Program-made: the position numbers and the translations under genes
Assembly: GCF_002934065.1 (NCBI RefSeq)
Contig: NZ_CP018049.1
Location: 5,826,501-5,890,500, forward strand
Source: Pseudomonas orientalis
GTDB lineage: Bacteria; Pseudomonadota; Gammaproteobacteria; Pseudomonadales; Pseudomonadaceae
Length of the DNA: 64,000 bases
Direction of reading: 5' to 3'
Shown here: in pieces, positions 1 to 64,000 of the stretch
Position numbering within the stretch: position 1 is the stretch's first letter
Layout of the letters: the number at the start of each line of letters is the position of its first letter
The notes under the pieces: generated by a model
Told to the model about the DNA's origin: nothing
Databases searched by the model: none
What the model saw: only the letters and a program-made list of their open reading frames with translations

Positions 1-1
1 C

Positions 2-1849
2 CGCAGCCTGGTGGTGCGCCTGCAGGACGGTACCGGCGGCCTGAGCCTGCGCTTCTATCACTTCAGCAATGCGCAGAAAGAAGGCCTCAAGCGCGGCACC
101 CGCGTGCGCTGCTACGGCGAAGCGCGGCCGGGAGCCTCGGGCCTGGAGATCTACCACCCGGAGTACCGTGCCATAACCGGCGATGAACCGCCGCCGGTGG
201 ACACTACCCTAACGCCTATCTACCCGCTGACCGAAGGCCTCACCCAGCAACGCCTGCGCCAGTTGTGCATGCAGACCCTGACGATGCTCGGCCCGCAAAG
301 CCTGCCCGACTGGCTGCCGCTGGAGCTGGCGCGCGACTATCAACTGGCACCGCTGGCCGACGCGATTCGCTACCTGCACCATCCGCCGGCCGACGCCGAT
401 GTCGACGAACTCGCCCTCGGCCATCACTGGGCGCAGCATCGCCTGGCCTTCGAAGAATTGCTGACCCATCAACTGTCCCAGCAGCGCCTGCGCGAAAGCA
501 TGCGCTCGCTGCGCGCTCCGGCGATGCCCAAGGCCACGCGCCTGCCCGCGCAATACCTGGCCAACCTGGGCTTTGCCCCCACCGGCGCCCAGCAACGCGT
601 CGGCAACGAGATTGCCTACGACCTCAGCCAGCAGGAACCGATGCTGCGCCTGATCCAGGGCGATGTGGGCGCGGGCAAGACCGTGGTCGCCGCCCTCGCC
701 GCTTTGCAGGCCCTGGAAGCCGGTTACCAGGTCGCGCTGATGGCACCCACGGAAATTCTCGCTGAACAGCACTTCATCACCTTCAAACGCTGGCTCGAGC
801 CGCTGGGGCTGGAAGTCGCGTGGCTGGCCGGCAAGCTCAAGGGCAAGAACCGCGCAGCCTCCCTGGAGCAAATCGCCGCCGGCGCGCCCATGGTGGTGGG
901 CACCCATGCATTGTTCCAGGACGAAGTGCAGTTCAAGAACCTGGCGCTGGTGATCATCGACGAACAGCACCGCTTCGGCGTGCAACAGCGCCTGGCCCTG
1001 CGCCAGAAAGGCGTCGGCGGGCGCATGAACCCGCACCAGTTGATCATGACCGCCACGCCGATCCCGCGCACACTGGCCATGAGCGCCTACGCTGACCTCG
1101 ACACCTCGATCCTCGACGAACTGCCGCCCGGCCGCACGCCGGTCAACACCGTGCTGGTCACCGACACGCGGCGCGTCGAAGTGATCGAGCGGGTGCGCGG
1201 CGCCTGCGCCGAAGGCCGCCAGGCGTACTGGGTGTGTACGCTGATCGAAGAGTCCGAAGAGCTGACCTGCCAAGCCGCCGAAACCACCTATGAAGACCTC
1301 ACCAGCGCCCTGGGCGAACTCAAGGTGGGGCTGATCCATGGCCGGATGAAACCGGCCGAAAAAGCTGCGGTGATGGCCGAGTTCAAGGCCGGCAACCTGC
1401 AATTGCTGGTGGCCACCACTGTGATCGAAGTGGGTGTGGACGTGCCAAACGCCAGCCTGATGATCATTGAAAACCCCGAGCGCCTGGGCCTGGCGCAACT
1501 GCACCAACTGCGCGGCCGCGTCGGTCGGGGCAGCGCCGCCAGCCATTGCGTGCTGCTGTATCACCCGCCGCTGTCGCAGATCGGCCGCCAACGGCTGGGC
1601 ATCATGCGCGAAACCAACGACGGTTTTGTCATTGCCGAAAAAGACCTCGAGTTGCGCGGTCCTGGTGAAATGCTCGGCACCCGCCAGACCGGCCTGTTGC
1701 AATTCAAGGTCGCCGACCTGATGCGCGACGCCGACCTGCTGCCCGCCGTGCGCGACGCAGCGCAAGCCCTGCTGGAGCGCTGGCCGGAGCATGTCAGCCC
1801 GTTGCTCAACCGCTGGCTGCGGCATGGACAGCAATACGGCCAGGTCTGA
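2..1849 (+). CDS. recG: ATP-dependent DNA helicase RecG (5' truncated by window edge)
   Basis: RecG is a monomeric superfamily 2 helicase that reverses stalled replication forks and migrates branched DNA. The frame is open from base 2, so the start lies outside the window; about 615 residues are present against roughly 690 usual, so about 75 N-terminal residues of the wedge domain are missing. Visible motifs are the end of the OB-fold wedge (RLQDGTGGLSLRFYHF), Walker A GDVGAGKT, the DEQH box (IIDEQHRFG), motif III TATPIPRTLA, and the motif VI region HQLRGRVGRG. The C-terminal RecG-specific segment (GPGEMLGTRQTG) is intact. The family identification is very secure. Confidence 0.97.
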   Translation, partial: RSLVVRLQDGTGGLSLRFYHFSNAQKEGLKRGTRVRCYGEARPGASGLEIYHPEYRAITGDEPPPVDTTLTPIYPLTEGLTQQRLRQLCMQTLTMLGPQSLPDWLPLELARDYQLAPLADAIRYLHHPPADADVDELALGHHWAQHRLAFEELLTHQLSQQRLRESMRSLRAPAMPKATRLPAQYLANLGFAPTGAQQRVGNEIAYDLSQQEPMLRLIQGDVGAGKTVVAALAALQALEAGYQVALMAPTEILAEQHFITFKRWLEPLGLEVAWLAGKLKGKNRAASLEQIAAGAPMVVGTHALFQDEVQFKNLALVIIDEQHRFGVQQRLALRQKGVGGRMNPHQLIMTATPIPRTLAMSAYADLDTSILDELPPGRTPVNTVLVTDTRRVEVIERVRGACAEGRQAYWVCTLIEESEELTCQAAETTYEDLTSALGELKVGLIHGRMKPAEKAAVMAEFKAGNLQLLVATTVIEVGVDVPNASLMIIENPERLGLAQLHQLRGRVGRGSAASHCVLLYHPPLSQIGRQRLGIMRETNDGFVIAEKDLELRGPGEMLGTRQTGLLQFKVADLMRDADLLPAVRDAAQALLERWPEHVSPLLNRWLRHGQQYGQV

Positions 1850-1953
1850 CGCTCCTACAAGGGCCGCGCACCCGATCACAAACCAAAGTTAGTCAACCAA
1901 CAGGTGTAACAAGCTGGTTATACTTCGGTGACTGTACGAAATTGGATCAGGCC

Positions 1954-3354
1954 ATGTCAGAAGTCGCCCTCGCTACAGCCCCACTGACCGCCCCGCCGGT
2001 CATTCGGGCGCTGCTCGCAAAGCTCGCCATTCCCTACACGGAAGTCATCGAACAGCCTGGCCTGAACCCTGCGCGAAAGGTCCAGGCGGTACTGCTCGAA
2101 GATGCCGTCGGCGCGCTCATGGTGCTGTTTCCCCAGAGCCAGTTGCTCGACCTCAACCGCCTCACCGAACTCACCGGGCGCCGCCTCACCGCTGTGGCAC
2201 CGGAGCGCGTCGAGCGAATAATGGGCAAGCATGAACTGAGCCTGCTGCCGGGCCTGCCACCGCTCACCAGTTCGCCTTGCCTGTATGAAGGCAGCCTGCT
2301 CAACGAGCCGAGCCTGTTGGTGCATTCGGGCGAAGCCGGGCTGCTGCTGGAAATCGCCAGCGAGCACTTCAAGACCATGCTGACCAAGGCCAGCGCCGCG
2401 CAGTTCGGCGAGCCACTGAGCAAGATTCGCCCCAACCTCGACCGCCCCAATGATGACCGCGAGGAAATCACCCAGGCGATGCAGGCCTTCACCGCCCGCC
2501 GTATTCAGCAACGCCTGGAAGCGACCATCGAGATCCCGCCGCTGGCCGATACCGCGCAGAAGATCATCAAACTGCGCGTCGACCCCAACGCCACCATCGA
2601 TGACATCACCGGCGTAGTGGAAACCGACCCGGCCCTGGCCGCCCAGGTGGTGAGCTGGGCAGCGTCACCCTACTACGCTTCGCCGGGCAAGATCCGCTCG
2701 GTCGAAGACGCCATCGTGCGGGTGCTGGGCTTCGATCTGGTGATCAACCTGGCGCTGGGCCTGGCCCTGGGTAAAACCCTGAGCCTGCCCAAGGACCGTC
2801 CGCACCAGTCCACGCCGTACTGGCACCAGTCGATCTACACCGCCGCCGTGATTGAAGGCCTGACCCGTGCCATGCCCCGCGCCCAGCGCCCCGAAGCCGG
2901 CCTGACCTACCTCGCCGGCCTGCTGCATAACTTCGGCTACCTGCTGCTGGCCCACGTATTCCCGCCACACTTCTCACTGATCTGCCGCCACCTGGAGGTC
3001 AACCCGCATGTGTGCCACAGCTATGTCGAGCAACACCTGCTCGGTATCAGCCGCGAACAGATCGGTGCGTGGTTGATGCGCTACTGGGACATGCCGGACG
3101 AGCTGTCCACCGCCCTGCGCTTCCAGCACGACCCCACCTATGACGGGCAGTACGCTGAATACCCGAACCTGGTATGCCTGGCCGTGCGCCTGTTGCGTAG
3201 CCGGGGGATTGGGTCCGGGCCGGATGAGGCGATTCCGGATGCGCTGCTTGAGCGCCTGGGCTTGAGCCGTGAGAAGGCTGAGGAAGTGGTGGGCAAGGTG
3301 CTGGATGCCGAGGTGCTGCTCCGCGAACTGGCCTCCCAGTTCAGTCAGGGCTGA
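1954..3354 (+). CDS. HDOD-domain protein with N-terminal YbaK-like domain
   Basis: The protein has two parts. Roughly residues 10-155 resemble the YbaK/ProX aminoacyl-tRNA deacylase fold, and roughly 185-400 form an HDOD domain (IPPLADTAQKIIKLRVDPNA, then LLHNFGYLLLAHVFP). HDOD domains are HD-like folds, usually without a full metal site, found in signalling proteins. I chose the ATG at 1954 (MSEVALATAP) over the in-frame TTG at 1942. It lies about 100 bp after recG on the same strand and I recall the same pairing in other Pseudomonas. Its biochemical function is not established from sequence; a signalling or regulatory role is inference. Confidence 0.85.
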   Translation: MSEVALATAPLTAPPVIRALLAKLAIPYTEVIEQPGLNPARKVQAVLLEDAVGALMVLFPQSQLLDLNRLTELTGRRLTAVAPERVERIMGKHELSLLPGLPPLTSSPCLYEGSLLNEPSLLVHSGEAGLLLEIASEHFKTMLTKASAAQFGEPLSKIRPNLDRPNDDREEITQAMQAFTARRIQQRLEATIEIPPLADTAQKIIKLRVDPNATIDDITGVVETDPALAAQVVSWAASPYYASPGKIRSVEDAIVRVLGFDLVINLALGLALGKTLSLPKDRPHQSTPYWHQSIYTAAVIEGLTRAMPRAQRPEAGLTYLAGLLHNFGYLLLAHVFPPHFSLICRHLEVNPHVCHSYVEQHLLGISREQIGAWLMRYWDMPDELSTALRFQHDPTYDGQYAEYPNLVCLAVRLLRSRGIGSGPDEAIPDALLERLGLSREKAEEVVGKVLDAEVLLRELASQFSQG

Positions 3355-3376
3355 ATCGGTAGCCTGTAAAACCGCT

Positions 3377-3458
3377 ATCGGGGGCAAGCCCCCTCCCACA
3401 TTTGATCGCGTTCTGGCCTTGAAATATGGCCGTTTGTGGGAGGGGGCTTGCCCCCGAT
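3377..3458. repeat. REPIN (two inverted REP palindromes), copy 1
   Basis: Two copies of the 23-bp REP core (read GTGGGAGGGGGCTTGCCC then CCGAT) face each other at 3377-3399 and 3436-3458, with about 36 bp between. This is the REP doublet (REPIN) of fluorescent pseudomonads, moved in trans by a RAYT transposase not present here. It sits just 3' of the HDOD gene and may help end or stabilise its transcript. Confidence 0.93.
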
Positions 3459-3484
3459 GAATCCAACTCGGTCTCCCTGAAAGC

Positions 3485-3565
3485 CTACTTCTTTTTCTTC
3501 AGCTTGGCTGGCGCAAAGCCAAACAACTGTCCGTTCGGCCAGGTATTGGGAAAAACAGAAACGTC
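3485..3565 (-). pseudogene. 3' remnant of a lost gene (26 codons, Lys-rich end)
   Basis: On the minus strand an open stretch of 26 codons reads as a plausible protein C-terminus (VSVFPNTWPNGQLFGFAPAK followed by L and four Lys) and ends in TAG at 3487-3485. A TAA lies directly upstream at 3568-3566, so no start remains. Its last codons and downstream sequence match the end of the SCP2-like gene at 4271, which also ends in four Lys. I read it as the 3' scar of a gene broken when the DUF6124 segment came in; the parent gene is not recognised. Confidence 0.4.
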
Positions 3566-3859
3566 TTACAAGGCGTTGAGGTTGTCCCTAGGACACTCCG
3601 TCTCTAGTCTCCGTACACCGCTGCACACGCAGCGGTCGGGCGTCGCGGCCCGTATTTCTTCAGACGCCAAAGCGTCATCGTGTCCTTTCAGTTGGCGCTT
3701 TTTTGTCGTCTACTGTGCGGCGCTATGGCGGCTGTGCGCGGGATACCTTCGGGTATGCCGATGTTCTGGAGAGTCGGTCCGCGAACCTGCGTACAGCTGC
3801 CACCCCCATCGCGTCGCGGCGATCAATGGCAGCTCCTTTAATATCTCCGGAGTTTCACC
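3566..3859 (+). promoter_or_regulatory. Structured leader upstream of the DUF6124 gene
   Basis: This gene-free stretch is dense in short perfect hairpins. ACCGCTGC/GCAGCGGT is at 3617-3636 with a 4-nt loop. GACGC/GCGTC is at 3663-3676. An ATACC stem closed by a UUCG loop and GGTAT lies near 3745-3760. CGCCAA at 3665-3670 can alternatively pair with TTGGCG near 3692-3697, which is followed by a T run, so a terminator/antiterminator choice is possible. I recall similar sequence upstream of other DUF3077/DUF6124 genes in Pseudomonas. Open frames here (for example 3426-3863) look non-coding. Function as an RNA element is inference. Confidence 0.5.
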
Positions 3860-4102
3860 ATGATCAAACCCACCCCAAATCCCCCCATGCGGCTATTTAC
3901 CGTGGCCGATGGAATCAGCACTGAAGATCTGTTGGTCAACCTCAGCGAAACACTCGCCTCGGCCAATGCGCTGAGTTGCGACCTGGCCTTTGACCTTGAA
4001 GGACCGAAACGAGAGGAACTGCTGGGCGTTACGCAGTTAATCGAACTGGCACAGTTGCTGGCTGATCGAGTAGTCACGGTCTCAGGGCAAGTAAACCCGT
4101 GA
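3860..4102 (+). CDS. DUF6124 (former DUF3077) family small protein
   Basis: An 80-residue protein with the MIKPTPNPP start typical of this Pseudomonas-specific family, followed by a helical region (LLVNLSETLASANALSCDLAFDLEG, then QLIELAQLLADRVV). Family members are often longer (about 110-130 residues), so this is a short version. No signal peptide or membrane segment is seen. ATG at 3860 follows CTCCGGAGTTTCACC, a good Shine-Dalgarno. It lies alone between two REPINs in a patch of duplicated flanking sequence. The function of the family is unknown. Confidence 0.8.
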   Translation: MIKPTPNPPMRLFTVADGISTEDLLVNLSETLASANALSCDLAFDLEGPKREELLGVTQLIELAQLLADRVVTVSGQVNP

Positions 4103-4290
4103 GATGACGGGCACGCGCCGAGTATCCGAACCTGTTGTGTCTGGGTAGCCTGTGAGGACGCTATCGGGGGCAAGCCCCCTCCCACATTTGACCGGGTTCC
4201 AACTGTGGAATGCGGGCGAATGTGGGAGGGGGCTTGCCCCCGATGAATCCAGCTCGGTCTCCCTGAAAGCCTACTTCTTTTTCTTCGGCT
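4103..4290 (+). repeat. Partial duplicate of the HDOD 3' end and following REPIN region
   Basis: Bases 4103-4143 (GACGGGCA ... CCGAACCTGTTGTGTCTGG) match the HDOD gene near 3144-3183 with several substitutions and an indel. The text GGTAGCCTGT, the REPIN, and the segment GATGAATCC ... CTCGGTCTCCCTGAAAGCC up to the four-Lys codons then repeat what is seen at 3358-3500. The copies are diverged, so this looks like an older or foreign allele joined to the DUF6124 segment rather than a fresh tandem duplication. Confidence 0.6.
4163..4244. repeat. REPIN, copy 2
   Basis: Inverted 23-bp REP cores at 4163-4185 and 4222-4244. It shares right-flank sequence with copy 1 at 3377-3458, so it is part of the duplicated patch rather than an independent insertion. 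Confidence 0.93.
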
Positions 4291-4645
4291 TCAAATACTT
4301 GGTCAACCCCTGGAACCAGATCACCAGCGCCGGGTTGCCCTTGATCTGGATCGACTTGTCCTGAATCCCCGTCATGAACGCCAGTTGCTTGTTCTTCGCC
4401 TGCATCGTGGCGAAGCCGTAGGCGGCATCCTTGAATGCAATCGCGAACGCCGGCGTCGGGTGTACGCCCGAGTGGCTGGTGATGCGCTGGTCTTTGACGA
4501 TGAAGTGACGGGCAACCTTGCCGTCGAGGGTCTGCAACTGGAAGGCCAGGTCTTTGTCACCCAGCTGCTGCTGAAAGGCGGGATTGGTGCGGCTGGCTTT
4601 GCCCATCATCAGGCCCAGCACCCACAGGAGAAGACGAAATTTCAT
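4271..4645 (-). CDS. Small SCP2-like (sterol carrier protein fold) protein
   Basis: A 124-residue protein whose middle and end read like an SCP2-type lipid-binding fold: a glycine-containing strand (LQTLDGKVARHFIVKDQRI), then FAIAFKDAAYGFATMQ, and a closing IQIKGNPALVIWFQGLTKYL helix. It ends in PKKKK. I chose the ATG at 4645 (MKFRLLLWVLGL); the longer frame to 4711 would run back into the tagQ terminator. The short hydrophobic N-terminus may be a membrane anchor or simply part of the first helix. Similar Pseudomonas proteins are sometimes annotated as helicase, for which I see no motif. The ligand is unknown. Confidence 0.7.
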   Translation of the reverse strand: MKFRLLLWVLGLMMGKASRTNPAFQQQLGDKDLAFQLQTLDGKVARHFIVKDQRITSHSGVHPTPAFAIAFKDAAYGFATMQAKNKQLAFMTGIQDKSIQIKGNPALVIWFQGLTKYLKPKKKK

Positions 4646-4696
4646 GCACACGGCCTCGGTGTAATTATTGAGTGGCCGCAGCAGTGTAACGATTTG

Positions 4697-4746
4697 CAAA
4701 AAGAACGCCACCGATCTCGCGCTTTAGCGGGAGATCGGTTGGCGTT
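4697..4746 (-). terminator. Rho-independent terminator after tagQ
   Basis: Minus strand: AACGCCAACCGATCTC pairs with GAGATCGGTGGCGTT around a short loop (one bulged base) and is followed by CTTTTTG. The stem lies between the tagQ stop (4770) and the SCP2-like gene, so it ends the long T6SS operon. Confidence 0.85.
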
Positions 4747-4769
4747 TGACGCTTATAGCAACATGTTGC

Positions 4770-5693
4770 TTAAACGTTAGGGCAAGGCACCGGCGCCCAG
4801 TCGGCCAGGTTTGGATCGCGGCAGCTGCCTTCGAGCTGAGCCTTGCCGGCGCTGGCGACCTGCTTGCTTTCAGCTTGCTTGGCCTGCACGGTCTGGATGC
4901 TCTTCTCGGTGGTCACCGCTTCTTTTGGCACCACTGGCAGCACTTTCTTTTTCGCCGGCTTGACGACTTTCTTGCCTTTGGCCGGCGGCGCGACCGGTGT
5001 GGTGTCGGCAGTGGCGACGGTGACCACGTCGTTACGCTGCACACCCACTTGCTGCAGGTCTTTCTCGTAGGCCTGGGTGTAGTTGTTCAGGTCTTCGCTG
5101 GCTTTGCCGTTGACCGCAACGATCAGGTCGTTGGATTCCTTCAGGCCTGCCACGATTTCCGCCAGGCGCTTGCGGCCTTCGGTGTCGTTGACGGCCTTGG
5201 CCTTGCGGTCTGCCACCAGCTTGGTGAACGCGCTCTGGTAGCACTGCTGCGAAGCCTTGGCATAGGCGGTGCTGCGGTCGATGTCGGAGGCGCTTTTGTT
5301 GAAGTCGGTGGAGTAGGAAGCGATGCGCTGGTTGTCATCGGCGATCTGCTTCTGACGCTCGGTGTAGTAGCCCGTCGCGCCGCCCGCCAGGGCACCGCCC
5401 GCTGCGCCGATAGCCGCGTTACGGCCGCGCTTTTCCTTGTCGCCGGTCAGGGCGCCGAGCAATGCACCGCCGGCCGCGCCGATAGCGGCACCGGTCACAA
5501 CCGACTTGGTCATGTTCGAATCGGTGGCGCGCAGGTGCTGCACCGGCTCGTAGCAGTTCGGGTAGTACTCGACCTTGGTGCTCGACGCGACCTTGGACGC
5601 AGGCGACGTAGCGCAACCGGTCAGCACGGTGCTGAAACCGGCCGCGATCAGCAGCAGGTGACGCTTGGAAACCGACTTACGGGAAAAAAGCAT
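4770..5693 (-). CDS. tagQ: T6SS-associated outer-membrane lipoprotein TagQ
   Basis: TagQ is the lipoprotein of the TagQRST signalling module that acts upstream of the kinase PpkA in H1-type T6SS; it anchors TagR at the outer membrane. The product is 307 residues with a lipobox LTGC (Cys27) followed by Ala, which fits outer-membrane sorting. Two glycine-zipper segments follow (AAIGAAGGALLGALTG and AAIGAAGGALAGGATG), then a charged helical region and a Lys/Pro/Ala-rich tail. The ATG at 5693 gives a proper lipoprotein signal; the frame extends upstream without a better start. It is the last gene of the minus-strand operon, 84 bp after tagR, with a terminator behind it. Confidence 0.85.
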   Translation of the reverse strand: MLFSRKSVSKRHLLLIAAGFSTVLTGCATSPASKVASSTKVEYYPNCYEPVQHLRATDSNMTKSVVTGAAIGAAGGALLGALTGDKEKRGRNAAIGAAGGALAGGATGYYTERQKQIADDNQRIASYSTDFNKSASDIDRSTAYAKASQQCYQSAFTKLVADRKAKAVNDTEGRKRLAEIVAGLKESNDLIVAVNGKASEDLNNYTQAYEKDLQQVGVQRNDVVTVATADTTPVAPPAKGKKVVKPAKKKVLPVVPKEAVTTEKSIQTVQAKQAESKQVASAGKAQLEGSCRDPNLADWAPVPCPNV

Positions 5694-5777
5694 AGGTGTG
5701 ATCTCTATTAAGTTTGACTTGCCCAGCACGGCCCACCGCCGTCTGAGTCCCTTCCAAGCTCGCCGGACAGCCAACGA

Positions 5778-7490
5778 TCAAGACCGCTGACCGCTCGCTG
5801 CGAGCAATTCCTTCAAGATCGTTGCCGGGTCGGCCCGCTGTTGCTTGCGGTAGTTGCCGACATGGCGAACGAACAGTGTTGCGCGCGTCACCAGGCTCTT
5901 GCCGAGCACCGGCTTGCGATCCAACTCTTCCTTGATCCGTTGAAACTGGGCCTGGATCACCGCATCGGTGTAGCGCGTGCCGGTGGCCAGGTTGTCGATA
6001 TAAATCGCCACTGCGCCATCCAGCGCGCTGCGCCCATTGGCAATGGCCATGTCGAATAACTGCGCGCTGGCCGCGTCCTTGTTATCCACGGCCTGCTGGC
6101 GGCTCTTCTGCAGGTTGGCCAGGCGGATGTTGTAGTTGCTGATGGTCTCGGCCACCAACGCAGCGGACTGGATCAGGTTGCCCGCCGCTTCTTCGCGTTG
6201 CTGGGCGATCAGCGACACATTGCGCTTGAGTTCTTCGTTGACCAGTCCCAGTTCGGCCTGCAGCTTGGGATCGACGCTGGCGGCAATGATGCTGTCCAGG
6301 CGCTTGGTCGGGTCCTGGGCGTCGTCGATGGCGTCGGTCAGCGAGGCCAGGCGACCTTCTTTCTGCCACTGGGCAAACAGTTCCTTGTAGCGTGAGCGCG
6401 GCGCCGACAGCGCGCCAATCGCCACGCGAAACCCGGTGGTCTCATTGCTTTGCTCGGTGCCGTCGGCGGCAAACAGCGGGTACTCGCGGCGCATGCCGGT
6501 GAACAACGTGCCTTCGCCCTCCAGGTAATTGCCGCCCTTGACCACGAAGCCGCCATAGGTGCCCTGGCGGCGCCCGGCGTGCACCAGCTGGAAGGATTCC
6601 TGGACCATTTCCGCAGCGTTGCCGATCACGTCGAACATACCGATCGGGTTGGGCAATTTGGTGCCGATGGGCATCAGCCGCGCGGCCTGCCCGGTGCCAC
6701 CGGCGACCTGGTTGAACACGGCGTAATCGCCCAGTGGCCCGTCGCTTTCGCTGCCCTCGACGCGGCGTGGAAACAGGCGCCCTTCCAAATCCTGGCGACT
6801 CACTGCCTGGCCACCGCGCGCGGCGTACTCCCACTCCACTTCGGTGGGCAAGCGCACAAAGCCCAGGCCGCCATCGTCGGCCGAGGCGCCACGGCCGCTC
6901 ACCGGCAGCAACTCGCGGTGGTATTTCATCAGCCAGGCGCTGTACACCGCCGAGAAACGCTCGGCCTCGAAACGCGACAATTTCACTTTGGGCAGACGCC
7001 CGGCCATGCCCTCAGGCGCATCGCAGGCCGGGGCCGGCTCGCCGCTGGCCAGGGACTGCGCCTGGGACATTACCTGGGCGTACTGGCGGGCCGTCACTTC
7101 GTACTTGCCGATGAAGTAGAGCATCGGCTTGAGCGGGGTTTTGGCGTCGGTCTTCGGCATCAGCGGCGCGATGACCTTGTTCCAGTCTTTCGGCAGATCC
7201 TTGAGGGTGAACTGGCCGTTGATGAAGTCGCGCCGGTAACCGGAGATAAACGACTGCTGGTAGCCCGCCTCGCCTTCGGCAAAGGGATAGCCGAGGCTGA
7301 CCTCGCGGTCGTCCAGGGTGCCCTGGGCCAACACATAGGCGTAGCGGAACACCATCTGGCCTTCGCACGGCAGTGGCAGGCTCACGTCGTCAGGCAACGG
7401 CTTGGGGTTGTCGAGCTTGTCGCTTGCCTCATCGGCCCAGGCCAGCGAGGCCAGGCTCAGCGCCACGCAGGCGCCCAGTAACTTAAACAT
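5778..7490 (-). CDS. tagR: T6SS threonine-phosphorylation activator TagR (FGE-like domain)
   Basis: TagR is a periplasmic protein that promotes PpkA activation. The 570-residue product starts with a clear signal peptide (MFKLLGACVALSLASLAWA, cleavage before DEAS). The middle (about 110-380) carries a formylglycine-generating-enzyme/sulfatase-modifying-factor-type fold: FIGKYEVTARQYAQVM, VRLPTEVEWEYAARGG, NPIGMFDVIGNAAEMV and FRVAIG. The C-terminal third is helical. ATG at 7490 overlaps the end of tagS by 8 bp, which suggests coupled translation. Catalytic FGE cysteines are not apparent, in line with a non-enzymatic binding role in this family. Confidence 0.88.
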   Translation of the reverse strand: MFKLLGACVALSLASLAWADEASDKLDNPKPLPDDVSLPLPCEGQMVFRYAYVLAQGTLDDREVSLGYPFAEGEAGYQQSFISGYRRDFINGQFTLKDLPKDWNKVIAPLMPKTDAKTPLKPMLYFIGKYEVTARQYAQVMSQAQSLASGEPAPACDAPEGMAGRLPKVKLSRFEAERFSAVYSAWLMKYHRELLPVSGRGASADDGGLGFVRLPTEVEWEYAARGGQAVSRQDLEGRLFPRRVEGSESDGPLGDYAVFNQVAGGTGQAARLMPIGTKLPNPIGMFDVIGNAAEMVQESFQLVHAGRRQGTYGGFVVKGGNYLEGEGTLFTGMRREYPLFAADGTEQSNETTGFRVAIGALSAPRSRYKELFAQWQKEGRLASLTDAIDDAQDPTKRLDSIIAASVDPKLQAELGLVNEELKRNVSLIAQQREEAAGNLIQSAALVAETISNYNIRLANLQKSRQQAVDNKDAASAQLFDMAIANGRSALDGAVAIYIDNLATGTRYTDAVIQAQFQRIKEELDRKPVLGKSLVTRATLFVRHVGNYRKQQRADPATILKELLAASGQRS

Positions 7491-8667
7491 CTCTGATTCC
7501 TTCAGAAGCCTGGATACGCGCCACTCGCCACCCCCCACACGCCGCCGCCACGGCGCTGACGCCGAGCGCGGCAGCCAGGGCCAAGCCGTAGTGACGCGCC
7601 AACAGATGACTGGCGTATTCGCCCGGCACCTGCACGAATAATCGATTCAAACCCGCCTCGGCCAGGCCATACAACCCGGCACTGAGCACCGCGGCAACAC
7701 TCGCGCTGTACAGCGCCTGCAGCACCACGAACAGCAACAGCGCGGCGGTGGAAAACCCCAGCAGGCGCAACACTGACAACTCCCGACGCTTGCGCGCCAC
7801 CGCCGCCAACGCGCCGGCGAAGGTCGCCGCAAACGCACCGGCCAAGGCCAACCCGCAGATGATCCAGAAGACCACCGACAGGTTACGACTCAACGACTGC
7901 ACCTGGGCGATGGTCTGCGCCTGGGTCGACACCAGCAGATTCTGCCCGGCGAAATACAGGCGCAGCGGTTCCACGTCGGTGAGTCCGCGCGCATACAAGC
8001 GAAACGCCGGGTACACCCGCTGCTCGCCCACCGCCACGGTGTCACCCGCCCATCCCAGCGCCGGCACGGCGCGGCCATCGCGATAATCTTCCACCGCCTC
8101 CAGCAACGCCAGGTCCGCAAACAGCCCGTCACGGGCAAAGGCCTCCAACGGCAATACCGCGCGCACCTGCACCCGCGTCCGCTGGGCCTCGACGCGCCCC
8201 GCCAGTTGCCGCGCAAAGCGCGTCTCCAGCCAGTCGCCGGGCCGCGCCGCGAGCTTCTCGGCGGCGGTATGGCTGAGCACGATCTGGTCCAGGCCCTCAG
8301 GGATCGGCGAGCCGGCCAGCAGCGGGTCACCCGGCGCGGTCGGCAGCATTTCCAAAACCAGGGCACCCACTTGTGCGGTCGCCGCAATCTGCCGCGTACG
8401 CGGTATGGCAAACGCCACATCGCTACGCCGGCCAAGCTGCTCGACGAAAGCGCTGCTGAATCGACCGCCGCCCAACGGAATAATTTCACGGGTTGCGGGG
8501 TCGGTCTCCAGGCGTTGGGTCAAACTGCCAACCAGTCCAAATTTCAGGCCAAATAACACCAGCAACGGCGCGATGACTGCCACCAGCGCCAGCACCGAGC
8601 AGGCCGACAGCCACGCATCGTTGCGGTAGTCCTGCCAGGCAAGGGACGCCATCAGGCCGATGCGCAT
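7483..8667 (-). CDS. tagS: T6SS-associated ABC transporter permease TagS
   Basis: TagS is the inner-membrane permease paired with ATPase TagT, part of the signal relay that activates PpkA. The 394-residue product has the FtsX/MacB-type layout: one N-terminal membrane segment (SVLALVAVIAPLLVLFGLKF), a large periplasmic domain (about 45-265), then three C-terminal membrane segments (VVFWIICGLALAGAFAATFA, then LLLFVVLQALYSASVAAVLS, and LALAAALGVSAVAAACGGW). I chose ATG 8667 because it overlaps the tagT stop as TGATG, the same arrangement seen between ppkA and tagT. Confidence 0.88.
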   Translation of the reverse strand: MRIGLMASLAWQDYRNDAWLSACSVLALVAVIAPLLVLFGLKFGLVGSLTQRLETDPATREIIPLGGGRFSSAFVEQLGRRSDVAFAIPRTRQIAATAQVGALVLEMLPTAPGDPLLAGSPIPEGLDQIVLSHTAAEKLAARPGDWLETRFARQLAGRVEAQRTRVQVRAVLPLEAFARDGLFADLALLEAVEDYRDGRAVPALGWAGDTVAVGEQRVYPAFRLYARGLTDVEPLRLYFAGQNLLVSTQAQTIAQVQSLSRNLSVVFWIICGLALAGAFAATFAGALAAVARKRRELSVLRLLGFSTAALLLFVVLQALYSASVAAVLSAGLYGLAEAGLNRLFVQVPGEYASHLLARHYGLALAAALGVSAVAAACGGWRVARIQASEGIRDV

Positions 8668-9371
8668 CAGCAGGCCTCCCCGAGCGTGGCGGTGACACCG
8701 CCGTCGGCATCGCGACGGCAACCGATGCGGCGCACCTGCAAGCCACTGGCGCGGGCCAGGGGTTCATCATGGGTGGCGATCACACAGGCGGCGCGGTGTT
8801 CCCGGGCCTGGGCCAGCAGGGCTTGCATCACGCGCTCGGCATTGAGCGGGTCGAGCGACGCCGTCGGCTCATCGGCCAACACCAGTTGCGGTGCATGGGC
8901 CAGGGCGCGGGCGCAGCTCACGCGTTGGCGCTGGCCCACCGACAGCGCCGCCGGACGCTTGTGCAGTTGATCGCTGATTTGCAATTGCTCGGCCAGGCGC
9001 ACCACGCTGCCGTCGTCCTTCAAACCCAGCAACTGCCGGGGCAAGGCAATATTGCCGCGTACATCGAGAAACTCCACCAGCCCGCCGGTTTGCAGCACAT
9101 AGCCCAAAAGCCGGCTGCGCAACTGGGCGAGATCGGTTTGCCGGTCGGCGCGCCACAGCCCATCGATGTCGATCCGGTTGAGTTCGAACTGCCCGATCCG
9201 GTCCGGCGCCAGCACCAGTGCGAGCATATCGAGCAAGGTGCTCTTGCCGCAGCCGCTGGGCCCGACAATCGCCAGTTGCTCACCCGCGCGCAGGTGCAGC
9301 GCCGGAATTATCAGGCTGTAGCGCTGGCTGCCGACGCCCCGGCTCTTGTGCACCGCGTTCAGGCTCAGCAT
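8667..9371 (-). CDS. tagT: T6SS-associated ABC transporter ATP-binding protein TagT
   Basis: This 234-residue ABC ATPase is of the LolD/MacB class and forms a complex with TagS. Visible motifs are Walker [10 protein letters not shown], the signature LSVGQRQRV (variant of LSGGQ), Walker B LVLADEPTASLD and the switch His in IATHDEP. The Q-loop lies in YVLQTGG. The start is set at the ATG 9371, which overlaps the ppkA stop as TGATG; a GTG at 9374 is the only alternative. In P. aeruginosa, TagT has ATPase activity and acts with TagQ, R and S upstream of PpkA. Confidence 0.88.
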   Translation of the reverse strand: MLSLNAVHKSRGVGSQRYSLIIPALHLRAGEQLAIVGPSGCGKSTLLDMLALVLAPDRIGQFELNRIDIDGLWRADRQTDLAQLRSRLLGYVLQTGGLVEFLDVRGNIALPRQLLGLKDDGSVVRLAEQLQISDQLHKRPAALSVGQRQRVSCARALAHAPQLVLADEPTASLDPLNAERVMQALLAQAREHRAACVIATHDEPLARASGLQVRRIGCRRDADGGVTATLGEAC

Positions 9372-12349
9372 CACGGCAGCGTCGACAACGGCACGCGGTA
9401 CAACGCATCGCCCGGCTCGGCATCACCGAACCGCACCCAGTTGGCCAGGTCATTGTGGAAGGTCTCGTAGAGACGGATTTTCGAATCCAGCTCGTCGATG
9501 AAGTCCTCCTGCTCGGCCACGCTCAACGACAACCACAGGTCCTGGGTCATGTTCAGCGATTTGCTGCGGTACGGCAGCCCCTCCAGGTACTCGCCCAACA
9601 GGCCGCCGTCGGCCAGGTTGCCGCCCTTGCGCAGGGCTTGCGGGTCACGGCTCATGTAGGCCGAGGCGCTGGCGATTTCCTGGAAGAAGTCCTTGGGCGA
9701 GCTTTGAGTCTTGCGCGCCGCATCGACGATCAACTTCAGCGACTGTTGCAGGTCGTTGAGTTGCAGTTTGGTCAGCATCACGCACACCTGGAACGCCGGC
9801 AGCGCCGGGTTGGTCAGGTCGCGGTCGGCGGTCCAGGCGCTGACCAGTTGCGGCGCCTGGCTGGCGGTCTTGCGGCCAAGGAAGTCCATGTGCATGGCAT
9901 AACCGACGGCTGCGGATTTGTCCGCCAGGCTCGGCGCGGCACTGAGTAACGGCACCGGCTGCGGCGTGTTGCTGCGCACCTGATGCACAAGGTTGGCAAA
10001 CACCGTGCCGATCTCATCGACGCGCTCGCCCAGCTTGCGCACATCGCCGCCCGGCACGGGGGTGTACAGGTCGCCGATCTGCGGGTTGGCGTCGGCGGTG
10101 AGGACGCGGTACTGGCTTTCGGCGCCAGCATGGGTTTTCTTGCCGGCATCGGTGCGCAGATGCAGCGCGTAGATCTTGATCTGCTTGCCCAGTGCCGCCT
10201 GACGTACTTCGGCTTCGTTCATCTGGGTGGCCGCGAACGGGTCGTTCTTGCGCAGCGCGCCGGCATCGGAGACCAGCAGGATGATGCGCCCGCCGTAGCC
10301 GGACCAGTCCATGCCGTCCACCGCCTGCATCACCCCGGCAAACGCGTCTTCGTTGAACGAGTGGCTGGACACCGTCGAGGCCTTGACCTGCCGCGCCAGG
10401 TCGAGGAAACGCTGCGGATCGCGGCCCTGATCGAGGGTGATCAGGGTTTTGGCCACGTATTCCAGGCCGGGGGTTTTCTTGATGCTGTTGCGAAAGCCCA
10501 CCAGGCCGAAGCTGACGCTGTCCAACTCGCCGCGCTCGGCGATGCGTGTTTGCAGCTCGTGGACCACATCGCGCACTTGATCGATATAGGGCTGCATCGA
10601 CACGGTGGTGTCGACCACCAGCACCACGGCGGTACGGAAGGCGTCGGCATGGGCATTGATTGCGGGCGCCGACGGCTTGGCGACTGCGCTGCTGCCAGGG
10701 TCGATGGACGCCACGTTAAGCAGCTGCACCGGCTGGCCGTTTTCGTCGAAGCTCTCTTTGGAATCAAAGATCGGCAACAGGTAGAACTGGTTTTGCGGCA
10801 CCGCGCTGGCGGTGGGTTCCAGGGCCAGGACTTGCTGGTTGTCCTCGCGGTTGTTCTGCGCCCTGGCCAACGCGCTTTTCGCCGCAGCCGGATCGGCCAG
10901 CAGTTTTTCCACCTCGCCGGACTGGCGCAGGAACATCACCGGCGCACGCCCCGAGCGTTCGGTGAATTTCAATACCAGGCTTTGCTTCCAGTCGCTGACC
11001 TGGGCGGCCGGCAGCCAACCGTCGCTGCGCCCATCGGTAGCGGCGCCGACACGCACCCAAGGGCTGCCGTCGATGTCTTTGCGTTGGTAGACGTAGAGCA
11101 CGGAAAACGCTGGCAAGGCTTTGCCCGGCGCGCTGCCCGCCTCGTTGGAAAGCTTGGCGCCGGGCTTGCTGAGCACGCGCTGGAACAGGGTTTTCTTGCC
11201 GGCCATCAGCAACGGACGTTGACCACCGTCCACTTCGGCGACGGCGACGGGCGGCGTCACCTTGGAAACGACGGCAGACGGTGGTTGGGCAGGCTCATCG
11301 CTACCGCTCAACCACCAATAGCTGGCACCACCGATGGCCAGTGCCACCGCAACCGCCACGGCGGCCAATGCCAACACCGGCCCACGGCGCTGTTCGGACG
11401 GGGCGTTGTGCTGCGTTGGCGTCACGACCGGTTGGCGCACTATCGGCTGCGGCTGCGGTTTGTCGGTGGGTATGTCGACGGTGACAGGCGTGATGCCCGC
11501 CAGGTCAAAACTCAGCGGGATCGGCAGCGGCCGTACCAAGGTGGCCTCCGACGAGTCCGCCGGCAGGTTGTCCAAGGCCAGCAGTAATGCGTCGGCATCC
11601 GGATAACGCTCCGCCGGGTCCTTGGCCAACAGCTTGCGCAGCACCTCCTGGTAACGGCCGTGGTGCACCGGCAATTCCGGCAACGGCTCAGTCAGGTGCG
11701 CGAGCGCCGTCGAAAGCGCATCGGTTCCGCGGTAGGGCAACTCGCCGACCAGAATCTCGTACAGCACCACGCCCAGCGCATACAGGTCGGCGCGACCATC
11801 GATCTCCTGGCCGCGTGCCTGTTCCGGGCTCATGTAGCTCGGCGTACCCACGGCGAAACCGGCCTGGGTGAACTGGGTGCGGTCGTCCAGGGACTTGGCG
11901 ATACCGAAGTCCGACAACACCGCCGTGCCATCGGCGCGGAACAGGATGTTCGCCGGCTTCACATCGCGGTGCACCAGCCCCTGGGCATGGGCATAACCGA
12001 GCGCCGAGGCAATCTGGCGGATCAGCGTCACGCCCTGCTCCGGGGTCAGCCCGGCGGCAATGCGCTCTTTGAGCGTACCGTTGGGCAGGTACTCCATGGC
12101 CATGTAATACAGCTCGCCGACATTGCCGATGTCATGGATGGTCACCGTGTGCGGGTGCGACAGGCGCGCCAGGGTCTTGCCCTCGCGCAGGAAGCGTTCG
12201 CAGAACGTCGGATCGGCTGCCAGGGCCGCCGCCATCACCTTCAACGCCACCTTGCGCTCCAGCGAGCGCTGGGTCGCCAGGTAGACGTTGGCCATGGCGC
12301 CTTCGCCGATCTCGCCTTCGATAACGTAGCCCGGAATCTCGATCTTCAT
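9371..12349 (-). CDS. ppkA: T6SS serine/threonine protein kinase PpkA
   Basis: PpkA phosphorylates Fha and so triggers assembly of the H1-type T6SS; PppA reverses this. The 992-residue product has a complete N-terminal kinase domain: Gly loop GEGAMANVY (15-23), Lys37, HRDVKPAN with catalytic Asp129, the DFG Asp147 and the SYMSPEQARG activation segment end. A single membrane segment follows near 325-345 (VLALAAVAVAVALAIGGASYWW). The periplasmic part ends in a von Willebrand A domain (VVLVVDTTVSMQPYIDQVRD, with DxxxS metal site) near 590-790. ATG overlaps the pppA stop by 4 bp. All catalytic residues look intact. Confidence 0.94.
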   Translation of the reverse strand: MKIEIPGYVIEGEIGEGAMANVYLATQRSLERKVALKVMAAALAADPTFCERFLREGKTLARLSHPHTVTIHDIGNVGELYYMAMEYLPNGTLKERIAAGLTPEQGVTLIRQIASALGYAHAQGLVHRDVKPANILFRADGTAVLSDFGIAKSLDDRTQFTQAGFAVGTPSYMSPEQARGQEIDGRADLYALGVVLYEILVGELPYRGTDALSTALAHLTEPLPELPVHHGRYQEVLRKLLAKDPAERYPDADALLLALDNLPADSSEATLVRPLPIPLSFDLAGITPVTVDIPTDKPQPQPIVRQPVVTPTQHNAPSEQRRGPVLALAAVAVAVALAIGGASYWWLSGSDEPAQPPSAVVSKVTPPVAVAEVDGGQRPLLMAGKKTLFQRVLSKPGAKLSNEAGSAPGKALPAFSVLYVYQRKDIDGSPWVRVGAATDGRSDGWLPAAQVSDWKQSLVLKFTERSGRAPVMFLRQSGEVEKLLADPAAAKSALARAQNNREDNQQVLALEPTASAVPQNQFYLLPIFDSKESFDENGQPVQLLNVASIDPGSSAVAKPSAPAINAHADAFRTAVVLVVDTTVSMQPYIDQVRDVVHELQTRIAERGELDSVSFGLVGFRNSIKKTPGLEYVAKTLITLDQGRDPQRFLDLARQVKASTVSSHSFNEDAFAGVMQAVDGMDWSGYGGRIILLVSDAGALRKNDPFAATQMNEAEVRQAALGKQIKIYALHLRTDAGKKTHAGAESQYRVLTADANPQIGDLYTPVPGGDVRKLGERVDEIGTVFANLVHQVRSNTPQPVPLLSAAPSLADKSAAVGYAMHMDFLGRKTASQAPQLVSAWTADRDLTNPALPAFQVCVMLTKLQLNDLQQSLKLIVDAARKTQSSPKDFFQEIASASAYMSRDPQALRKGGNLADGGLLGEYLEGLPYRSKSLNMTQDLWLSLSVAEQEDFIDELDSKIRLYETFHNDLANWVRFGDAEPGDALYRVPLSTLP

Positions 12350-13065
12350 GACGAGACCTTCACAACGATCGTGGTGATGTTGTCCGGCGCGCCGCGATTG
12401 AGCCCCAGGTGCACCAGGCTGCGCACGATTTCATCCGGTGCGTCGTGGCCGAGCACTTCGCCAATCTCATGATCCTCGACGGTCTTGGTCAGGCCGTCGC
12501 TGCACAGCAGGTAGCTGTCGCCGGGGGCGATCAACAGCTCCACCGACGCCACGTCCAGTTGCGCTTCCACGCCCACTGCGCGGGTGACGATATTGGCCCG
12601 TGGGTGCACGCGGGCATCGGCTTCGCTGAGCAGGCCGCTGTCTTGCAGGTCCTGCACGTAGCTGTGGTCGCGCGAGAGACTTTCCAGCTCACCGTCGCGC
12701 AGGCGATACAGGCGACTGTCGCCGGCCCACAGGCACATCCCGCGCAAGCCGCGCGCGGCCAGCACCACCACGGTGCTGCCCATCATGGTCACGCCACGAT
12801 TGGCGGTTTCTTCGCGTACCGCCGCGTTGATGCGGATCAGGTCGTTGCGCAGGGCGGCCGCGTATTCGTCAAGGGAGCGCCCCACCGGGACGGCGCGCAG
12901 GCTGTCGACGATCAGGCTGCTGACGTAATCCCCCGCCGCGTGCCCGCCCATGCCATCGGCGACCACCCACAGGCGGTTCTCCGGCAGCTCCAGGCACGCA
13001 TCTTCGTTGACCTGGCGGACCATGCCCACATGGCTTTTGCTCGCGGATTTGTAAGTCGCCCCCAT
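12346..13065 (-). CDS. pppA: T6SS PP2C-type protein phosphatase PppA
   Basis: A 239-residue PPM/PP2C phosphatase that removes the PpkA phosphate from Fha and shuts the apparatus down. The metal-binding motifs are present: NEDACLELP near residue 20, DGMGGHAAGD near 37-46, LCSDGLTKTV and the closing GAPDNITTIVV. No signal peptide or membrane segment, so it is cytoplasmic. Its ATG directly abuts the tagF stop (TAG ATG), and its stop overlaps ppkA, so kinase and phosphatase are translationally linked. Confidence 0.94.
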   Translation of the reverse strand: MGATYKSASKSHVGMVRQVNEDACLELPENRLWVVADGMGGHAAGDYVSSLIVDSLRAVPVGRSLDEYAAALRNDLIRINAAVREETANRGVTMMGSTVVVLAARGLRGMCLWAGDSRLYRLRDGELESLSRDHSYVQDLQDSGLLSEADARVHPRANIVTRAVGVEAQLDVASVELLIAPGDSYLLCSDGLTKTVEDHEIGEVLGHDAPDEIVRSLVHLGLNRGAPDNITTIVVKVSS

Positions 13066-13719
13066 CTACACCACACCTTCTTGTCCGAGCAGAAACTGCG
13101 CAAAATCGCTGGCGGCAGGCAAGCCCTGACACCGTAATAAACCGGGAGAAATACGCTGCGAACCGCGTCCCCACCACAGGCTGGCACCTTCGCAGGCTTG
13201 TTCGGCCAGCGCGGTCATGCGCCCGTGGGGCTCGGTGGCGGCCACGCGCTGCAGGCCGGCGAAGCGGCTGTCGACCGCACGCGGCTCACTCGCCGGAACG
13301 CCCAGGGCGTCGAGGCCGGTATTGAAGCTTTCGAAGGTAGCGCCACTGTCCAGGGTGCTGAGCAACAGCTCTTCGGCCTGCTCAAACCAGGCATCCGGCC
13401 CGCCGACCAGAGACGCGGGGTTGGTGTCGTGATCGAGCAACACCACCACGGCCAGGGGAAAATACCGCCCGACCCGGTCAATGCTCGGCATAACCACACC
13501 CGCCGCCGCATCCGGTCCGCACACCCCGGGCGCCAAGACAAAGCGCCACAGCGGGCTGACCAGGTAAGCGTTGAGCCAGTCACCGCCCAGGCTGTTCTGG
13601 CTGGCGAGCAGCCCCGCCGCCAGCCAGCTGTCCCAGGGGCCGATAAAACTCTGGGGCAAGGCGCGGCTGACAAAGTCACCGCGACTGGCCAACTTGCCGT
13701 AGAAACCCAGCGTCGTCAT
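13066..13719 (-). CDS. tagF: T6SS post-translational repressor TagF
   Basis: TagF is a cytoplasmic repressor of H1-type T6SS that works independently of PpkA, reported to act by sequestering Fha. The 217-residue protein begins MTTLGFYGKLASRGDFVSRA, the diagnostic start of the family, and continues with GPWDSWLAAGLLASQ and PLWRFVLAPGVCG. I set the start at ATG 13719, overlapping the tssM stop by 4 bp (ATGA); the frame extends upstream to 13986 but that region is tssM sequence. Unlike some homologues it is not fused to PppA. Confidence 0.92.
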   Translation of the reverse strand: MTTLGFYGKLASRGDFVSRALPQSFIGPWDSWLAAGLLASQNSLGGDWLNAYLVSPLWRFVLAPGVCGPDAAAGVVMPSIDRVGRYFPLAVVVLLDHDTNPASLVGGPDAWFEQAEELLLSTLDSGATFESFNTGLDALGVPASEPRAVDSRFAGLQRVAATEPHGRMTALAEQACEGASLWWGRGSQRISPGLLRCQGLPAASDFAQFLLGQEGVV

Positions 13720-16700
13720 AGCCGCTCCGGCAGGCTGAAGCCGCTGAGCACGCGGCTCTTGAACGGGTTGAAGGCGCTGTTGGCGCGCAATTCGTAGGCG
13801 ATGCTCGCGCCGTCGACGCGCAGGCGCAGGTTGAAACGGTCCGGCGAGTTGCCGGGGGTGAGGTCCGATTGCTCCAGCAGGCGGAACCAGGCCCACGGGC
13901 CGTCCAGCGTCACACCGGAACGCCCGCTGGCCGACGGCGGCATGATGGAAATACGCACCACGCCAATGCTGCCGGGGTTCGGCCATTGCATCGCCACCGG
14001 GCGGCTCGGGCCGTGGTCGTAGCTCAGTTGCTGGCCGTCGAGGTCCAGCAGGAACTGGGTGATGGTAGGGTCCATCGACACCGGCTTGAGTTCGAAGCGC
14101 ACGATGGGTTGCGTGCCGCCAGATCTGAAGAACGCATCACGAATAGCCGCCGCGCGCTGGAAGGTCTGCAGCACGCCCGGCGCGATACCGAGCTTCTGCG
14201 CCGCGCCCGGCTGCCAGCGCCAGGTCTGCGCCGAGGTATCCACATAGGGCTGCAGGTACTTGCGGAAATAGTTATCCATCACCCCGCCGACGCCGAAGAA
14301 CTGGCCGAAGTCATCCAGGGTTGCGTCCCGCGCACTGCCAGGCGACATCGGATAGCGCCCGGCCAGGGACTGGCGATACACGTTGACCACTTCGCTGGCC
14401 CAGGCCGCGTTCAGCTGATTACGCACCCCGCCCATCATGCTGTTGGTGGTGGAATTGACCACCGACTTGACCATGCCCTGCACCAACGGCGGTTGGCGCT
14501 CGGCATTCAGGCTGACCCGCGTGGCCGCAGCCGCCGCCTGGTTCTTCGCTTCGCCAAGCAACGCATCGCCGCTGGCACCGACCATTGCACTGACCTGCAC
14601 ATACAGCGCATTCATATCCGCCAGCAGTCCGTCGATAGCCGCCGGCTCGCCTTCGTTTTTACTGACGATACTGTTGAGTTCGGCAAAGTGCGCGGTGACC
14701 GGATCATCCGCCGCTGCGGGCGCGCTGGCGCTCGGCTGCTCCTGGCCCAGCAGGCTGCCCAGACGCTCCTTGAGCTTGTCGACGCCGCCCTCCACCGGCA
14801 CGCCCTTGGCGGCCAACTGGCGCTCTTCGGCCTGCAGGTCAGTTTCCTTTGCCACTGCCACCAACAGTTTCTTCAACGGCGAGGTGGGGCCGGAAATCAC
14901 CCGCAGCACATCGGCCGCCTGGGCCACGCTGGTGATCGGCACAAAGTCGATGTCGGCGAGCAACGCGTCCCACTGGCGCTGATAGTCCTGGAAATACAGG
15001 CGGCGCACATCGGCGGCCAGGCTCACCACGTTCTGCTGGTCGGCCTGTGCCTGGCCCAGTACCCACTGCTCTTCAGCCAGGGTGCCGGTCTGGTTCAGGC
15101 TGCTCAGCAAAAACGCCTGGCGATAGCCCTTGGCGGTGAAAAACCCGCTCAACGGCTCGCCCAACGGCTTGCCGCTCTTGCGGCTGAACACCAGTGCGGC
15201 ATCACGGCCGGCCGCTTCGTTGAGGCGAAAGTCCGGTACCCCTTCAGGCAGTTTCTGGCGCTTGACCCGGTCGTAGACACGCTGGGCCACCGGCAGTTGT
15301 TGCAGTTGGCGGCGCAGGTCGTCGATCAGGCGTGGGTCAAGACGCGCATTCGGTGGGTGACGGTCAAACAGTGCCTGCAAGTGCCCGGTCAAGGCCTGGC
15401 GCTGATCGGCCGGCAGGTCGCGTGGCAGGTTGCGGTCCCAGTCGAGGGCGATCCAGGCCTTGATGAAGTCCGGGTCGTAATGCTCATTGTCGGCCAGCAT
15501 CAGGTAGGCCTTGAGGCCTTCGTAGAGGAAGTCCGAGTTGCCGCCGCCGTGCAGTTGCTCTTCGATGCGCGTGACCAGGCGCGGGGCGAACACCGCGATC
15601 AGCAACTTGCGATAGACGCTTGCAGATTCGGCTTCGAGCATGTCGCCCTGGTACAGCCCCAGCCCCTCTGACCAGCTTGGCGAATCCCCGGCCAGGTGCT
15701 TGACCGCGTTGAGCAAGGGCAGCACGGCCACTACGTCACGCTGCGCCGGGCTCAGGTTCTGCACGGTCTGGCCCAGGGGTGCGACCTTCTGATCGACCTG
15801 GGCGATATACGCCTGGTTGGCGCGATAACTCACCCACCACAGGCTGCTGACCACCACCACAAAGGCCACCGTGGCCGCGAGAACACCCCGGGCGAGCCAC
15901 TTGCGGCGGCGCTCGACTTTCGGGTTCACCCCGACCAGGCCACGTTCGGCAAAGGCCACGGCGGTGAAGAGTTTTTCGATGAAGTAACTGCGCCCGGTGC
16001 CGCTCTGGCGCGCCAGGTGCTGGCGGTCCAGGTTCATGCTCTGGGCCATGGTGCCGATCAAGCGGTCAATCGGGCTGCCTTCCTGGGTGCCGCTGGTGAA
16101 GTACACGCCACGCAACAGCACGCGCTCTTCAAAGGCATTGGGTTTGAATACGCCCTCAAGGAAGCTCTGCAGGCAGTCCTTCAAGGCGCCGAATTGCTGC
16201 GGGAAACCGTAGATCAGGTCGCGCCGCGCCGGATCGCGTTCCTGTTGCAGGCGTTCGACCAGTCGTTCGTTAAGGCGCTGTTCCAGACCGGCGAATTCGC
16301 TTTGCAGGTGCACCAACGGGCTGTCGCTGTGCTTGCCGTCGTCCAGGGCAAAGGTCATGCCCCACACCTGGGCGCGCTCTTCCTTGCTCAGGTTGTCGAA
16401 GAACTCCATGAAACCCGGCACCAGGTCGAGCTTGGTCAGCATCAGGTAGATCGGGAAACGCACGCCCAATTGGGTGTACAGCTCCTGGATGCGCAGGCGA
16501 ATCGCAGCGGCATGGGCGGCGCGCTCGGCGTCTGTGCCCAGCAGCAGGTCCGACAGGCTGATGGCGATGAAGGCGCCGTCGATGGGTCGACGCGAGCGCT
16601 GTTTTTTCAGCAGGTCGAGAAAGCCCAGCCACGCGGCTTTATCCACTGTGGAGTTGCTGTCCTGGGTGGTGTAGCGCCCCGCGGTGTCGAGCAGCACGGC

Positions 16701-17216
16701 CTGGTCGGTAAACCACCAGTCGCAGTTGCGCGTGCCGCCGACGCCGCGCACCGCACCGGCGCCCAATTGCGCCGCCAGCGGGAAGTGCAGCCCGGAATTG
16801 ACCAGTGCAGTGGTCTTGCCCGAACCCGGCGGGCCGATGATCACGTACCACGGCAGCTCGTACAGATTGCGCCGTTCGTCGCCGCCGAGCTTGGCTTTCT
16901 TGAGCAGCGTCAGGGCTTCGTCCATGCGCTGGCGCAGGGTCGAGAGCTCTTCGGCGGTGGCCACGCTGTTGGGGTCGGCCGGGGTTTCGGCGGCCAGGCT
17001 GCGCATTACTTCGGCGGCCTGGCGGCGGGCCTGGATGATGCGCAACACGCGGTAGGCAATCCACAGCGCGAACACCAGGATGATCAGCGCCCAGCGGCGT
17101 CCCTCGGGCACCAATACGTCGAGCAACGGCCCGACAAACCAGATGATCAGGCCCAGGGCGATCAACCCCAGCACAGGGATCACCCAGCGAATCATGAAAC
17201 TGAAAAACGCCTTCAC
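13716..17216 (-). CDS. tssM: T6SS membrane complex protein TssM (IcmF)
   Basis: TssM spans the inner membrane and, with TssL and TssJ, forms the channel that anchors the tail. The 1166-residue protein has two N-terminal membrane segments (WVIPVLGLIALGLIIWFVGP and WALIILVFALWIAYRVL), a cytoplasmic NTPase-like domain with intact Walker A GPPGSGKTT (128-136), a third membrane segment near 440-460 (VLAATVAFVVVVSSLWWV), then a large periplasmic part ending in the TssJ-binding beta domain. The start is a GTG at 17216 that overlaps the tssL stop (GTGA); an internal ATG at codon 8 is less likely. Confidence 0.95.
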   Translation of the reverse strand: MKAFFSFMIRWVIPVLGLIALGLIIWFVGPLLDVLVPEGRRWALIILVFALWIAYRVLRIIQARRQAAEVMRSLAAETPADPNSVATAEELSTLRQRMDEALTLLKKAKLGGDERRNLYELPWYVIIGPPGSGKTTALVNSGLHFPLAAQLGAGAVRGVGGTRNCDWWFTDQAVLLDTAGRYTTQDSNSTVDKAAWLGFLDLLKKQRSRRPIDGAFIAISLSDLLLGTDAERAAHAAAIRLRIQELYTQLGVRFPIYLMLTKLDLVPGFMEFFDNLSKEERAQVWGMTFALDDGKHSDSPLVHLQSEFAGLEQRLNERLVERLQQERDPARRDLIYGFPQQFGALKDCLQSFLEGVFKPNAFEERVLLRGVYFTSGTQEGSPIDRLIGTMAQSMNLDRQHLARQSGTGRSYFIEKLFTAVAFAERGLVGVNPKVERRRKWLARGVLAATVAFVVVVSSLWWVSYRANQAYIAQVDQKVAPLGQTVQNLSPAQRDVVAVLPLLNAVKHLAGDSPSWSEGLGLYQGDMLEAESASVYRKLLIAVFAPRLVTRIEEQLHGGGNSDFLYEGLKAYLMLADNEHYDPDFIKAWIALDWDRNLPRDLPADQRQALTGHLQALFDRHPPNARLDPRLIDDLRRQLQQLPVAQRVYDRVKRQKLPEGVPDFRLNEAAGRDAALVFSRKSGKPLGEPLSGFFTAKGYRQAFLLSSLNQTGTLAEEQWVLGQAQADQQNVVSLAADVRRLYFQDYQRQWDALLADIDFVPITSVAQAADVLRVISGPTSPLKKLLVAVAKETDLQAEERQLAAKGVPVEGGVDKLKERLGSLLGQEQPSASAPAAADDPVTAHFAELNSIVSKNEGEPAAIDGLLADMNALYVQVSAMVGASGDALLGEAKNQAAAAATRVSLNAERQPPLVQGMVKSVVNSTTNSMMGGVRNQLNAAWASEVVNVYRQSLAGRYPMSPGSARDATLDDFGQFFGVGGVMDNYFRKYLQPYVDTSAQTWRWQPGAAQKLGIAPGVLQTFQRAAAIRDAFFRSGGTQPIVRFELKPVSMDPTITQFLLDLDGQQLSYDHGPSRPVAMQWPNPGSIGVVRISIMPPSASGRSGVTLDGPWAWFRLLEQSDLTPGNSPDRFNLRLRVDGASIAYELRANSAFNPFKSRVLSGFSLPERL

Positions 17217-18502
17217 TCGACGCCCTCCGCCAATACGGTGATTTCAACCCGACGATTGCGGGCACGGCCTTCGGCAGTACTGTTGGTCGCCAACGGCTCG
17301 GTGTCGCTGCGGCCTTCGGCGCTGAAGCGGTCACCTTGGCCGGTCTTGGCCGCCAGAATCTCCAGCACCGACCTGGCCCGCGCTTCGGACAGCGCCCAGT
17401 TCGACGGGAAGCGCAACGTCGCAATCGGACGGTTGTCGCTGTGACCGGTGACGCGCACCTGGCCCTTGACCTTGCGGATGGCGTCGGCGATGCGCAGCAT
17501 CAGCGGCTGGTAGTCGTCGACAATGCTGGAACTGGCAGACGCAAACAGTTCATCACCGCGAATCGTCACCACAGAGCGGTCGACCTTGTCTTCCACGGCC
17601 ACGCGGCCGGCCTTGATGTCTTCAGCCAGAAAGCCGGCCAGGCGCGGCCGCTCGATCACTTTCGGTTGCACCACCGGACGGTCGATGGCCTGCACCGGGA
17701 TCTCGCCCAGGGCATGGATATTCTTGAACACCGGCTCCGCATCCGAGGCCAGCTTCATGCGCAGGCCAAACAGCAGCGCCAGCAACAGCGCCAGGCCAAT
17801 CGCCACGGCGATCCACGGCGGCATGAATTGCGTCAGGCGATCCCGCGCCACGGTCACGCCGCGCCAGTGCGGCGACAGCTCACGCTCGTGTTCGCCACGG
17901 GCACTGCGAATCGCGGCGGCAGTGCGCTCGCGCAAGGCTTCCAATTGACTGCGCCCGTCGTTTATCACGCGGTAGCGGCCCTCAAACCCCAGGCACATGC
18001 ACAAGTACAGCAGCTCCAGCAGGTACAGGCGCTCCCGTGGGCTTTGCAGGCAATGGTCGAGCAGCTGAAAGACTTTTTCACCGCCCCAGGCTTCGTTGTG
18101 CACGGTGATCAGCAAGCTCTGTTTGCCCCAATCGCTGGTACTGCCCCAGGGCGTACTCAGCACGGCTTCGTCCAGGGCGGTGCACAGCGCGTATCGGGCC
18201 AGCAGCACCTCGTTGCGCGCCACGCCGGCGGCTTCGGCGCGCTCTTCGAACTGGCGCAGATAGGCCAGCAATTGCGCGCGCAAACTGGCCGGCGCCGGGT
18301 GCGCGATGGTGTTGCGCAACCGCGTCAGCAAGGCCAGCAAGGGGCCGGCGGCACTTTCCAGCGGGTTGAGGCCCTGGCTTTTGCCGGTGAGCATCGGCGC
18401 GGCCGGCATCGACAACGGTGCAGGTTCCGCGCGCGCAGGTTCGGGTGCTCGGCCGCCCGGGCGCGGCATGAACTGAGTGCGGTCATCATCATTGGGATGC
18501 AT
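17213..18502 (-). CDS. tssL: T6SS membrane complex protein TssL (DotU) with OmpA-like domain
   Basis: TssL is the inner-membrane partner of TssM that recruits the baseplate. The 429-residue protein has a proline-rich N-terminus, the DotU helical domain (about 45-210, with LARYALCTALDEAVLSTPWG and LGFEGRYRV), one membrane segment near 229-248 and a C-terminal OmpA/MotB-like peptidoglycan-binding domain (VRVTGHSDNRPIATLRFPSN, then RNRRVEI). The fused peptidoglycan domain marks this as the evolved or specialised TssL. ATG at 18502 lies 6 bp after the tssK stop. Confidence 0.94.
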   Translation of the reverse strand: MHPNDDDRTQFMPRPGGRAPEPARAEPAPLSMPAAPMLTGKSQGLNPLESAAGPLLALLTRLRNTIAHPAPASLRAQLLAYLRQFEERAEAAGVARNEVLLARYALCTALDEAVLSTPWGSTSDWGKQSLLITVHNEAWGGEKVFQLLDHCLQSPRERLYLLELLYLCMCLGFEGRYRVINDGRSQLEALRERTAAAIRSARGEHERELSPHWRGVTVARDRLTQFMPPWIAVAIGLALLLALLFGLRMKLASDAEPVFKNIHALGEIPVQAIDRPVVQPKVIERPRLAGFLAEDIKAGRVAVEDKVDRSVVTIRGDELFASASSSIVDDYQPLMLRIADAIRKVKGQVRVTGHSDNRPIATLRFPSNWALSEARARSVLEILAAKTGQGDRFSAEGRSDTEPLATNSTAEGRARNRRVEITVLAEGVE

Positions 18503-18508
18503 CGCAGA

Positions 18509-19843
18509 TTATCCTCGGATCGCCCAGAAGGCCAGGTTCAAGCCCGGGAACTGCCCGGCGATGTGGAAGGCGAAACCGCCGGAATTGCTCAACTGCTGCC
18601 AGTGCTCGCTGCCGCGGTCCAGCTCGTAATAGGTGCTGCCCGCGTGATAGGGCAATTGGCGTGGCGCCACCGGCAATGGCAGCAGGCCGATGCCCGGCAA
18701 TTGCAGGTTGACCATGTCGCGGATGTGCTCCACCGCGCCGACTTTGCTCTGCTGGCCGAAGCGCGCGCGCAGGGTTTCGCCGGGCACGTCGGCGCGTACC
18801 ACGAGGATGAAACTGGCGCTGTCGAGCAGGGTCTTGTCGGCCAGCATCGCCACATGGATACCGTAGGCTTTCTCCACAATCGGAATCGGCGTGGCCTTGC
18901 TGTCGATCAGCATCGACAGCGCCTCACGCAGGGCGGCCATGACCGGGGTGAAGCTCAGGGCCAGGTCGTCGTGCTGGTACTGCGGGTATTCCTGAGGGCG
19001 GCGGCCAGAGGTGGAGAATGTCGAAAACTCACCGGCCAGGCTCACCAGCTCACTGAAGAAACGCTCCGGGTGCAACGGACTCAACTGGCTCACATGCTGG
19101 ATCAGCGGCTGGGCGCGGTTGACCAATTGCAGCAGCATGAAGTCGGCAATCTCCGAAGCGCCACCGGCACCCGACGCAACCACGCGGCCAGCCAGGGCTT
19201 CGCCACGCTGGTGCAGCAGGCCGAGCAGTTCGCTGCGAAAGGCCGTCAGCGGTTTGCTCGCAGCTACATCCAGCACGGGCGGAATGTACGTGTCGTCGAG
19301 CACCAGTGCGCGGTCGGCGCGCTTTTCCTTGATGCGCACCAGCCCAATGGCGGCGTAGTCGCTGATGCCGTCCTGGGCGGTCAGCAGGCGCAGGGCGCGG
19401 GAACCCACGGCCACCGGCGCGCGGTTTTCGAAGGGCGCGTTATCGTCGCGCACTTCGCGCACCTGGCTCACATAACGCGCGGCTTCCAACGCCTCGCCTT
19501 CATCCACCGTGTCACGCGCACCGGCACGCTTGAGCGGCAGGGCCAGGTACACCAGGCCGTCGCGCAGGCTGTCGTCGATGTTCAGCGGACTCGGCGCCAG
19601 ATCGTCCTGGGGGATATTGAACGGCGTACCGTCAGGCAGCAGGCCACGGGCCGACACGATTGCCAGCTTGCCCTGGGCGAGCAGGCCCTGGTCGATCAGC
19701 AACTCGGAAAAACCCCAGGCACCCGCGGACAAAGGGCGGCTGCGGGCGTCGATCAGGTTTTCCAGGTAACGGTCATGCTGCTGGAAGTGCTGCGTTCCGA
19801 TGAACATGCCTTCCGACCAGACCACGCGATTGTTCCAGGACAT
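18509..19843 (-). CDS. tssK: T6SS baseplate protein TssK
   Basis: TssK is a cytoplasmic trimeric baseplate component that connects TssFG wedges to the TssLM membrane complex. The 444-residue protein begins MSWNNRVVWSEGMFIGTQHFQQHDRYLENL, which is diagnostic, and contains the mid-domain QQSKVGAVEHIRDMVNLQLPG and the C-terminal YYELDRGSEHWQQL. No membrane segment. ATG at 19843 has a GGAG eight bases upstream and follows tssJ by 18 bp. Confidence 0.94.
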   Translation of the reverse strand: MSWNNRVVWSEGMFIGTQHFQQHDRYLENLIDARSRPLSAGAWGFSELLIDQGLLAQGKLAIVSARGLLPDGTPFNIPQDDLAPSPLNIDDSLRDGLVYLALPLKRAGARDTVDEGEALEAARYVSQVREVRDDNAPFENRAPVAVGSRALRLLTAQDGISDYAAIGLVRIKEKRADRALVLDDTYIPPVLDVAASKPLTAFRSELLGLLHQRGEALAGRVVASGAGGASEIADFMLLQLVNRAQPLIQHVSQLSPLHPERFFSELVSLAGEFSTFSTSGRRPQEYPQYQHDDLALSFTPVMAALREALSMLIDSKATPIPIVEKAYGIHVAMLADKTLLDSASFILVVRADVPGETLRARFGQQSKVGAVEHIRDMVNLQLPGIGLLPLPVAPRQLPYHAGSTYYELDRGSEHWQQLSNSGGFAFHIAGQFPGLNLAFWAIRG

Positions 19844-19861
19844 GGGGGCTCCGATTGCTTG

Positions 19862-20371
19862 TTATTGGGCTGGGCTGGAGGGGGTAGCCACGACGTCGGC
19901 GCGCACGGCACGCACATCGAGGCTGATCTGATATTCGCTGTATTGGCGTGGCGGCACGTTGATAACGGCGCGCCATTGCGCACGGTCCAGCTCGCGGTAG
20001 CCCACCAGCAGGCCGATCTGCCGGGTGGCCGGGTCAAGGTCGCGCTGAATGCTCAGTTGTTGGCCGGGCTGGATCACCACTTCGTCCTGGTCCAGCAGGT
20101 CCAGGCCAAGCGTGGATTGCGCACGGTCAGCCAGGGCGAAGTAGTCGGAGCGCGCGAACGTCGCGGCGTTTTTCAGCTCGAAAATACGCACCCGAACTGG
20201 CGCGGGCTGCCCGCTGGCACCAGGGTTGAGCCCGGCGATCGCGTGAAAATGCAGCTCGACGGCGGCCGTGTCCGCTTCAGCTTCAGCGGCGGTTTCGGGT
20301 TTGGTCGCGTCTTTGGCACACGCCGTCAGCAGCAGCGCGGTGGCGGCTGCAAGTAAAAACCTGGGAATCAT
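19862..20371 (-). CDS. tssJ: T6SS outer-membrane lipoprotein TssJ
   Basis: TssJ is the lipoprotein that holds the TssM periplasmic domain at the outer membrane. The 169-residue precursor has a short signal peptide with lipobox LLTAC (Cys18, then Ala, fitting outer-membrane targeting). The mature part is the transthyretin-like beta sandwich seen in the family: VRVRIFELKNAATFARSDYF, DEVVIQPGQQLSI and IGLLVGYRELDRAQWR. Placed between fha and tssK as in the P. aeruginosa H1 cluster. Confidence 0.92.
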   Translation of the reverse strand: MIPRFLLAAATALLLTACAKDATKPETAAEAEADTAAVELHFHAIAGLNPGASGQPAPVRVRIFELKNAATFARSDYFALADRAQSTLGLDLLDQDEVVIQPGQQLSIQRDLDPATRQIGLLVGYRELDRAQWRAVINVPPRQYSEYQISLDVRAVRADVVATPSSPAQ

Positions 20372-20427
20372 CCTGCGTCCTCAATGACGTGTTTAGCTAT
20401 CCGTTTTATCCATTACTGCGACGCGGT

Positions 20428-21756
20428 TCAGCGTCGCTGTCGTGCACTGTGCGCTTCGTAGGCCCGGCTGAATTCGCGGCCGAACAGGTCCTGGAAATCT
20501 TCCTGGGCCTCGCGGGAAATATTGCTGTAGAGCTCGGTGAATTGCTGCCAGTACTGGGCCTGGCGCGAGCCGTTGAAAATACTTGAGAGGCCGCCGGGCT
20601 TGCCCATGCGCTCTTCCAGCTGCGCCGGTTCAAAGCGCAGCAGCAAGTGCTTGAGCGCCGCTTCCACACCCGCCATCACGGCCAGTTGGTGCGCGCGCAG
20701 GTCGTCGAAGCTGTCACGCACGGCAGCGTCCGGCGCCATGAAGGCCTGGTTGCCGTGACGAAGCAGCAGCAGTAACGCTTCGTCGGCATTCGGGGCGAAT
20801 TTCAACGGGTTGTTTTCGGCCGGGCGGATCATGGTTTGCTGCATGCGAAATTCGCCCTTGAGGCTGGCGCGGGCACGCAACACGTCGATCAGGCCTTCGA
20901 CCATCAGCCGGTAGCTGCGGCCGATGTTTTCCATCTGGGCGCAGGCATCGGCCCGATCCAGACGCAACTGATCGAGGCCGGCACCGCGCAGGAAGGCTTG
21001 CAAGAGGTCGGCGTGTGGCTGGGCGTCACCGGCGGGCGGCGCGGCCGGCTCGACCACAGGCGGCGGCGCAATCACCGGCGCAGGGGGCGGCGTGGTAGGC
21101 GGCGTAACAGCGGCGAGCGGCGCGGGTGCGTCGCCAAGCAGGTCCCAGTCTTCGGGAATGACCGCACCGGGCACCGCCGGCAATTCGGCAACCGGCGCCG
21201 GCGGACGGAAGTCATGTTGCTCGGAGGGCACGTGGTCTGCCACGGTGGGCGGTGGCACGGCAGTGGGACTGAGGAAATCGAACAGGTCCGGCAAGGTCTC
21301 CATCGACGAAGCGCCATGAAACTGCGGCGCGATCATCGGAGTCGGCGCGGGCGGGCTCGCCACCGCGCCCATCAACGCCTCAAAGCTGTTCGGCGAATCA
21401 CCGGCGAACGGCTGGCTGTCGACGGCCTGCACATTGAAATCGATGCGCGCCTGGATTTCGTAATCGCCGATGCGAATCAACTCGCCATCCTGCAGCGGCT
21501 CGCTGTTACCACGGCGCATCCGGATGCCGGCGTTGACCAACTCCACACCGTTGGTACTGTTGTCGGTTAAATAGTAACGGCCGTCTTTGTACTGAATAAC
21601 GCAATGTTGCGAGGAGACAAGTCGTTCGGGATCGGGCAATACCCAGTCATTTTCCGAACTGCGGCCGATCGCCATCGAGCCCTGGTTCATGGACTTTTCG
21701 GCGCACTGCCCTGGGGTAATCTTGTGATAACTAGTGATAGTCAAACACAGCGACAT
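20428..21756 (-). CDS. fha1: T6SS forkhead-associated scaffold protein Fha
   Basis: Fha is the substrate of PpkA; its phosphorylated form nucleates T6SS assembly. The 442-residue protein has an N-terminal FHA domain (about 1-105) with the phospho-binding residues in GRSSEND, SSQHC and DNSTNGVEL, a proline/alanine-rich linker (about 120-260) and a C-terminal helical T6SS-FHA domain (FLRGAGLDQLRLDRADACAQ, then FQDLFGREFSRAYE). I chose the ATG at 21756 (MSLCLTITSYHK), preceded by AAGGAGG; the longer start at 21777 lies upstream of that ribosome site. First gene of the minus-strand operon. Confidence 0.93.
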   Translation of the reverse strand: MSLCLTITSYHKITPGQCAEKSMNQGSMAIGRSSENDWVLPDPERLVSSQHCVIQYKDGRYYLTDNSTNGVELVNAGIRMRRGNSEPLQDGELIRIGDYEIQARIDFNVQAVDSQPFAGDSPNSFEALMGAVASPPAPTPMIAPQFHGASSMETLPDLFDFLSPTAVPPPTVADHVPSEQHDFRPPAPVAELPAVPGAVIPEDWDLLGDAPAPLAAVTPPTTPPPAPVIAPPPVVEPAAPPAGDAQPHADLLQAFLRGAGLDQLRLDRADACAQMENIGRSYRLMVEGLIDVLRARASLKGEFRMQQTMIRPAENNPLKFAPNADEALLLLLRHGNQAFMAPDAAVRDSFDDLRAHQLAVMAGVEAALKHLLLRFEPAQLEERMGKPGGLSSIFNGSRQAQYWQQFTELYSNISREAQEDFQDLFGREFSRAYEAHSARQRR

Positions 21757-22148
21757 CTTGCCTCCTTGCTGATACACCGCGCGCGGTCGAGATCAGGCTA
21801 CGCTTGCCTGAATATCGGCGCCAGGTCGTCGGACCGAGCGTTTAAATCCGCATTTGCCAGCATGATCGCTGATCTTATCCGGCTTGCATGACAGAAATCC
21901 TCTGCGGGGCGCACCGTTCGACCCATCAGTCGCGCAGGTTGTTAAACACCGCACATCTGTCACAGAGGGCGAATAGCTTACCTTGACAACGCATAAGTAC
22001 TACACCAAAAATGCACAACTTCTTGAACATCAGTGATGTCACGGTAGTGGCACGCTGAGACTATGACCAAGAAAACATGCAAAGTTCACCGCGCAACTAA
22101 TGCATGCATTGCCCGGCATCTAACGGGCTGATAGGGAGATCGAATTCA
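21757..22148. promoter_or_regulatory. Divergent T6SS control region between fha and tssA
   Basis: This 392-bp gap carries both T6SS operon promoters, but I cannot place either convincingly. A TTGACA occurs at 21983-21988 on the plus strand without a clear -10 partner. A perfect 12-bp palindrome AATGCATGCATT is at 22099-22110, and a GCCCG/CGGGC hairpin at 22111-22128 ends just before the AGGGAG ribosome site of tssA. GGA motifs at both ribosome sites would suit RsmA control as known for H1-T6SS, which is inference. Confidence 0.5.
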
Positions 22149-23168
22149 GTGGATGTGCCGTTGCTGCTCACCGCCGTTTCCGCGACTTCGCCCTGTGGCG
22201 AAGACATGGAATATGACGCGCAATTTCTGCAATTGGAACGTGATGCCAAGGGCCAGCCCGAGCGCAGCATGGGCGATTCGATCCTGCCCGCCGAGCCGCC
22301 GGAGTGGCGCAGCATCCAGCAACAGAGCCTCGACCTGTTGCAGCGCAGCAAAGACCTGCGCATCACCCACTTTCTGCTGCAAAGCACCCTCGCCCTCCAG
22401 GGCGTGGCCGGCCTGGCCGAAGCGCTGACGCTGATCGATGCGTTGCTGCGCGATTACTGGGCCGACCTGCACCCACGCCTGGATGCCGACGACGATAACG
22501 ATCCCACCGTACGCATAAACGCTCTCACCGGCCTGACCTGCGACACCAATATCCGCCTGCTGCGTGAAAGCATCCTCACGCGCTCACGCACCTTCGGCCC
22601 CGTGACGCTGCGCGCGGCGCTCAACGCCAGCGGCCTGTTAAGCTTCCCCGATGAACAACTCGGCGCCCAGCAACTCAACGCCGCGTTCCTCGACAGCGAT
22701 CCGGAGCAACTGCAGGCCACCCGCGATGCGCTGATTGCGGCGCGCGCCGCCTGCGAAGCGATCGAACAACAGGTCAACGAGCAGGTCGGTTCCGCTCAGG
22801 GCGTGGACCTCAGTGCCTTGAAGCAACCGCTCAAGCAGGCCCTGCAATTGCTCAATCAAGCGGTGCCCGGCGCCGCCAGCAGCAGCGAACCCGAGGCCGT
22901 CAGTGAAGACAACGCCCCCTCGTTGGCCTACGCCGCTGCCCCCGCAGCCCCGCGTCCGGTCGGCGACATCGCCAGCCGCGACGATGTGCTGCGCAGCCTC
23001 GACAAAATCCTTGCGTATTACACCCGGCACGAGCCTTCAAGCCCGCTGCCGGTGCTGTTGAACCGAGCGAAGAATCTGGTGCATGCCGATTTCGCGGCCA
23101 TCGTGCGCAATCTGATTCCCGACGGCATGTCCCAATTTGAAAACCTGCGCGGCCCTGACAGCGAGTAG
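22149..23168 (+). CDS. tssA: T6SS sheath-assembly protein TssA
   Basis: TssA primes tail-tube and sheath polymerisation. The 339-residue protein carries the N-terminal ImpA domain (DVPLLLTAVSATSPCGEDME, AEPPEWRSIQQQSLDLLQRS, WADLHPRLDADDDNDPTVRI), and a C-terminal region ending DFAAIVRNLIPDGMSQFENL very like P. aeruginosa TssA1. I set the start at the GTG 22149 (reads MDVPLLL), 11 bases after AGGGAG, because family members begin here; an ATG at 22104 lies upstream of that site inside a palindrome. First gene of the plus-strand operon. Confidence 0.92.
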   Translation: MDVPLLLTAVSATSPCGEDMEYDAQFLQLERDAKGQPERSMGDSILPAEPPEWRSIQQQSLDLLQRSKDLRITHFLLQSTLALQGVAGLAEALTLIDALLRDYWADLHPRLDADDDNDPTVRINALTGLTCDTNIRLLRESILTRSRTFGPVTLRAALNASGLLSFPDEQLGAQQLNAAFLDSDPEQLQATRDALIAARAACEAIEQQVNEQVGSAQGVDLSALKQPLKQALQLLNQAVPGAASSSEPEAVSEDNAPSLAYAAAPAAPRPVGDIASRDDVLRSLDKILAYYTRHEPSSPLPVLLNRAKNLVHADFAAIVRNLIPDGMSQFENLRGPDSE

Positions 23169-23223
23169 GCCGCCGGACCGTGCAGTAACAACACCGTCGC
23201 TCAAGCGACCAGGAGCAGCAAAC

Positions 23224-23730
23224 GTGGCGAAGCAAAGTTCTCAGAAATTCATCGCGCGCAACCGTGCGCCTCGAGTGCAGATCGAGTACGACGTCGAGCT
23301 TTACGGCGCCGAGAAAAAGGTCCAGCTGCCCTTCGTCATGGGCGTGATGGCCGACCTCGCCGGCAAACCTGCCGAGCCGCTGGCACCCGTGGCCGACCGC
23401 AAGTTCCTTGAAGTGGACGTCGACAACTTCGACTCGCGCCTCAAGGCCATGCAGCCACGCGTGGCGTTCCACGTACCCAATGAGCTGACCGGCGAAGGCA
23501 ACCTGAGCCTGGACATCACCTTCGAAAGCATGGACGACTTCAGCCCTGCCGCCGTGGCGCGCAAGGTCGACTCGTTGAACCAGCTGCTCGAAGCCCGCAC
23601 CCAGCTGGCCAACCTGCTGACCTACATGGACGGCAAGACCGGCGCTGAAGAAATCATCATGAAGGCGATCAAGGACCCGGCACTGCTCCAGGCTCTTGCC
23701 AGTGCGCCCAAGCCTGCAGGGGAGCAGTAA
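23224..23730 (+). CDS. tssB: T6SS contractile sheath small subunit TssB
   Basis: TssB pairs with TssC to form the sheath around the Hcp tube. The 168-residue protein matches the family length and shows RNRAPRVQIEYDVELYGAEK, LPFVMGVMADLAG, RKFLEVDVDNFDSRLKAMQP and the C-terminal helix region LNQLLEARTQLANLLTYMDG. The GTG start at 23224 follows CCAGGAGCAGC; an upstream ATG at 23137 falls inside tssA. Separated from tssC by 2 bp. Confidence 0.95.
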   Translation: MAKQSSQKFIARNRAPRVQIEYDVELYGAEKKVQLPFVMGVMADLAGKPAEPLAPVADRKFLEVDVDNFDSRLKAMQPRVAFHVPNELTGEGNLSLDITFESMDDFSPAAVARKVDSLNQLLEARTQLANLLTYMDGKTGAEEIIMKAIKDPALLQALASAPKPAGEQ

Positions 23731-23732
23731 GC

Positions 23733-25229
23733 ATGACTGACAATACCGTTCGCGAAGGCGCGCCCAACCTGGGCGCCACCGAAGAAACCAGCGAGTTCGC
23801 CTCGCTGTTGATGCAGGAATTCAAGCCCAAGACCGAGCGCGCCCGCGAAGCCGTGGAGACCGCCGTGCGCACCCTGGCCGAACAGGCCCTGGCGCAAACC
23901 GACCTGGTGTCCAATGACGCGATCAAATCGATCGAATCGATCATCGCCGCCATCGACGCCAAGCTCACGGCCCAGGTCAACCAGATCATCCACCATCAGG
24001 ATTTCCAGCAGCTGGAAAGCGCCTGGCGTGGCCTGCACTACTTGGTCAACAACACCGAGAGCGATGAGCAACTGAAGATTCGCGTGCTCAATATCTCCAA
24101 GCCGGACTTGCACAAGACCCTGAAGAAATTCAAAGGTACGGCGTGGGACCAGAGCCCGATTTTCAAGAAAATGTACGAAGAAGAATACGGCCAGTTCGGC
24201 GGTGAACCTTACGGCTGCCTGGTAGGCGACTACTACTTCGACCAGTCGCCGCCGGATGTGGAACTGCTGGGCGAGCTGTCGAAAGTCTGCGCCGCCATGC
24301 ACTCCCCGTTCATCGCTGCCGCGTCGCCAACCGTGATGGGCATGGGCTCGTGGCAAGAACTGTCGAACCCGCGCGACCTGACCAAAATCTTCACCACCCC
24401 GGAATACGCCGGCTGGCGTTCGCTGCGTGAATCGGAAGACTCGCGCTACATCGGCCTGACCATGCCGCGCTTCCTCGCGCGCCTGCCGTATGGCGCCAAA
24501 ACTGACCCGGTGGAAGCCTTCGCCTTCGAAGAAAACACCGACGGCGCCGACAGCTCCAAGTACACCTGGGCCAACGCCGCATACGCGATGGCGGTGAACA
24601 TCAACCGCTCGTTCAAACACTACGGCTGGTGCTCGCGCATCCGTGGCATCGAGTCCGGCGGCGAAGTGGAAAACCTGCCGGCGCACACGTTCCCTACCGA
24701 TGACGGTGGCGTGGACATGAAGTGCCCGACCGAAATCGCCATCAGCGACCGCCGTGAAGCAGAGCTGGCGAAGAACGGTTTCATGCCGCTGCTGCACAAG
24801 AAAAACACCGACTTCGCCGCGTTCATCGGCGCCCAGTCGCTGCAGAAACCGGCCGAGTACGACGACCCGGACGCCACCGCCAACGCCAACCTGGCCGCGC
24901 GCCTGCCGTACCTGTTCGCCACCTGCCGTTTCGCCCACTACCTCAAGTGCATCGTGCGCGACAAGGTCGGCTCCTTCAAAGAGAAGGACGAGATGCAGCG
25001 CTGGTTGCAGGACTGGATCCTCAACTACGTCGATGGCGATCCTGCGCACTCCACCGAGACCACCAAGGCCCAGCACCCGTTGGCGGCTGCCGAAGTGATC
25101 GTGGAAGAAGTCGAAGGCAACCCGGGGTATTACAACTCCAAGTTCTACCTGCGCCCGCACTACCAGCTTGAAGGGCTGACGGTGTCGTTGCGTTTGGTAT
25201 CGAAGCTGCCTTCGGCCAAGAGCGCCTAA
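23733..25229 (+). CDS. tssC: T6SS contractile sheath large subunit TssC
   Basis: The 498-residue large sheath subunit has the canonical length and motifs: HHQDFQQLESAWRGLHYLVN, FKKMYEEEYGQFGGEPYGCL, WRSLRESEDSRYIGLTMPRF, and the C-terminal YYNSKFYLRPHYQLEGLTVS that contacts ClpV/TssB. ATG at 23733 is preceded by GGGGAG. It ends 189 bp before hcp, a gap filled by a REPIN and another palindromic repeat. Confidence 0.97.
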   Translation: MTDNTVREGAPNLGATEETSEFASLLMQEFKPKTERAREAVETAVRTLAEQALAQTDLVSNDAIKSIESIIAAIDAKLTAQVNQIIHHQDFQQLESAWRGLHYLVNNTESDEQLKIRVLNISKPDLHKTLKKFKGTAWDQSPIFKKMYEEEYGQFGGEPYGCLVGDYYFDQSPPDVELLGELSKVCAAMHSPFIAAASPTVMGMGSWQELSNPRDLTKIFTTPEYAGWRSLRESEDSRYIGLTMPRFLARLPYGAKTDPVEAFAFEENTDGADSSKYTWANAAYAMAVNINRSFKHYGWCSRIRGIESGGEVENLPAHTFPTDDGGVDMKCPTEIAISDRREAELAKNGFMPLLHKKNTDFAAFIGAQSLQKPAEYDDPDATANANLAARLPYLFATCRFAHYLKCIVRDKVGSFKEKDEMQRWLQDWILNYVDGDPAHSTETTKAQHPLAAAEVIVEEVEGNPGYYNSKFYLRPHYQLEGLTVSLRLVSKLPSAKSA

Positions 25230-25252
25230 ACCTGGGTTGAACTAGCTCTCCT

Positions 25253-25337
25253 GTGGGAGGGGGCTTGCCCCCGATGCAGACGACGCGGTCTACCAGTCAG
25301 ACCGCGTCGATTCCATCGGGGGCAAGCCCCCTCCCAC
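25253..25337. repeat. REPIN, copy 3, between tssC and hcp
   Basis: REP cores at 25253-25275 and 25315-25337 in inverted orientation. The inner part is itself a perfect 10-bp stem (GACGCGGTCT / AGACCGCGTC, about 25283-25309), so the whole element can fold as one long cruciform or RNA hairpin inside the T6SS operon transcript. Confidence 0.93.
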
Positions 25338-25352
25338 ACAAAAACACAGGAT

Positions 25353-25379
25353 GCGTTACCACGCAGAGCGTGGGAACGA
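25353..25379. repeat. Second palindromic repeat type (CCACGC-AGA-GCGTGG)
   Basis: CGTTACCACGC and GCGTGGGAACG form a nearly perfect 11-bp stem with an AGA loop, 40 bp before the hcp start. A related element with GCGTGGGAACGATCA is found at 56641-56695. I recall this as a dispersed repeat in fluorescent pseudomonads. Confidence 0.6.
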
Positions 25380-25418
25380 TCACCAAATACAGTGGCTGAG
25401 TCCACACAGGGAGAAAAC

Positions 25419-25907
25419 ATGGCTGTTGATATTTTCATCAAGATCGGCGACATCAAGGGCGAGTCCATGGACAAGGCCCACAAGGACGAAATCGACGTGC
25501 TGAACTGGAGCTGGGGCATGGCCCAGTCCGGCAACATGCATGTGGGCGGTGGCGGTGGCGCGGGCAAGGTGAATATCCAGGACCTGTCGCTGACCAAATA
25601 CGTCGACAAAGCGTCGCCGAACCTGATGATGCACTGCGCCAGCGGCAAGCACATCGACAAGGTCAAACTGACCGTGCGCAAGGCCGGTGGCGAAAGCCAG
25701 GTCGAGTACATGGTGATCAACCTGGAAGAAGTGCTGGTCACCTCGCTGAGCACCGGCGGTTCGGGCACCGATGACCGCCTGACCGAAAACGTCACCCTGA
25801 ACTTCGCCCAGGTGATGGTCGACTACCAGCCGCAGAAAGCCGACGGCACCAAAGACGGCGGCGCGATCAAGTTTGGCTGGAACATCCGTTCCAACACCAA
25901 GCGCTGA
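25419..25907 (+). CDS. hcp: T6SS tail-tube protein Hcp
   Basis: Hcp forms the hexameric rings of the inner tube and is itself secreted; it also chaperones small effectors. The 162-residue protein begins MAVDIFIKIGDIKGESMDKA, the standard start for H1-type Hcp, and contains LNWSWGMAQSGNMH, LTKYVDKASPNLMMHCASGK and the closing VMVDYQPQK. ATG at 25419 follows CAGGGAGA. The frame opens at 25392, but that upstream part includes the ribosome site. A strong hairpin follows the stop. Confidence 0.97.
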   Translation: MAVDIFIKIGDIKGESMDKAHKDEIDVLNWSWGMAQSGNMHVGGGGGAGKVNIQDLSLTKYVDKASPNLMMHCASGKHIDKVKLTVRKAGGESQVEYMVINLEEVLVTSLSTGGSGTDDRLTENVTLNFAQVMVDYQPQKADGTKDGGAIKFGWNIRSNTKR

Positions 25908-25913
25908 TAGCCC

Positions 25914-25944
25914 CTGCAGCCGTGGCCTTGCGCCACGGCTGCAG
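25914..25944 (+). terminator. Hairpin after hcp (possible partial terminator or RNA stabiliser)
   Basis: CTGCAGCCGTGGC pairs perfectly with GCCACGGCTGCAG around a 5-nt loop and is followed by ACATTTTG. With only a weak T run it may terminate partially or protect the hcp message 3' end, which would give more Hcp than the downstream baseplate proteins. Confidence 0.6.
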
Positions 25945-25985
25945 ACATTTTGTCCCTCCCGCAACCCGTCCGTGGAGCTGCTTTG

Positions 25986-26501
25986 GTGGTAACTGAAATC
26001 GCTTCCCGCGACCGTCTGCAACCGTCCCTGCTGGACCGGCTGACCGACGACGACCCAACCAATCCCAAGGAAAGCGCCGACAAACGCGTGCTGTCCCTGA
26101 CCCAATTGAAAGCCTCGGTACTGCGCGACCTGGCGTGGTTGCTCAACACCACGTCGTTGCTCGATGCCGATGCCACGCTGCACACTCCGGCCGGTACCTC
26201 GGTGGTCAATTACGGCCTGCCGGCACTGGCGGGCAACAGCGTTTCCAGTGTCGATATCAAGGCCCTGGAAGCCCTGATCTACCAGGCCATTGCCACCTTC
26301 GAGCCGCGCATCCTGCGCCACACGCTGCGAGTCAAAGCCCGTGTCGGCCAGGGCGAAATGAACCACAACGCCCTGAGTTTCGAAATCGAAGGCGACCTGT
26401 GGGCCCAGCCGGTGCCGTTGCGCCTGTTGCTGCAAACCGACCTGGACCTGGAATCCGGGCATGTGCGCGTGGTCAATGCCGACCAGCGGAGACGCCCATG
26501 A
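25986..26501 (+). CDS. tssE: T6SS baseplate protein TssE (gp25-like)
   Basis: TssE is the gp25-like wedge protein that starts sheath polymerisation. The 171-residue product shows [55 protein letters not shown] and the conserved [15 protein letters not shown] chose the GTG at 25986 (GGAG eleven bases upstream) over the TTG at 25950 inside the preceding hairpin region. Its TGA overlaps the tssF ATG. It directly follows hcp, where the H1 cluster of P. aeruginosa has tagJ. Confidence 0.92.
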
Positions 26502-28357
26502 ACCCGCGCCTGCTGGAGCTGTACAACCAGGAACTGCACCACGTGCGCGAAAGCGCCGCCGAGTTCGCCAAGGAATACCCGAAGATCGCCAGTCGGCTGA
26601 CCCTGTCCGGCATGGACTGCGCCGACCCGTACGTCGAACGCTTGCTCGAAGGCTTTGCCTACCTCACGGCCCGCGTGCAGCTCAAGCTCGACGCCGAGTA
26701 CCCGACCTTCACCCACAACCTGCTGGAAATCGCCTACCCGCACTACCTGGCACCGACGCCGTCGATGACCGTGGTGCAATTGCAGACCGACCCCGACGAA
26801 GGCTCCCTCGCCGGCGGCTTCCCGCTGCCCCGCGACACCGTACTGCGCGCCGCCCTGGGCCGCGAAACCCAGACCTGCTGCGAGTACCGCACCGCGCACC
26901 CGGTGACGCTGTGGCCGCTGCAGGTCAGCAATGCCGAGTACTTCGGCAACCCGTCCGCCGTGCTCGGCCGCCTGGCCGCCAGCGAACCGAAAGCCAAGGC
27001 CGGCCTGCGCCTGACCCTGCGCACCGGCGCCGAATTGCCGTTCAACAGCCTCGATCTGGATAACCTGCCGCTGTACCTCAGCGGTGCCGATGAGCAGCCG
27101 TTTCGCCTCTACGAACAACTGCTGGGCAACGCCTGCGCGGTGTTCGCGCGCAAGCCCGGTGGCGATTGGGTTGAGCGCCTGCCTCAGGATGCCTTGCGTT
27201 CACGCGGTTTCGACGATGCCGACGCGGCCATGCCGGTGGTGGCGCGGGCGTTCCAGGGCTATCGGTTATTGCAGGAATACTTCGCCCTGCCCCATCGATT
27301 CCTGTTCGTCGAATTCGCCGAACTGAGCCGTGCCGTCAAGCGTTGCGACGGCCAGGAGCTGGAGCTGATCGTGCTGTTCGACCGTCACGAACCCAGCCTG
27401 GAAGGCAGCGTCGGCGCGGCGCAGTTCCTGCCGTTCTGCACGCCGGCGATCAACCTGTTCCCCAAGCGCGTGGACCGAATTCACTTGTCGGATCGGGTCA
27501 ACGAACACCATGTGATCGCCGACCGTACACGGCCGATGGATTTCGAGATTCACTCCCTGAGCGGCATCACCGGTCACGGCACCGGACCGGAGCAGCCGTT
27601 CTTGCCGTTTTACGCCGTGCGCGATCCCTCCCGCTATGGGCGCGACCAGGCCTATTACACGGTACGCCGTGAACCGCGCGTGCTGTCCAGCGACCAGCGG
27701 CGCAACGGCCCGCGCTCCACCTATGTGGGCAGCGAAACCTTCGTCAGCCTGGTGGACAGCCGCCAGGCGCCGTATCGGCATGACCTGCGCCAGCTCGGCG
27801 TGACGGCGCTGTGCACCAATCGTGACTTGCCGTTGTTCATGAGCGTGGGCAACGGCAAGACCGATTTCACCCTGGCCGACAGTGCCCCGGTGCTCTCTGT
27901 GCGCTGCGTCGCAGGCCCCAGCCGCCCGCGCGCCAGCCATGCCCACGATGCCAAGGCGTGGCGCCTGATCAGCCAGCTATCGCTCAATTACCTCTCCTTG
28001 AGCGAACAGGGCCAGGGTGCCGGCGCCTTGCGCGAACTGCTGCGCCTGTATGGCGACAGCAACGACGCCGCGCTGCAATTGCAGATTGAAGGCTTGCGTG
28101 AAGTCAGCAGCAAAGCCGTGACCCGACGCCTGCCGATGCCCGGCCCGATCGTGTTTGGCCGTGGCCTGGAAATCACCCTGGAATTCGATGAAAACGCGTT
28201 TCGCGGCACCGGGGTGTTTCTGCTCGGTGCGGTGCTGGAACGCTTCCTGGCACGCTACGTGTCGATCAACAGCTTTACCGAGACGGTGATCCGTACCACC
28301 GAACGCGGCGAGATCATGCGATGGAAAGCCAAGCCCGGACGGCGTCCGACCCTGTGA
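26498..28357 (+). CDS. tssF: T6SS baseplate protein TssF
   Basis: TssF is the largest wedge subunit of the baseplate. The 619-residue protein begins [20 protein letters not shown], diagnostic of the family, and contains [40 protein letters not shown] and [23 protein letters not shown] at 26498 overlaps the tssE stop (ATGA); the frame opens earlier at 26135 but that is tssE sequence. The length is normal. Confidence 0.96.
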
Positions 28358-29364
28358 GTACCCTGGACGCGATGCACCAGGAGCCCTGGGAATATGACTT
28401 CTTCCAGGCGCTGCGGCGTATCGAGTGCGAATCGCCGGACCTGCCGCGCCTGGGCCATTCCCTGCGCCTGGCCGATGACCCGCTGCGCCTGGGGCAACAG
28501 GCAGACTGCACCTTCGCCCCGGCCACCCTGGCGTCGGTCGACCCCGGCGGCGACGGCAAGCCGGCGCGGCTGGAGCAATTCTTCTTCGGCCTCGGCGGCC
28601 CCAACGGCCCGTTGCCGCTGCATATCACCGAATACGTGCGCGAGCGCCAGCGCAACAACGCCGACAGCACCAGCAAGCAGTTCCTGGATGTGTTCCACCA
28701 TCGCTTGCTGACCTTGTTCTACCGGGCCTGGGCCGAAGCACGGCCGACGGTCAGCCATGACCGACCGGACGATGACTACTGGTCCGCGCGCCTCGCCGCC
28801 CTGAGTGGCCGCGGGATGCCGAGCCTGCTCAATCAAGGGCTCATCCCCGATACCGCAAAGCTGCATTACAGCGGCCATCTGTCGGCGCAAACCCGCTACC
28901 CGGATGGCTTGAAGGCCATCCTCAGCGAGTACTTCGGCCTGCCGGTCGCGATCGAGGAGTACGTTGGCCAATGGCTGGAATTGCCCGAACGCAGCCGCGT
29001 CGGCGTGAGCGCCAACCGGCTGGGCGTGGATTTCTGCCTCGGCAGCCACGTGTGGGACCGCCAGCACAAATTCCGTATTCGCCTCGGCCCGCTCAAGCTC
29101 GACGACTACATGGGCATGCTGCCCGGCCATCCGCCGTTCAACGAACTGGTGGCCTGGGTGGCCGAGTACCTGGGCCATGAACTGGACTGGGACTTGAACC
29201 TGGTTTTGCAACAACCTGAAGTCCCGGCGCTGCAGCTCAACGGCCAGTTTCGCCTGGGTTTCAATACCTGGCTCGGCCAACCTGCGCATGACGCCAACGA
29301 CCTAATCCTGGCCCGGCATTACGCCGACCACGCCACCACCTCAAGGAATCCAGAGCATGGGTGA
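28321..29364 (+). CDS. tssG: T6SS baseplate protein TssG
   Basis: TssG completes the TssF2G wedge. The 347-residue protein shows EPWEYDFFQALRRIECESPD, RLGHSLRLADDPLRLGQ, EQFFFGLGGPNGPLPLHITE and the C-terminal PGHPPFNELVAWVAEYLGHE. Starting at ATG 28321 it overlaps tssF by 37 bp and matches the family N-terminal length; a GTG at 28354 (overlapping the tssF stop as GTGA) is a real alternative that would remove 11 residues. Its stop overlaps the clpV start by 8 bp. Confidence 0.93.
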   Translation: MESQARTASDPVSTLDAMHQEPWEYDFFQALRRIECESPDLPRLGHSLRLADDPLRLGQQADCTFAPATLASVDPGGDGKPARLEQFFFGLGGPNGPLPLHITEYVRERQRNNADSTSKQFLDVFHHRLLTLFYRAWAEARPTVSHDRPDDDYWSARLAALSGRGMPSLLNQGLIPDTAKLHYSGHLSAQTRYPDGLKAILSEYFGLPVAIEEYVGQWLELPERSRVGVSANRLGVDFCLGSHVWDRQHKFRIRLGPLKLDDYMGMLPGHPPFNELVAWVAEYLGHELDWDLNLVLQQPEVPALQLNGQFRLGFNTWLGQPAHDANDLILARHYADHATTSRNPEHG

Positions 29365-32008
29365 AATCAGTCGCGCCGCACTGTTCGGCAAACTCAACAG
29401 CGTGGCCTACAAGGCCATCGAAGCCGCCACCGTGTTCTGCAAACTGCGGGGCAACCCGTATGTGGAACTGGCCCACTGGTTTCATCAGTTGCTGCAACTG
29501 CAGGACTCGGACCTGCACCGCATCATCCGCCAGTTCAACCTGGAACCGGCACGCGTGGCCCGTGACCTCACCGAGGCCCTGGACCGCCTGCCGCGCGGCT
29601 CGACCTCGATCACCGACCTGTCGTCCCATGTGGAGGAAGCGGTGGAACGCGGTTGGGTGTATGGCAGCCTGATGTTTGGCGAAAGCCAGGTGCGCACCGG
29701 TTACCTGGTGCTGGGCATTCTGAAAACGCCGAGCCTGCGCCATGCGCTGCTGGGCTTGTCTGCCGAGTTCGACAAGATCAAGCCCGAAGCCCTGAGCGAG
29801 CGCTTTGACGAGTACGTCGGCGACTCGCCGGAAAATGCCCTGAGCGCCAGCGACGGCTTCAATGCCGGCGTGCCAGGCGAAGCCAGCGGCGCCATGGCCC
29901 CCAGCGCGATGGGCAAGCAGGAGGCGCTCAAGCGCTTTACCGTCGACCTGACCGAACAGGCCCGCAGCGGCAAGCTTGACCCCATCGTGGGCCGCGATGA
30001 AGAGATTCGCCAACTGGTGGACATCCTCATGCGGCGCCGCCAGAACAACCCGATCCTCACCGGTGAAGCCGGGGTGGGCAAGACCGCCGTGGTCGAAGGT
30101 TTCGCCCTGCGCATCGTCGCCGGCGATGTACCACCCGCGCTCAAGGACGTGGAACTGCGCAGCCTCGACGTGGGCCTGCTGCAAGCCGGCGCCAGCATGA
30201 AAGGCGAGTTCGAACAGCGTCTGCGCCAGGTCATCGAAGACGTGCAGGCCTCGCCCAAGCCGATCATTCTGTTTATCGACGAAGCCCACACCCTGGTCGG
30301 TGCCGGTGGCGCCGCCGGCACGGGCGACGCGGCCAACCTGCTCAAGCCTGCGCTGGCCCGGGGCACCTTGCGTACCGTGGCCGCCACGACCTGGGCCGAG
30401 TACAAGAAGCACATCGAAAAAGACCCGGCCCTGACCCGCCGCTTCCAGGTGGTGCAGGTCGCCGAGCCTTCGGAAGACAAGGCACTGCTGATGATGCGCG
30501 GCGTGGCCTCGACCATGGAGAAACACCACCAGGTGCAGATCCTCGATGAAGCCCTGGAAGCCTCGGTCAAGCTGTCCCACCGCTATATTCCGGCGCGCCA
30601 GTTGCCGGACAAATCCGTGAGCCTGCTGGACACCGCCTGCGCCCGCGTCGCCATCAGCCTGCATGCCGTGCCGGCCGAAGTGGACGACAGCCGCCGCCGT
30701 ATCGAGGCGCTGGAAACCGAGCTGCAAATCATCGCCCGCGAGCATGCGATCGGTATTGCGATTGGTGCGCGCCAGACCAACAGCGAAGCGCTGCTGAGCG
30801 CTGAACGTGAGCGCCTCGCCACGCTGGAAAGCCGCTGGGCGGAAGAGAAAACCCTGGTGGACGAACTGCTCGCTACCCGCGCGACGTTGCGCGAGAAAGC
30901 CGGCGCCGTAGACAGTGGCGACGACGCCTTGCGCGAGCAACTGGTCGACCTGCAGCAGCGCCTCAGCGCACTGCAAGGCGAAACCCCGCTGATCCTGCCG
31001 ACCGTGGATTACCAGGCCGTGGCCTCGGTGGTCGCCGACTGGACCGGCATCCCGGTGGGCCGCATGGCACGCAATGAACTGGAGACGGTGCTCAACCTCG
31101 ACCAGCACCTGAAGAAACGCATCATCGGCCAGGACCACGCCCTGCAGATGATCGCCAAGCGCATCCAGACCTCCCGCGCCGGCCTCGATAACCCGAGCAA
31201 GCCGATTGGTGTGTTCATGCTCGCCGGCACCTCGGGCGTGGGCAAGACCGAAACCGCCCTGGCCCTGGCCGAAGCCATGTACGGCGGCGAGCAGAACGTG
31301 ATTACCATCAACATGAGCGAGTTCCAGGAAGCTCACACGGTGTCGACCCTCAAGGGCGCGCCACCGGGTTATATCGGCTACGGCGAAGGCGGTGTGCTGA
31401 CCGAAGCGGTGCGGCGCAAACCGTACAGCGTGGTGCTGCTGGACGAGGTGGAAAAAGCCCACCCGGACGTGCATGAAATCTTCTTCCAGGTGTTCGACAA
31501 GGGCGTGATGGAAGACGGCGAAGGCCGGGTGATCGACTTCAAGAACACGTTGATCCTGCTGACCACCAACGCCGGTACCGAGCTGATTTCCCGTGTCTGC
31601 AAGGACCCGGCAAACATCCCCGCGCCCGAGGAAATCGCCAAGGCCCTGCGCCAGCCGCTGCTGGAAATTTTCCCGCCGGCATTGCTCGGCCGTCTGGTGA
31701 CGATTCCGTATTACCCGCTGAGCGACGAGATGCTCAAGGCCATCACTCGCCTGCAACTGAACCGCATCAAAAAGCGCGTGGAAAACACCCACAAGGTCGC
31801 CTTCGATTACGACGACGCGGTGGTCGACCTGATCGTCTCGCGCTGCACCGAAACCGAAAGCGGCGGGCGCATGATCGACACCCTCCTCACCAACAGCCTG
31901 CTGCCGGACATGAGCCGTGAATTCCTCACGCGCATGCTCGAAGGCAAGGCGCTGGCGGGGGTGCGGATCAGCAGTCGGGATAATGAGCTGCACTACCAGT
32001 TTGGCTGA
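29357..32008 (+). CDS. clpV: T6SS sheath-recycling AAA+ ATPase ClpV (TssH)
   Basis: ClpV disassembles contracted TssBC sheaths. The 883-residue Hsp100-type protein has the ClpV-specific N-terminal domain (to about 160), first AAA domain with Walker A GEAGVGKT (236-243) and IILFIDEAHTLVGAG, a coiled middle region (about 435-560), and a second AAA domain with GTSGVGKTE near 624-632, SVVLLDEVEKAHPDV and the arginine-finger region. Both ATPase sites look intact. Followed by a REPIN before vgrG. Confidence 0.97.
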   Translation: MGEISRAALFGKLNSVAYKAIEAATVFCKLRGNPYVELAHWFHQLLQLQDSDLHRIIRQFNLEPARVARDLTEALDRLPRGSTSITDLSSHVEEAVERGWVYGSLMFGESQVRTGYLVLGILKTPSLRHALLGLSAEFDKIKPEALSERFDEYVGDSPENALSASDGFNAGVPGEASGAMAPSAMGKQEALKRFTVDLTEQARSGKLDPIVGRDEEIRQLVDILMRRRQNNPILTGEAGVGKTAVVEGFALRIVAGDVPPALKDVELRSLDVGLLQAGASMKGEFEQRLRQVIEDVQASPKPIILFIDEAHTLVGAGGAAGTGDAANLLKPALARGTLRTVAATTWAEYKKHIEKDPALTRRFQVVQVAEPSEDKALLMMRGVASTMEKHHQVQILDEALEASVKLSHRYIPARQLPDKSVSLLDTACARVAISLHAVPAEVDDSRRRIEALETELQIIAREHAIGIAIGARQTNSEALLSAERERLATLESRWAEEKTLVDELLATRATLREKAGAVDSGDDALREQLVDLQQRLSALQGETPLILPTVDYQAVASVVADWTGIPVGRMARNELETVLNLDQHLKKRIIGQDHALQMIAKRIQTSRAGLDNPSKPIGVFMLAGTSGVGKTETALALAEAMYGGEQNVITINMSEFQEAHTVSTLKGAPPGYIGYGEGGVLTEAVRRKPYSVVLLDEVEKAHPDVHEIFFQVFDKGVMEDGEGRVIDFKNTLILLTTNAGTELISRVCKDPANIPAPEEIAKALRQPLLEIFPPALLGRLVTIPYYPLSDEMLKAITRLQLNRIKKRVENTHKVAFDYDDAVVDLIVSRCTETESGGRMIDTLLTNSLLPDMSREFLTRMLEGKALAGVRISSRDNELHYQFG

Positions 32009-32026
32009 CGGAATGCGGTTAAAACT

Positions 32027-32114
32027 GTGGGAGGGGGCTTGCCCCCGATGGCGGCGAATCAGTCACCTGATGCATCAACTGACACACCGCTATCGGGGGC
32101 AAGCCCCCTCCCAC
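32027..32114. repeat. REPIN, copy 4, between clpV and vgrG
   Basis: Inverted REP cores at 32027-32049 and 32092-32114; the loop arms GGCGGCGAATCAGT and ACTGACACACCGC also pair in part. It begins 19 bp after the clpV stop and could weaken or end read-through into the effector module. Confidence 0.93.
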
Positions 32115-32160
32115 ATTTGAATGCGGTTTCTTCAGTTATTTAGTCATTAAGAGACGCCCG

Positions 32161-34101
32161 ATGCTATTCAACCAAGCCTCACGCCTGGCCCAGATCACCA
32201 GCCCCCTCGGGCCGGATGTGCTGTTGCTCAATGAAATGGGCGGCGGCGAAGAGTTGGGACGGCTGTTCAACTACGAGCTGCAACTGACGTCCCTGGACGC
32301 CAACATCGACCTCAACCAGTTGCTGGGCAAGCCGATGAGTGTGGGCCTGCAACTGGCCGACGGTGGCGAACGGCACTTCCACGGCATCGTCGCGCGCTGC
32401 AGCCAGAACATCGACAAAGGCCAGTTCGCCAGCTACCAGGTGACGCTGCGCCCATGGCTGTGGCTGCTCAGCCGCACCTCCGATTGCCGGATTTTCCAGA
32501 ACCTGAGCATCCCGCAGATCATCAAGCAGGTGTTCCGCGACCTGGGCTTTTCCGACTTCGAAGACGCCCTGAGCCGGCCGTACCGCGAGTGGGAATACTG
32601 CGTGCAGTACCGCGAGACCAGCCTGGATTTCGTCAGCCGCTTGATGGAACAGGAAGGCATCTACTACTTCTTCCGTCACGAGCAGGACCGTCATGTGCTG
32701 GTACTGGCCGACGCCTATGGCGCCCACACCACGGTGCCCGGCTACGCCTCGATTCCGTATTACCCCAAGGACGAGCAGCAGCGCGAACGCGACCACATGC
32801 ATAACTGGCACCTGGCGCAGGAGGTGCAGCCCGGCTCGCTGGAGCTCAACGACTATGACTTCCAGCGGCCCAGCGCGAGCATCGACGTGCGCTCGGCCAT
32901 GCCGCGTCCCCACACCGCCGGCGACTACCCGCTGTATGACTATCCCGGCACCTACGTGCAGAGCGCCGACGGCGAACACTACGCGCGCACCCGCATCGAA
33001 GCCCTGCAAACCCTGCACGAACAGATCGAGTTCGCCGGCAATGCCCGCGGCCTGGGTTCGGGCCATTTGTTCAGCCTCACCGGCTTCAGCCGCCAGGACC
33101 AGAACCGCGAATACCTGATCGTCGGCTGCCGCTACGACATCGTGCAGGAAAGCCTGGAAACTGGCAGCGGTTCGGGCTCGGCGCAGTTCGAAAGCAGCCT
33201 GACCTGCATCCCCGCGCAACAGAGCTACCGCACCCTGCCCGCCACCCATCGGCCCGTGGTCAAAGGCCCGCAAACGGCGCTGGTGGTCGGCCCAAAAGGC
33301 GAGGAGATCTGGACCGACCAATACGGCCGCGTGAAGGTGCACTTCTACTGGGACCGTCACGATCAATCCAACGAAAACAGCTCATGCTGGATTCGCGTGT
33401 CGCAGTCCTGGGCCGGCAAGAACTGGGGCTCGATGCAGATTCCAAGGATCGGCCAGGAAGTGATCGTCAGCTTCCTCGAAGGCGACCCCGACCGACCGAT
33501 CATCACCGGGCGGGTGTACAACGCCGAGCAGACCGTGCCTTACGACCTGCCGGAAAACGCCACCCAGAGCGGCATGAAAAGTCGATCCAGCAAAGGCGGC
33601 ACGCCGGCCAACTTCAATGAAATCCGCATGGAGGACAAGAAGGGGGTGGAGCAGTTGTACATCCATGCCGAGCGTAACCAGGACATCGTGGTGGAGGTGG
33701 ATGAGAGTCATTCGGTGGGGCATGACCGGAATAAGAGTATTGGCCACAACGAGACAGTAACCATCGGCAATAACCGTCTGCGCATCGTCAAGCAGGAAGA
33801 CATCCTCTCGGTGGGCCAGCGCAAGACCGACAGCATCAGCCAGAGCTATGTCATTGAAGTGGGCGAAAACCTGCGCTTGGTCTGTGGCGAAAGCATTCTG
33901 GAGTTGAATGCCAGCGGGCAGATCAACCTCACCGGCGTGCAAATCAGCTTCTACGCCAGCGGTGATGCCGAGTTCAATACCGGCGGCCTGCTGCACCTGA
34001 ACAATGGTGGCGGCGCGGGCGCCACCCCGGATGGCCAGGGCGTGAAAGCCAGCATCGACGCCAATATCAAAGCCGCGTTCCCCACGCCTAAAAGCTCCTG
34101 A
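32161..34101 (+). CDS. vgrG: T6SS spike protein VgrG
   Basis: VgrG trimers form the gp27-gp5-like spike that carries the PAAR tip. The 646-residue protein shows the Rhs/Vgr N-terminal domain (LAQITSPLGPDVLLLNEMGG, FHGIVARCSQNIDKGQFASY, YCVQYRETSLDFVSRLMEQE), the gp5-like OB part (GRVKVHFYWDRHD, CWIRVSQSWAGKNWGSMQIP, GQEVIVSFLEGDPDRPIITG) and the beta-helix region (VGHDRNKSIGHNETVTIGNN). The tail of about 40 residues after the helix is small and Gly-rich, so I see no evolved effector domain. The PAAR-Rhs downstream is the presumed cargo. Confidence 0.95.
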   Translation: MLFNQASRLAQITSPLGPDVLLLNEMGGGEELGRLFNYELQLTSLDANIDLNQLLGKPMSVGLQLADGGERHFHGIVARCSQNIDKGQFASYQVTLRPWLWLLSRTSDCRIFQNLSIPQIIKQVFRDLGFSDFEDALSRPYREWEYCVQYRETSLDFVSRLMEQEGIYYFFRHEQDRHVLVLADAYGAHTTVPGYASIPYYPKDEQQRERDHMHNWHLAQEVQPGSLELNDYDFQRPSASIDVRSAMPRPHTAGDYPLYDYPGTYVQSADGEHYARTRIEALQTLHEQIEFAGNARGLGSGHLFSLTGFSRQDQNREYLIVGCRYDIVQESLETGSGSGSAQFESSLTCIPAQQSYRTLPATHRPVVKGPQTALVVGPKGEEIWTDQYGRVKVHFYWDRHDQSNENSSCWIRVSQSWAGKNWGSMQIPRIGQEVIVSFLEGDPDRPIITGRVYNAEQTVPYDLPENATQSGMKSRSSKGGTPANFNEIRMEDKKGVEQLYIHAERNQDIVVEVDESHSVGHDRNKSIGHNETVTIGNNRLRIVKQEDILSVGQRKTDSISQSYVIEVGENLRLVCGESILELNASGQINLTGVQISFYASGDAEFNTGGLLHLNNGGGAGATPDGQGVKASIDANIKAAFPTPKSS

Positions 34102-34116
34102 CGAGACCTGTTTGCC

Positions 34117-34551
34117 ATGACGTATCGAATCAATGAATTCCAGTTTCAACTGCCTGCCGGCGAATTGCAGGATGCGACGATCAACATTCTCAAGTTCCCC
34201 GAACTGGGCACCTCCCTGATCGTCAGCCGCAGCTTGCTGGGAGAAGGTGAAACCCTGCACAGCAACTTCAATGACCAACTCCAGCGCCTGGAAAAACAGG
34301 TGCAGGATTTACGTTATCAACCGGGTGTCGATGTGCGTTTGGGCGCGGCTCAAGAAGTGGCAGGGATCGAATTGCGCAGCCAGTTCAACAAGGGCAATGA
34401 CAAGGTGTTCCAGTATCAATTGGCACTGGTGATTCCAGGCACGCGCAAGATGCTTGCCCTCAGCTACGTGAAGGCGGACACGCTGGGTGACGCCGAGGCG
34501 GCGCATTGGTCCTTGATAAAAAATTCACTGTCGTTCGACGCTATTTCTTGA
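34117..34551 (+). CDS. Eag-type effector chaperone (DcrB/DUF1795 family)
   Basis: A 144-residue protein of the DUF1795/DcrB-like fold (MTYRINEFQFQLPAGELQDA, then LIVSRSLLGEGETLHSNFND, and a closing amphipathic stretch AAHWSLIKNSLSF). Eag chaperones bind the N-terminal transmembrane segments of prePAAR-containing T6SS effectors and load them on VgrG. The position, 16 bp after vgrG and 13 bp before a PAAR-Rhs with N-terminal membrane segments, is exactly that of such a chaperone. It has no signal peptide, in keeping with a cytoplasmic role. Specific naming (EagR or EagT) is not justified from sequence. Confidence 0.85.
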   Translation: MTYRINEFQFQLPAGELQDATINILKFPELGTSLIVSRSLLGEGETLHSNFNDQLQRLEKQVQDLRYQPGVDVRLGAAQEVAGIELRSQFNKGNDKVFQYQLALVIPGTRKMLALSYVKADTLGDAEAAHWSLIKNSLSFDAIS

Positions 34552-34563
34552 TGAGCTGCCTGC

Positions 34564-37500
34564 ATGTCTGACGCGTTATGGGCGGCCCGGATGGGCGATG
34601 CGCTTTCCCACACTTCGATGATGGCCGACATCCTCGGCGGTGTGCTGGAGGTGGCGGCGAATATCGCGATTACTGCTGTAGCAACTGCCGCAGTGGTCGC
34701 GGCCACCGGCATTACCGTCGCCACCGGTGGGCTGGGCTGCTTCCTGTTGGGCGCAGTGGTGGGCACGATTGTCGGTCTGGCCATGAGCAAGACGGGCGCA
34801 GACAAAGGCCTGACGAATTTATGCGACAGCTTCAGCAATGCGCTGTTTCCGCCCACGGTACAGGCCAACATTCTCACCGGTTCCACCAACACGCTCACCA
34901 ACAGCATCCCAGCCGCCCGCGCCGCCGGCGCAATCAGCTCTCACGTTGCGCCAGCGGGTACCGAACTGGAAGAGCCGACGCCGGCGCCTGAGGCCAGCTA
35001 CCTGGACATGGCTGAGAGCTTCTTCTCGCAGATGTGGCGTCCGACCGTCGCCACGCCTGCGCCAGGTGCCGTGCCCAAGCCGCTGGACCTGGTCGTGTGC
35101 ATGAAACACCCGCCGATGCCGCCGCAGTTCCTGGCCGAAGGTTCGGACAAGGTCACGATCAACGGCCAACCGGCGGTTCGCAGCGGTGACCGCACCACCT
35201 GTGATGCGACCGTGGTTTCGTCCGGGTTGATCTCATCGAACGTGACCATTGGCGGTGGTTCGGTGGTGGTGCGCGAGATTCGCAGCGGCAAGACGCCGGG
35301 CGTGGGGCTGGCGGTGACGGCATTACTGATGCTCAAGGGTGGCAAGGGCAAGTTCTTCAGCAAGTTGCCCTGCATGCTGATCGGCGGTGCCACTTCGATG
35401 GCCGTCAGCAGTGCGATGGGAGCGATGGCGAATGCTGCCATGGGCTCGTCGAATCCGGTGCATGCGGCGACGGGTGCGAAGGTATTGGGCGATGTCGATG
35501 AGCTGGACTTCGTGCTGCCCGGCATCTTGCCGATTGACTGGCAACGTTTCTATAACAGCCGCGACGAACGCACCGGCAGTCTGTTTGGCGCGGGCTGGAG
35601 CGTGCCGTATGAGGTCTGCGTCGAAATCCGGCCTCATCCCGACGGCGGCGAGACGCTTGTATACACCGACGAGCAAGGGCGCCCTATCGACATGGGCTCG
35701 ATTCCCTTGGGCGGCGCGGTGTTCAGCGCCGGTGAAGGGCTCGCTGTGCGGCGGCACCTCAATGGGCAGTTGCTGATTGAGAGCGATGATGGCCTGTACC
35801 GTCTTTTTGAACTTACGACGCACCCGTCACGACTGCGCCTGACTCAGTTGGGGGACCGCAACGACAACCGCATCCATATTGATTATGACGAGGCCGGACG
35901 CCTGGTACGGCTGCGCGATACCTTCGACCTGGTGCAGGTTGAGCTGATTCGCGACGGCGAACAGGTCAGTCGCATCGAACGGGTGTATCCCGATCAACGC
36001 CGTGAGGCGCTTGTTGGGTATGGCTACGACACCGCCGGCAATCTGGCCGAGGTGCGTGATGCCACCGGGCAGGTGCGGCGGCGCTTCGCCTACGACAGCG
36101 ACCGGCGCATGGTGGAGCATCAGTTGCCGACCGGGTTGCGTTGTTTCTATGAGTGGGCTTTGGTTGAAGGCCTGGAGTGGCGCGTGGTGCGGCACTGGAC
36201 GGATGAAGGCGACGCGTATCAATTCGACTATGACTTGAACGCCGGCCTTACCCGCATCACCGATGGATTGCAGCGCGTCAGCACCCGGCACTGGAATACG
36301 CAGCACCAGATCATTCGCTACAGCGACAATCTCGGCCAGACCTGGCTGTTCGAATGGAACGAGGAGCGCCAATTGCTCAGCGCCACCGACCCGCAGGGTG
36401 GGCGCTACGAGTACAGCTACGACGAGTCCGGCAACCTGATCGGCGAAACCGACCCACTGGGCCGCAGCGATTCGACCTTGTGGCTGGAGCATTGGGCACT
36501 GCCGCTGGTAGAGACCGACGCCGCCGACAACAGCTGGCAGTATCGCTACGATCAGCGCGGCAACTGCATCGCCGAAACAGATCCGCTGGGCTACGTCACC
36601 CGGTACCGCTATGACGCCCATGGCCAGATCGTGGAGATCATCGACGCGACCGGCAAAAGCAAGAAACTGCGCTGGAACCCGTTCGGGCAATTGGTCGAGC
36701 ACATCGATTGTTCGGGTTACCCGACGCGTTTCAGCTACGACGAGCGCGGTTATCTGCAAGTCATCACCGATGCACTGGGTGAGCGCACGCAATTCAGCTA
36801 CGACGCTCAGGGGCGCTTGCTAAGCACTCAATTGCCGGATGGCCGTATCGAGCAGTACCAGCGCGACATCAGTGGTCAACTGCTGGGGTATACCGACCCG
36901 GCCGGGCACACCACGCTCTACCAGCACAACCGCCGCGGCCAGGTCAGCCAGCGCACCGACGCCCATGGCCGGCAGGTGAAGTTCGGCTACGACAGCTACG
37001 GGCGCCTGCAAGCACTGATCAACGAGAACGGTGAGCGCTATCGGTTTGCCTGGGACGCCGCCGACCGCCTGGCCGAGCAGCAGGACCTGGACGGCAGCGC
37101 CAAGCGCTACGACTACGACCTGCTGGACAACATCACCACGGTAACCGCCATTGCGGCGCCTTTCGGCAATGGCCTGGCGGTAGTCCCCGAGGCACCACCC
37201 GCCCCCATTGTTCACCGGCTGGAGCGTGATTCTGTCGGCCGGCTGGTGGCGAAAGTCACCGACGATGGCCGCACCGAGTACAGCTACGATGCGGTGGACC
37301 AGCTCACGGCGGTCACTTTCACCGATCTGCAAGGCAATACCCAGGCCCTGGGCTTCGCCTACGACGCTCTTGGCCAGTTGCTTGTCGAACGGAGCGCGGC
37401 CGGTACCCTGAAACACCACTACGATGAACTCGGCAACCTCATCCAGACCCAACTGCCCGACGGCCGCTGGCTCAATCGCCTGTATTACGGCAGCGGCCAC

Positions 37501-38949
37501 CTGCACCAGATTAACCTCGACGGCCAGGTGATCAGCGATTTCGAACGCGACCGCCTGCACCGCGAAGTCCTGCGCACCCAAGGCCAGCTCAGCACCCGCA
37601 GCGAATACGACCGCAGCGGCCGCCTGCGCTCCCGCCAACGCCGCCTTGCCAGCCAACCATCGTTGATGCCCGCAGCCGCGCAAAAGCAGTTCGAGTACGA
37701 CCCCGCCGACAACCTGATCGGCAAACTCGACCAGCAACCCACCGCGCAACACCGCCAATTACTGCACTACGACGCCACCGGCCGCATCATCGCCAGCCAG
37801 GATAGCCTGCACGGCCAGCGCGAAACCTTTGCCTATGACGCCGCCGCCAACCTGCTCGACGGCCCGCAGGCGGGTGCCGGGTTGGTGGTGCATAACAAGC
37901 TGCTGACGTATCAGGACAAGCGTTATCGCTATGACGCGTTTGGACGGATGATTGAAAAGCGCAGCGCCAAGCGGGGCGTGCAGCGGTTTACCTACGATGC
38001 TGAAAGCCGTTTGGTTGAAGTGCGTAACGATGACGGCACCGTCGTGCGAATGACCTACGACCCGCTGGGCCGACGCATCGAAAAAACCGAGCATGGCAGT
38101 GACGGGTATCCGCTGGGAGAAACGCAGTTTGTGTGGGATGGACTGCGGTTATTGCAGGAGCATAAATACAGCCAGACCAGCCTCTATGTTTACGATGATG
38201 ACGGCTACGAACCGCTGGCCCGCGTCGACGGCCTTGGCCCGCTACAGAAGATTCGCTACTACCACAACGACCTGAACGGGTTGCCGGAACAACTGACCGA
38301 GGCCGATGGGCACAGCGTCTGGCAGGCGACTTATCGGGTGTGGGGCAACACGCTGGAAGAGGTGCGGGAGCCTTATTACATCGAGGAGCAGAACCTGCGG
38401 TTCCAGGGGCAGTACCTGGATCGGGAGACGGGGCTACACTACAACACTCTCAGGTTCTACGACCCCGAAATAGGGAGATTCACGACTCCAGATCCGATCA
38501 GTTTTCTGGGCGGCATAAACCTGTACCAATATGCGCCAAATCCAATTACATGGGTTGATCCATGGGGCCTGTTTAACTGGAACTATAAAAATATGCCTGG
38601 AATCGATGGATTCCAGAAACACCATATTATTCCTCAATCGCTGGCTGATCACCCTGCTCTGAAGAAGGCTGGATTCGACATACACAAAACTTCCAACATC
38701 ATTTACTTGCCTAGTGAAGAGGGCAAGCACAAATATCGCACTATTCACAAAGGCTCACATCCGGGTTACAACAAAGCTGTTCGGGCACAACTCAATGAAA
38801 TATCCCTCGCGGGCAAGGCTGGAAAATGGAAAAAAGCCCAGTACGCGCAGGCAGTGAGGGAGGTTGTCAGCTCTGAAAGGTCGGGATTACGCAATGGGCG
38901 TACTCGGTTGAATAAAAACTCAACTCAAGCAGGTCGCTGCGGGAAATAA
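34564..38949 (+). CDS. T6SS PAAR-Rhs effector with C-terminal AHH-type nuclease tip
   Basis: A 1461-residue polymorphic toxin. Residues 1-20 (ALWAARMGDALSHTS) look like a prePAAR motif, then a membrane region at about 29-78. A PAAR domain lies near 180-245 (KVTINGQPAVRSGDRTTCDA), followed by a second hydrophobic region near 250-295. The Rhs shell with many YD repeats runs from about 305 to 1335 and ends at the self-cleavage motif region PDPISF ... VDPWGL (1332-1336). The 125-residue tip carries KHHIIPQSLADHP (His1353, His1354) and HKGSHPGYN (His1395, His1399), the AHH family of HNH/EndoVII-like nucleases. The tip is AT-richer than the core, suggesting exchange. The DNase activity is inferred from family only. 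Confidence 0.9.
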   Translation: MSDALWAARMGDALSHTSMMADILGGVLEVAANIAITAVATAAVVAATGITVATGGLGCFLLGAVVGTIVGLAMSKTGADKGLTNLCDSFSNALFPPTVQANILTGSTNTLTNSIPAARAAGAISSHVAPAGTELEEPTPAPEASYLDMAESFFSQMWRPTVATPAPGAVPKPLDLVVCMKHPPMPPQFLAEGSDKVTINGQPAVRSGDRTTCDATVVSSGLISSNVTIGGGSVVVREIRSGKTPGVGLAVTALLMLKGGKGKFFSKLPCMLIGGATSMAVSSAMGAMANAAMGSSNPVHAATGAKVLGDVDELDFVLPGILPIDWQRFYNSRDERTGSLFGAGWSVPYEVCVEIRPHPDGGETLVYTDEQGRPIDMGSIPLGGAVFSAGEGLAVRRHLNGQLLIESDDGLYRLFELTTHPSRLRLTQLGDRNDNRIHIDYDEAGRLVRLRDTFDLVQVELIRDGEQVSRIERVYPDQRREALVGYGYDTAGNLAEVRDATGQVRRRFAYDSDRRMVEHQLPTGLRCFYEWALVEGLEWRVVRHWTDEGDAYQFDYDLNAGLTRITDGLQRVSTRHWNTQHQIIRYSDNLGQTWLFEWNEERQLLSATDPQGGRYEYSYDESGNLIGETDPLGRSDSTLWLEHWALPLVETDAADNSWQYRYDQRGNCIAETDPLGYVTRYRYDAHGQIVEIIDATGKSKKLRWNPFGQLVEHIDCSGYPTRFSYDERGYLQVITDALGERTQFSYDAQGRLLSTQLPDGRIEQYQRDISGQLLGYTDPAGHTTLYQHNRRGQVSQRTDAHGRQVKFGYDSYGRLQALINENGERYRFAWDAADRLAEQQDLDGSAKRYDYDLLDNITTVTAIAAPFGNGLAVVPEAPPAPIVHRLERDSVGRLVAKVTDDGRTEYSYDAVDQLTAVTFTDLQGNTQALGFAYDALGQLLVERSAAGTLKHHYDELGNLIQTQLPDGRWLNRLYYGSGHLHQINLDGQVISDFERDRLHREVLRTQGQLSTRSEYDRSGRLRSRQRRLASQPSLMPAAAQKQFEYDPADNLIGKLDQQPTAQHRQLLHYDATGRIIASQDSLHGQRETFAYDAAANLLDGPQAGAGLVVHNKLLTYQDKRYRYDAFGRMIEKRSAKRGVQRFTYDAESRLVEVRNDDGTVVRMTYDPLGRRIEKTEHGSDGYPLGETQFVWDGLRLLQEHKYSQTSLYVYDDDGYEPLARVDGLGPLQKIRYYHNDLNGLPEQLTEADGHSVWQATYRVWGNTLEEVREPYYIEEQNLRFQGQYLDRETGLHYNTLRFYDPEIGRFTTPDPISFLGGINLYQYAPNPITWVDPWGLFNWNYKNMPGIDGFQKHHIIPQSLADHPALKKAGFDIHKTSNIIYLPSEEGKHKYRTIHKGSHPGYNKAVRAQLNEISLAGKAGKWKKAQYAQAVREVVSSERSGLRNGRTRLNKNSTQAGRCGK

Positions 38950-38950
38950 T

Positions 38951-39520
38951 ATGTACCTATTAGAAATCAGTGAAAATTATTCAGAAATTTACTGGTTCAA
39001 ATACGACCAGAAAAAATCTCCCGACCATCTATTGTTTATTAGTGGAGAAGAGCAATCATCAATTGCTACCACTCCAACCTTTAGAAATAAAAATAAGATC
39101 AGCGCATCTCGCTTAATGTCCTTCGATCTTCTTCAAAGTGACACGCTTGAATTTGTAAGCGAGGCAATGGCCAACGTACTGCGCAAATTCCCGACAGACG
39201 TTCAGCTTTTTCCTGCCAACGTTTATCTAAAAGAAGAAAAGCTGGAAGGTTACTATGTATTCAATGTGATCCAGATACTTCCTTGTATTGATTTGAATAA
39301 CTCTCAATATGGTCCCATGTTCAGCTTTATGCCGGATGGTCCTCTGAGATTCACCACTCTTCAAAGTCTGCCACCTGCTAGCTTAGGCAATCACCATATC
39401 GTGAGAGCTAAGGAAAGTTCACAACGCATCTTTGTTTCCCCGCAGTTCAAGCAGCAATGCGAAGCATCCCAGCTTAAAGGTCTTCGATTCGTAGACTGTT
39501 CCAAAGGTATCCAAGTCTGA
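38951..39520 (+). CDS. Candidate immunity protein for the Rhs nuclease tip (Imm11/DUF1629-like)
   Basis: A 189-residue protein starting 1 bp after the rhs stop, the usual place of the cognate immunity gene. The C-terminal part (HHIVRAKESSQRIFVSPQFK, then LKGLRFVDC) resembles the end of DUF1629/Imm11-type immunity proteins; the rest is not recognised. No signal peptide or membrane segment, fitting protection against a cytoplasmic nuclease. Base composition is clearly AT-richer than the housekeeping genes and equal to the toxin tip, so toxin tip and immunity gene probably arrived together. The family call is tentative; the immunity role is inferred from position. Confidence 0.7.
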   Translation: MYLLEISENYSEIYWFKYDQKKSPDHLLFISGEEQSSIATTPTFRNKNKISASRLMSFDLLQSDTLEFVSEAMANVLRKFPTDVQLFPANVYLKEEKLEGYYVFNVIQILPCIDLNNSQYGPMFSFMPDGPLRFTTLQSLPPASLGNHHIVRAKESSQRIFVSPQFKQQCEASQLKGLRFVDCSKGIQV

Positions 39521-39527
39521 ACAATAA

Positions 39528-39612
39528 AGGGGACTGAACAATAAACAACAATAAAGGGGACGGACCTATTTAATCCGGATAGGGACTATAAATAAATCCG
39601 ACCCCTTTATCG
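39528..39612. repeat. Repeated AATAAAGGGGAC motif with imperfect inverted copy
   Basis: The 14-bp text ACAATAAAGGGGAC occurs near 39521-39535 (as GAACAATAAAGGGGAC) and again near 39547-39560. ATAAATAAATCCGACCCCTTTAT ends near 39611 as the inverted partner, making an imperfect stem of about 20 bp. Such GGGGAC(G)GAT palindromes accompany REP-like elements in several gamma-proteobacteria. It lies exactly between the two immunity genes. Confidence 0.55.
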
Positions 39613-39660
39613 CTGGCAGAAAAGCCGGCCGTGGTAAATGATTTCCCATTGGAGAAGAAC

Positions 39661-40260
39661 ATGAGCGCCCTCGACAACGCATTTAAAGAACTGCGCCGCG
39701 TCCACAAAAAATTCGATATCGAAGGCCGCTTCGAAAAGCGCAGTCAAGCCAATGCAAAATGGCCGCAGACGTTGCCGCGCTCGGCAGAGACCGATTATTT
39801 CTACGATAACTGCGAGCCAGTTGATGTTGAAGTTGAAACCGGTTTGACGCCGATATGCTTCTTCAACTTGAGCAGCTTGGAAGACGGCCAAGTTGGCTAT
39901 AAATGGGCTGGCGACTCGAACAAGACCCAGGCAAACGGGAATTGGCCCGCCCAGTATCTGGTTTTCATGGACGATATTGGCGGCGGTAAACCGGTTATCG
40001 CCGTCACGGATACTCCCGGCACTTCGGTGTGGGCGAGCTACGATGTCGTCGAGCCGTTCAAGATTGCCGACTCCTTGGCTGATTTCCTCTTGGCGTTCGC
40101 CAAAACTATAGAAATTGTTCATGGAAAATTCGACATTTTTGACATTTACAACGATGACGACGAGCTTTCCCCCAAATTTGTAAAATTGTTGACCAAAGAA
40201 GTCAGCCCGTTGCTGGGTGAAGAGAACTTCGAACGCTTCTTCGATTACTTCTACGGCTAA
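39661..40260 (+). CDS. Second, orphan immunity protein (SMI1/KNR4, SUKH-like)
   Basis: A 199-residue protein with the look of the SUKH (SMI1/KNR4) immunity superfamily: a helical N-terminus (MSALDNAFKELRRVHKKFDI), a central YLVFMDDIGGGKPVIAVTDT and WASYDVVEPFKIADSLADFL near the end. ATG at 39661 follows TTGGAGAAG; the frame opens at 39631 before that site. No toxin domain precedes it directly, so it is an orphan, presumably protecting against a tip once present here or carried by rivals. The SUKH call rests on pattern recognition only. Confidence 0.65.
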   Translation: MSALDNAFKELRRVHKKFDIEGRFEKRSQANAKWPQTLPRSAETDYFYDNCEPVDVEVETGLTPICFFNLSSLEDGQVGYKWAGDSNKTQANGNWPAQYLVFMDDIGGGKPVIAVTDTPGTSVWASYDVVEPFKIADSLADFLLAFAKTIEIVHGKFDIFDIYNDDDELSPKFVKLLTKEVSPLLGEENFERFFDYFYG

Positions 40261-40337
40261 GAAGGTTCTGCCAAAGGAAGGGTTCTGATCACGCCACTTC
40301 CCGGCAACGTGCGACCTGTCCACTGTCTTCAGGATCC

Positions 40338-40391
40338 GCGATTGATCAAGCGACTGGCGCAGTGGTTGCGGTCACCGGCATTACCGTCGCG
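40338..40391 (+). pseudogene. Remnant of an rhs/PAAR gene 5' region
   Basis: GCGCAGTGGTTGCGGTCACC followed by GGCATTACCGTCGC matches 34688-34724 of the PAAR-Rhs gene (its first membrane region, AAVVAATGITVA) with only two or three differences, and the homology extends weakly leftwards to GCGATT. The match stops at the HU terminator. This is a short scar of a second rhs copy lying after the orphan immunity gene. Confidence 0.6.
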
Positions 40392-40394
40392 ATT

Positions 40395-40428
40395 AAAAAA
40401 TGGGCACCCAACCCAGTCGGCGTGCCCA
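40395..40428 (-). terminator. Rho-independent terminator after the HU gene
   Basis: Minus strand: TGGGCAC ... GGTGCCCA stem with an inner CC/GG pairing, followed by TTTTTTAATC. It lies 45 bp after the HU stop at 40473 and marks the right edge of the T6SS/rhs island. Confidence 0.8.
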
Positions 40429-40472
40429 TCTTCTTTACCGCCCCGCCTCCCTTCGAGACGGTACCGCTTAAC

Positions 40473-40748
40473 TTATGGGTTGACGCTGTCTTTAAGCGAC
40501 TTGCCCGGCTTGAACGCAACGGTATTGCTGGCTTTGATCTTCACCGGCTCACCGGTTTGCGGGTTCTTGCCGGTGCGGGCGCCGCGGTGGCGTTGCAGGA
40601 AAGTGCCGAAGCCGACCAGGGTGACGCTGTCCTTGCGGTGCAGGGCGCCGGTGATTTCTTCGAGAACGGCGTTGAGGACGCGGTTGGCCTGTTCCTTGGT
40701 GAGATCGGCCTTTTCAGCGATGGCGGCGGCGAGTTCTGGTTTACGCAT
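40473..40748 (-). CDS. hupA: HU-family DNA-binding protein
   Basis: HU is a small histone-like protein that bends and compacts DNA. The 91-residue protein is full length: MRKPELAAAIAEKADLTKEQ, VTLVGFGTFLQRHRGARTGK and the arm NPQTGEPVKIKASNTVAFKP. ATG at 40748 follows GAGGC. The symbol follows the PAO1 gene next to the rubredoxin reductase; hupB naming is also used for beta-type HU, so the exact paralogue is uncertain. Confidence 0.92.
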   Translation of the reverse strand: MRKPELAAAIAEKADLTKEQANRVLNAVLEEITGALHRKDSVTLVGFGTFLQRHRGARTGKNPQTGEPVKIKASNTVAFKPGKSLKDSVNP

Positions 40749-40938
40749 ATGTGAAGCCTCTTTGACGGTTTTTTGTTGTTATGTCCGTGCTGCTCTCTGG
40801 TGGAGCAGCGCCAAGGCGCCGCAGGCTCTACTCTGCGGCAGACGGGAGTGAGGATGGCATGCCGTCGCACGCTCCGCCAGCCTCGCCGCGACCTTTCTAC
40901 GGGTAAGAAGAGGCTGATTCCGACAGAACGACCGACAT

Positions 40939-42087
40939 TTACGCCAGCAGTGGCGGAAGTTCCTTATTCAACGCCAGTTTTTCCATCACGGCGCTGCCGG
41001 TCAGCGCATAGCCCAGCAGGCGACCGCTGGCGTCGCGGCACAGGGCCTTGATGTCGGCGCCCTCGCCTTCGACACTCCATACGCCTTCGCTACCCCGTGG
41101 CGGCGGCGAGACCACCAGCGGGCAGACCGGGGTTTTCACGGTGATCGGCATCGGCCCGTAGCTCACGGCCGTAGCGTTGCCGGCCAGGGTCTGGGCCAAG
41201 GCGCGGGCGCAGGTCATCAGGGGCATGACGTACAGCAGGTTCAAGCCATCGACCTCGGCGCAGTCGCCCAGGGCGTAGATATTGGCGTGGGAGGTCTTGA
41301 GGTGGCGGTCCACCATGATGCCGCGGTTGATCTGCAGGCCGGCCGCCGCCGCCAGGTCGATGCGTGGGCGCAGGCCGATGGCGGAGACCACTAGGTCGCA
41401 CTGGATCACTTCGCCGTCCGACAGATGGGCTTCGAGACCATCGCCTTTGCGTTGCAGACGATTGAGTACCGGCCCCAGGTGGAAACGCGCGCCAATGCCT
41501 TCCAGTCCGGTCTGCACCGCAGCCGCAGCCGCCGGGTGCAGCAGGGTCGGCATGACCTGCTCGCACGGCGCGACCAGATCGACTTCATAGCCGCCCAGGA
41601 TCAGGTCGTTGGCAAATTCGCAGCCGATCAGGCCGGCGCCGAGCAGCAGCACGCGGCGTTTGCCGGCGGCGGCGGCGCGAAAGCGCGCGTAGTCTTCAAG
41701 ATCGTTGATCGGGAAAATCAGCTCGGCGGCGTCACCCTCGACCGGAACACGCACGGTTTCGGCGCCCCAAGCCAGGATCAGGTCGCGGTAGGTCACCGAC
41801 TCTTCGCCGATCCATAAGCGCTTATGGCCCGGGTCGATGCCGCTGATACGGGTGTGGGTGCGCACCTCGGCCTTGAGTTGCTCGGCCATGGCGCCAGGTT
41901 CGGCCATGCTCAGGCCATCGGCTTCCTTGTTCTTGCCAAAACCGGTGGAGAGCATGGGCTTGGAGTAGGAGCGCCCGTCATCCGCGGTGATCAGCAGCAA
42001 GGGGGTATCGCTGTCGAGCTTGCGAAACTCCCGGGCTACGTTGTAACCGGCCAATCCTGTGCCGATGATCACGACAGGTGAGTTCAT
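40939..42087 (-). CDS. Rubredoxin-NAD(+) reductase
   Basis: A 382-residue FAD/NAD-linked reductase that passes electrons from NADH to rubredoxin. It has the N-terminal FAD dinucleotide motif [13 protein letters not shown], the NAD motif [10 protein letters not shown], and the second FAD motif [14 protein letters not shown]. Length is normal for the family. It is followed upstream on the same strand by the rubredoxin gene (37 bp gap), forming a rubredoxin-reductase operon like that of P. aeruginosa, where it supports alkane hydroxylation. No alkane hydroxylase is in the window. Confidence 0.93.
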
Positions 42088-42123
42088 TCCTTTCTCCTTG
42101 TAGTACGTTTCGTAAACTTCAAA

Positions 42124-42291
42124 TTAGCCGATTTCGATCATTTCGAAATCCATTTTGCCTACGCCGCAGTCCGGGCACAGCCAGTCTTCCGGGACGTCCT
42201 GCCACAGGGTGCCCGGAGCGATTCCGTCATCCGGCCAGCCATCTTTTTCGTCATAGATCAGGCCACAGACGATACATTGCCACTTTTTCAT
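42124..42291 (-). CDS. rubA: Rubredoxin
   Basis: A 55-residue iron protein too short for many gene lists. Translating the minus strand from ATG 42291 gives [20 protein letters not shown], with CxxC at residues 6-9, and later [15 protein letters not shown] with the second CxxCG. These four cysteines bind the single iron. It ends in TAA at 42126-42124. It lies directly upstream of its reductase, so both are probably on one transcript. The sequence is complete; which rubA paralogue it matches is not decided. Confidence 0.95.
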
Positions 42292-42485
42292 TACGTACTT
42301 CCTCAGGGTCCAGGCATCTTGGCCGACGGTCGATAGACCAGCGCTGCCGCTCGGCTCAGGGCGTTTGTACTGATCGCAGCCGGCAGATGCAAGTAGGATT
42401 GGCTTAAACGGCGGGTTCAGCCCGGCAAAAGTTCAGGACGCCATGGTAAGCTCGCCGCCTCTTTTGCTGCCAATATTGACTTGCC
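42292..42485. promoter_or_regulatory. Divergent intergenic region, rubredoxin and ubiC
   Basis: This 194-bp gap must hold promoters for both directions. A short GC-rich inverted repeat (CGGCGGGTTCAGCCCGG near 42409-42425) is visible; I could not identify clear -35/-10 pairs or operators. Confidence 0.35.
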
Positions 42486-43049
42486 GTGCCGCACTCAATC
42501 GCCCCTTCCGATGCTTGCCGATGGCTGCCCCAGAGCCTTCTGAGCCCGATGCCTGCGCCCTTGACCCTCGATTGGCTGTTCGATGAAGGCTCGCTGACGC
42601 GGCGGCTGACTGGGCTGTCCGCCGGCAATTTCAGCGTGACGCCGCTGCTCGAAGGCTGGCAACCGTTGCGCGACGATGAATGCGCGGCGCTGGCCCTGCC
42701 GCCTGCCACTGTCGGCTGGGTACGCGAGGTGTATTTGCGCGGGCATGGCCAACCCTGGGTGTTTGCCCGCAGTGTCGCGTCACGCGGGGCATTGCAGGGC
42801 GACGGCTTGCATATGGATGAGCTGGGCAGCCGGTCGCTGGGCGAGTTGTTGTTCTGCGACCGCGCCTTTACCCGTCAGCCGATCGAGGTGTGCCATTACC
42901 CGGCACATTGGCTACCCGCTGCGGATCAGGCCGACGGGCTGTGGGCGCGCCGCTCGCGCTTCGATCGCGGGGCGCTGAGCGTGCTGGTGGCGGAAGTCTT
43001 CCTGCCGAGTGTGTGGCAGGTGCTGCATGACCATTCGGAGAACCGCTGA
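42486..43049 (+). CDS. ubiC: Chorismate--pyruvate lyase
   Basis: UbiC converts chorismate to 4-hydroxybenzoate and pyruvate, the first step of ubiquinone synthesis. The 187-residue protein shows [33 protein letters not shown] with the substrate arginine, [13 protein letters not shown] and the C-terminal [20 protein letters not shown]. The start is a GTG at 42486 (MPHSIAPS); a later ATG at 42549 would cut into the conserved N-terminus. The stop overlaps the ubiA ATG as TGATG. Confidence 0.93.
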
Positions 43050-43939
43050 TGTACCAACGTGTGCTCAAATCCCTGAATCGCCTGAACCCCAGGGCCTGGG
43101 ATTTCATTCAACTGACGCGCATGGACAAGCCCATCGGTATCTACCTGCTGCTGTGGCCGACGCTATGGGCGCTGTGGATCGCCGGCAAGGGCTCGCCGTC
43201 GCTGCTCAATATCGTGATTTTCGTGCTGGGAGTGGTACTGACCCGTGCCGGTGGCTGCGTGATCAACGACTGGGCCGACCGCAAGGTCGACGGGCATGTG
43301 AAGCGCACCGAGCAACGTCCGCTGGTCAGCGGCAAGATCAGTTCGAAAGAGGCGCTGGTGTTTTTTGCGCTGCTGATGGGCATCAGTTTCCTGCTGGTGC
43401 TGCTGACCAACGCCAGCACTATCCTGCTGTCCCTTGGCGGGCTGGCACTGGCGGCAAGCTATCCCTTCATGAAGCGCTACACCTATTACCCGCAGGTGGT
43501 GCTGGGCGCGGCGTTCTCCTGGGGCATGCCGATGGCGTTCACGGCCGAAACCGGGCATCTGCCGGCCGAGGCGTGGCTGCTGTACATCGCCAACCTGTTG
43601 TGGACGGTGGGTTACGACACCTATTACGCGATGACCGACCGCGACGACGACTTGAAGATCGGCGTGAAATCCACCGCGATCCTGTTCGGTGATGCTGACC
43701 GTGTGATCATTCTCACCCTGCAGGGCCTGGCGCTGGTGTGCCTGTTGCTCGCCGGGGCTCGGTTCGAGCTGGGCGGCTGGTTTCACTTGGGGCTGCTGGC
43801 GGCGGCAGGCTGTTTTGCCTGGGAGTTCTGGTACACCCGGGACCGGGACCGCATGAAGTGCTTCAAGGCGTTTTTGCACAACCACTGGGCCGGTTTGGCG
43901 ATTTTTGTGGGGATTGTGGTGGATTACGCGGTTCGCTGA
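43049..43939 (+). CDS. ubiA: 4-hydroxybenzoate octaprenyltransferase
   Basis: UbiA attaches the polyprenyl tail to 4-hydroxybenzoate in the inner membrane. The 296-residue polytopic protein has both aspartate-rich motifs, NDWADRKVD (73-81) and [13 protein letters not shown] near 192-204, and about eight hydrophobic segments. ATG at 43049 overlaps the ubiC stop, so the two enzymes are translationally coupled. A REPIN follows. Confidence 0.96.
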
Positions 43940-43966
43940 GAGGGTTGCGGTGGCTGTAGCGACGCC

Positions 43967-44037
43967 ATCGGGGGCAAGCCCCCTCCCACATTTGCAGGTG
44001 TTCACCCATCAACTGTGGGAGGGGGCTTGCCCCCGAT
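43967..44037. repeat. REPIN, copy 5, after ubiA
   Basis: Inverted REP cores at 43967-43989 and 44015-44037 with only 25 bp between, shorter than the other copies. It lies between the convergent ends of ubiA and the secreted repeat protein, a usual REPIN site. Confidence 0.93.
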
Positions 44038-44058
44038 GATTTCAGCAGCGCCGCGCAG

Positions 44059-44436
44059 TCAAGGCTTGATGATATGCCAAGCCCCACCCTTGCCATCCCC
44101 GGTCTTGTCACCGGCTTTCTTGTCATCCTTGTAGGTGTAGACCGGCTTGCCTTTGTAGGCCCATTGACTGGTCTGATCGTCGCGAGTAATCACTGTCCAG
44201 TCGCCAGCCTTGGTATCCGTAGACTCCGCCTTCAGCGGCGGCCAGTTGGTCGCGCACTGGTCCTTGCACGCAGACTTGCCGTCGGCGTCCTTGTCGAAGG
44301 TGTAGAGCGTCAGGCCTTTGTGATCCACCAGCATCCCGTCTTTCGTCATCGCAGGTTCTGCGGCAAACGCCAGGCCCGGCAGCGTCAACGCAGCCGTTAC
44401 CAGCAGGGCTTTCCAGGAAATCGTGCTGTAAGTCAT
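44059..44436 (-). CDS. Secreted repeat protein of COG4315 type (LYxxxxD motifs)
   Basis: A 125-residue exported protein: signal peptide MTYSTISWKALLVTAALTLP then GLAFA-AEP, and two copies of the short motif seen in PF03640 proteins (LTLYTFDKD and PVYTYKDD) around a CKDQCATNWPP cysteine pair. Family function is unknown; the cysteines may form a disulphide. I set the start at ATG 44436 since it yields the signal peptide; the longer frame to 44535 would run over the phoB Pho box. Confidence 0.85.
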   Translation of the reverse strand: MTYSTISWKALLVTAALTLPGLAFAAEPAMTKDGMLVDHKGLTLYTFDKDADGKSACKDQCATNWPPLKAESTDTKAGDWTVITRDDQTSQWAYKGKPVYTYKDDKKAGDKTGDGKGGAWHIIKP

Positions 44437-44518
44437 CGGAACCTTCCTTTTGTGGTTGTCAGGATTCGGACCCAAAGGGTAGTCCAGAGTGCCGTGAATT
44501 GCCCAAGGGACTAAATTA

Positions 44519-44536
44519 CTGTCACACGACTGCAAT
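44519..44536 (+). promoter_or_regulatory. Pho box upstream of phoB
   Basis: CTGTCAC-ACGA-CTGCAAT resembles the PhoB site (two CTGTCAT halves 11 bp apart) with one and two or three mismatches. It starts 74 bp before the phoB ATG, consistent with autoregulation. Confidence 0.6.
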
Positions 44537-44592
44537 AATTCCGTTATCTAATGCGGCGCAAGACAGTTAAATGACAAAGAGGATTTTTGAGC

Positions 44593-45282
44593 ATGGTTGG
44601 CAGGAGCATTCTGATTGTTGACGACGAAGCGCCCATTCGCGAGATGATCGCCGTTGCGTTGGAAATGGCCGGCTACGACTGCCTGGAGGCGGAGAACTCC
44701 CAGCAGGCCCATGCCATTATCGTCGACCGCAAGCCGGATCTGATCCTGCTCGACTGGATGCTGCCCGGCACTTCCGGTATCGAGCTGGCCCGGCGCCTCA
44801 AGCGTGACGAGCTGACCGGGGATATCCCGATCATCATGCTCACCGCCAAGGGCGAAGAGGACAACAAGATCCAGGGCCTGGAAGTCGGCGCCGATGACTA
44901 CATCACCAAGCCTTTCTCCCCGCGAGAGCTGGTAGCGCGCCTCAAGGCCGTGCTGCGCCGAGCCGGCCCGACCGATGGCGAAGCCCCCATCGAAGTCGAC
45001 GGCCTGATCCTGGACCCGATCAGCCACCGCGTGACCATCGACGGCAAGCCGGCTGAGATGGGCCCGACCGAATACCGTCTGTTGCAGTTTTTCATGACCC
45101 ACCAGGAACGCGCCTACACCCGCGGCCAACTGCTGGACCAGGTGTGGGGCGGCAATGTGTACGTGGAGGAGCGCACCGTGGACGTGCATATCCGCCGTCT
45201 GCGCAAAGCCTTGGGCGATGCCTATGAGAATCTGGTACAAACCGTGCGCGGCACGGGCTACCGGTTTTCTACCAAGGGCTGA
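44593..45282 (+). CDS. phoB: Phosphate regulon response regulator PhoB
   Basis: PhoB activates the Pho regulon under phosphate limitation. The 229-residue protein has a receiver domain (Asp10, Asp11, phosphoacceptor Asp54 in LLDWMLPG, Lys in YITKPFSP) and an OmpR-type winged-helix domain ([36 protein letters not shown]). I chose ATG 44593 ([14 protein letters not shown]), the start of P. aeruginosa PhoB, over the TTG at 44587. It forms an operon with phoR. Confidence 0.97.
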
Positions 45283-45340
45283 GCCAGCTGGTTGTAGACT
45301 CAAGAGCCTGACTTAACAGCTGACAAGGACGCATGTTCAA

Positions 45341-46663
45341 GTGAACCAAAACTGGCATGGCACCCTGATTCGCCACATGCTCCTGCTCGTCACCGGTTGC
45401 CTGCTGGTCGGGTTGATCAGTGGTTATTACGGCTGGAGCCTGGCCATCGGCATCGCGCTGTACCTGGGCTGGACCCTCAAGCAACTGCTGCGCCTGCATG
45501 AATGGCTGCGCCAGCACAAACCCGACGAAGCACCGCCCGACGGCTACGGCCTGTGGGGCGAAGTGTTCGACAGCATTTACCACTTGCAGCGCCGCGACCA
45601 ACGGGTGCGCGGGCGCCTGCAGGCGGTGATCGACCGGGTACAGGAGTCCACCGCCGCGCTCAAGGACGCGGTGATCATGCTCGATAGCGACGGCAACCTG
45701 GAATGGTGGAACCGCGCCGCCGAGACCCTGCTGGGCCTCAAGACGCCCCAGGACAGCGGCCAGCCGGTGACTAACCTGGTGCGCCACCCGCGCTTCAAGG
45801 AATACTTCGAGCAGGACAACTACGAAGAGGCCCTGGAAATCCCCTCGCCCACCAACGATCGCGTGCGCATCCAGCTGTACCTGACGCGCTACGGCAACAA
45901 TGAGCACTTGATGCTAGTGCGCGACGTGACCCGCATCCATCAGCTGGAACAGATGCGCAAGGACTTCGTCGCCAACGTCTCCCACGAGCTGCGCACGCCG
46001 TTGACGGTGATCTGCGGCTACTTGGAGACGCTGCTGGACAATGTCGACGAGATCAACCCGCGTTGGAGCCGCGCCCTGCAGCAGATGCAGCAGCAAGGCT
46101 CGCGCATGCAAACCCTGCTCAATGACTTGCTGCTGCTGGCCAAGCTTGAGGCCACCGATTACCCCTCCGATAACCACCCGGTGGCGGTGCAAAGCCTGTT
46201 GAAAACCATCAAGAACGACGCCCAGGCGCTCTCCGGCGAACGCGGCCAGCAGATCACCCTGGACGCCGACCCGACGGTGCTGCTCAAGGGCAGCGAAGGC
46301 GAGCTGCGCAGTGCGTTCTCCAATTTGGTGTTCAACGCGGTGAAGTACACCCAGGACAAGGGCAACATCCGCATCCGCTGGTGGGCCGACGAACAGGGGG
46401 CACACCTGAGCGTGCAGGACTCCGGCATCGGTATCGACGCCAAGCATCTGCCACGCCTGACCGAACGCTTCTACCGCGTCGATTCCAGCCGCAACTCCAA
46501 TACCGGCGGCACCGGGCTGGGCCTGGCGATCGTCAAGCATGTGCTGCTGCGCCATCGGGCACGCCTGGAGATCAGCAGCGTGCTGGGGCATGGCAGTACC
46601 TTTACCTGCCATTTTCCGCCGGCGCAGGTAACGCGGTCGCAGCTCGTCGGGAATGACGAATAA
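45341..46663 (+). CDS. phoR: Phosphate regulon sensor histidine kinase PhoR
   Basis: PhoR phosphorylates PhoB and, through PhoU and the Pst transporter, senses phosphate. The 440-residue protein has two N-terminal membrane segments (HMLLLVTGCLLVGLISGYY, and SLAIGIALYLGW), a PAS domain near 95-190, the dimerisation helix with FVANVSHELRTPL (His215), and the ATPase domain (N box NLVFNAVKYT, GIGIDAKHL, GGTGLGLAIV). The GTG at 45341 is used; a nearby ATG at 45333 is out of frame. Confidence 0.96.
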   Translation: MNQNWHGTLIRHMLLLVTGCLLVGLISGYYGWSLAIGIALYLGWTLKQLLRLHEWLRQHKPDEAPPDGYGLWGEVFDSIYHLQRRDQRVRGRLQAVIDRVQESTAALKDAVIMLDSDGNLEWWNRAAETLLGLKTPQDSGQPVTNLVRHPRFKEYFEQDNYEEALEIPSPTNDRVRIQLYLTRYGNNEHLMLVRDVTRIHQLEQMRKDFVANVSHELRTPLTVICGYLETLLDNVDEINPRWSRALQQMQQQGSRMQTLLNDLLLLAKLEATDYPSDNHPVAVQSLLKTIKNDAQALSGERGQQITLDADPTVLLKGSEGELRSAFSNLVFNAVKYTQDKGNIRIRWWADEQGAHLSVQDSGIGIDAKHLPRLTERFYRVDSSRNSNTGGTGLGLAIVKHVLLRHRARLEISSVLGHGSTFTCHFPPAQVTRSQLVGNDE

Positions 46664-46687
46664 CTCAGCCACAGCACTAATTTGAAT

Positions 46688-46774
46688 GTGGGAGGGGGCT
46701 TGCCCCCGATAGCGGTGTATCAGTAGCAGATGTGTTGACTGACACCCTGCTATCGGGGGCAAGCCCCCTCCCAC
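46688..46774. repeat. REPIN, copy 6, after phoR
   Basis: Inverted REP cores at 46688-46710 and 46752-46774. The inner arms AGCGGTGTATCAGT and ACTGACACCCTGCT also pair, a pattern shared by copies 4, 7 and 8. Confidence 0.93.
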
Positions 46775-46930
46775 ATTGGTTTTGCATGAATTTGGGCAAT
46801 GTATTCCAGGCCCCGCCCGGCAGCAGCCACTAGGCAAGCGCCCCGTCAGCCGCTACATTGGCCGACTTGCGCCTGCCTTTCAGGCCCGCTTCCCCCCCTA
46901 TTGAACATACGGAACCTGCAAAACCCCATC

Positions 46931-48271
46931 ATGGACCCTTCCCCTGGCATCACCCTCGCGACACTTTTCGCCGATTTCGGCATGATTCTTTTTGCACTGG
47001 TCCTGGTACTGCTCAACGGCTTCTTCGTTGCGGCGGAATTTGCCATGGTCAAACTGCGCTCGACCCGGGTCGAGGCCATCGCCCACACCAACGGCTGGCG
47101 CGGGCAGATCCTGCGCACCGTGCACAGCCAGCTCGACGCCTACCTGTCGGCCTGCCAGTTGGGTATCACCCTCGCCTCCCTGGGCCTGGGCTGGGTCGGT
47201 GAGCCGGCGTTTGCGCACATCCTCGAGCCGTTGCTGGGCGCGGTAGGCGTCGAGTCGCCGGAGGTGATCAAGGGCGTGTCGTTCTTTGCCGCCTTCTTCG
47301 TGATTTCCTACCTGCACATTGTGGTCGGCGAGCTGGCCCCCAAATCCTGGGCCATCCGCAAACCCGAATTGCTGTCGCTGTGGACCGCCGTGCCGCTGTA
47401 CCTGTTCTACTGGGCGATGTACCCGGCGATCTACCTGCTCAACGCCAGCGCCAACGCGATCCTGCGCATCGCCGGCCAGGGCGAGCCCGGCCCGCATCAC
47501 GAACACCATTACAGCCGCGAAGAGCTCAAGCTGATCCTGCACTCCAGCCGTGGCCAGGACCCGAGCGACCAAGGCATGCGCGTACTCGCCTCCGCCGTGG
47601 AAATGGGCGAACTGGAAGTGGTGGACTGGGCCAACTCCCGGGAAGACCTGGTCACCCTGGATTTCAACGCCCCACTCAAGGAAATCCTGGCGCTGTTCCG
47701 TCGCCACAAATTCAGCCGTTACCCGGTGTATGACGCCGTGCGCAACGAGTTCGTGGGCCTGTTGCATATCAAGGACCTGCTGCTGGAACTGGCGGCCCTG
47801 GACCATATCCCCGAGTCGTTCAACCTGGCCGAACTGACCCGCCCGCTGGAGCGCGTGTCGCGGCACATGCCGTTGTCGCAGTTGCTCGAGCAGTTCCGCA
47901 AAGGCGGCGCGCACTTCGCCCTGGTGGAGGAAGCCGATGGCAAGATCATTGGCTACCTGACCATGGAAGACGTGCTGGAAGTGCTGGTCGGCGATATCCA
48001 GGATGAACACCGCAAGGCTGAACGCGGCATCCTCGCCTACCAGCCGGGCAAGCTGCTGGTGCGTGGCGACACCCCGCTGTTCAAGGTAGAACGTCTGCTC
48101 GGCATCGACTTGGACCACATCGAAGCCGAAACCCTGGCCGGCCTGATCTACGACACCTTGAAACGGGTGCCGGAAGAGGAAGAAGTGCTGGAGGTCGAAG
48201 GCTTGCGGATCATCATCAAGAAGATGAAAGGGCCGAAGATCGTGCTGGCCAAGGTGCTGATGCTGGATTGA
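46931..48271 (+). CDS. CNNM/CorC-type membrane protein with CBS domains (UPF0053)
   Basis: A 446-residue membrane protein: an N-terminal DUF21/CNNM domain with about four membrane segments (MILFALVLVLLNGFFVAAEF and following; LSACQLGITLASLGLGWVGE; LHIVVGELAPKSWAIRKPE), a CBS pair near 220-345 (VVDWANSREDLVTLDFNAP; ALVEEADGKIIGYLTMEDVL) and a C-terminal CorC_HlyC domain. Such proteins are often called haemolysins, but a divalent cation export or homeostasis role is better supported for the family. I set the start at ATG 46931; the longer frame to 46799 shows no conserved sequence. Confidence 0.88.
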   Translation: MDPSPGITLATLFADFGMILFALVLVLLNGFFVAAEFAMVKLRSTRVEAIAHTNGWRGQILRTVHSQLDAYLSACQLGITLASLGLGWVGEPAFAHILEPLLGAVGVESPEVIKGVSFFAAFFVISYLHIVVGELAPKSWAIRKPELLSLWTAVPLYLFYWAMYPAIYLLNASANAILRIAGQGEPGPHHEHHYSREELKLILHSSRGQDPSDQGMRVLASAVEMGELEVVDWANSREDLVTLDFNAPLKEILALFRRHKFSRYPVYDAVRNEFVGLLHIKDLLLELAALDHIPESFNLAELTRPLERVSRHMPLSQLLEQFRKGGAHFALVEEADGKIIGYLTMEDVLEVLVGDIQDEHRKAERGILAYQPGKLLVRGDTPLFKVERLLGIDLDHIEAETLAGLIYDTLKRVPEEEEVLEVEGLRIIIKKMKGPKIVLAKVLMLD

Positions 48272-48279
48272 CTACCATT

Positions 48280-48366
48280 GTGGGAGGGGGCTTGCCCCCG
48301 ATAGCGGTGCTTCAGTCAGCATATTTTTGACTGACAGACCGCAATCGGGGGCAAGCCCCCTCCCAC
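48280..48366. repeat. REPIN, copy 7
   Basis: Inverted REP cores at 48280-48302 and 48344-48366, between the convergent CNNM and response-regulator genes. Confidence 0.93.
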
Positions 48367-48390
48367 ATTGGTCAGGCGGTGCTCTGTAGA

Positions 48391-49290
48391 TCACGCACCC
48401 GGCACGAAGTGCTTCTGCGCGGTGCCACGGGCGATCAGGCGGGAGATGTAGTCCAGCTTCTGCGCATCCTGGTCGATGAACCGGAAGGTCAGTTGCAGCC
48501 AGTCGCTGTCGGGCCTGGGCTCGTAGGCAACGATGGCGTGCAGGTAGCCATTGAGGCGTGCCACTTCAGCATTCTCGCCCTGTTCGAGGTCGAGCACGGC
48601 GCTTTCCAGGACCTGGGGCAGGACCTCACCGCGACGCACCACCAACAACGCTTCCTTGATGCTCAGCGCCTTGATCACGCACTGCTGGGTGCCGCCGGCC
48701 AGGCGCAACTGGCCCTGGCCACGGCCGCCGGCAGGCGACGCAGCCGGGGCGGCGGCCACAGGCGCGCTGTTGAGCAGGCCTTTGCTCGGGGCCGCCGCCG
48801 GCGCCGGTTTGACGGCTTCGGGTTTGCCGCCGGTCAGCGCGCTCAGGGAGTCGTTGCCGAAGGCCGAGTTCATCTTGGTCGGCGCACTGGCGATCAACGC
48901 GTCGAGGCGGCCGATCTTGTGCAGGGCCTGCTTGACCTTGTTCAGCAACTGCTCGTTGGTGAACGGCTTGCTGACGTAGCCGGATACGCCGGCCTGGATG
49001 GCCTGCACCACGTTTTCCTTGTCACCCCGGCTGGTCACCATCACGAACGGCATGGCCTTCAGATGGGCCTGCTCGCGGCACCAGGTCAACAGTTCAAGCC
49101 CGGACATCTCCGGCATTTCCCAGTCGCACAGCACCAGGTCGAACGTCTCGCGCATCAGAATGGATTGCGCCTTCTTGCCGTTCACCGCATCTTCGATCTT
49201 GATCCCCGGGAAGTAGTTGCGCAGGCACTTCTTCACCAGGTCGCGAATAAACGAGGCGTCATCCACCACCAACACACTGACTTTACTCAT
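48391..49290 (-). CDS. Response regulator with C-terminal PilZ-like domain
   Basis: A 299-residue protein with an N-terminal CheY-like receiver (VVDDASFIRDLV, phosphoacceptor Asp56 in LVLCDWEMPEMSG, Lys in YVSKPFTNEQ), an Ala/Pro/Gly-rich linker (about 140-195) and a C-terminal region (EVARLNGYLHAIVAYEPRPD, then QKLDYISRLIARG) that looks PilZ-like. The Arg pair of canonical c-di-GMP binding is not clearly seen. P. aeruginosa has a response regulator at the same place between phoR and phoU. The output and partner kinase are unknown. Confidence 0.85.
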   Translation of the reverse strand: MSKVSVLVVDDASFIRDLVKKCLRNYFPGIKIEDAVNGKKAQSILMRETFDLVLCDWEMPEMSGLELLTWCREQAHLKAMPFVMVTSRGDKENVVQAIQAGVSGYVSKPFTNEQLLNKVKQALHKIGRLDALIASAPTKMNSAFGNDSLSALTGGKPEAVKPAPAAAPSKGLLNSAPVAAAPAASPAGGRGQGQLRLAGGTQQCVIKALSIKEALLVVRRGEVLPQVLESAVLDLEQGENAEVARLNGYLHAIVAYEPRPDSDWLQLTFRFIDQDAQKLDYISRLIARGTAQKHFVPGA

Positions 49291-49410
49291 CGACCCTTCA
49301 TCCTATAAAACCTTGGCTGGCAGTACGCCTGACTGATGGCATTTTGCCAAAACTCTGCAGTCACGTTAGGGCTTATTACGCCCCATCCGCAATGAATTCC
49401 GCTCGCCGCA

Positions 49411-49441
49411 AACGAAAACGCCCGACCAATGGCCGGGCGTT
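49411..49441 (-). terminator. Rho-independent terminator after phoU
   Basis: Minus strand: AACGCCCG pairs with CGGGCGTT (with an inner GG/CC and AAT loop) and is followed by TTCGTTT. It lies 17 bp after the phoU stop and ends the pst-phoU transcript. The rest of the gap to the response regulator (49291-49410) shows nothing else I can name. Confidence 0.85.
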
Positions 49442-49457
49442 AATTTCTCGGGCAACC

Positions 49458-50219
49458 TTACTTATCGTCAGATTCGCCTGAAACATTAGGGATAAGATCA
49501 GCGTTGCCTTCAACTTCGGCTTTCATGCGCTTGAGGCCCATGTGCCGAACGTCGGTGCCGCGTACCAGGTAAATCACCAATTCCGAGATATTGCGCGCGT
49601 GGTCGCCGATGCGCTCCAGCGAGCGCAGCACCCAGATGATGCTCAAGACCCGCGAGATAGAACGAGGATCTTCCATCATGTAGGTGGCCAGCTCACGCAA
49701 GGCGGTCTTGTATTCGCGGTCGATGACCTTGTCGTACTGGGCCACCGACAGCGCCAGGTCCGCATCGAACCGCGCAAACGCGTCGAGGGCATCGCGCACC
49801 ATGTTGCGCACCTGGTCGCCGATATGGCGCACCTCCACGTAACCACGCGGCGCTTCGCCTTCTTCGCACAGCTGGATGGCGCGACGGGCGATCTTGGTGG
49901 CTTCGTCGCCGATACGCTCAAGGTCGATCACCGATTTGGAGATGCTGATGATCAAACGCAGGTCGGAGGCCGCGGGCTGGCGACGGGCCAGGATGCGCAG
50001 GCATTCCTCATCGATGTTGCGTTCCATCTGATTGATCTGGTCATCGATCTCACGCACTTGCTGGGCCAGGCCCGAGTCGGCTTCGATCAGCGCGGTGACC
50101 GCATCGTTGACTTGCTTCTCCACCAGGCCGCCCATCGCCAGGAGGTGGCTGCGCACTTCCTCGAGCTCGGCGTTGAACTGCGCGGAGATGTGGTGGGTAA
50201 GGCCTTCTTTGCTAATCAT
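49458..50219 (-). CDS. phoU: Phosphate signalling complex protein PhoU
   Basis: PhoU links Pst transporter activity to PhoR and keeps the Pho regulon off in high phosphate. The 253-residue protein is the usual two three-helix bundles with metal-site motifs near ASDLRLIISISKSVIDLERI and GDEATKIARRA, repeated as VLRSLERIGDHARNISELVI. ATG at 50219 (MISKEGLTHHISAQF). It is the last gene of the operon, 70 bp after pstB. Confidence 0.97.
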   Translation of the reverse strand: MISKEGLTHHISAQFNAELEEVRSHLLAMGGLVEKQVNDAVTALIEADSGLAQQVREIDDQINQMERNIDEECLRILARRQPAASDLRLIISISKSVIDLERIGDEATKIARRAIQLCEEGEAPRGYVEVRHIGDQVRNMVRDALDAFARFDADLALSVAQYDKVIDREYKTALRELATYMMEDPRSISRVLSIIWVLRSLERIGDHARNISELVIYLVRGTDVRHMGLKRMKAEVEGNADLIPNVSGESDDK

Positions 50220-50289
50220 GTTGGCGTCCTTGGAGCGTCCGGTAAGGTGCGGAGAACCGCAGCGTCAGTGCAATCAGAACCACGGCTTC

Positions 50290-51123
50290 CTAGCCGTAGC
50301 GACCGGTGATGTAGTCTTCGGTCTGCTTTTTCGCCGGATTGGTGAACAGGGTATCGGTATCGCCGAACTCCACCAGCTTGCCCATGTACATAAAGGCGGT
50401 GTAATCGGACACCCGCGCGGCCTGCTGCATGTTATGGGTCACGATAACGATGGTGAACTTGGACTTGAGCTCGTAGATCAGCTCTTCGACCTTGAGCGTC
50501 GAGATCGGGTCGAGGGCCGAGCACGGTTCGTCGAGCAACAGCACTTCAGGCTCCACGGCGATGGTACGGGCGATCACCAGACGTTGCTGCTGGCCGCCGG
50601 ACAAGCCGAGGGCGGATTCGTGCAGGCGATCCTTGACCTCGTCCCACAGTGCTGCGCCCTTGAGCGCCCACTCGACCGCTTCGTCGAGGATGCGTTTTTT
50701 GTTGATGCCCTGGATGCGCAGGCCGTAGACCACGTTTTCATAGATGGTCTTGGGGAACGGGTTGGGCTTCTGGAACACCATGCCCACGCGGCGACGCAAC
50801 TCGGCCACGTCTTCGCCCTTGCGGTAGATGTTGGTGCCGTAGAGGTTGATGGCACCTTCCACGCGGCAACCGTCCACCAGGTCGTTCATGCGGTTGAACG
50901 TGCGCAGCAACGTGGACTTGCCGCAGCCGGACGGGCCGATGAAGGCGGTCACGCGTTGCTTGGGGATGTTCATGCTGACGTCGAACAGCGCCTGCTTGTC
51001 GCCGTAGTAGAGACTCAGGCCCGGCACTTCGATGGCCACGGTTTCCTGGGCCAGGCTCAGGCTTTGCTTGTCGCGTCCCAGGGCCGACATGTTGATGCCG
51101 TGGGAATGGGTTTCGTGTTGCAT
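50290..51123 (-). CDS. pstB: Phosphate ABC transporter ATP-binding protein PstB
   Basis: PstB powers phosphate import through PstCA. The 277-residue protein has Walker [14 protein letters not shown], the Q-loop [13 protein letters not shown], the signature [10 protein letters not shown], Walker [13 protein letters not shown] and the switch His in IVTHNM. A second ATG (MSALGRDK) lies 11 codons in; I keep the first at 51123. It is separated from pstA by about 180 bp that include a REPIN. Confidence 0.97.
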
Positions 51124-51205
51124 GGGATGCTCCCTGTGCTACCAATTCATTTCATTGAACCGCCGGGGGCGGCTTACTCAAATTCTGTGTATGGCGCGGT
51201 CCAGT

Positions 51206-51292
51206 GTGGGAGGGGGCTTGCCCCCGATGGCGGTGTGTCAGCTTGCACATGTGTTTCTGATACACCGCTATCGGGGGCAAGCCCCCTCCCAC
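51206..51292. repeat. REPIN, copy 8, between pstA and pstB
   Basis: Inverted REP cores at 51206-51228 and 51270-51292, inside the pst operon. In RNA it would form a large hairpin between two co-transcribed genes and may set their relative amounts. Confidence 0.93.
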
Positions 51293-51303
51293 ATTGGATC
51301 GTG

Positions 51304-52974
51304 TCAGCTGTCCAGCGCTTTGTATTTCTCGCGCAGGTGGTTACGAATCCACACCGCCGACAGGTTGAGCGTGGCGATCACCATCACCAGCAGCAGGGCG
51401 GTGGCGTAGACCAGCGGTCGCGCCGCTTCAACGTTGGGGCTCTGGAAGCCGACGTCATAGATATGGAAGCCCAGGTGCATGATCTTCTGGTCTAGGTGAA
51501 GGTACGGGTAGTTGCCGTCCAGCGGCAGCGACGGGGCCAGCTTCACCACGCCGACCAGCATCAACGGCGCCACTTCACCGGCGGCACGGGCCACGGCGAG
51601 GATCATGCCGGTCATCATGGCCGGGCTGGCCATCGGCAGCACGATCTTCCACAGCGTTTCCGCCTTGGTCGCGCCGAGTGCCAGGGACCCTTCGCGCACG
51701 GTGCGAGGAATCCGCGCCAGGCCTTCTTCGGTGGCCACGATCACCACCGGCACCGCCAGCAGCGCCAGGGTCAGCGAGGCCCAGAGCAGCCCCGGCGTGC
51801 CGAAGGTCGGCGCCGGCAGGGCTTCGGCGAAGAACAGCCGGTCCACCGAGCCACCCAGTACGTACACGAAAAAGCCCAGGCCGAACACGCCATAGACGAT
51901 GGCCGGTACGCCCGCCAGGTTGTTGACCGCGATGCGGATAACTCGCGTCAGGGTGTTCTGCTTGGCGTACTCACGCAGGTACACCGCCGCCAGCACGCCA
52001 AATGGGGTGACGATCATCGCCATGATCAGGGTCATCATCACGGTGCCGAAGATCGCCGGGAAGATCCCGCCTTCGGTGTTGGCTTCCCGTGGGTCGTCGC
52101 TCAGGAACTCCCAGACCTTGCTGAAGTAGAAGCCGATCTTGGTCAGGGTGCCCATGGCGTTCGGCTGGTAGGCGTGCACCACCTTGCCGATACCGATTTC
52201 GATTTCCTTGCCGTTGCCGTCCCGGGCCGTCAGCGCGTCGCGGTTGAATTGGGCGTGCAGGTCGGCCAGGCGCGCTTCGATGTCCTGGTAGCGGGCATTC
52301 AGTTCGGCGCGGTCGGCGTCCATGTCAGCCTGGGCGGCGGCGTCAAGCTTGCCTTCCAGCTCCAGCTTGCGACCGTGCAGGCGAACGCGCTCCAGCCCGG
52401 CGTTGATCGCGCCGATATCGGTTTTTTCCAGGCTCTTGAGCTGAGCCGCGAGCGTGTTGACACGGTCCACACGCGCTTGCAACTCCGGCCACGCGGCCTC
52501 GCCTTCGGCGATGATCTTGCCATCCTGCTTGACGTTGACCAGGGTGCCGTAGAAGTTGCCCCATTCACGCCGCTCGATGGTCATCAACTGCACCGGCCTG
52601 GTCTGGTCCTTCAACCATTCGCCGACGATCCAGGTGAAGTCATTGCCGTTCAAGTCGCGATTGCCGACCTTGATCAGCTCGCGGGTCATGAACTCCGGGC
52701 CCTCGTCGGGCACCGGCAGGCCGGCGCTTTTCAGGCGCTCGCGCGGCACTTCTTCCTTCTGCACCACTTCGCCGATGACGATATGGTTGGCCTGGCCCGG
52801 TACGTTGTAGTTGGCCTGGATCAGGTCGGCCGGCCAGAAATGACCCAGACCGCGCACCGCAATCACCGCCAGCAAACCAATGGTCATGATGACCGCGATG
52901 GACACCGCGCCACCGCTGATCCAGACCCCGGGGGCGCCGCTCTTGAACCATCCATTCAGGGAGTTCTGTTTCAC
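51304..52974 (-). CDS. pstA: Phosphate ABC transporter permease PstA
   Basis: The 556-residue permease is much longer than E. coli PstA (about 296) because a periplasmic insert of roughly 220 residues follows the first membrane segment (VSIAVIMTIGLLAVIAVRGL). The insert contains a helical coiled stretch (about 165-240, LAAQLKSLEKTDIGAINAGL, then RAELNARYQDIEARLADLHA). The C-terminal half is the regular permease: AIFGTVMMTLIMAMIVTPFG, the EAA-like loop EEGLARIPRTVREGSLALGA, and LAVARAAGEVAPLM. Such long PstA proteins occur in other Pseudomonas. ATG at 52974, 15 bp after the pstC stop. Confidence 0.95.
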   Translation of the reverse strand: MKQNSLNGWFKSGAPGVWISGGAVSIAVIMTIGLLAVIAVRGLGHFWPADLIQANYNVPGQANHIVIGEVVQKEEVPRERLKSAGLPVPDEGPEFMTRELIKVGNRDLNGNDFTWIVGEWLKDQTRPVQLMTIERREWGNFYGTLVNVKQDGKIIAEGEAAWPELQARVDRVNTLAAQLKSLEKTDIGAINAGLERVRLHGRKLELEGKLDAAAQADMDADRAELNARYQDIEARLADLHAQFNRDALTARDGNGKEIEIGIGKVVHAYQPNAMGTLTKIGFYFSKVWEFLSDDPREANTEGGIFPAIFGTVMMTLIMAMIVTPFGVLAAVYLREYAKQNTLTRVIRIAVNNLAGVPAIVYGVFGLGFFVYVLGGSVDRLFFAEALPAPTFGTPGLLWASLTLALLAVPVVIVATEEGLARIPRTVREGSLALGATKAETLWKIVLPMASPAMMTGMILAVARAAGEVAPLMLVGVVKLAPSLPLDGNYPYLHLDQKIMHLGFHIYDVGFQSPNVEAARPLVYATALLLVMVIATLNLSAVWIRNHLREKYKALDS

Positions 52975-52989
52975 AGACTTCTACCTTTC

Positions 52990-55275
52990 TTAAAGCGACG
53001 AGTATTTCTTGCGCAGACGCTGACGGATCAGCTCGGCGAGGGTATTCATGATGAACGTGAACAGCAGCAGCACCAGCGCCGAGAGGAACAGCACGCGGTA
53101 GTGACTGCCGCCCACTTCCGACTCGGGCATTTCCACTGCGACGTTGGCCGCCAGGGTGCGCAGGCCTTCGAACAGGTTCATCTCCATCACCGGCGTGTTA
53201 CCGGTGGCCATCAGCACGATCATGGTCTCGCCCACGGCGCGGCCCATGCCGATCATCAGCGCGGAGAAGATGCCCGGGCTGGCAGTCAGGATCACTACGC
53301 GGGTCATGGTCTGCCAGGGCGTGGCACCGAGGGCCAGGGAGCCCAGGGTCAGGCCGCGCGGCACACTGAACACCGCGTCTTCGGCGATGGAGTAGATGTT
53401 CGGGATGACCGCAAAACCCATGGCCAGACCGACCACCAGGGCGTTGCGCTGGTCGTAGGTGATGCCCAGGTCATGGGAAATCCACATGCGCATGTCGCCG
53501 CCGAAGAACCAGGTTTCCAGGTACGGGCTCATGTACAGCGAGAGCCAGCCCACAAACAGGATCACCGGGATCAGGATCGCGCTTTCCCAGCCATCCGGCA
53601 CACGCAGACGGATCGAATCAGGCAAACGGCTGAACACGAAGCCAGCCACCAGAATGCCAATTGGCAACAACATCAGCAGGCTGAAAATCCCCGGCAGATG
53701 CCCTTCCACATAAGGCGCCAGGAACAGGCCGGCGAAGAAGCCGAGGATCACGGTCGGCATCGCTTCCATCAACTCGATTACCGGCTTGACCTTGCGGCGC
53801 AGGCTCGGGGCCATGAAGTAAGCGGTGTAGATCGCGGCGGCTACGGCCAGCGGCGCGGCGAGCAGCATCGCGTAGAACGCGGCTTTCAACGTACCGAAGG
53901 TCAGCGGTGCGAGGCTCATCTTGGGCTCGAAGTCGGTGTTGGCGGCGGTCGACTGCCAGACGTACTTGGGCTCGTCGTAGTTCTCGTACCAGACCTTGCT
54001 CCACAGCGCGCTCCACGAGACTTCCGGGTGCGGGTTGTCGAGCAGCAGCGGTTGCAGCTTGCCACCGGCTTCGACGATGACGCGGTTGGCCCGTGGCGAC
54101 AGGCCGAACACGCCTTGGCCGTCAACCACTGGATCGACCAGCAAGGTACGGTGCGCAGTGCTATGGAACACGCCGAACTGGCCGGAAGCGTCGAGGGCGG
54201 TGAAGCCTTTGCGACGTTCTTCAGCGGTGATTTCCACAATGGGCGCAGTGCCCATCTGGAAGGTCCGGATCTGCTTGAGGCGCTGCTCGCCATCCGGGTC
54301 ACGGGCCATGAACCACTGGGCCAGACCGCCCTTGGAGTTACCGACGATCAGCGAGATGCCGCCCACCAGCTGGGTGCTGGCGGTGACTTCGGCATTGCCG
54401 TCTTCCAGCAGCTTGTAGCGGCCGTTGAGACTCTTGTCACGCAGGCTGAACACATCGGCCAGGGCGCGACCGTTGATCACATACAACCATTGCTGGCGAG
54501 GGTCGATGAAGATCGCCTTCACCGGCTCGGTCATTTGCGGCAGTTCGACACGCTTCTGCTCGCTGGTGACTTCGCCGGTCATCATGTTTTCTTCGCGACT
54601 CAGGGTCAGCACGTTCAAGTGCGAACCGGCCGAGCCTGCAACCACCAGCGACGAATCCGTGGCATTGAGGGCGACGTGCTCCAACGGGCGGCCGGTATCG
54701 TCGAGCACGATAGGCGTTTCACCGTAGGGGTACTCAATCGCAGGCGTGATGGTTTTCTTGCCGTCCGGGTATGACACCTTATAGGTGTGACGGAACACCA
54801 GGGACTGGCCATTGGACAAGCCGAGGATCACCAGCGGGCTGCCCGGCTGGTCTTCACCAATCGACGCTACGCTCGCGCCTGCCGGCAGCGCCAGGTCGAC
54901 ACGCTTGAGTTCGGCACCGGTAGTGACATCGAAGAACAGCGCCTGGCCCTTGTCGGAAACCCGCATGGCGACCTGGTTCTGTTCTTCCAGAGAAATCATC
55001 AGCGGCTTGCCGGCGTCCTGGATCCAGGCCGGTGTGAGCGCTTCTTCCTTGGTCAGCGAAGCACCCTGGAACAAGGGCGCGACCACATAGGCGAGGAAGA
55101 AGAAAATCAGGGTAATTGCGCCGAGAACGGCGAGGCCGCCGACCAGCACGTACCAACGGGTCAGACGGTCTTTGAGCGCGCGAATGCGGCGCTTGCGTTG
55201 CAGCTCAGGCGTATTGAAATCAATGCGCTTGGGGGGAGAAGTTGTCGTCATGGTGGAATTGGCCAGATCATTCAT
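52990..55275 (-). CDS. pstC: Phosphate ABC transporter permease PstC
   Basis: The 761-residue permease has an N-terminal membrane segment (VLVGGLAVLGAITLIFFFLA), a large extracytoplasmic beta-rich domain of about 350 residues (WD40-like stretches such as LVVAGSAGSHLNVLTLSREE), then the regular permease part with the EAA-like loop (EDAVFSVPRGLTLGSLALGA) and GMGRAVGETMIVLM. The ATG at 55275 (MNDLANSTM) is preferred over GTG 55281; ATG 55251 is a further option. It has its own Pho box 23 bp upstream, so it can be transcribed apart from pstS. Confidence 0.95.
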   Translation of the reverse strand: MNDLANSTMTTTSPPKRIDFNTPELQRKRRIRALKDRLTRWYVLVGGLAVLGAITLIFFFLAYVVAPLFQGASLTKEEALTPAWIQDAGKPLMISLEEQNQVAMRVSDKGQALFFDVTTGAELKRVDLALPAGASVASIGEDQPGSPLVILGLSNGQSLVFRHTYKVSYPDGKKTITPAIEYPYGETPIVLDDTGRPLEHVALNATDSSLVVAGSAGSHLNVLTLSREENMMTGEVTSEQKRVELPQMTEPVKAIFIDPRQQWLYVINGRALADVFSLRDKSLNGRYKLLEDGNAEVTASTQLVGGISLIVGNSKGGLAQWFMARDPDGEQRLKQIRTFQMGTAPIVEITAEERRKGFTALDASGQFGVFHSTAHRTLLVDPVVDGQGVFGLSPRANRVIVEAGGKLQPLLLDNPHPEVSWSALWSKVWYENYDEPKYVWQSTAANTDFEPKMSLAPLTFGTLKAAFYAMLLAAPLAVAAAIYTAYFMAPSLRRKVKPVIELMEAMPTVILGFFAGLFLAPYVEGHLPGIFSLLMLLPIGILVAGFVFSRLPDSIRLRVPDGWESAILIPVILFVGWLSLYMSPYLETWFFGGDMRMWISHDLGITYDQRNALVVGLAMGFAVIPNIYSIAEDAVFSVPRGLTLGSLALGATPWQTMTRVVILTASPGIFSALMIGMGRAVGETMIVLMATGNTPVMEMNLFEGLRTLAANVAVEMPESEVGGSHYRVLFLSALVLLLFTFIMNTLAELIRQRLRKKYSSL

Positions 55276-55297
55276 GCGCACACCCTAGCGATCCTGT

Positions 55298-55315
55298 ATG
55301 ACAGAAAGATGACAA
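55298..55315 (-). promoter_or_regulatory. Pho box upstream of pstC
   Basis: Minus strand: TTGTCAT-CTTT-CTGTCAT, two near-perfect PhoB half-sites with 4-bp spacing, 23 bp before the pstC ATG. This is the best Pho box in the window. Confidence 0.88.
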
Positions 55316-55378
55316 TGCAGTGACGCAGGAAATCCGCCGCGAAGCAGGGCTGGCAGCGGATAAAAAATTAGAAGTTTC

Positions 55379-55478
55379 TGTAGGAGCGAGCTTGCTCGCG
55401 AAGATCGTCAACGATAACGCGTCGTTTCTGAATAACCACGGTGCCCTATCGTTTTTCGCGAGCAAGCTCGCTCCTACA
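55379..55478. repeat. REPIN of a second family, between pstS and pstC
   Basis: The core GTAGGAGCGAGCTTGCTCGC at about 55380-55400 has an inverted copy at about 55457-55478. Length and sequence differ from the other REPINs (CGAGCTTGCTCG instead of GGGGCTTGCCCC), so a different RAYT lineage probably mobilised it. It sits just after pstS and before the pstC Pho box. Confidence 0.9.
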
Positions 55479-55506
55479 GAAGGCCGGTTTTACCCAGCCC
55501 AGCTAC

Positions 55507-56493
55507 TTAGTTGCCTTCTTTCAGACCCAGGTCAGCCAGGGCCTTGGCGGCAACTTTGGCTGGCAGCGGGATGTAACCGTCTTTCACGACAACTTCCTGG
55601 CCCTGTTTGGACAGCACCAGTTTCACGAACTCGGCTTCCAGCGGTGCCAGAGGCTTGTTCGGAGCTTTGTTGACGTAAACGTAGAGGAAACGCGACAGCG
55701 GGTATTTGCCGTTCAGGGCGTTTTCTTCGCTGTCCTCGATGAACTCAGTGCTGCCTTTCTTGGCCAGGGCCACGGTTTTCACGCTGGCGGTCTTGTAGCC
55801 GATGCCCGAGTAACCGATGCCGTTCAGCGAGGAGCTGATCGACTGCACGACCGAGGCCGAGCCAGGCTGTTCGTTCACGTTAGGCTTGTAGTCGCCTTTG
55901 CACAGGGCTTCTTCCTTGAAGTAGCCGTAGGTGCCGGATACCGAGTTACGGCCGAACAGTTGAACCGGCTTGTTGGCCAGGTCGCCGGTCACGCCCAGGT
56001 CACCCCAGGTTTTCACGTCGGCTTTAGCGCCGCACAAGCGCGTCGAGGAGAAGATCGCGTCGACCTGTTCCATGGTCAGGTGCTGGATCGGGTTGTCCTT
56101 GTGCACAAATACCGCCAGGGCATCCACGGCTACCGGGATAGCGGTTGGCTTGTAGCCGTACTTCTGCTCGAAGGCCGCCAGTTCGGTGTCCTTCATCTTG
56201 CGGCTCATCGGGCCCAGGTTGGAGGTGCCTTCAGTCAGCGCAGGTGGCGCGGTGGCAGAGCCGGCCGCTTGAATCTGGATGTTGACGTTCGGGTATTCCT
56301 TTTTATAACCCTCGGCCCACAGGGTCATCAGGTTTGCCAGGGTATCGGAACCGACGCTGGACAGGTTGCCCGACACACCAGTGGTCTTGACGTAAGCCGG
56401 GATCGCCGGGTCAACGCCAGCAGCCACCGCGTTGGCGGTCGCGACGCCAGCAGCGACAAATGTCATTGCCGCCATCAAACGTTTCAGTTTCAT
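55507..56493 (-). CDS. pstS: Phosphate-binding periplasmic protein PstS
   Basis: PstS captures phosphate for the PstCAB importer. The 328-residue precursor has a signal peptide ([20 protein letters not shown], cleavage after the following NAVAA region) and the DING-like/PstS fold: [60 protein letters not shown]. The phosphate-contacting SGT and SD segments are present. It heads the operon after its own Pho box and is followed by a REPIN, so it is likely made in excess over the membrane parts. Confidence 0.97.
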
Positions 56494-56571
56494 GCCTTGC
56501 TCCTAGCAGATAGGGATAGTTGGATCGGGGCCAAGTATCGAGAGGCCGTGTGAACACTCTATGTCTGCAAT

Positions 56572-56589
56572 GTGACAGTTAGATGAAAG
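56572..56589 (-). promoter_or_regulatory. Pho box upstream of pstS
   Basis: Minus strand: CTTTCAT-CTAA-CTGTCAC, a close match to the Pseudomonas Pho box, ending 79 bp before the pstS ATG. Confidence 0.82.
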
Positions 56590-56635
56590 GCCACTATTGG
56601 GGGGGAGGATTTGCACAACGCTCGCGTATTGCGGC

Positions 56636-56692
56636 AGCGGGGGGACGCGGAGCGTCCCAGGCGGCATTCCCGCGCGGGAGCGTGGGAACGAT
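56636..56692. repeat. Two-hairpin dispersed repeat (GGGACG-CGGAG-CGTCCC; GCGTGGGAACGATCA)
   Basis: GGGACGCGGAGCGTCCC is a perfect 6-bp stem and is followed by CATTCCCGCGCGGGAGCGTGGGAACG, a second longer stem. The right end matches the element at 25353-25380. It lies between pstS and the convergently placed end of the MFS gene. Confidence 0.65.
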
Positions 56693-56697
56693 CAAGC

Positions 56698-57987
56698 TTA
56701 GCGGGAACGTTTCCACAGATACCCGCCCACCACCATCCCCATCACACACAGGGCAGCGACATAGTAGGCCGGGCCCATCGGGCTTTCCTTCATCAGCAGC
56801 GACACCGCCAATGGCGTCAGCCCGCCAAACACGGCGTAGGCCACGTTGTAGGAGAACGACAGGCCGCTGAAACGCACCACCGGCGGGAAGGCTTTGACCA
56901 TCACGTAGGGCACCACACCGATGGTGCCGACAAACAGGCCGGTCAAGGCGTACAGCGGGAAGAGCCAGTCCGGGTGGGCCATGAGGCTGTGGTACAGCGT
57001 CCAGGAAGTGGCCAGCAACAACGCGCAACCGGTGACCAGCACACGCCCGGCACCAAAACGGTCGGCCAGGGCACCCGAGGCAATGCAACCCAGGCTCAGG
57101 GTCACGATGGCCAGGCTGTTGGCCTGCAACGCAACCGTGGGGCTGAAGTGGTAGACGGTCTGCAGCACGGTCGGGGTCATCAGGATGACCACCACGACGC
57201 CGGCCGACAGCAGCCAGGTCAGCAGCATCGACAGCACAATGGCGCCACGGTGGTCACGCAGTACCGCGCGCAACGGCAGTTCGGCGGCCAGGGTCTTGCG
57301 GTGCTGCATCTCGGCGAAGATCGGTGTTTCATGCAGCCAGCGGCGCAGGTACACCGACAGCAGGCCGAACACACCGCCGAGCAGGAACGGGATTCGCCAG
57401 GCGTAATCGGAGACCTGCTCCGGGGTATAGGCCGTATTAATCGCGGTGGCTACCAGCGATCCCAGCAAAATACCGGCGGTGAGGCCGCTGGTCAGGGTGC
57501 CGCAGGCGTAGCCGATGTGACGTGGCGGGACATGTTCGGAGACGAATACCGAGGCGCCCGGTACCTCGCCGCCGATCGCCGCGCCCTGGATCACGCGCAT
57601 CAGCAGCAGCAGGAGCGGTGCCCACAGGCCGATCTGCGCGTAGGTCGGCAGCAGCCCCATGATCAAGGTCGGCACGGCCATCATGAAGATGCTCAGGGTG
57701 AACATTTTCTTGCGGCCCAGCAGGTCGCCGAAGTGCGCCATGATGATGCCGCCCAGCGGGCGAGCCAGGTAGCCGGCGGCGAAGATGCCGAAGGTCTGCA
57801 TCATGCGCAGCCATTCGGGCATGTCGACGGGGAAGAACAGTTTCCCGACCACGGTAGCGAAAAATACGAAAATGATGAAGTCGTAGAATTCCAGCGCCCC
57901 GCCCAAGGCAGACAGCGACAGGGTTTTGTAGTCGTTGCGGGTCAGCGGGCGCGACGGTTGCGCACTGCTTGCGGGCACGGAGGACAT
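56698..57987 (-). CDS. MFS transporter, metabolite:H+ symporter family
   Basis: A 429-residue major facilitator with about twelve membrane segments. The start region (LGGALEFYDFIIFVFFATVV) and the loop GGIIMAHFGDLLGRKKMFTL are typical of the ProP/ShiA/KgtP metabolite-proton symporters; the repeat loop ADRFGAGRVLVTGC is in the second half. I chose ATG 57987 (MSSVPASSAQPSRPLTRNDY); the frame extends upstream without conservation. P. aeruginosa has an MFS gene at the same place beside pstS. Substrate unknown; a dicarboxylate or osmolyte is possible. Confidence 0.88.
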   Translation of the reverse strand: MSSVPASSAQPSRPLTRNDYKTLSLSALGGALEFYDFIIFVFFATVVGKLFFPVDMPEWLRMMQTFGIFAAGYLARPLGGIIMAHFGDLLGRKKMFTLSIFMMAVPTLIMGLLPTYAQIGLWAPLLLLLMRVIQGAAIGGEVPGASVFVSEHVPPRHIGYACGTLTSGLTAGILLGSLVATAINTAYTPEQVSDYAWRIPFLLGGVFGLLSVYLRRWLHETPIFAEMQHRKTLAAELPLRAVLRDHRGAIVLSMLLTWLLSAGVVVVILMTPTVLQTVYHFSPTVALQANSLAIVTLSLGCIASGALADRFGAGRVLVTGCALLLATSWTLYHSLMAHPDWLFPLYALTGLFVGTIGVVPYVMVKAFPPVVRFSGLSFSYNVAYAVFGGLTPLAVSLLMKESPMGPAYYVAALCVMGMVVGGYLWKRSR

Positions 57988-58390
57988 GGCAAGGCTTCTC
58001 TTATAGTAATCAGCGTAAAGGACTGCACGCCCGTGACTTGCGGCGGGTCTGGCAAGATAGCAAATCGCCTGAAAAAGCACAGCGCTATGAAAACAGTTGC
58101 GCGCAAAAGCCCCGATACAGCGTCTATTTACCGACCAAATGAGCCTCAGGTGGTCGTCGTCGCGCCAGCGTCCCGATATACTCGCCCGTGCAAGCGCAGG
58201 AACCCCAGTCTTGACGGGCTGCTGTGCCAAAACGTTGTTGGGCGCCATCCAGCCGATTTGGCAGAGTTTCCCTTTAGTTCGCCTTACGAGAAACGCATCG
58301 AGCGGTGTATGTTGGTGCTGAAACGTTTTTCCAGAAGACGGCTATCCACTTGAAATACCCATGAAGCGTCACGGGTCAGAGGCCCTCGGC

Positions 58391-58795
58391 ATGATCGAAC
58401 TCGAACAAGAAGATCCTATCCCGCAAGGCGATCTCGCCCTGCAAATCACTGCACTTCCACGTGAAACCAACGGTTTTGGCGATATCTTCGGTGGCTGGCT
58501 GGTCGCGCAGATGGACCTGGCCGGCACGGCAATGGCCAGTAAGGTGGCCGGCGGACGTGTAGCCACCGTGGCCATTGATCGCATGGCATTCCTGGTCCCG
58601 GTCGCGGTGGGCGCGCAGTTGTCCTTCTATACCCAGGCCCTGGAAATCGGCCGCAGCTCGATCCAGATGATGGTCGAAGTGTGGAGCGACGACCCGCTGT
58701 CCAGCGAATGGCGCAAGGTGACAGAGGCGGTGTTCGTGTTCGTCGCCATCGACGGCAGCGGCCGCACGCGCTCGGTTCCGTCGCGCGCGCGTTAA
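58391..58795 (+). CDS. Acyl-CoA thioesterase (YciA-like hotdog)
   Basis: A 134-residue hotdog-fold thioesterase: NGFGDIFGGWLVAQMDLAGT contains the conserved N..D.FGG..M motif with the catalytic Asp, followed by VATVAIDRMAFLVPVAVGAQ and EIGRSSIQMMVEVWSD. ATG at 58391 has GAGG just upstream and matches the usual N-terminus (MIELEQEDPIPQG); a start at 58361 would add ten residues. Substrates of this family are short to medium acyl-CoAs. Confidence 0.9.
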   Translation: MIELEQEDPIPQGDLALQITALPRETNGFGDIFGGWLVAQMDLAGTAMASKVAGGRVATVAIDRMAFLVPVAVGAQLSFYTQALEIGRSSIQMMVEVWSDDPLSSEWRKVTEAVFVFVAIDGSGRTRSVPSRAR

Positions 58796-58860
58796 ACCTC
58801 ATCGGGGTTTCACGGTCAATTGCCCCATTGCCCATTGCCTGCCATTGAGAGAGCTTTGTT

Positions 58861-59760
58861 ATGCCGACGCCCCACGTTGAAACCGTGAAAATCGACGAGC
58901 TGGACTGCTGGCGCATCCGCCACAACGGCGCCGAATTGAGGGTGGCCCAACAGGGCGCGCATCTCTTCAGTTACCAGCGCGATGGCGAGCAGCCGCTGAT
59001 CTGGCCGAACCCCGAGGCGGTGTTCAAGCAGGGCAAAGGCATTCGTACCGGCGTCCCGGTGTGCTGGCCGTGGTTTGGTGTATTCGAGCGCAACCCGCAG
59101 AGCGTCAAGGCGATGCGCCAAAGCGATCAGCCGGCCGGCGCCCACGGTTTTGTGCGGACGGCGTTGTGGGAATTAGCCGCAACCAGGCTTGAAGGCCAGG
59201 CGTTGCGGGTGGACCTTGCGCTGCCCGTACCGGCAGGCGGTTTTCCTGGCTGGCCTCATCAGGTCGACTTGAGGTTGAGCCTGGTGCTGGACGACCAGCT
59301 GCATATCCACCTCACCAGCCATAACCGCGGCACTGACACCGTGACCTTCAGTCAGGCATTGCACACCTACTTCGCCGTCAGCGATGTGCGCAACGTGCAG
59401 GTCGAAGGCGTGGAGGGGGCGACCTATATCGATACCGCCGATGGCTGGACCGAGAAAACCCAGTCCGGCCTGCTGCACTTCAGTGCCGAGACTGACCGTA
59501 TCTACCTCGATACACCGGCCCGCCTGAGCATCCTCGACAAGGACTGGCAGCGTCGCATCCAGCTCACCAGTGAAGGGTCGAAATCGACCGTGATCTGGAA
59601 CCCATGGACCGAACGCGCCAAGGCCTTCGATGACATGGCCGACGATGGCTGGCAGGGGATGTTGTGCATCGAGACGGCGAATGTGCTGGACGACGTGGTG
59701 GCGTTGGCACCCGGCGAAAGCCACACCCTGGGCGTGAGCATCGCCAGCATTCCTTTGTAA
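58861..59760 (+). CDS. D-hexose-6-phosphate mutarotase (YeaD-like)
   Basis: A 299-residue aldose-1-epimerase-type protein that interconverts anomers of hexose 6-phosphates. Typical segments are LRVAQQGAHLFSYQRDGEQP, IRTGVPVCWPWFGVFERNPQ, AHGFVRTALWEL and TFSQALHTYFAVSD with the active-site His, and STVIWNPWTERAKAFDDMAD. Length is normal. ATG follows GAGAGAGCTTTGTT. A collapsed REP hairpin directly after the stop may end the transcript. Confidence 0.93.
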   Translation: MPTPHVETVKIDELDCWRIRHNGAELRVAQQGAHLFSYQRDGEQPLIWPNPEAVFKQGKGIRTGVPVCWPWFGVFERNPQSVKAMRQSDQPAGAHGFVRTALWELAATRLEGQALRVDLALPVPAGGFPGWPHQVDLRLSLVLDDQLHIHLTSHNRGTDTVTFSQALHTYFAVSDVRNVQVEGVEGATYIDTADGWTEKTQSGLLHFSAETDRIYLDTPARLSILDKDWQRRIQLTSEGSKSTVIWNPWTERAKAFDDMADDGWQGMLCIETANVLDDVVALAPGESHTLGVSIASIPL

Positions 59761-59768
59761 ACCCAATC

Positions 59769-59805
59769 AACAATGTGGGAGGGGCAAGCCCCCTCCCACA
59801 TTGTT
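59769..59805. repeat. Collapsed REPIN forming one perfect hairpin
   Basis: AACAATGTGGGAGGGG pairs with CCCCTCCCACATTGTT across a loop of five bases. The outer arms are those of the GTGGGAGGGG REP family but the inner part (second half of each REP and the spacer) is gone. It sits 8 bp after the mutarotase stop, between convergent genes, and could act as a bidirectional terminator. Confidence 0.85.
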
Positions 59806-59817
59806 ATGTGTTGGCTG

Positions 59818-60354
59818 TTAGAGATCGGACTCCTTCACCACCCGCACCTTCCCTGCATCCAGCGCATACGCCGCGTCCGCCAGGTCGTTATTCACCTTCT
59901 CCACCTTCAAGGTTCCGGTCACCCACAGCGGCGTGTAGATATCATCCAGCTTCAGCCCCTTGGGATAGCGCACCAGCACCAGTTGGTTGGGCGGCGGTGG
60001 CGGCACATGGATACACGCGCCGGGGTACGGCACGAGAAAGAACAGGGTGCTGCGGCCCTTGGCATCGGTTTCCAACGGCACCGGGTAGCCGCCGATACGG
60101 ATGTGCTTGCCGTTCATGGCCGCCACGGTCTTGGTGGAATACATCACCGCCGGCAAGCCTTTGCTCTGCTTCAGGCCACCCTTGTCGGTAAAGGTGCCTT
60201 GGGCTTCGGGCGAGTTGTGATCGATCTCGGGCATGGCTTCGAGGGCTTTCTGATCCGACAGCGGCATCAGCTCGAGCCAGTCGGTTTCCGGCAGTTCGCC
60301 GGCGTGGGCCAGGCCTGAGCCCAGCAAGAGGAGAGTCAACAGAAGACGGCGCAT
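59818..60354 (-). CDS. DUF3299 family exported protein
   Basis: A 178-residue precursor with signal peptide MRRLLLTLLLLGSGLAHA and the DUF3299 pattern: LPETDWLELMPLSDQKALEA, GKHIRIGGYPVPLETDAKGR, TLFFLVPYPGACIHVPPPPP with a conserved Cys-Ile-His, and YTPLWVTGTLKVE. Family members are periplasmic or lipoprotein-like; function is not established. Start at ATG 60354 gives the signal peptide; the frame opens at 60375. Confidence 0.88.
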   Translation of the reverse strand: MRRLLLTLLLLGSGLAHAGELPETDWLELMPLSDQKALEAMPEIDHNSPEAQGTFTDKGGLKQSKGLPAVMYSTKTVAAMNGKHIRIGGYPVPLETDAKGRSTLFFLVPYPGACIHVPPPPPNQLVLVRYPKGLKLDDIYTPLWVTGTLKVEKVNNDLADAAYALDAGKVRVVKESDL

Positions 60355-60391
60355 GGAGAGGCTCGGCAAGTACAAGTGCCGAGCATTCTAG

Positions 60392-60413
60392 CCCTCTGCG
60401 CCTGCGCAGCGCA
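60392..60413. terminator. Hairpin between DUF3299 and GlsB-like genes
   Basis: CCTCTGCGC and GCGCAGAGG form a perfect 9-bp stem. There is no T run on either strand, so termination is uncertain; it may protect the 3' end of the upstream minus-strand gene. Confidence 0.45.
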
Positions 60414-60431
60414 GAGGACTTTGTCGGCTGA

Positions 60432-60677
60432 TTACTTTCTTTTGATCAGGCCGTAGATGACCAGCAGCACGATCGCACCGACCAGCGCACCGATAAAGCC
60501 TGCGCCTTGACCGGCCTGGTAGATCCCCAGCGCCTGGCCACCGTAGGTTGCAGCCAGGGAGCCGGCGATACCCAGCAGGATGGTCATGATCCAGCCCATG
60601 CTGTCGTCGCCAGGCTTGAGGAAACGCGCCAGCAGGCCGACGATCAAGCCGATAAAGATGGTTCCGATGATACCCAT
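60432..60677 (-). CDS. GlsB/YeaQ/YmgE family small membrane protein
   Basis: An 81-residue protein with three hydrophobic segments and the family pattern MGIIGTIFIGLIVGLLARFL, PGDDSMGWIMTILLGIAGSL and GAGFIGALVGAIVLLVIYGL. It belongs to the transglycosylase-associated/GlsB stress-response group, made in response to stress in several bacteria; the molecular role is unclear. ATG at 60677 follows AGAGGGAAATGCC. Confidence 0.93.
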   Translation of the reverse strand: MGIIGTIFIGLIVGLLARFLKPGDDSMGWIMTILLGIAGSLAATYGGQALGIYQAGQGAGFIGALVGAIVLLVIYGLIKRK

Positions 60678-60782
60678 GGCATTTCCCTCTGATTGGTGTG
60701 AGTCATGCCAAAGCCTAGTCAGACTTTGGCATCCTGCAATCAGAGGGACATCGGGCCTCAATGGTTCCCGCGGCGACGCGGC

Positions 60783-61868
60783 TTATTGTTCGGCGATCAG
60801 CGTTTCGACCTTGAGGATCTGCGCCTGCAGGGTCGCGCGGTCCTTGCAGCGCAGGTTGGCGTGACCCACCTTGCGCCCTGCCTTGAAGGCCTTGCCGTAG
60901 TGATGCACATGGCAATCGTCGATCGCCATGACTCGCTCAACCGGCGGCACCACGCCGATGAAGTTGAGCATGGCGCTCTCGCCAACCTTGGCCGTGGAGC
61001 CCAATGGCAAGCCCGCGACCGCCCGCAGGTGGTTTTCGAACTGGCTGCACTCGGCGCCCTCGGTGGTCCAGTGCCCGGAGTTGTGCACGCGCGGGGCGAT
61101 TTCGTTGGCTTTGAGGCCACCGTCGACTTCAAAGAACTCGAACGCCATCACGCCGACGTAATCCAGCTGCTTGAGCACACGGCTCGAATAGTCTTCGGCC
61201 AGGGCCTGCAGCGGGTGGTCAGTGCTGGCCACAGACACTTTCAGGATGCCGTTGACGTGGGTGTTGTGCACCAACGGATAGAAGCGGGTTTCGCCATCAC
61301 GGGCACGCACGGCGATCAGCGAGACTTCACCGGTGAACGGCACGAAGCCTTCCAGCAGGCAGGCGACGCTGCCCAGCTCGGCGAAGGTACCGACCACATC
61401 GGCCGCGGTACGCAGCACTTTCTGGCCCTTGCCGTCATACCCCAGGGTGCGGGTTTTCAGTACGGCCGGCAGGCCGATGCTGGCGACGGCGGCGTCCAGG
61501 TCCGCCTGGGACTGGATATCGGCGAAGGCCGGGGTCGGAATGCCCAGGTCCTTGAACATGCTCTTTTCGAACCAGCGGTCGCGCGCGATGCGCAGGGCTT
61601 CGGCGCTCGGGTACACCGGCACGAATTGCGACAGGAAGGCCACGGTTTCAGCCGGGACGCTTTCGAATTCGAAGGTCACCAGGTCGACTTCATCGGCCAG
61701 TTGGCGCAAATGATCCGGGTCGCTGTAGTCAGCGCGCAGATGTTCACCCAGAGCCGCAGCGCAAGCGTCCGGCGCCGGGTCCAGGAAAGCGAAGTTCATC
61801 CCCAGCGGGGTACCCGCCAGAGCCAGCATGCGGCCCAGTTGGCCGCCACCGATTACACCGATTTTCAT
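60783..61868 (-). CDS. purK: 5-(carboxyamino)imidazole ribonucleotide synthase
   Basis: PurK makes N5-CAIR from AIR, bicarbonate and ATP in purine synthesis. The 361-residue ATP-grasp protein shows MKIGVIGGGQLGRMLALAG, FEFESVPAETVAFL, LKTRTLGYDGKGQKVL, and EIAPRVHNSGHWTTEGAECS with the catalytic region near the end. ATG 61868 is used; a TTG precedes it. It is 12 bp after the purE stop and surely co-transcribed. Confidence 0.97.
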   Translation of the reverse strand: MKIGVIGGGQLGRMLALAGTPLGMNFAFLDPAPDACAAALGEHLRADYSDPDHLRQLADEVDLVTFEFESVPAETVAFLSQFVPVYPSAEALRIARDRWFEKSMFKDLGIPTPAFADIQSQADLDAAVASIGLPAVLKTRTLGYDGKGQKVLRTAADVVGTFAELGSVACLLEGFVPFTGEVSLIAVRARDGETRFYPLVHNTHVNGILKVSVASTDHPLQALAEDYSSRVLKQLDYVGVMAFEFFEVDGGLKANEIAPRVHNSGHWTTEGAECSQFENHLRAVAGLPLGSTAKVGESAMLNFIGVVPPVERVMAIDDCHVHHYGKAFKAGRKVGHANLRCKDRATLQAQILKVETLIAEQ

Positions 61869-61880
61869 CAATCAACACCC

Positions 61881-62372
61881 TCAGGCGATGCGTGGGTCTG
61901 GATTGTCCAGCACGCTGTCTGTCTGCTCAGCACGGAATTTTTTCAGCACCGCATGGAACTGCGGATGCTTGGCGCCCAGAATACTGGCGGACAACAACGC
62001 GGCGTTGATCGCGCCGGCCTTGCCGATCGCCAGGGTTGCCACCGGAATGCCGGCCGGCATCTGCACGATGGACAACAGCGAATCCACGCCCGAGAGCATC
62101 GATGACTGCACCGGTACACCCAGCACGGGCAGGTGAGTCTTGGCTGCGCACATGCCTGGCAAGTGCGCCGCACCGCCGGCACCGGCGATGATCACCTCGA
62201 TGCCACGGGATTCTGCTTCATCGGCATACTGGAACAGCAAGTCCGGAGTGCGGTGGGCGGAGACCACCTTCACTTCGTACGGAATGCCGAGTTTTTCCAG
62301 CATATCGGCGGTGTGGCTAAGGGTGGACCAATCGGACTTGGAGCCCATGATCACGCCAACCAATGCACTCAT
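61881..62372 (-). CDS. purE: N5-carboxyaminoimidazole ribonucleotide mutase
   Basis: PurE converts N5-CAIR to CAIR. The 163-residue protein shows [40 protein letters not shown] with the active-site His, [20 protein letters not shown] and [20 protein letters not shown]. Length and motifs are those of class I PurE. First gene of purEK, preceded by a leader with an internal terminator-like stem. Confidence 0.97.
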
Positions 62373-62410
62373 CGTCGTGCCTCTTCTCTCTGGGCGCCCG
62401 CAGGCGCGTC

Positions 62411-62448
62411 AAAAAACAACAAGCCACGCGGGAAATCCGGCGTGGCTT
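62411..62448 (-). terminator. Terminator-like hairpin in the purE leader
   Basis: Minus strand: AAGCCACGC pairs with GCGTGGCTT and is followed by GTTGTTTTTTG. It ends 39 bp before the purE start and downstream of the likely purE promoter, so it may be an attenuator; it could also simply end transcripts of the upstream minus-strand gene. Confidence 0.75.
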
Positions 62449-62462
62449 GGTGTACGAATTAA

Positions 62463-62523
62463 GGCCGGTTGGACCGGCCGAAGGCCGCGCAGTATACCGT
62501 AATAATCCAGATAAACAGCCCCT
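62463..62523 (-). promoter_or_regulatory. Probable purE promoter and upstream leader hairpins
   Basis: On the minus strand a good -10 TATACT lies at 62496-62491; a weak -35 (CTGTTT) is about 17 bp upstream. The expected leader then contains GGCCTTCGGCC and an overlapping GGCCGGT/ACCGGCC stem (62463-62479) that share a GGCC and exclude each other. The rest of the 62373-62735 gap (62524-62735) shows only the ribosome site AAAGGA of the next gene. Confidence 0.5.
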
Positions 62524-62735
62524 GGGATGACCATCTGTCATTCATTGCTACCGAGCGATTTATTGACTCTAAGGTCAGCCTCTAACCCACGCCAAAGCAC
62601 GACACTCACGTCCGCTCGCCAAACCGACGTACCGTCGAGAATTAATTACCGCCAGATGGAATGACCTCATTCAATAAACTCACCGGCATCCTGATTCACT
62701 ATCAATAACTTTTAACTCCTTGAAAGGATTAAAGG

Positions 62736-63389
62736 ATGACTCAGACAATCGAAGGCACATCCAAAAAAGACGTTACTATTATCGCTGTTATTCATGATGA
62801 CGTGGCGCAGCCAAAACGAAAAACCATTTACGCTGATTATTTTCACGCAGTCGTAAAAGAGCTGGAAAGCTTCGCAGAGCGGAAAATCAATGTCGTCTTC
62901 GCGCAGGGCGAGCCCCAAAGCAGCATGGAATACAAAGGCGACGTTTTTGATGATGCTGCAACACGCTGGGAAACTGTCGGCGCTCAAGTTCTCGAAAAAA
63001 TGACGAACGACGGCTTAGAAACCAATGAGTTGACAAAAGTCGTTCTCGTTACCAACGACAAATTAAACGATAAAGTTTTAGGCGTCGCGAGCACATATGG
63101 GGAAACCAAAGGCGGAACTTTCGCCATCGCATCATTGGTCTCGCCAGGAGTCGTCGCGCATGAGATCGGTCATTTATTAGGGGCCAAACATGACGACTCT
63201 GAAGTGCATATCAAGCGCCGCTGGGCCGGTGGCCTTAAGCTCCTCGACGCTTGGTGGCTATTCGGAAGCTGGTACGAGGATATTGAGACTTATACCTATA
63301 TGGCACCCCACAGTAGCAGTTCCAGCACTTACACTTTCAGCCCCGCCAACCGGCAAAATATTAAGAATTATCTAGCCAGTAAAGATTAA
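62736..63389 (+). CDS. Metzincin-like zinc metalloprotease (reprolysin-type motif)
   Basis: A 217-residue protein with the extended zinc site HEIGHLLGAKHD (His142, Glu143, His146, His152) and a Met-turn candidate YMAP (Met189) about 37 residues later, followed by STYTFSPANRQNIKNYL. Both are signatures of the metzincin clan, closest in look to adamalysin/reprolysin-type sequences. It has no signal peptide or pro-domain that I can see, so it would be cytoplasmic or exported by another route. Codon use is AT-richer than purE and purK, suggesting transfer. ATG at 62736 has AAAGGATTAAAGG before it. The substrate is unknown. Confidence 0.8.
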   Translation: MTQTIEGTSKKDVTIIAVIHDDVAQPKRKTIYADYFHAVVKELESFAERKINVVFAQGEPQSSMEYKGDVFDDAATRWETVGAQVLEKMTNDGLETNELTKVVLVTNDKLNDKVLGVASTYGETKGGTFAIASLVSPGVVAHEIGHLLGAKHDDSEVHIKRRWAGGLKLLDAWWLFGSWYEDIETYTYMAPHSSSSSTYTFSPANRQNIKNYLASKD

Positions 63390-63451
63390 TACCGACCGCG
63401 CTTTTACCGTTTTACTTCCATCCGTTCGAACAATCACTGACCTTCCTCCGC

Positions 63452-64000
63452 TCATGCGGAGGAGCTTACTGCGATGCCACTCTCGAGCTTGCGCCACAAC
63501 AACCGCACATTCGCCTTGCGCACCAACGCGCAGCGATACAAGCGAATCTCCAGTGGCACATGCCATTGCGACCCGCCGCACACCACCAGTTCGCCACGGG
63601 CCAGTTCCGCCCGCACGCTCAACTGCGGCACCCAGGCGATGCCCAGCCCTTCCAGCGCCATGCTCTTGAGGCTGTCGGCCATGGCGGTTTCATAGATGGT
63701 GGTGAAGCGCAGGGCGCGCTGGCGCAGCAGCAGATTCACCGAGCGGCCAAGGAACGCCCCGGCGCTGTAGGCCAGCAGCGGCACACTGCCCTCACCTTCC
63801 AGGTCGAACAGCGGCTTGCCGTCGGCATCGGCGGCGCACACCGGGAGCATTTCGGTGTTGCCCAGGTGCAGCGAGGGAAAGATCTCGGCGTCCATCTGCA
63901 TCGCGGCATCCGGGTCGTAGAACGCCAGCATCAGGTCGCAGCCGCCTTCGCGCAGGGCGTGCACGGCATCACCGACGTTGGTGGCGACCAGCCGCGTGGC
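63452..64000 (-). CDS. LysR-family transcriptional regulator (3' part; start outside window)
   Basis: The minus-strand frame is open to the window edge, giving about 182 C-terminal residues of a LysR substrate-binding domain: EGGCDLMLAFYDPDAAMQMD, ADGKPLFDLEGEGSVPLLAY, then DSLKSMALEGLGIAWVPQLS and the strand LEIRLYRCALVRKANVR typical of the LysR C-terminus. The N-terminal winged helix is not in the window. Its stop lies inside a CCTCCGC/GCGGAGG hairpin (63445-63462). Target genes cannot be told; I recall a LysR gene close to purEK in P. aeruginosa too. Confidence 0.85.
   Translation of the reverse strand, partial: ATRLVATNVGDAVHALREGGCDLMLAFYDPDAAMQMDAEIFPSLHLGNTEMLPVCAADADGKPLFDLEGEGSVPLLAYSAGAFLGRSVNLLLRQRALRFTTIYETAMADSLKSMALEGLGIAWVPQLSVRAELARGELVVCGGSQWHVPLEIRLYRCALVRKANVRLLWRKLESGIAVSSSA

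Follow-up and report, generated by a model that had tools for sequence, protein, structure and literature searches.

The window, by which we mean the whole 64,000-nucleotide stretch of Pseudomonas orientalis DNA analyzed here (contig NZ_CP018049.1, positions 5,826,501 to 5,890,500), carries type VI secretion system (T6SS) structural genes and, beside the T6SS cluster, a vgrG-eagR-rhs operon. Its rhs gene occupies positions 34564-38949, downstream of those structural genes. The genes and features of the locus are as follows, in window coordinates.

32161..34101, + strand: vgrG, the T6SS spike (Phage_GPD/Gp5 Pfam matches; gene order shared with relatives).
34117..34551, + strand: putative eagR-type chaperone gene of the DcrB/DUF1795 family (Pfam DcrB, E 3e-18).
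34564..38571, + strand: rhs core to Leu1336, with PAAR, DUF6531, RHS repeats and the aspartyl autoprotease region (D1310, D1332) (Pfam/NCBIfam).
38455..38488, + strand: break in base composition and homology, the 5' seam of the exchange (change-point test; alignment with genomes having the same core and different tips).
38572..38949, + strand: nuclease tip of 125 aa, a KHH variant of the AHH family (PF14412).
38951..39520, + strand: Imm11 immunity gene (PF07791; a structure model with pLDDT 94 matches MXAN_0049).
39546..39611, no strand: palindromic element (hairpin) of 66 bp at the 3' seam (repeat search; DNA fold z -4.6).
39615..39641, + strand: stump, the final 8 codons and stop of an earlier GHH-type Rhs tip (92.9% DNA match with genome G101).
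39661..40260, + strand: SUKH-type immunity gene left over from the previous tip, now an orphan (Pfam SMI1_KNR4 at E 1.7e-4, narrowly missing the cut-off).
40395..40480, no strand: right edge of the variable region, where the conserved terminator/HU gene sequence returns (five relatives regain DNA identity from 40395/40396 onward).

The Rhs protein shows the hallmarks of an Rhs polymorphic toxin, namely PAAR, RHS repeats, a DPxGL autocleavage site and a variable tip. Its core (residues 75-1336) matches RhsA of P. protegens (7q97) with 2092 bits; the prePAAR match, at 15.9 against a cut-off of 25, lies below the threshold. The two proteins share the Rhs shell, the PAAR and the aspartyl cleavage site, whereas the C-terminal toxin of RhsA is a different one. 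The PDPI and VDPWGL motifs occupy residues 1309-1312 and 1331-1336, and the aspartate pair D1310/D1332 is separated by 22 residues, the same spacing as between D1324 and D1346 of RhsA, both of which are required for its self-cleavage after residue 1350 (PMC8765631). The autocleavage site is intact, and by analogy with RhsA the cut is expected after Leu1336. The order vgrG-eagR-rhs beside T6SS genes suggests that the Rhs effector is secreted by the T6SS, and the position of the DcrB-family gene within the operon points to an Eag chaperone.

Profile searches of both proteins, which the preliminary description had proposed, assigned the tip to PF14412 (79.7 bits, cut-off 22.3) and its neighbor to PF07791 (52 bits, cut-off 22.1). 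The HH and HKGSHP motifs that had been recognized in the tip are indeed those of AHH nucleases, lying within KHH (residues 1352-1354) and IHKGSHPGY (residues 1394-1402). The family motif consists of [AG]HH, N, H, H and Y (PMC3482391); the present tip carries K in place of A/G before HH, and the HH, N (SNIIY), H (IHKG), H (SHP) and Y positions do not vary among nine subfamily relatives. The tip belongs to the AHH nucleases, a family with the His-Me finger / HNH-EndoVII fold, and is expected to cut DNA. V2a from Agrobacterium tumefaciens 1D1609 is a T6SS AHH DNase for which both motif histidines are needed for activity (PMC6971182), although it is borne by a PAAR-like carrier and has the AHH motif, compared with the Rhs carrier and KHH found here. 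The structure model of the tip is weak, with a mean pLDDT of 66 and low values in the motif region, and its search against the PDB, which gave no match, is uninformative because of the quality of the model. PDB sequence searches with the tip and with the immunity protein found nothing, and a plasmid search with the tip returned distant tips only. Beyond the Pfam domain, positions 38908-38946 encode a subfamily-specific tail in which LNKNS is conserved and a cysteine close to the C-terminus is invariant.

The immunity gene follows the rhs stop codon after a gap of 1 bp. Its likeness to Imm11/DUF1629 had been thought to be confined to the end of the protein; it extends over the full length, since the Pfam match covers residues 39-184 of 189 and the predicted fold follows that of MXAN_0049 (6a4c) along its whole length. 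MXAN_0049 was the sole significant PDB match of the model (E 3.8e-8, TM 0.68), with 15% identity in the structural alignment, and is the Imm11 prototype that binds and neutralizes an AHH nuclease (PMC12077181, PMC12077131). The profile and fold matches together rule out a new immunity family. A PADLOC search gave no match.

The preliminary description had noted an abrupt change in base composition and codon use at the cleavage region, persisting through the tip and the following gene, and the numbers bear this out. The rhs gene has a single sharp shift in codon use just 5' of PDPISF, where GC3 drops from 0.776 to 0.472 (change-point 38467; 38455-38488 within 2 log units). The log-likelihood rises by 30.4, compared with a maximum rise of 7.7 among 300 permutations. 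The GC content is 0.625 in the core, 0.469 in the tip and 0.411 in the immunity gene, with 0.61-0.65 in the flanking housekeeping genes. Relaxed codon use in toxin cassettes could partly underlie the low GC. The YDPE-IGRF-PDPI stretch is also where homology between genomes sharing the core stops.

We read the 30 places with the closest core DNA (84-100% over the last 1.16 kb) and obtained the tip from 29 of them; these 29 near-identical cores carry tips from 18 unrelated clusters. The cassette found in the window occurs in its relatives in several states. G122, a close relative, is arranged like the window. In G017, the same AHH-Imm11 cassette sits displaced behind a core bearing another tip, and in G121 it is displaced and frameshifted (locus L054, 7506-8440), with the frameshifts breaking both genes. 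G187, whose core is 97% identical, has a different tip and retains an Imm11 orphan 1.2 kb downstream; this gene (locus L063, 9350-9916) is 80% identical to ours and stands without an AHH toxin behind the other tip. Together with the seam in the cleavage region, these genome comparisons show that the tip and its cognate immunity gene have been exchanged, as had been proposed. Displacement of C-terminal ends at Rhs loci is a known process (PMC10539506, PMC3967940). At the Rhs1 locus of Serratia marcescens, tips are likewise exchanged together with immunity genes and orphan immunity genes are kept downstream, although the tips there are NADases and the accessible part of that report describes no palindrome (PMC10539506).

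The window also preserves, 3' of the segment covered by the preliminary description, a scar of the previous tip. A 0.66-kb segment is 92.9% identical to G101, where it spans the end of a GHH-type Rhs tip and the downstream SUKH gene, indicating that the window retains the antidote of a former tip. SUKH genes lie directly 3' of GHH-type Rhs tips in G101, G158 and G236. Further downstream, 42 bases (40349-40390) outside any clear gene are 90% identical to rhs bases 117-158 and may be left over from another copy of rhs.

Between the incoming immunity gene and this scar lies the palindromic element, preceded by a half copy of itself (39520-39542). The same cassette followed by the palindrome is found in four genomes (the window, G122, G017 and G121), and homology between the window and the other three stops at the palindrome. 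To its right the sequence is different in each: the window has the stump of the GHH-type tip, and the other three have the end of an unrelated tip, an internal part of a GIY-YIG-like tip, and the end of an Rhs core together with a distant AHH tip, all toxin names being taken from translations. Further copies occur in the same order: in G246 the SUKH gene is cut at codon 12, in G213 and G151 the palindrome abuts an Rhs core truncated around residues 1043 and 1060, in G247 it abuts an AHH tip cut near its residue 42, and in G176 a truncated reading frame lies alongside. Eight cases clearly show an immunity gene to the left and a truncated, displaced toxin to the right, and five more are suggestive of this order. 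The palindrome family was detected by pattern search in 61 of 299 genomes, with 0 hits for the reversed control; genomes carry 0-6 copies. Dispersed palindromes beside a Y1 transposase gene characterize REP/RAYT or TIR/Y1 elements, and the present family is linked in places to such genes. This genome has two copies, the second about 0.7 kb from a PF01797 (Y1, IS200-like) gene. So low a count is unlike classical REPs and excludes an abundant genome-wide REP, and inspection by eye revealed no core sites matching an integron attC. An Rfam search gave nothing above the gathering threshold and one chance miRNA match.

For the 3' seam taken by itself, the palindrome is probably a passenger, a miniature element that tolerates intergenic sites and next to which deletions occur incidentally. 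Members of the family also lie away from toxins, and G119 has the same cassette without the element, which is therefore dispensable for holding the cassette. What a passenger explains less readily is its surroundings. An rhs gene lies within 1.5 kb of 4 of 28 palindrome loci (one per genome, two with this same cassette excluded) compared with 2 of 240 random 3-kb windows (P 0.0013); other loci adjoin Imm50, Imm6, PoNi, Barstar or DUF637 genes, the random-window comparison covering rhs only; and the truncated toxin pieces directly adjoining its right end vary from genome to genome. As a less likely reading, we tentatively hypothesize that a Y1/IS200-linked palindrome family marks and helps to form the 3' seam in Pseudomonas cassette exchange. 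The element would follow the incoming immunity gene, its far end would be joined to the truncated outgoing toxin by element-adjacent deletion or one-ended joining, and the 5' seam would arise by homologous recombination in the core. Our literature search found no paper tying such palindromic elements to toxin exchange, which is weak evidence of novelty. At loci L236, L241 and L248, the same palindromes lie amid toxin-like and CdiA-like fragments that, judged by their translations, are unrelated to Rhs.

An Imm11-like gene lies downstream of all 13 Pseudomonas tips of this subfamily among the 299 genomes. A search with the tip alone gave 21 named loci in Pseudomonas, Snodgrassella, Enterobacter and Pedobacter, and in all 21 such a gene lies directly 3' of the tip; this set partly overlaps the 13 Pseudomonas tips. 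Most of the remoter AHH tips are followed by Imm11 or Imm43 proteins. The divergences of tip and immunity protein are correlated (r 0.98), a value reached in none of 5000 Mantel permutations. The suggestion that this toxin-immunity pairing might be new does not survive: the neighbor is a full-length Imm11 that recurs in every subfamily relative examined, the AHH-Imm11 pairing has been on record since 2012 (Zhang 2012, PMC3482391), and both the AHH nuclease and the protection from it by Imm11 were demonstrated by experiment in Myxococcus (Wang 2025, PMC12077131). MXAN_0050/MXAN_0049 of Myxococcus xanthus and their homologues (PMC12077131, PMC12077181) share with our locus the succession of PF14412 and PF07791 and delivery by the T6SS, which the neighboring genes suggest for ours; in Myxococcus, however, the toxin is encoded by its own gene next to a PAAR gene, whereas here it is an Rhs tip. 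We infer that the Imm11 protein binds and blocks the tip in the producer and its kin. The tip could instead be a nuclease-like remnant or act as a toxin on a different substrate such as RNA, beside a non-cognate Imm11, as the low-confidence model, the lack of a PDB match and KHH in place of AHH might suggest; we regard this as improbable in view of the invariance of all His, Asn and Tyr motif positions across the subfamily, the co-divergence of the two proteins and their constant adjacency in both of the partly overlapping locus sets.

Taken together, the locus very likely encodes an Rhs effector delivered by the T6SS, in which the C-terminal tip was recently swapped together with its immunity gene as a single cassette. 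VgrG and the chaperone would load the Rhs shell, the aspartyl autoprotease would cut the tip off after Leu1336, and the tip, freed in the target cell, would cut DNA there as an AHH (His-Me finger) nuclease, with Imm11 binding and blocking it in the producer and kin. The 5' join would have arisen by recombination within the conserved core, immediately 5' of the cleavage site. The 3' join lies at the palindromic element, with the GHH-type tip lost except for its last eight codons and the SUKH gene orphaned. Tip cassettes are often AT-rich, and G122 has the same arrangement. A native AT-rich tail that drifted where it stands, with no exchange, is nevertheless hardly credible, contradicted as it already is by the abrupt breakpoint, the unrelated tips on near-identical cores, the sister genomes in which this cassette is displaced or orphaned, and the scar of another tip.

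The AHH-Imm11 Rhs tip as such is well supported as an ordinary one, one more case of a well-described class; only the seam element may be new, and its role is hypothetical. The value of the locus lies in its record of swapping, in which sister genomes show the same core, locus and cassette in active, displaced, orphaned and broken states, and in which the stump and the immunity gene of the outgoing tip are still in place. How such cassettes are joined at their 3' ends is seldom addressed in the portions of the literature accessible to us, and a recurring palindrome at the 3' seam, if true, would make cassette joining directly testable.
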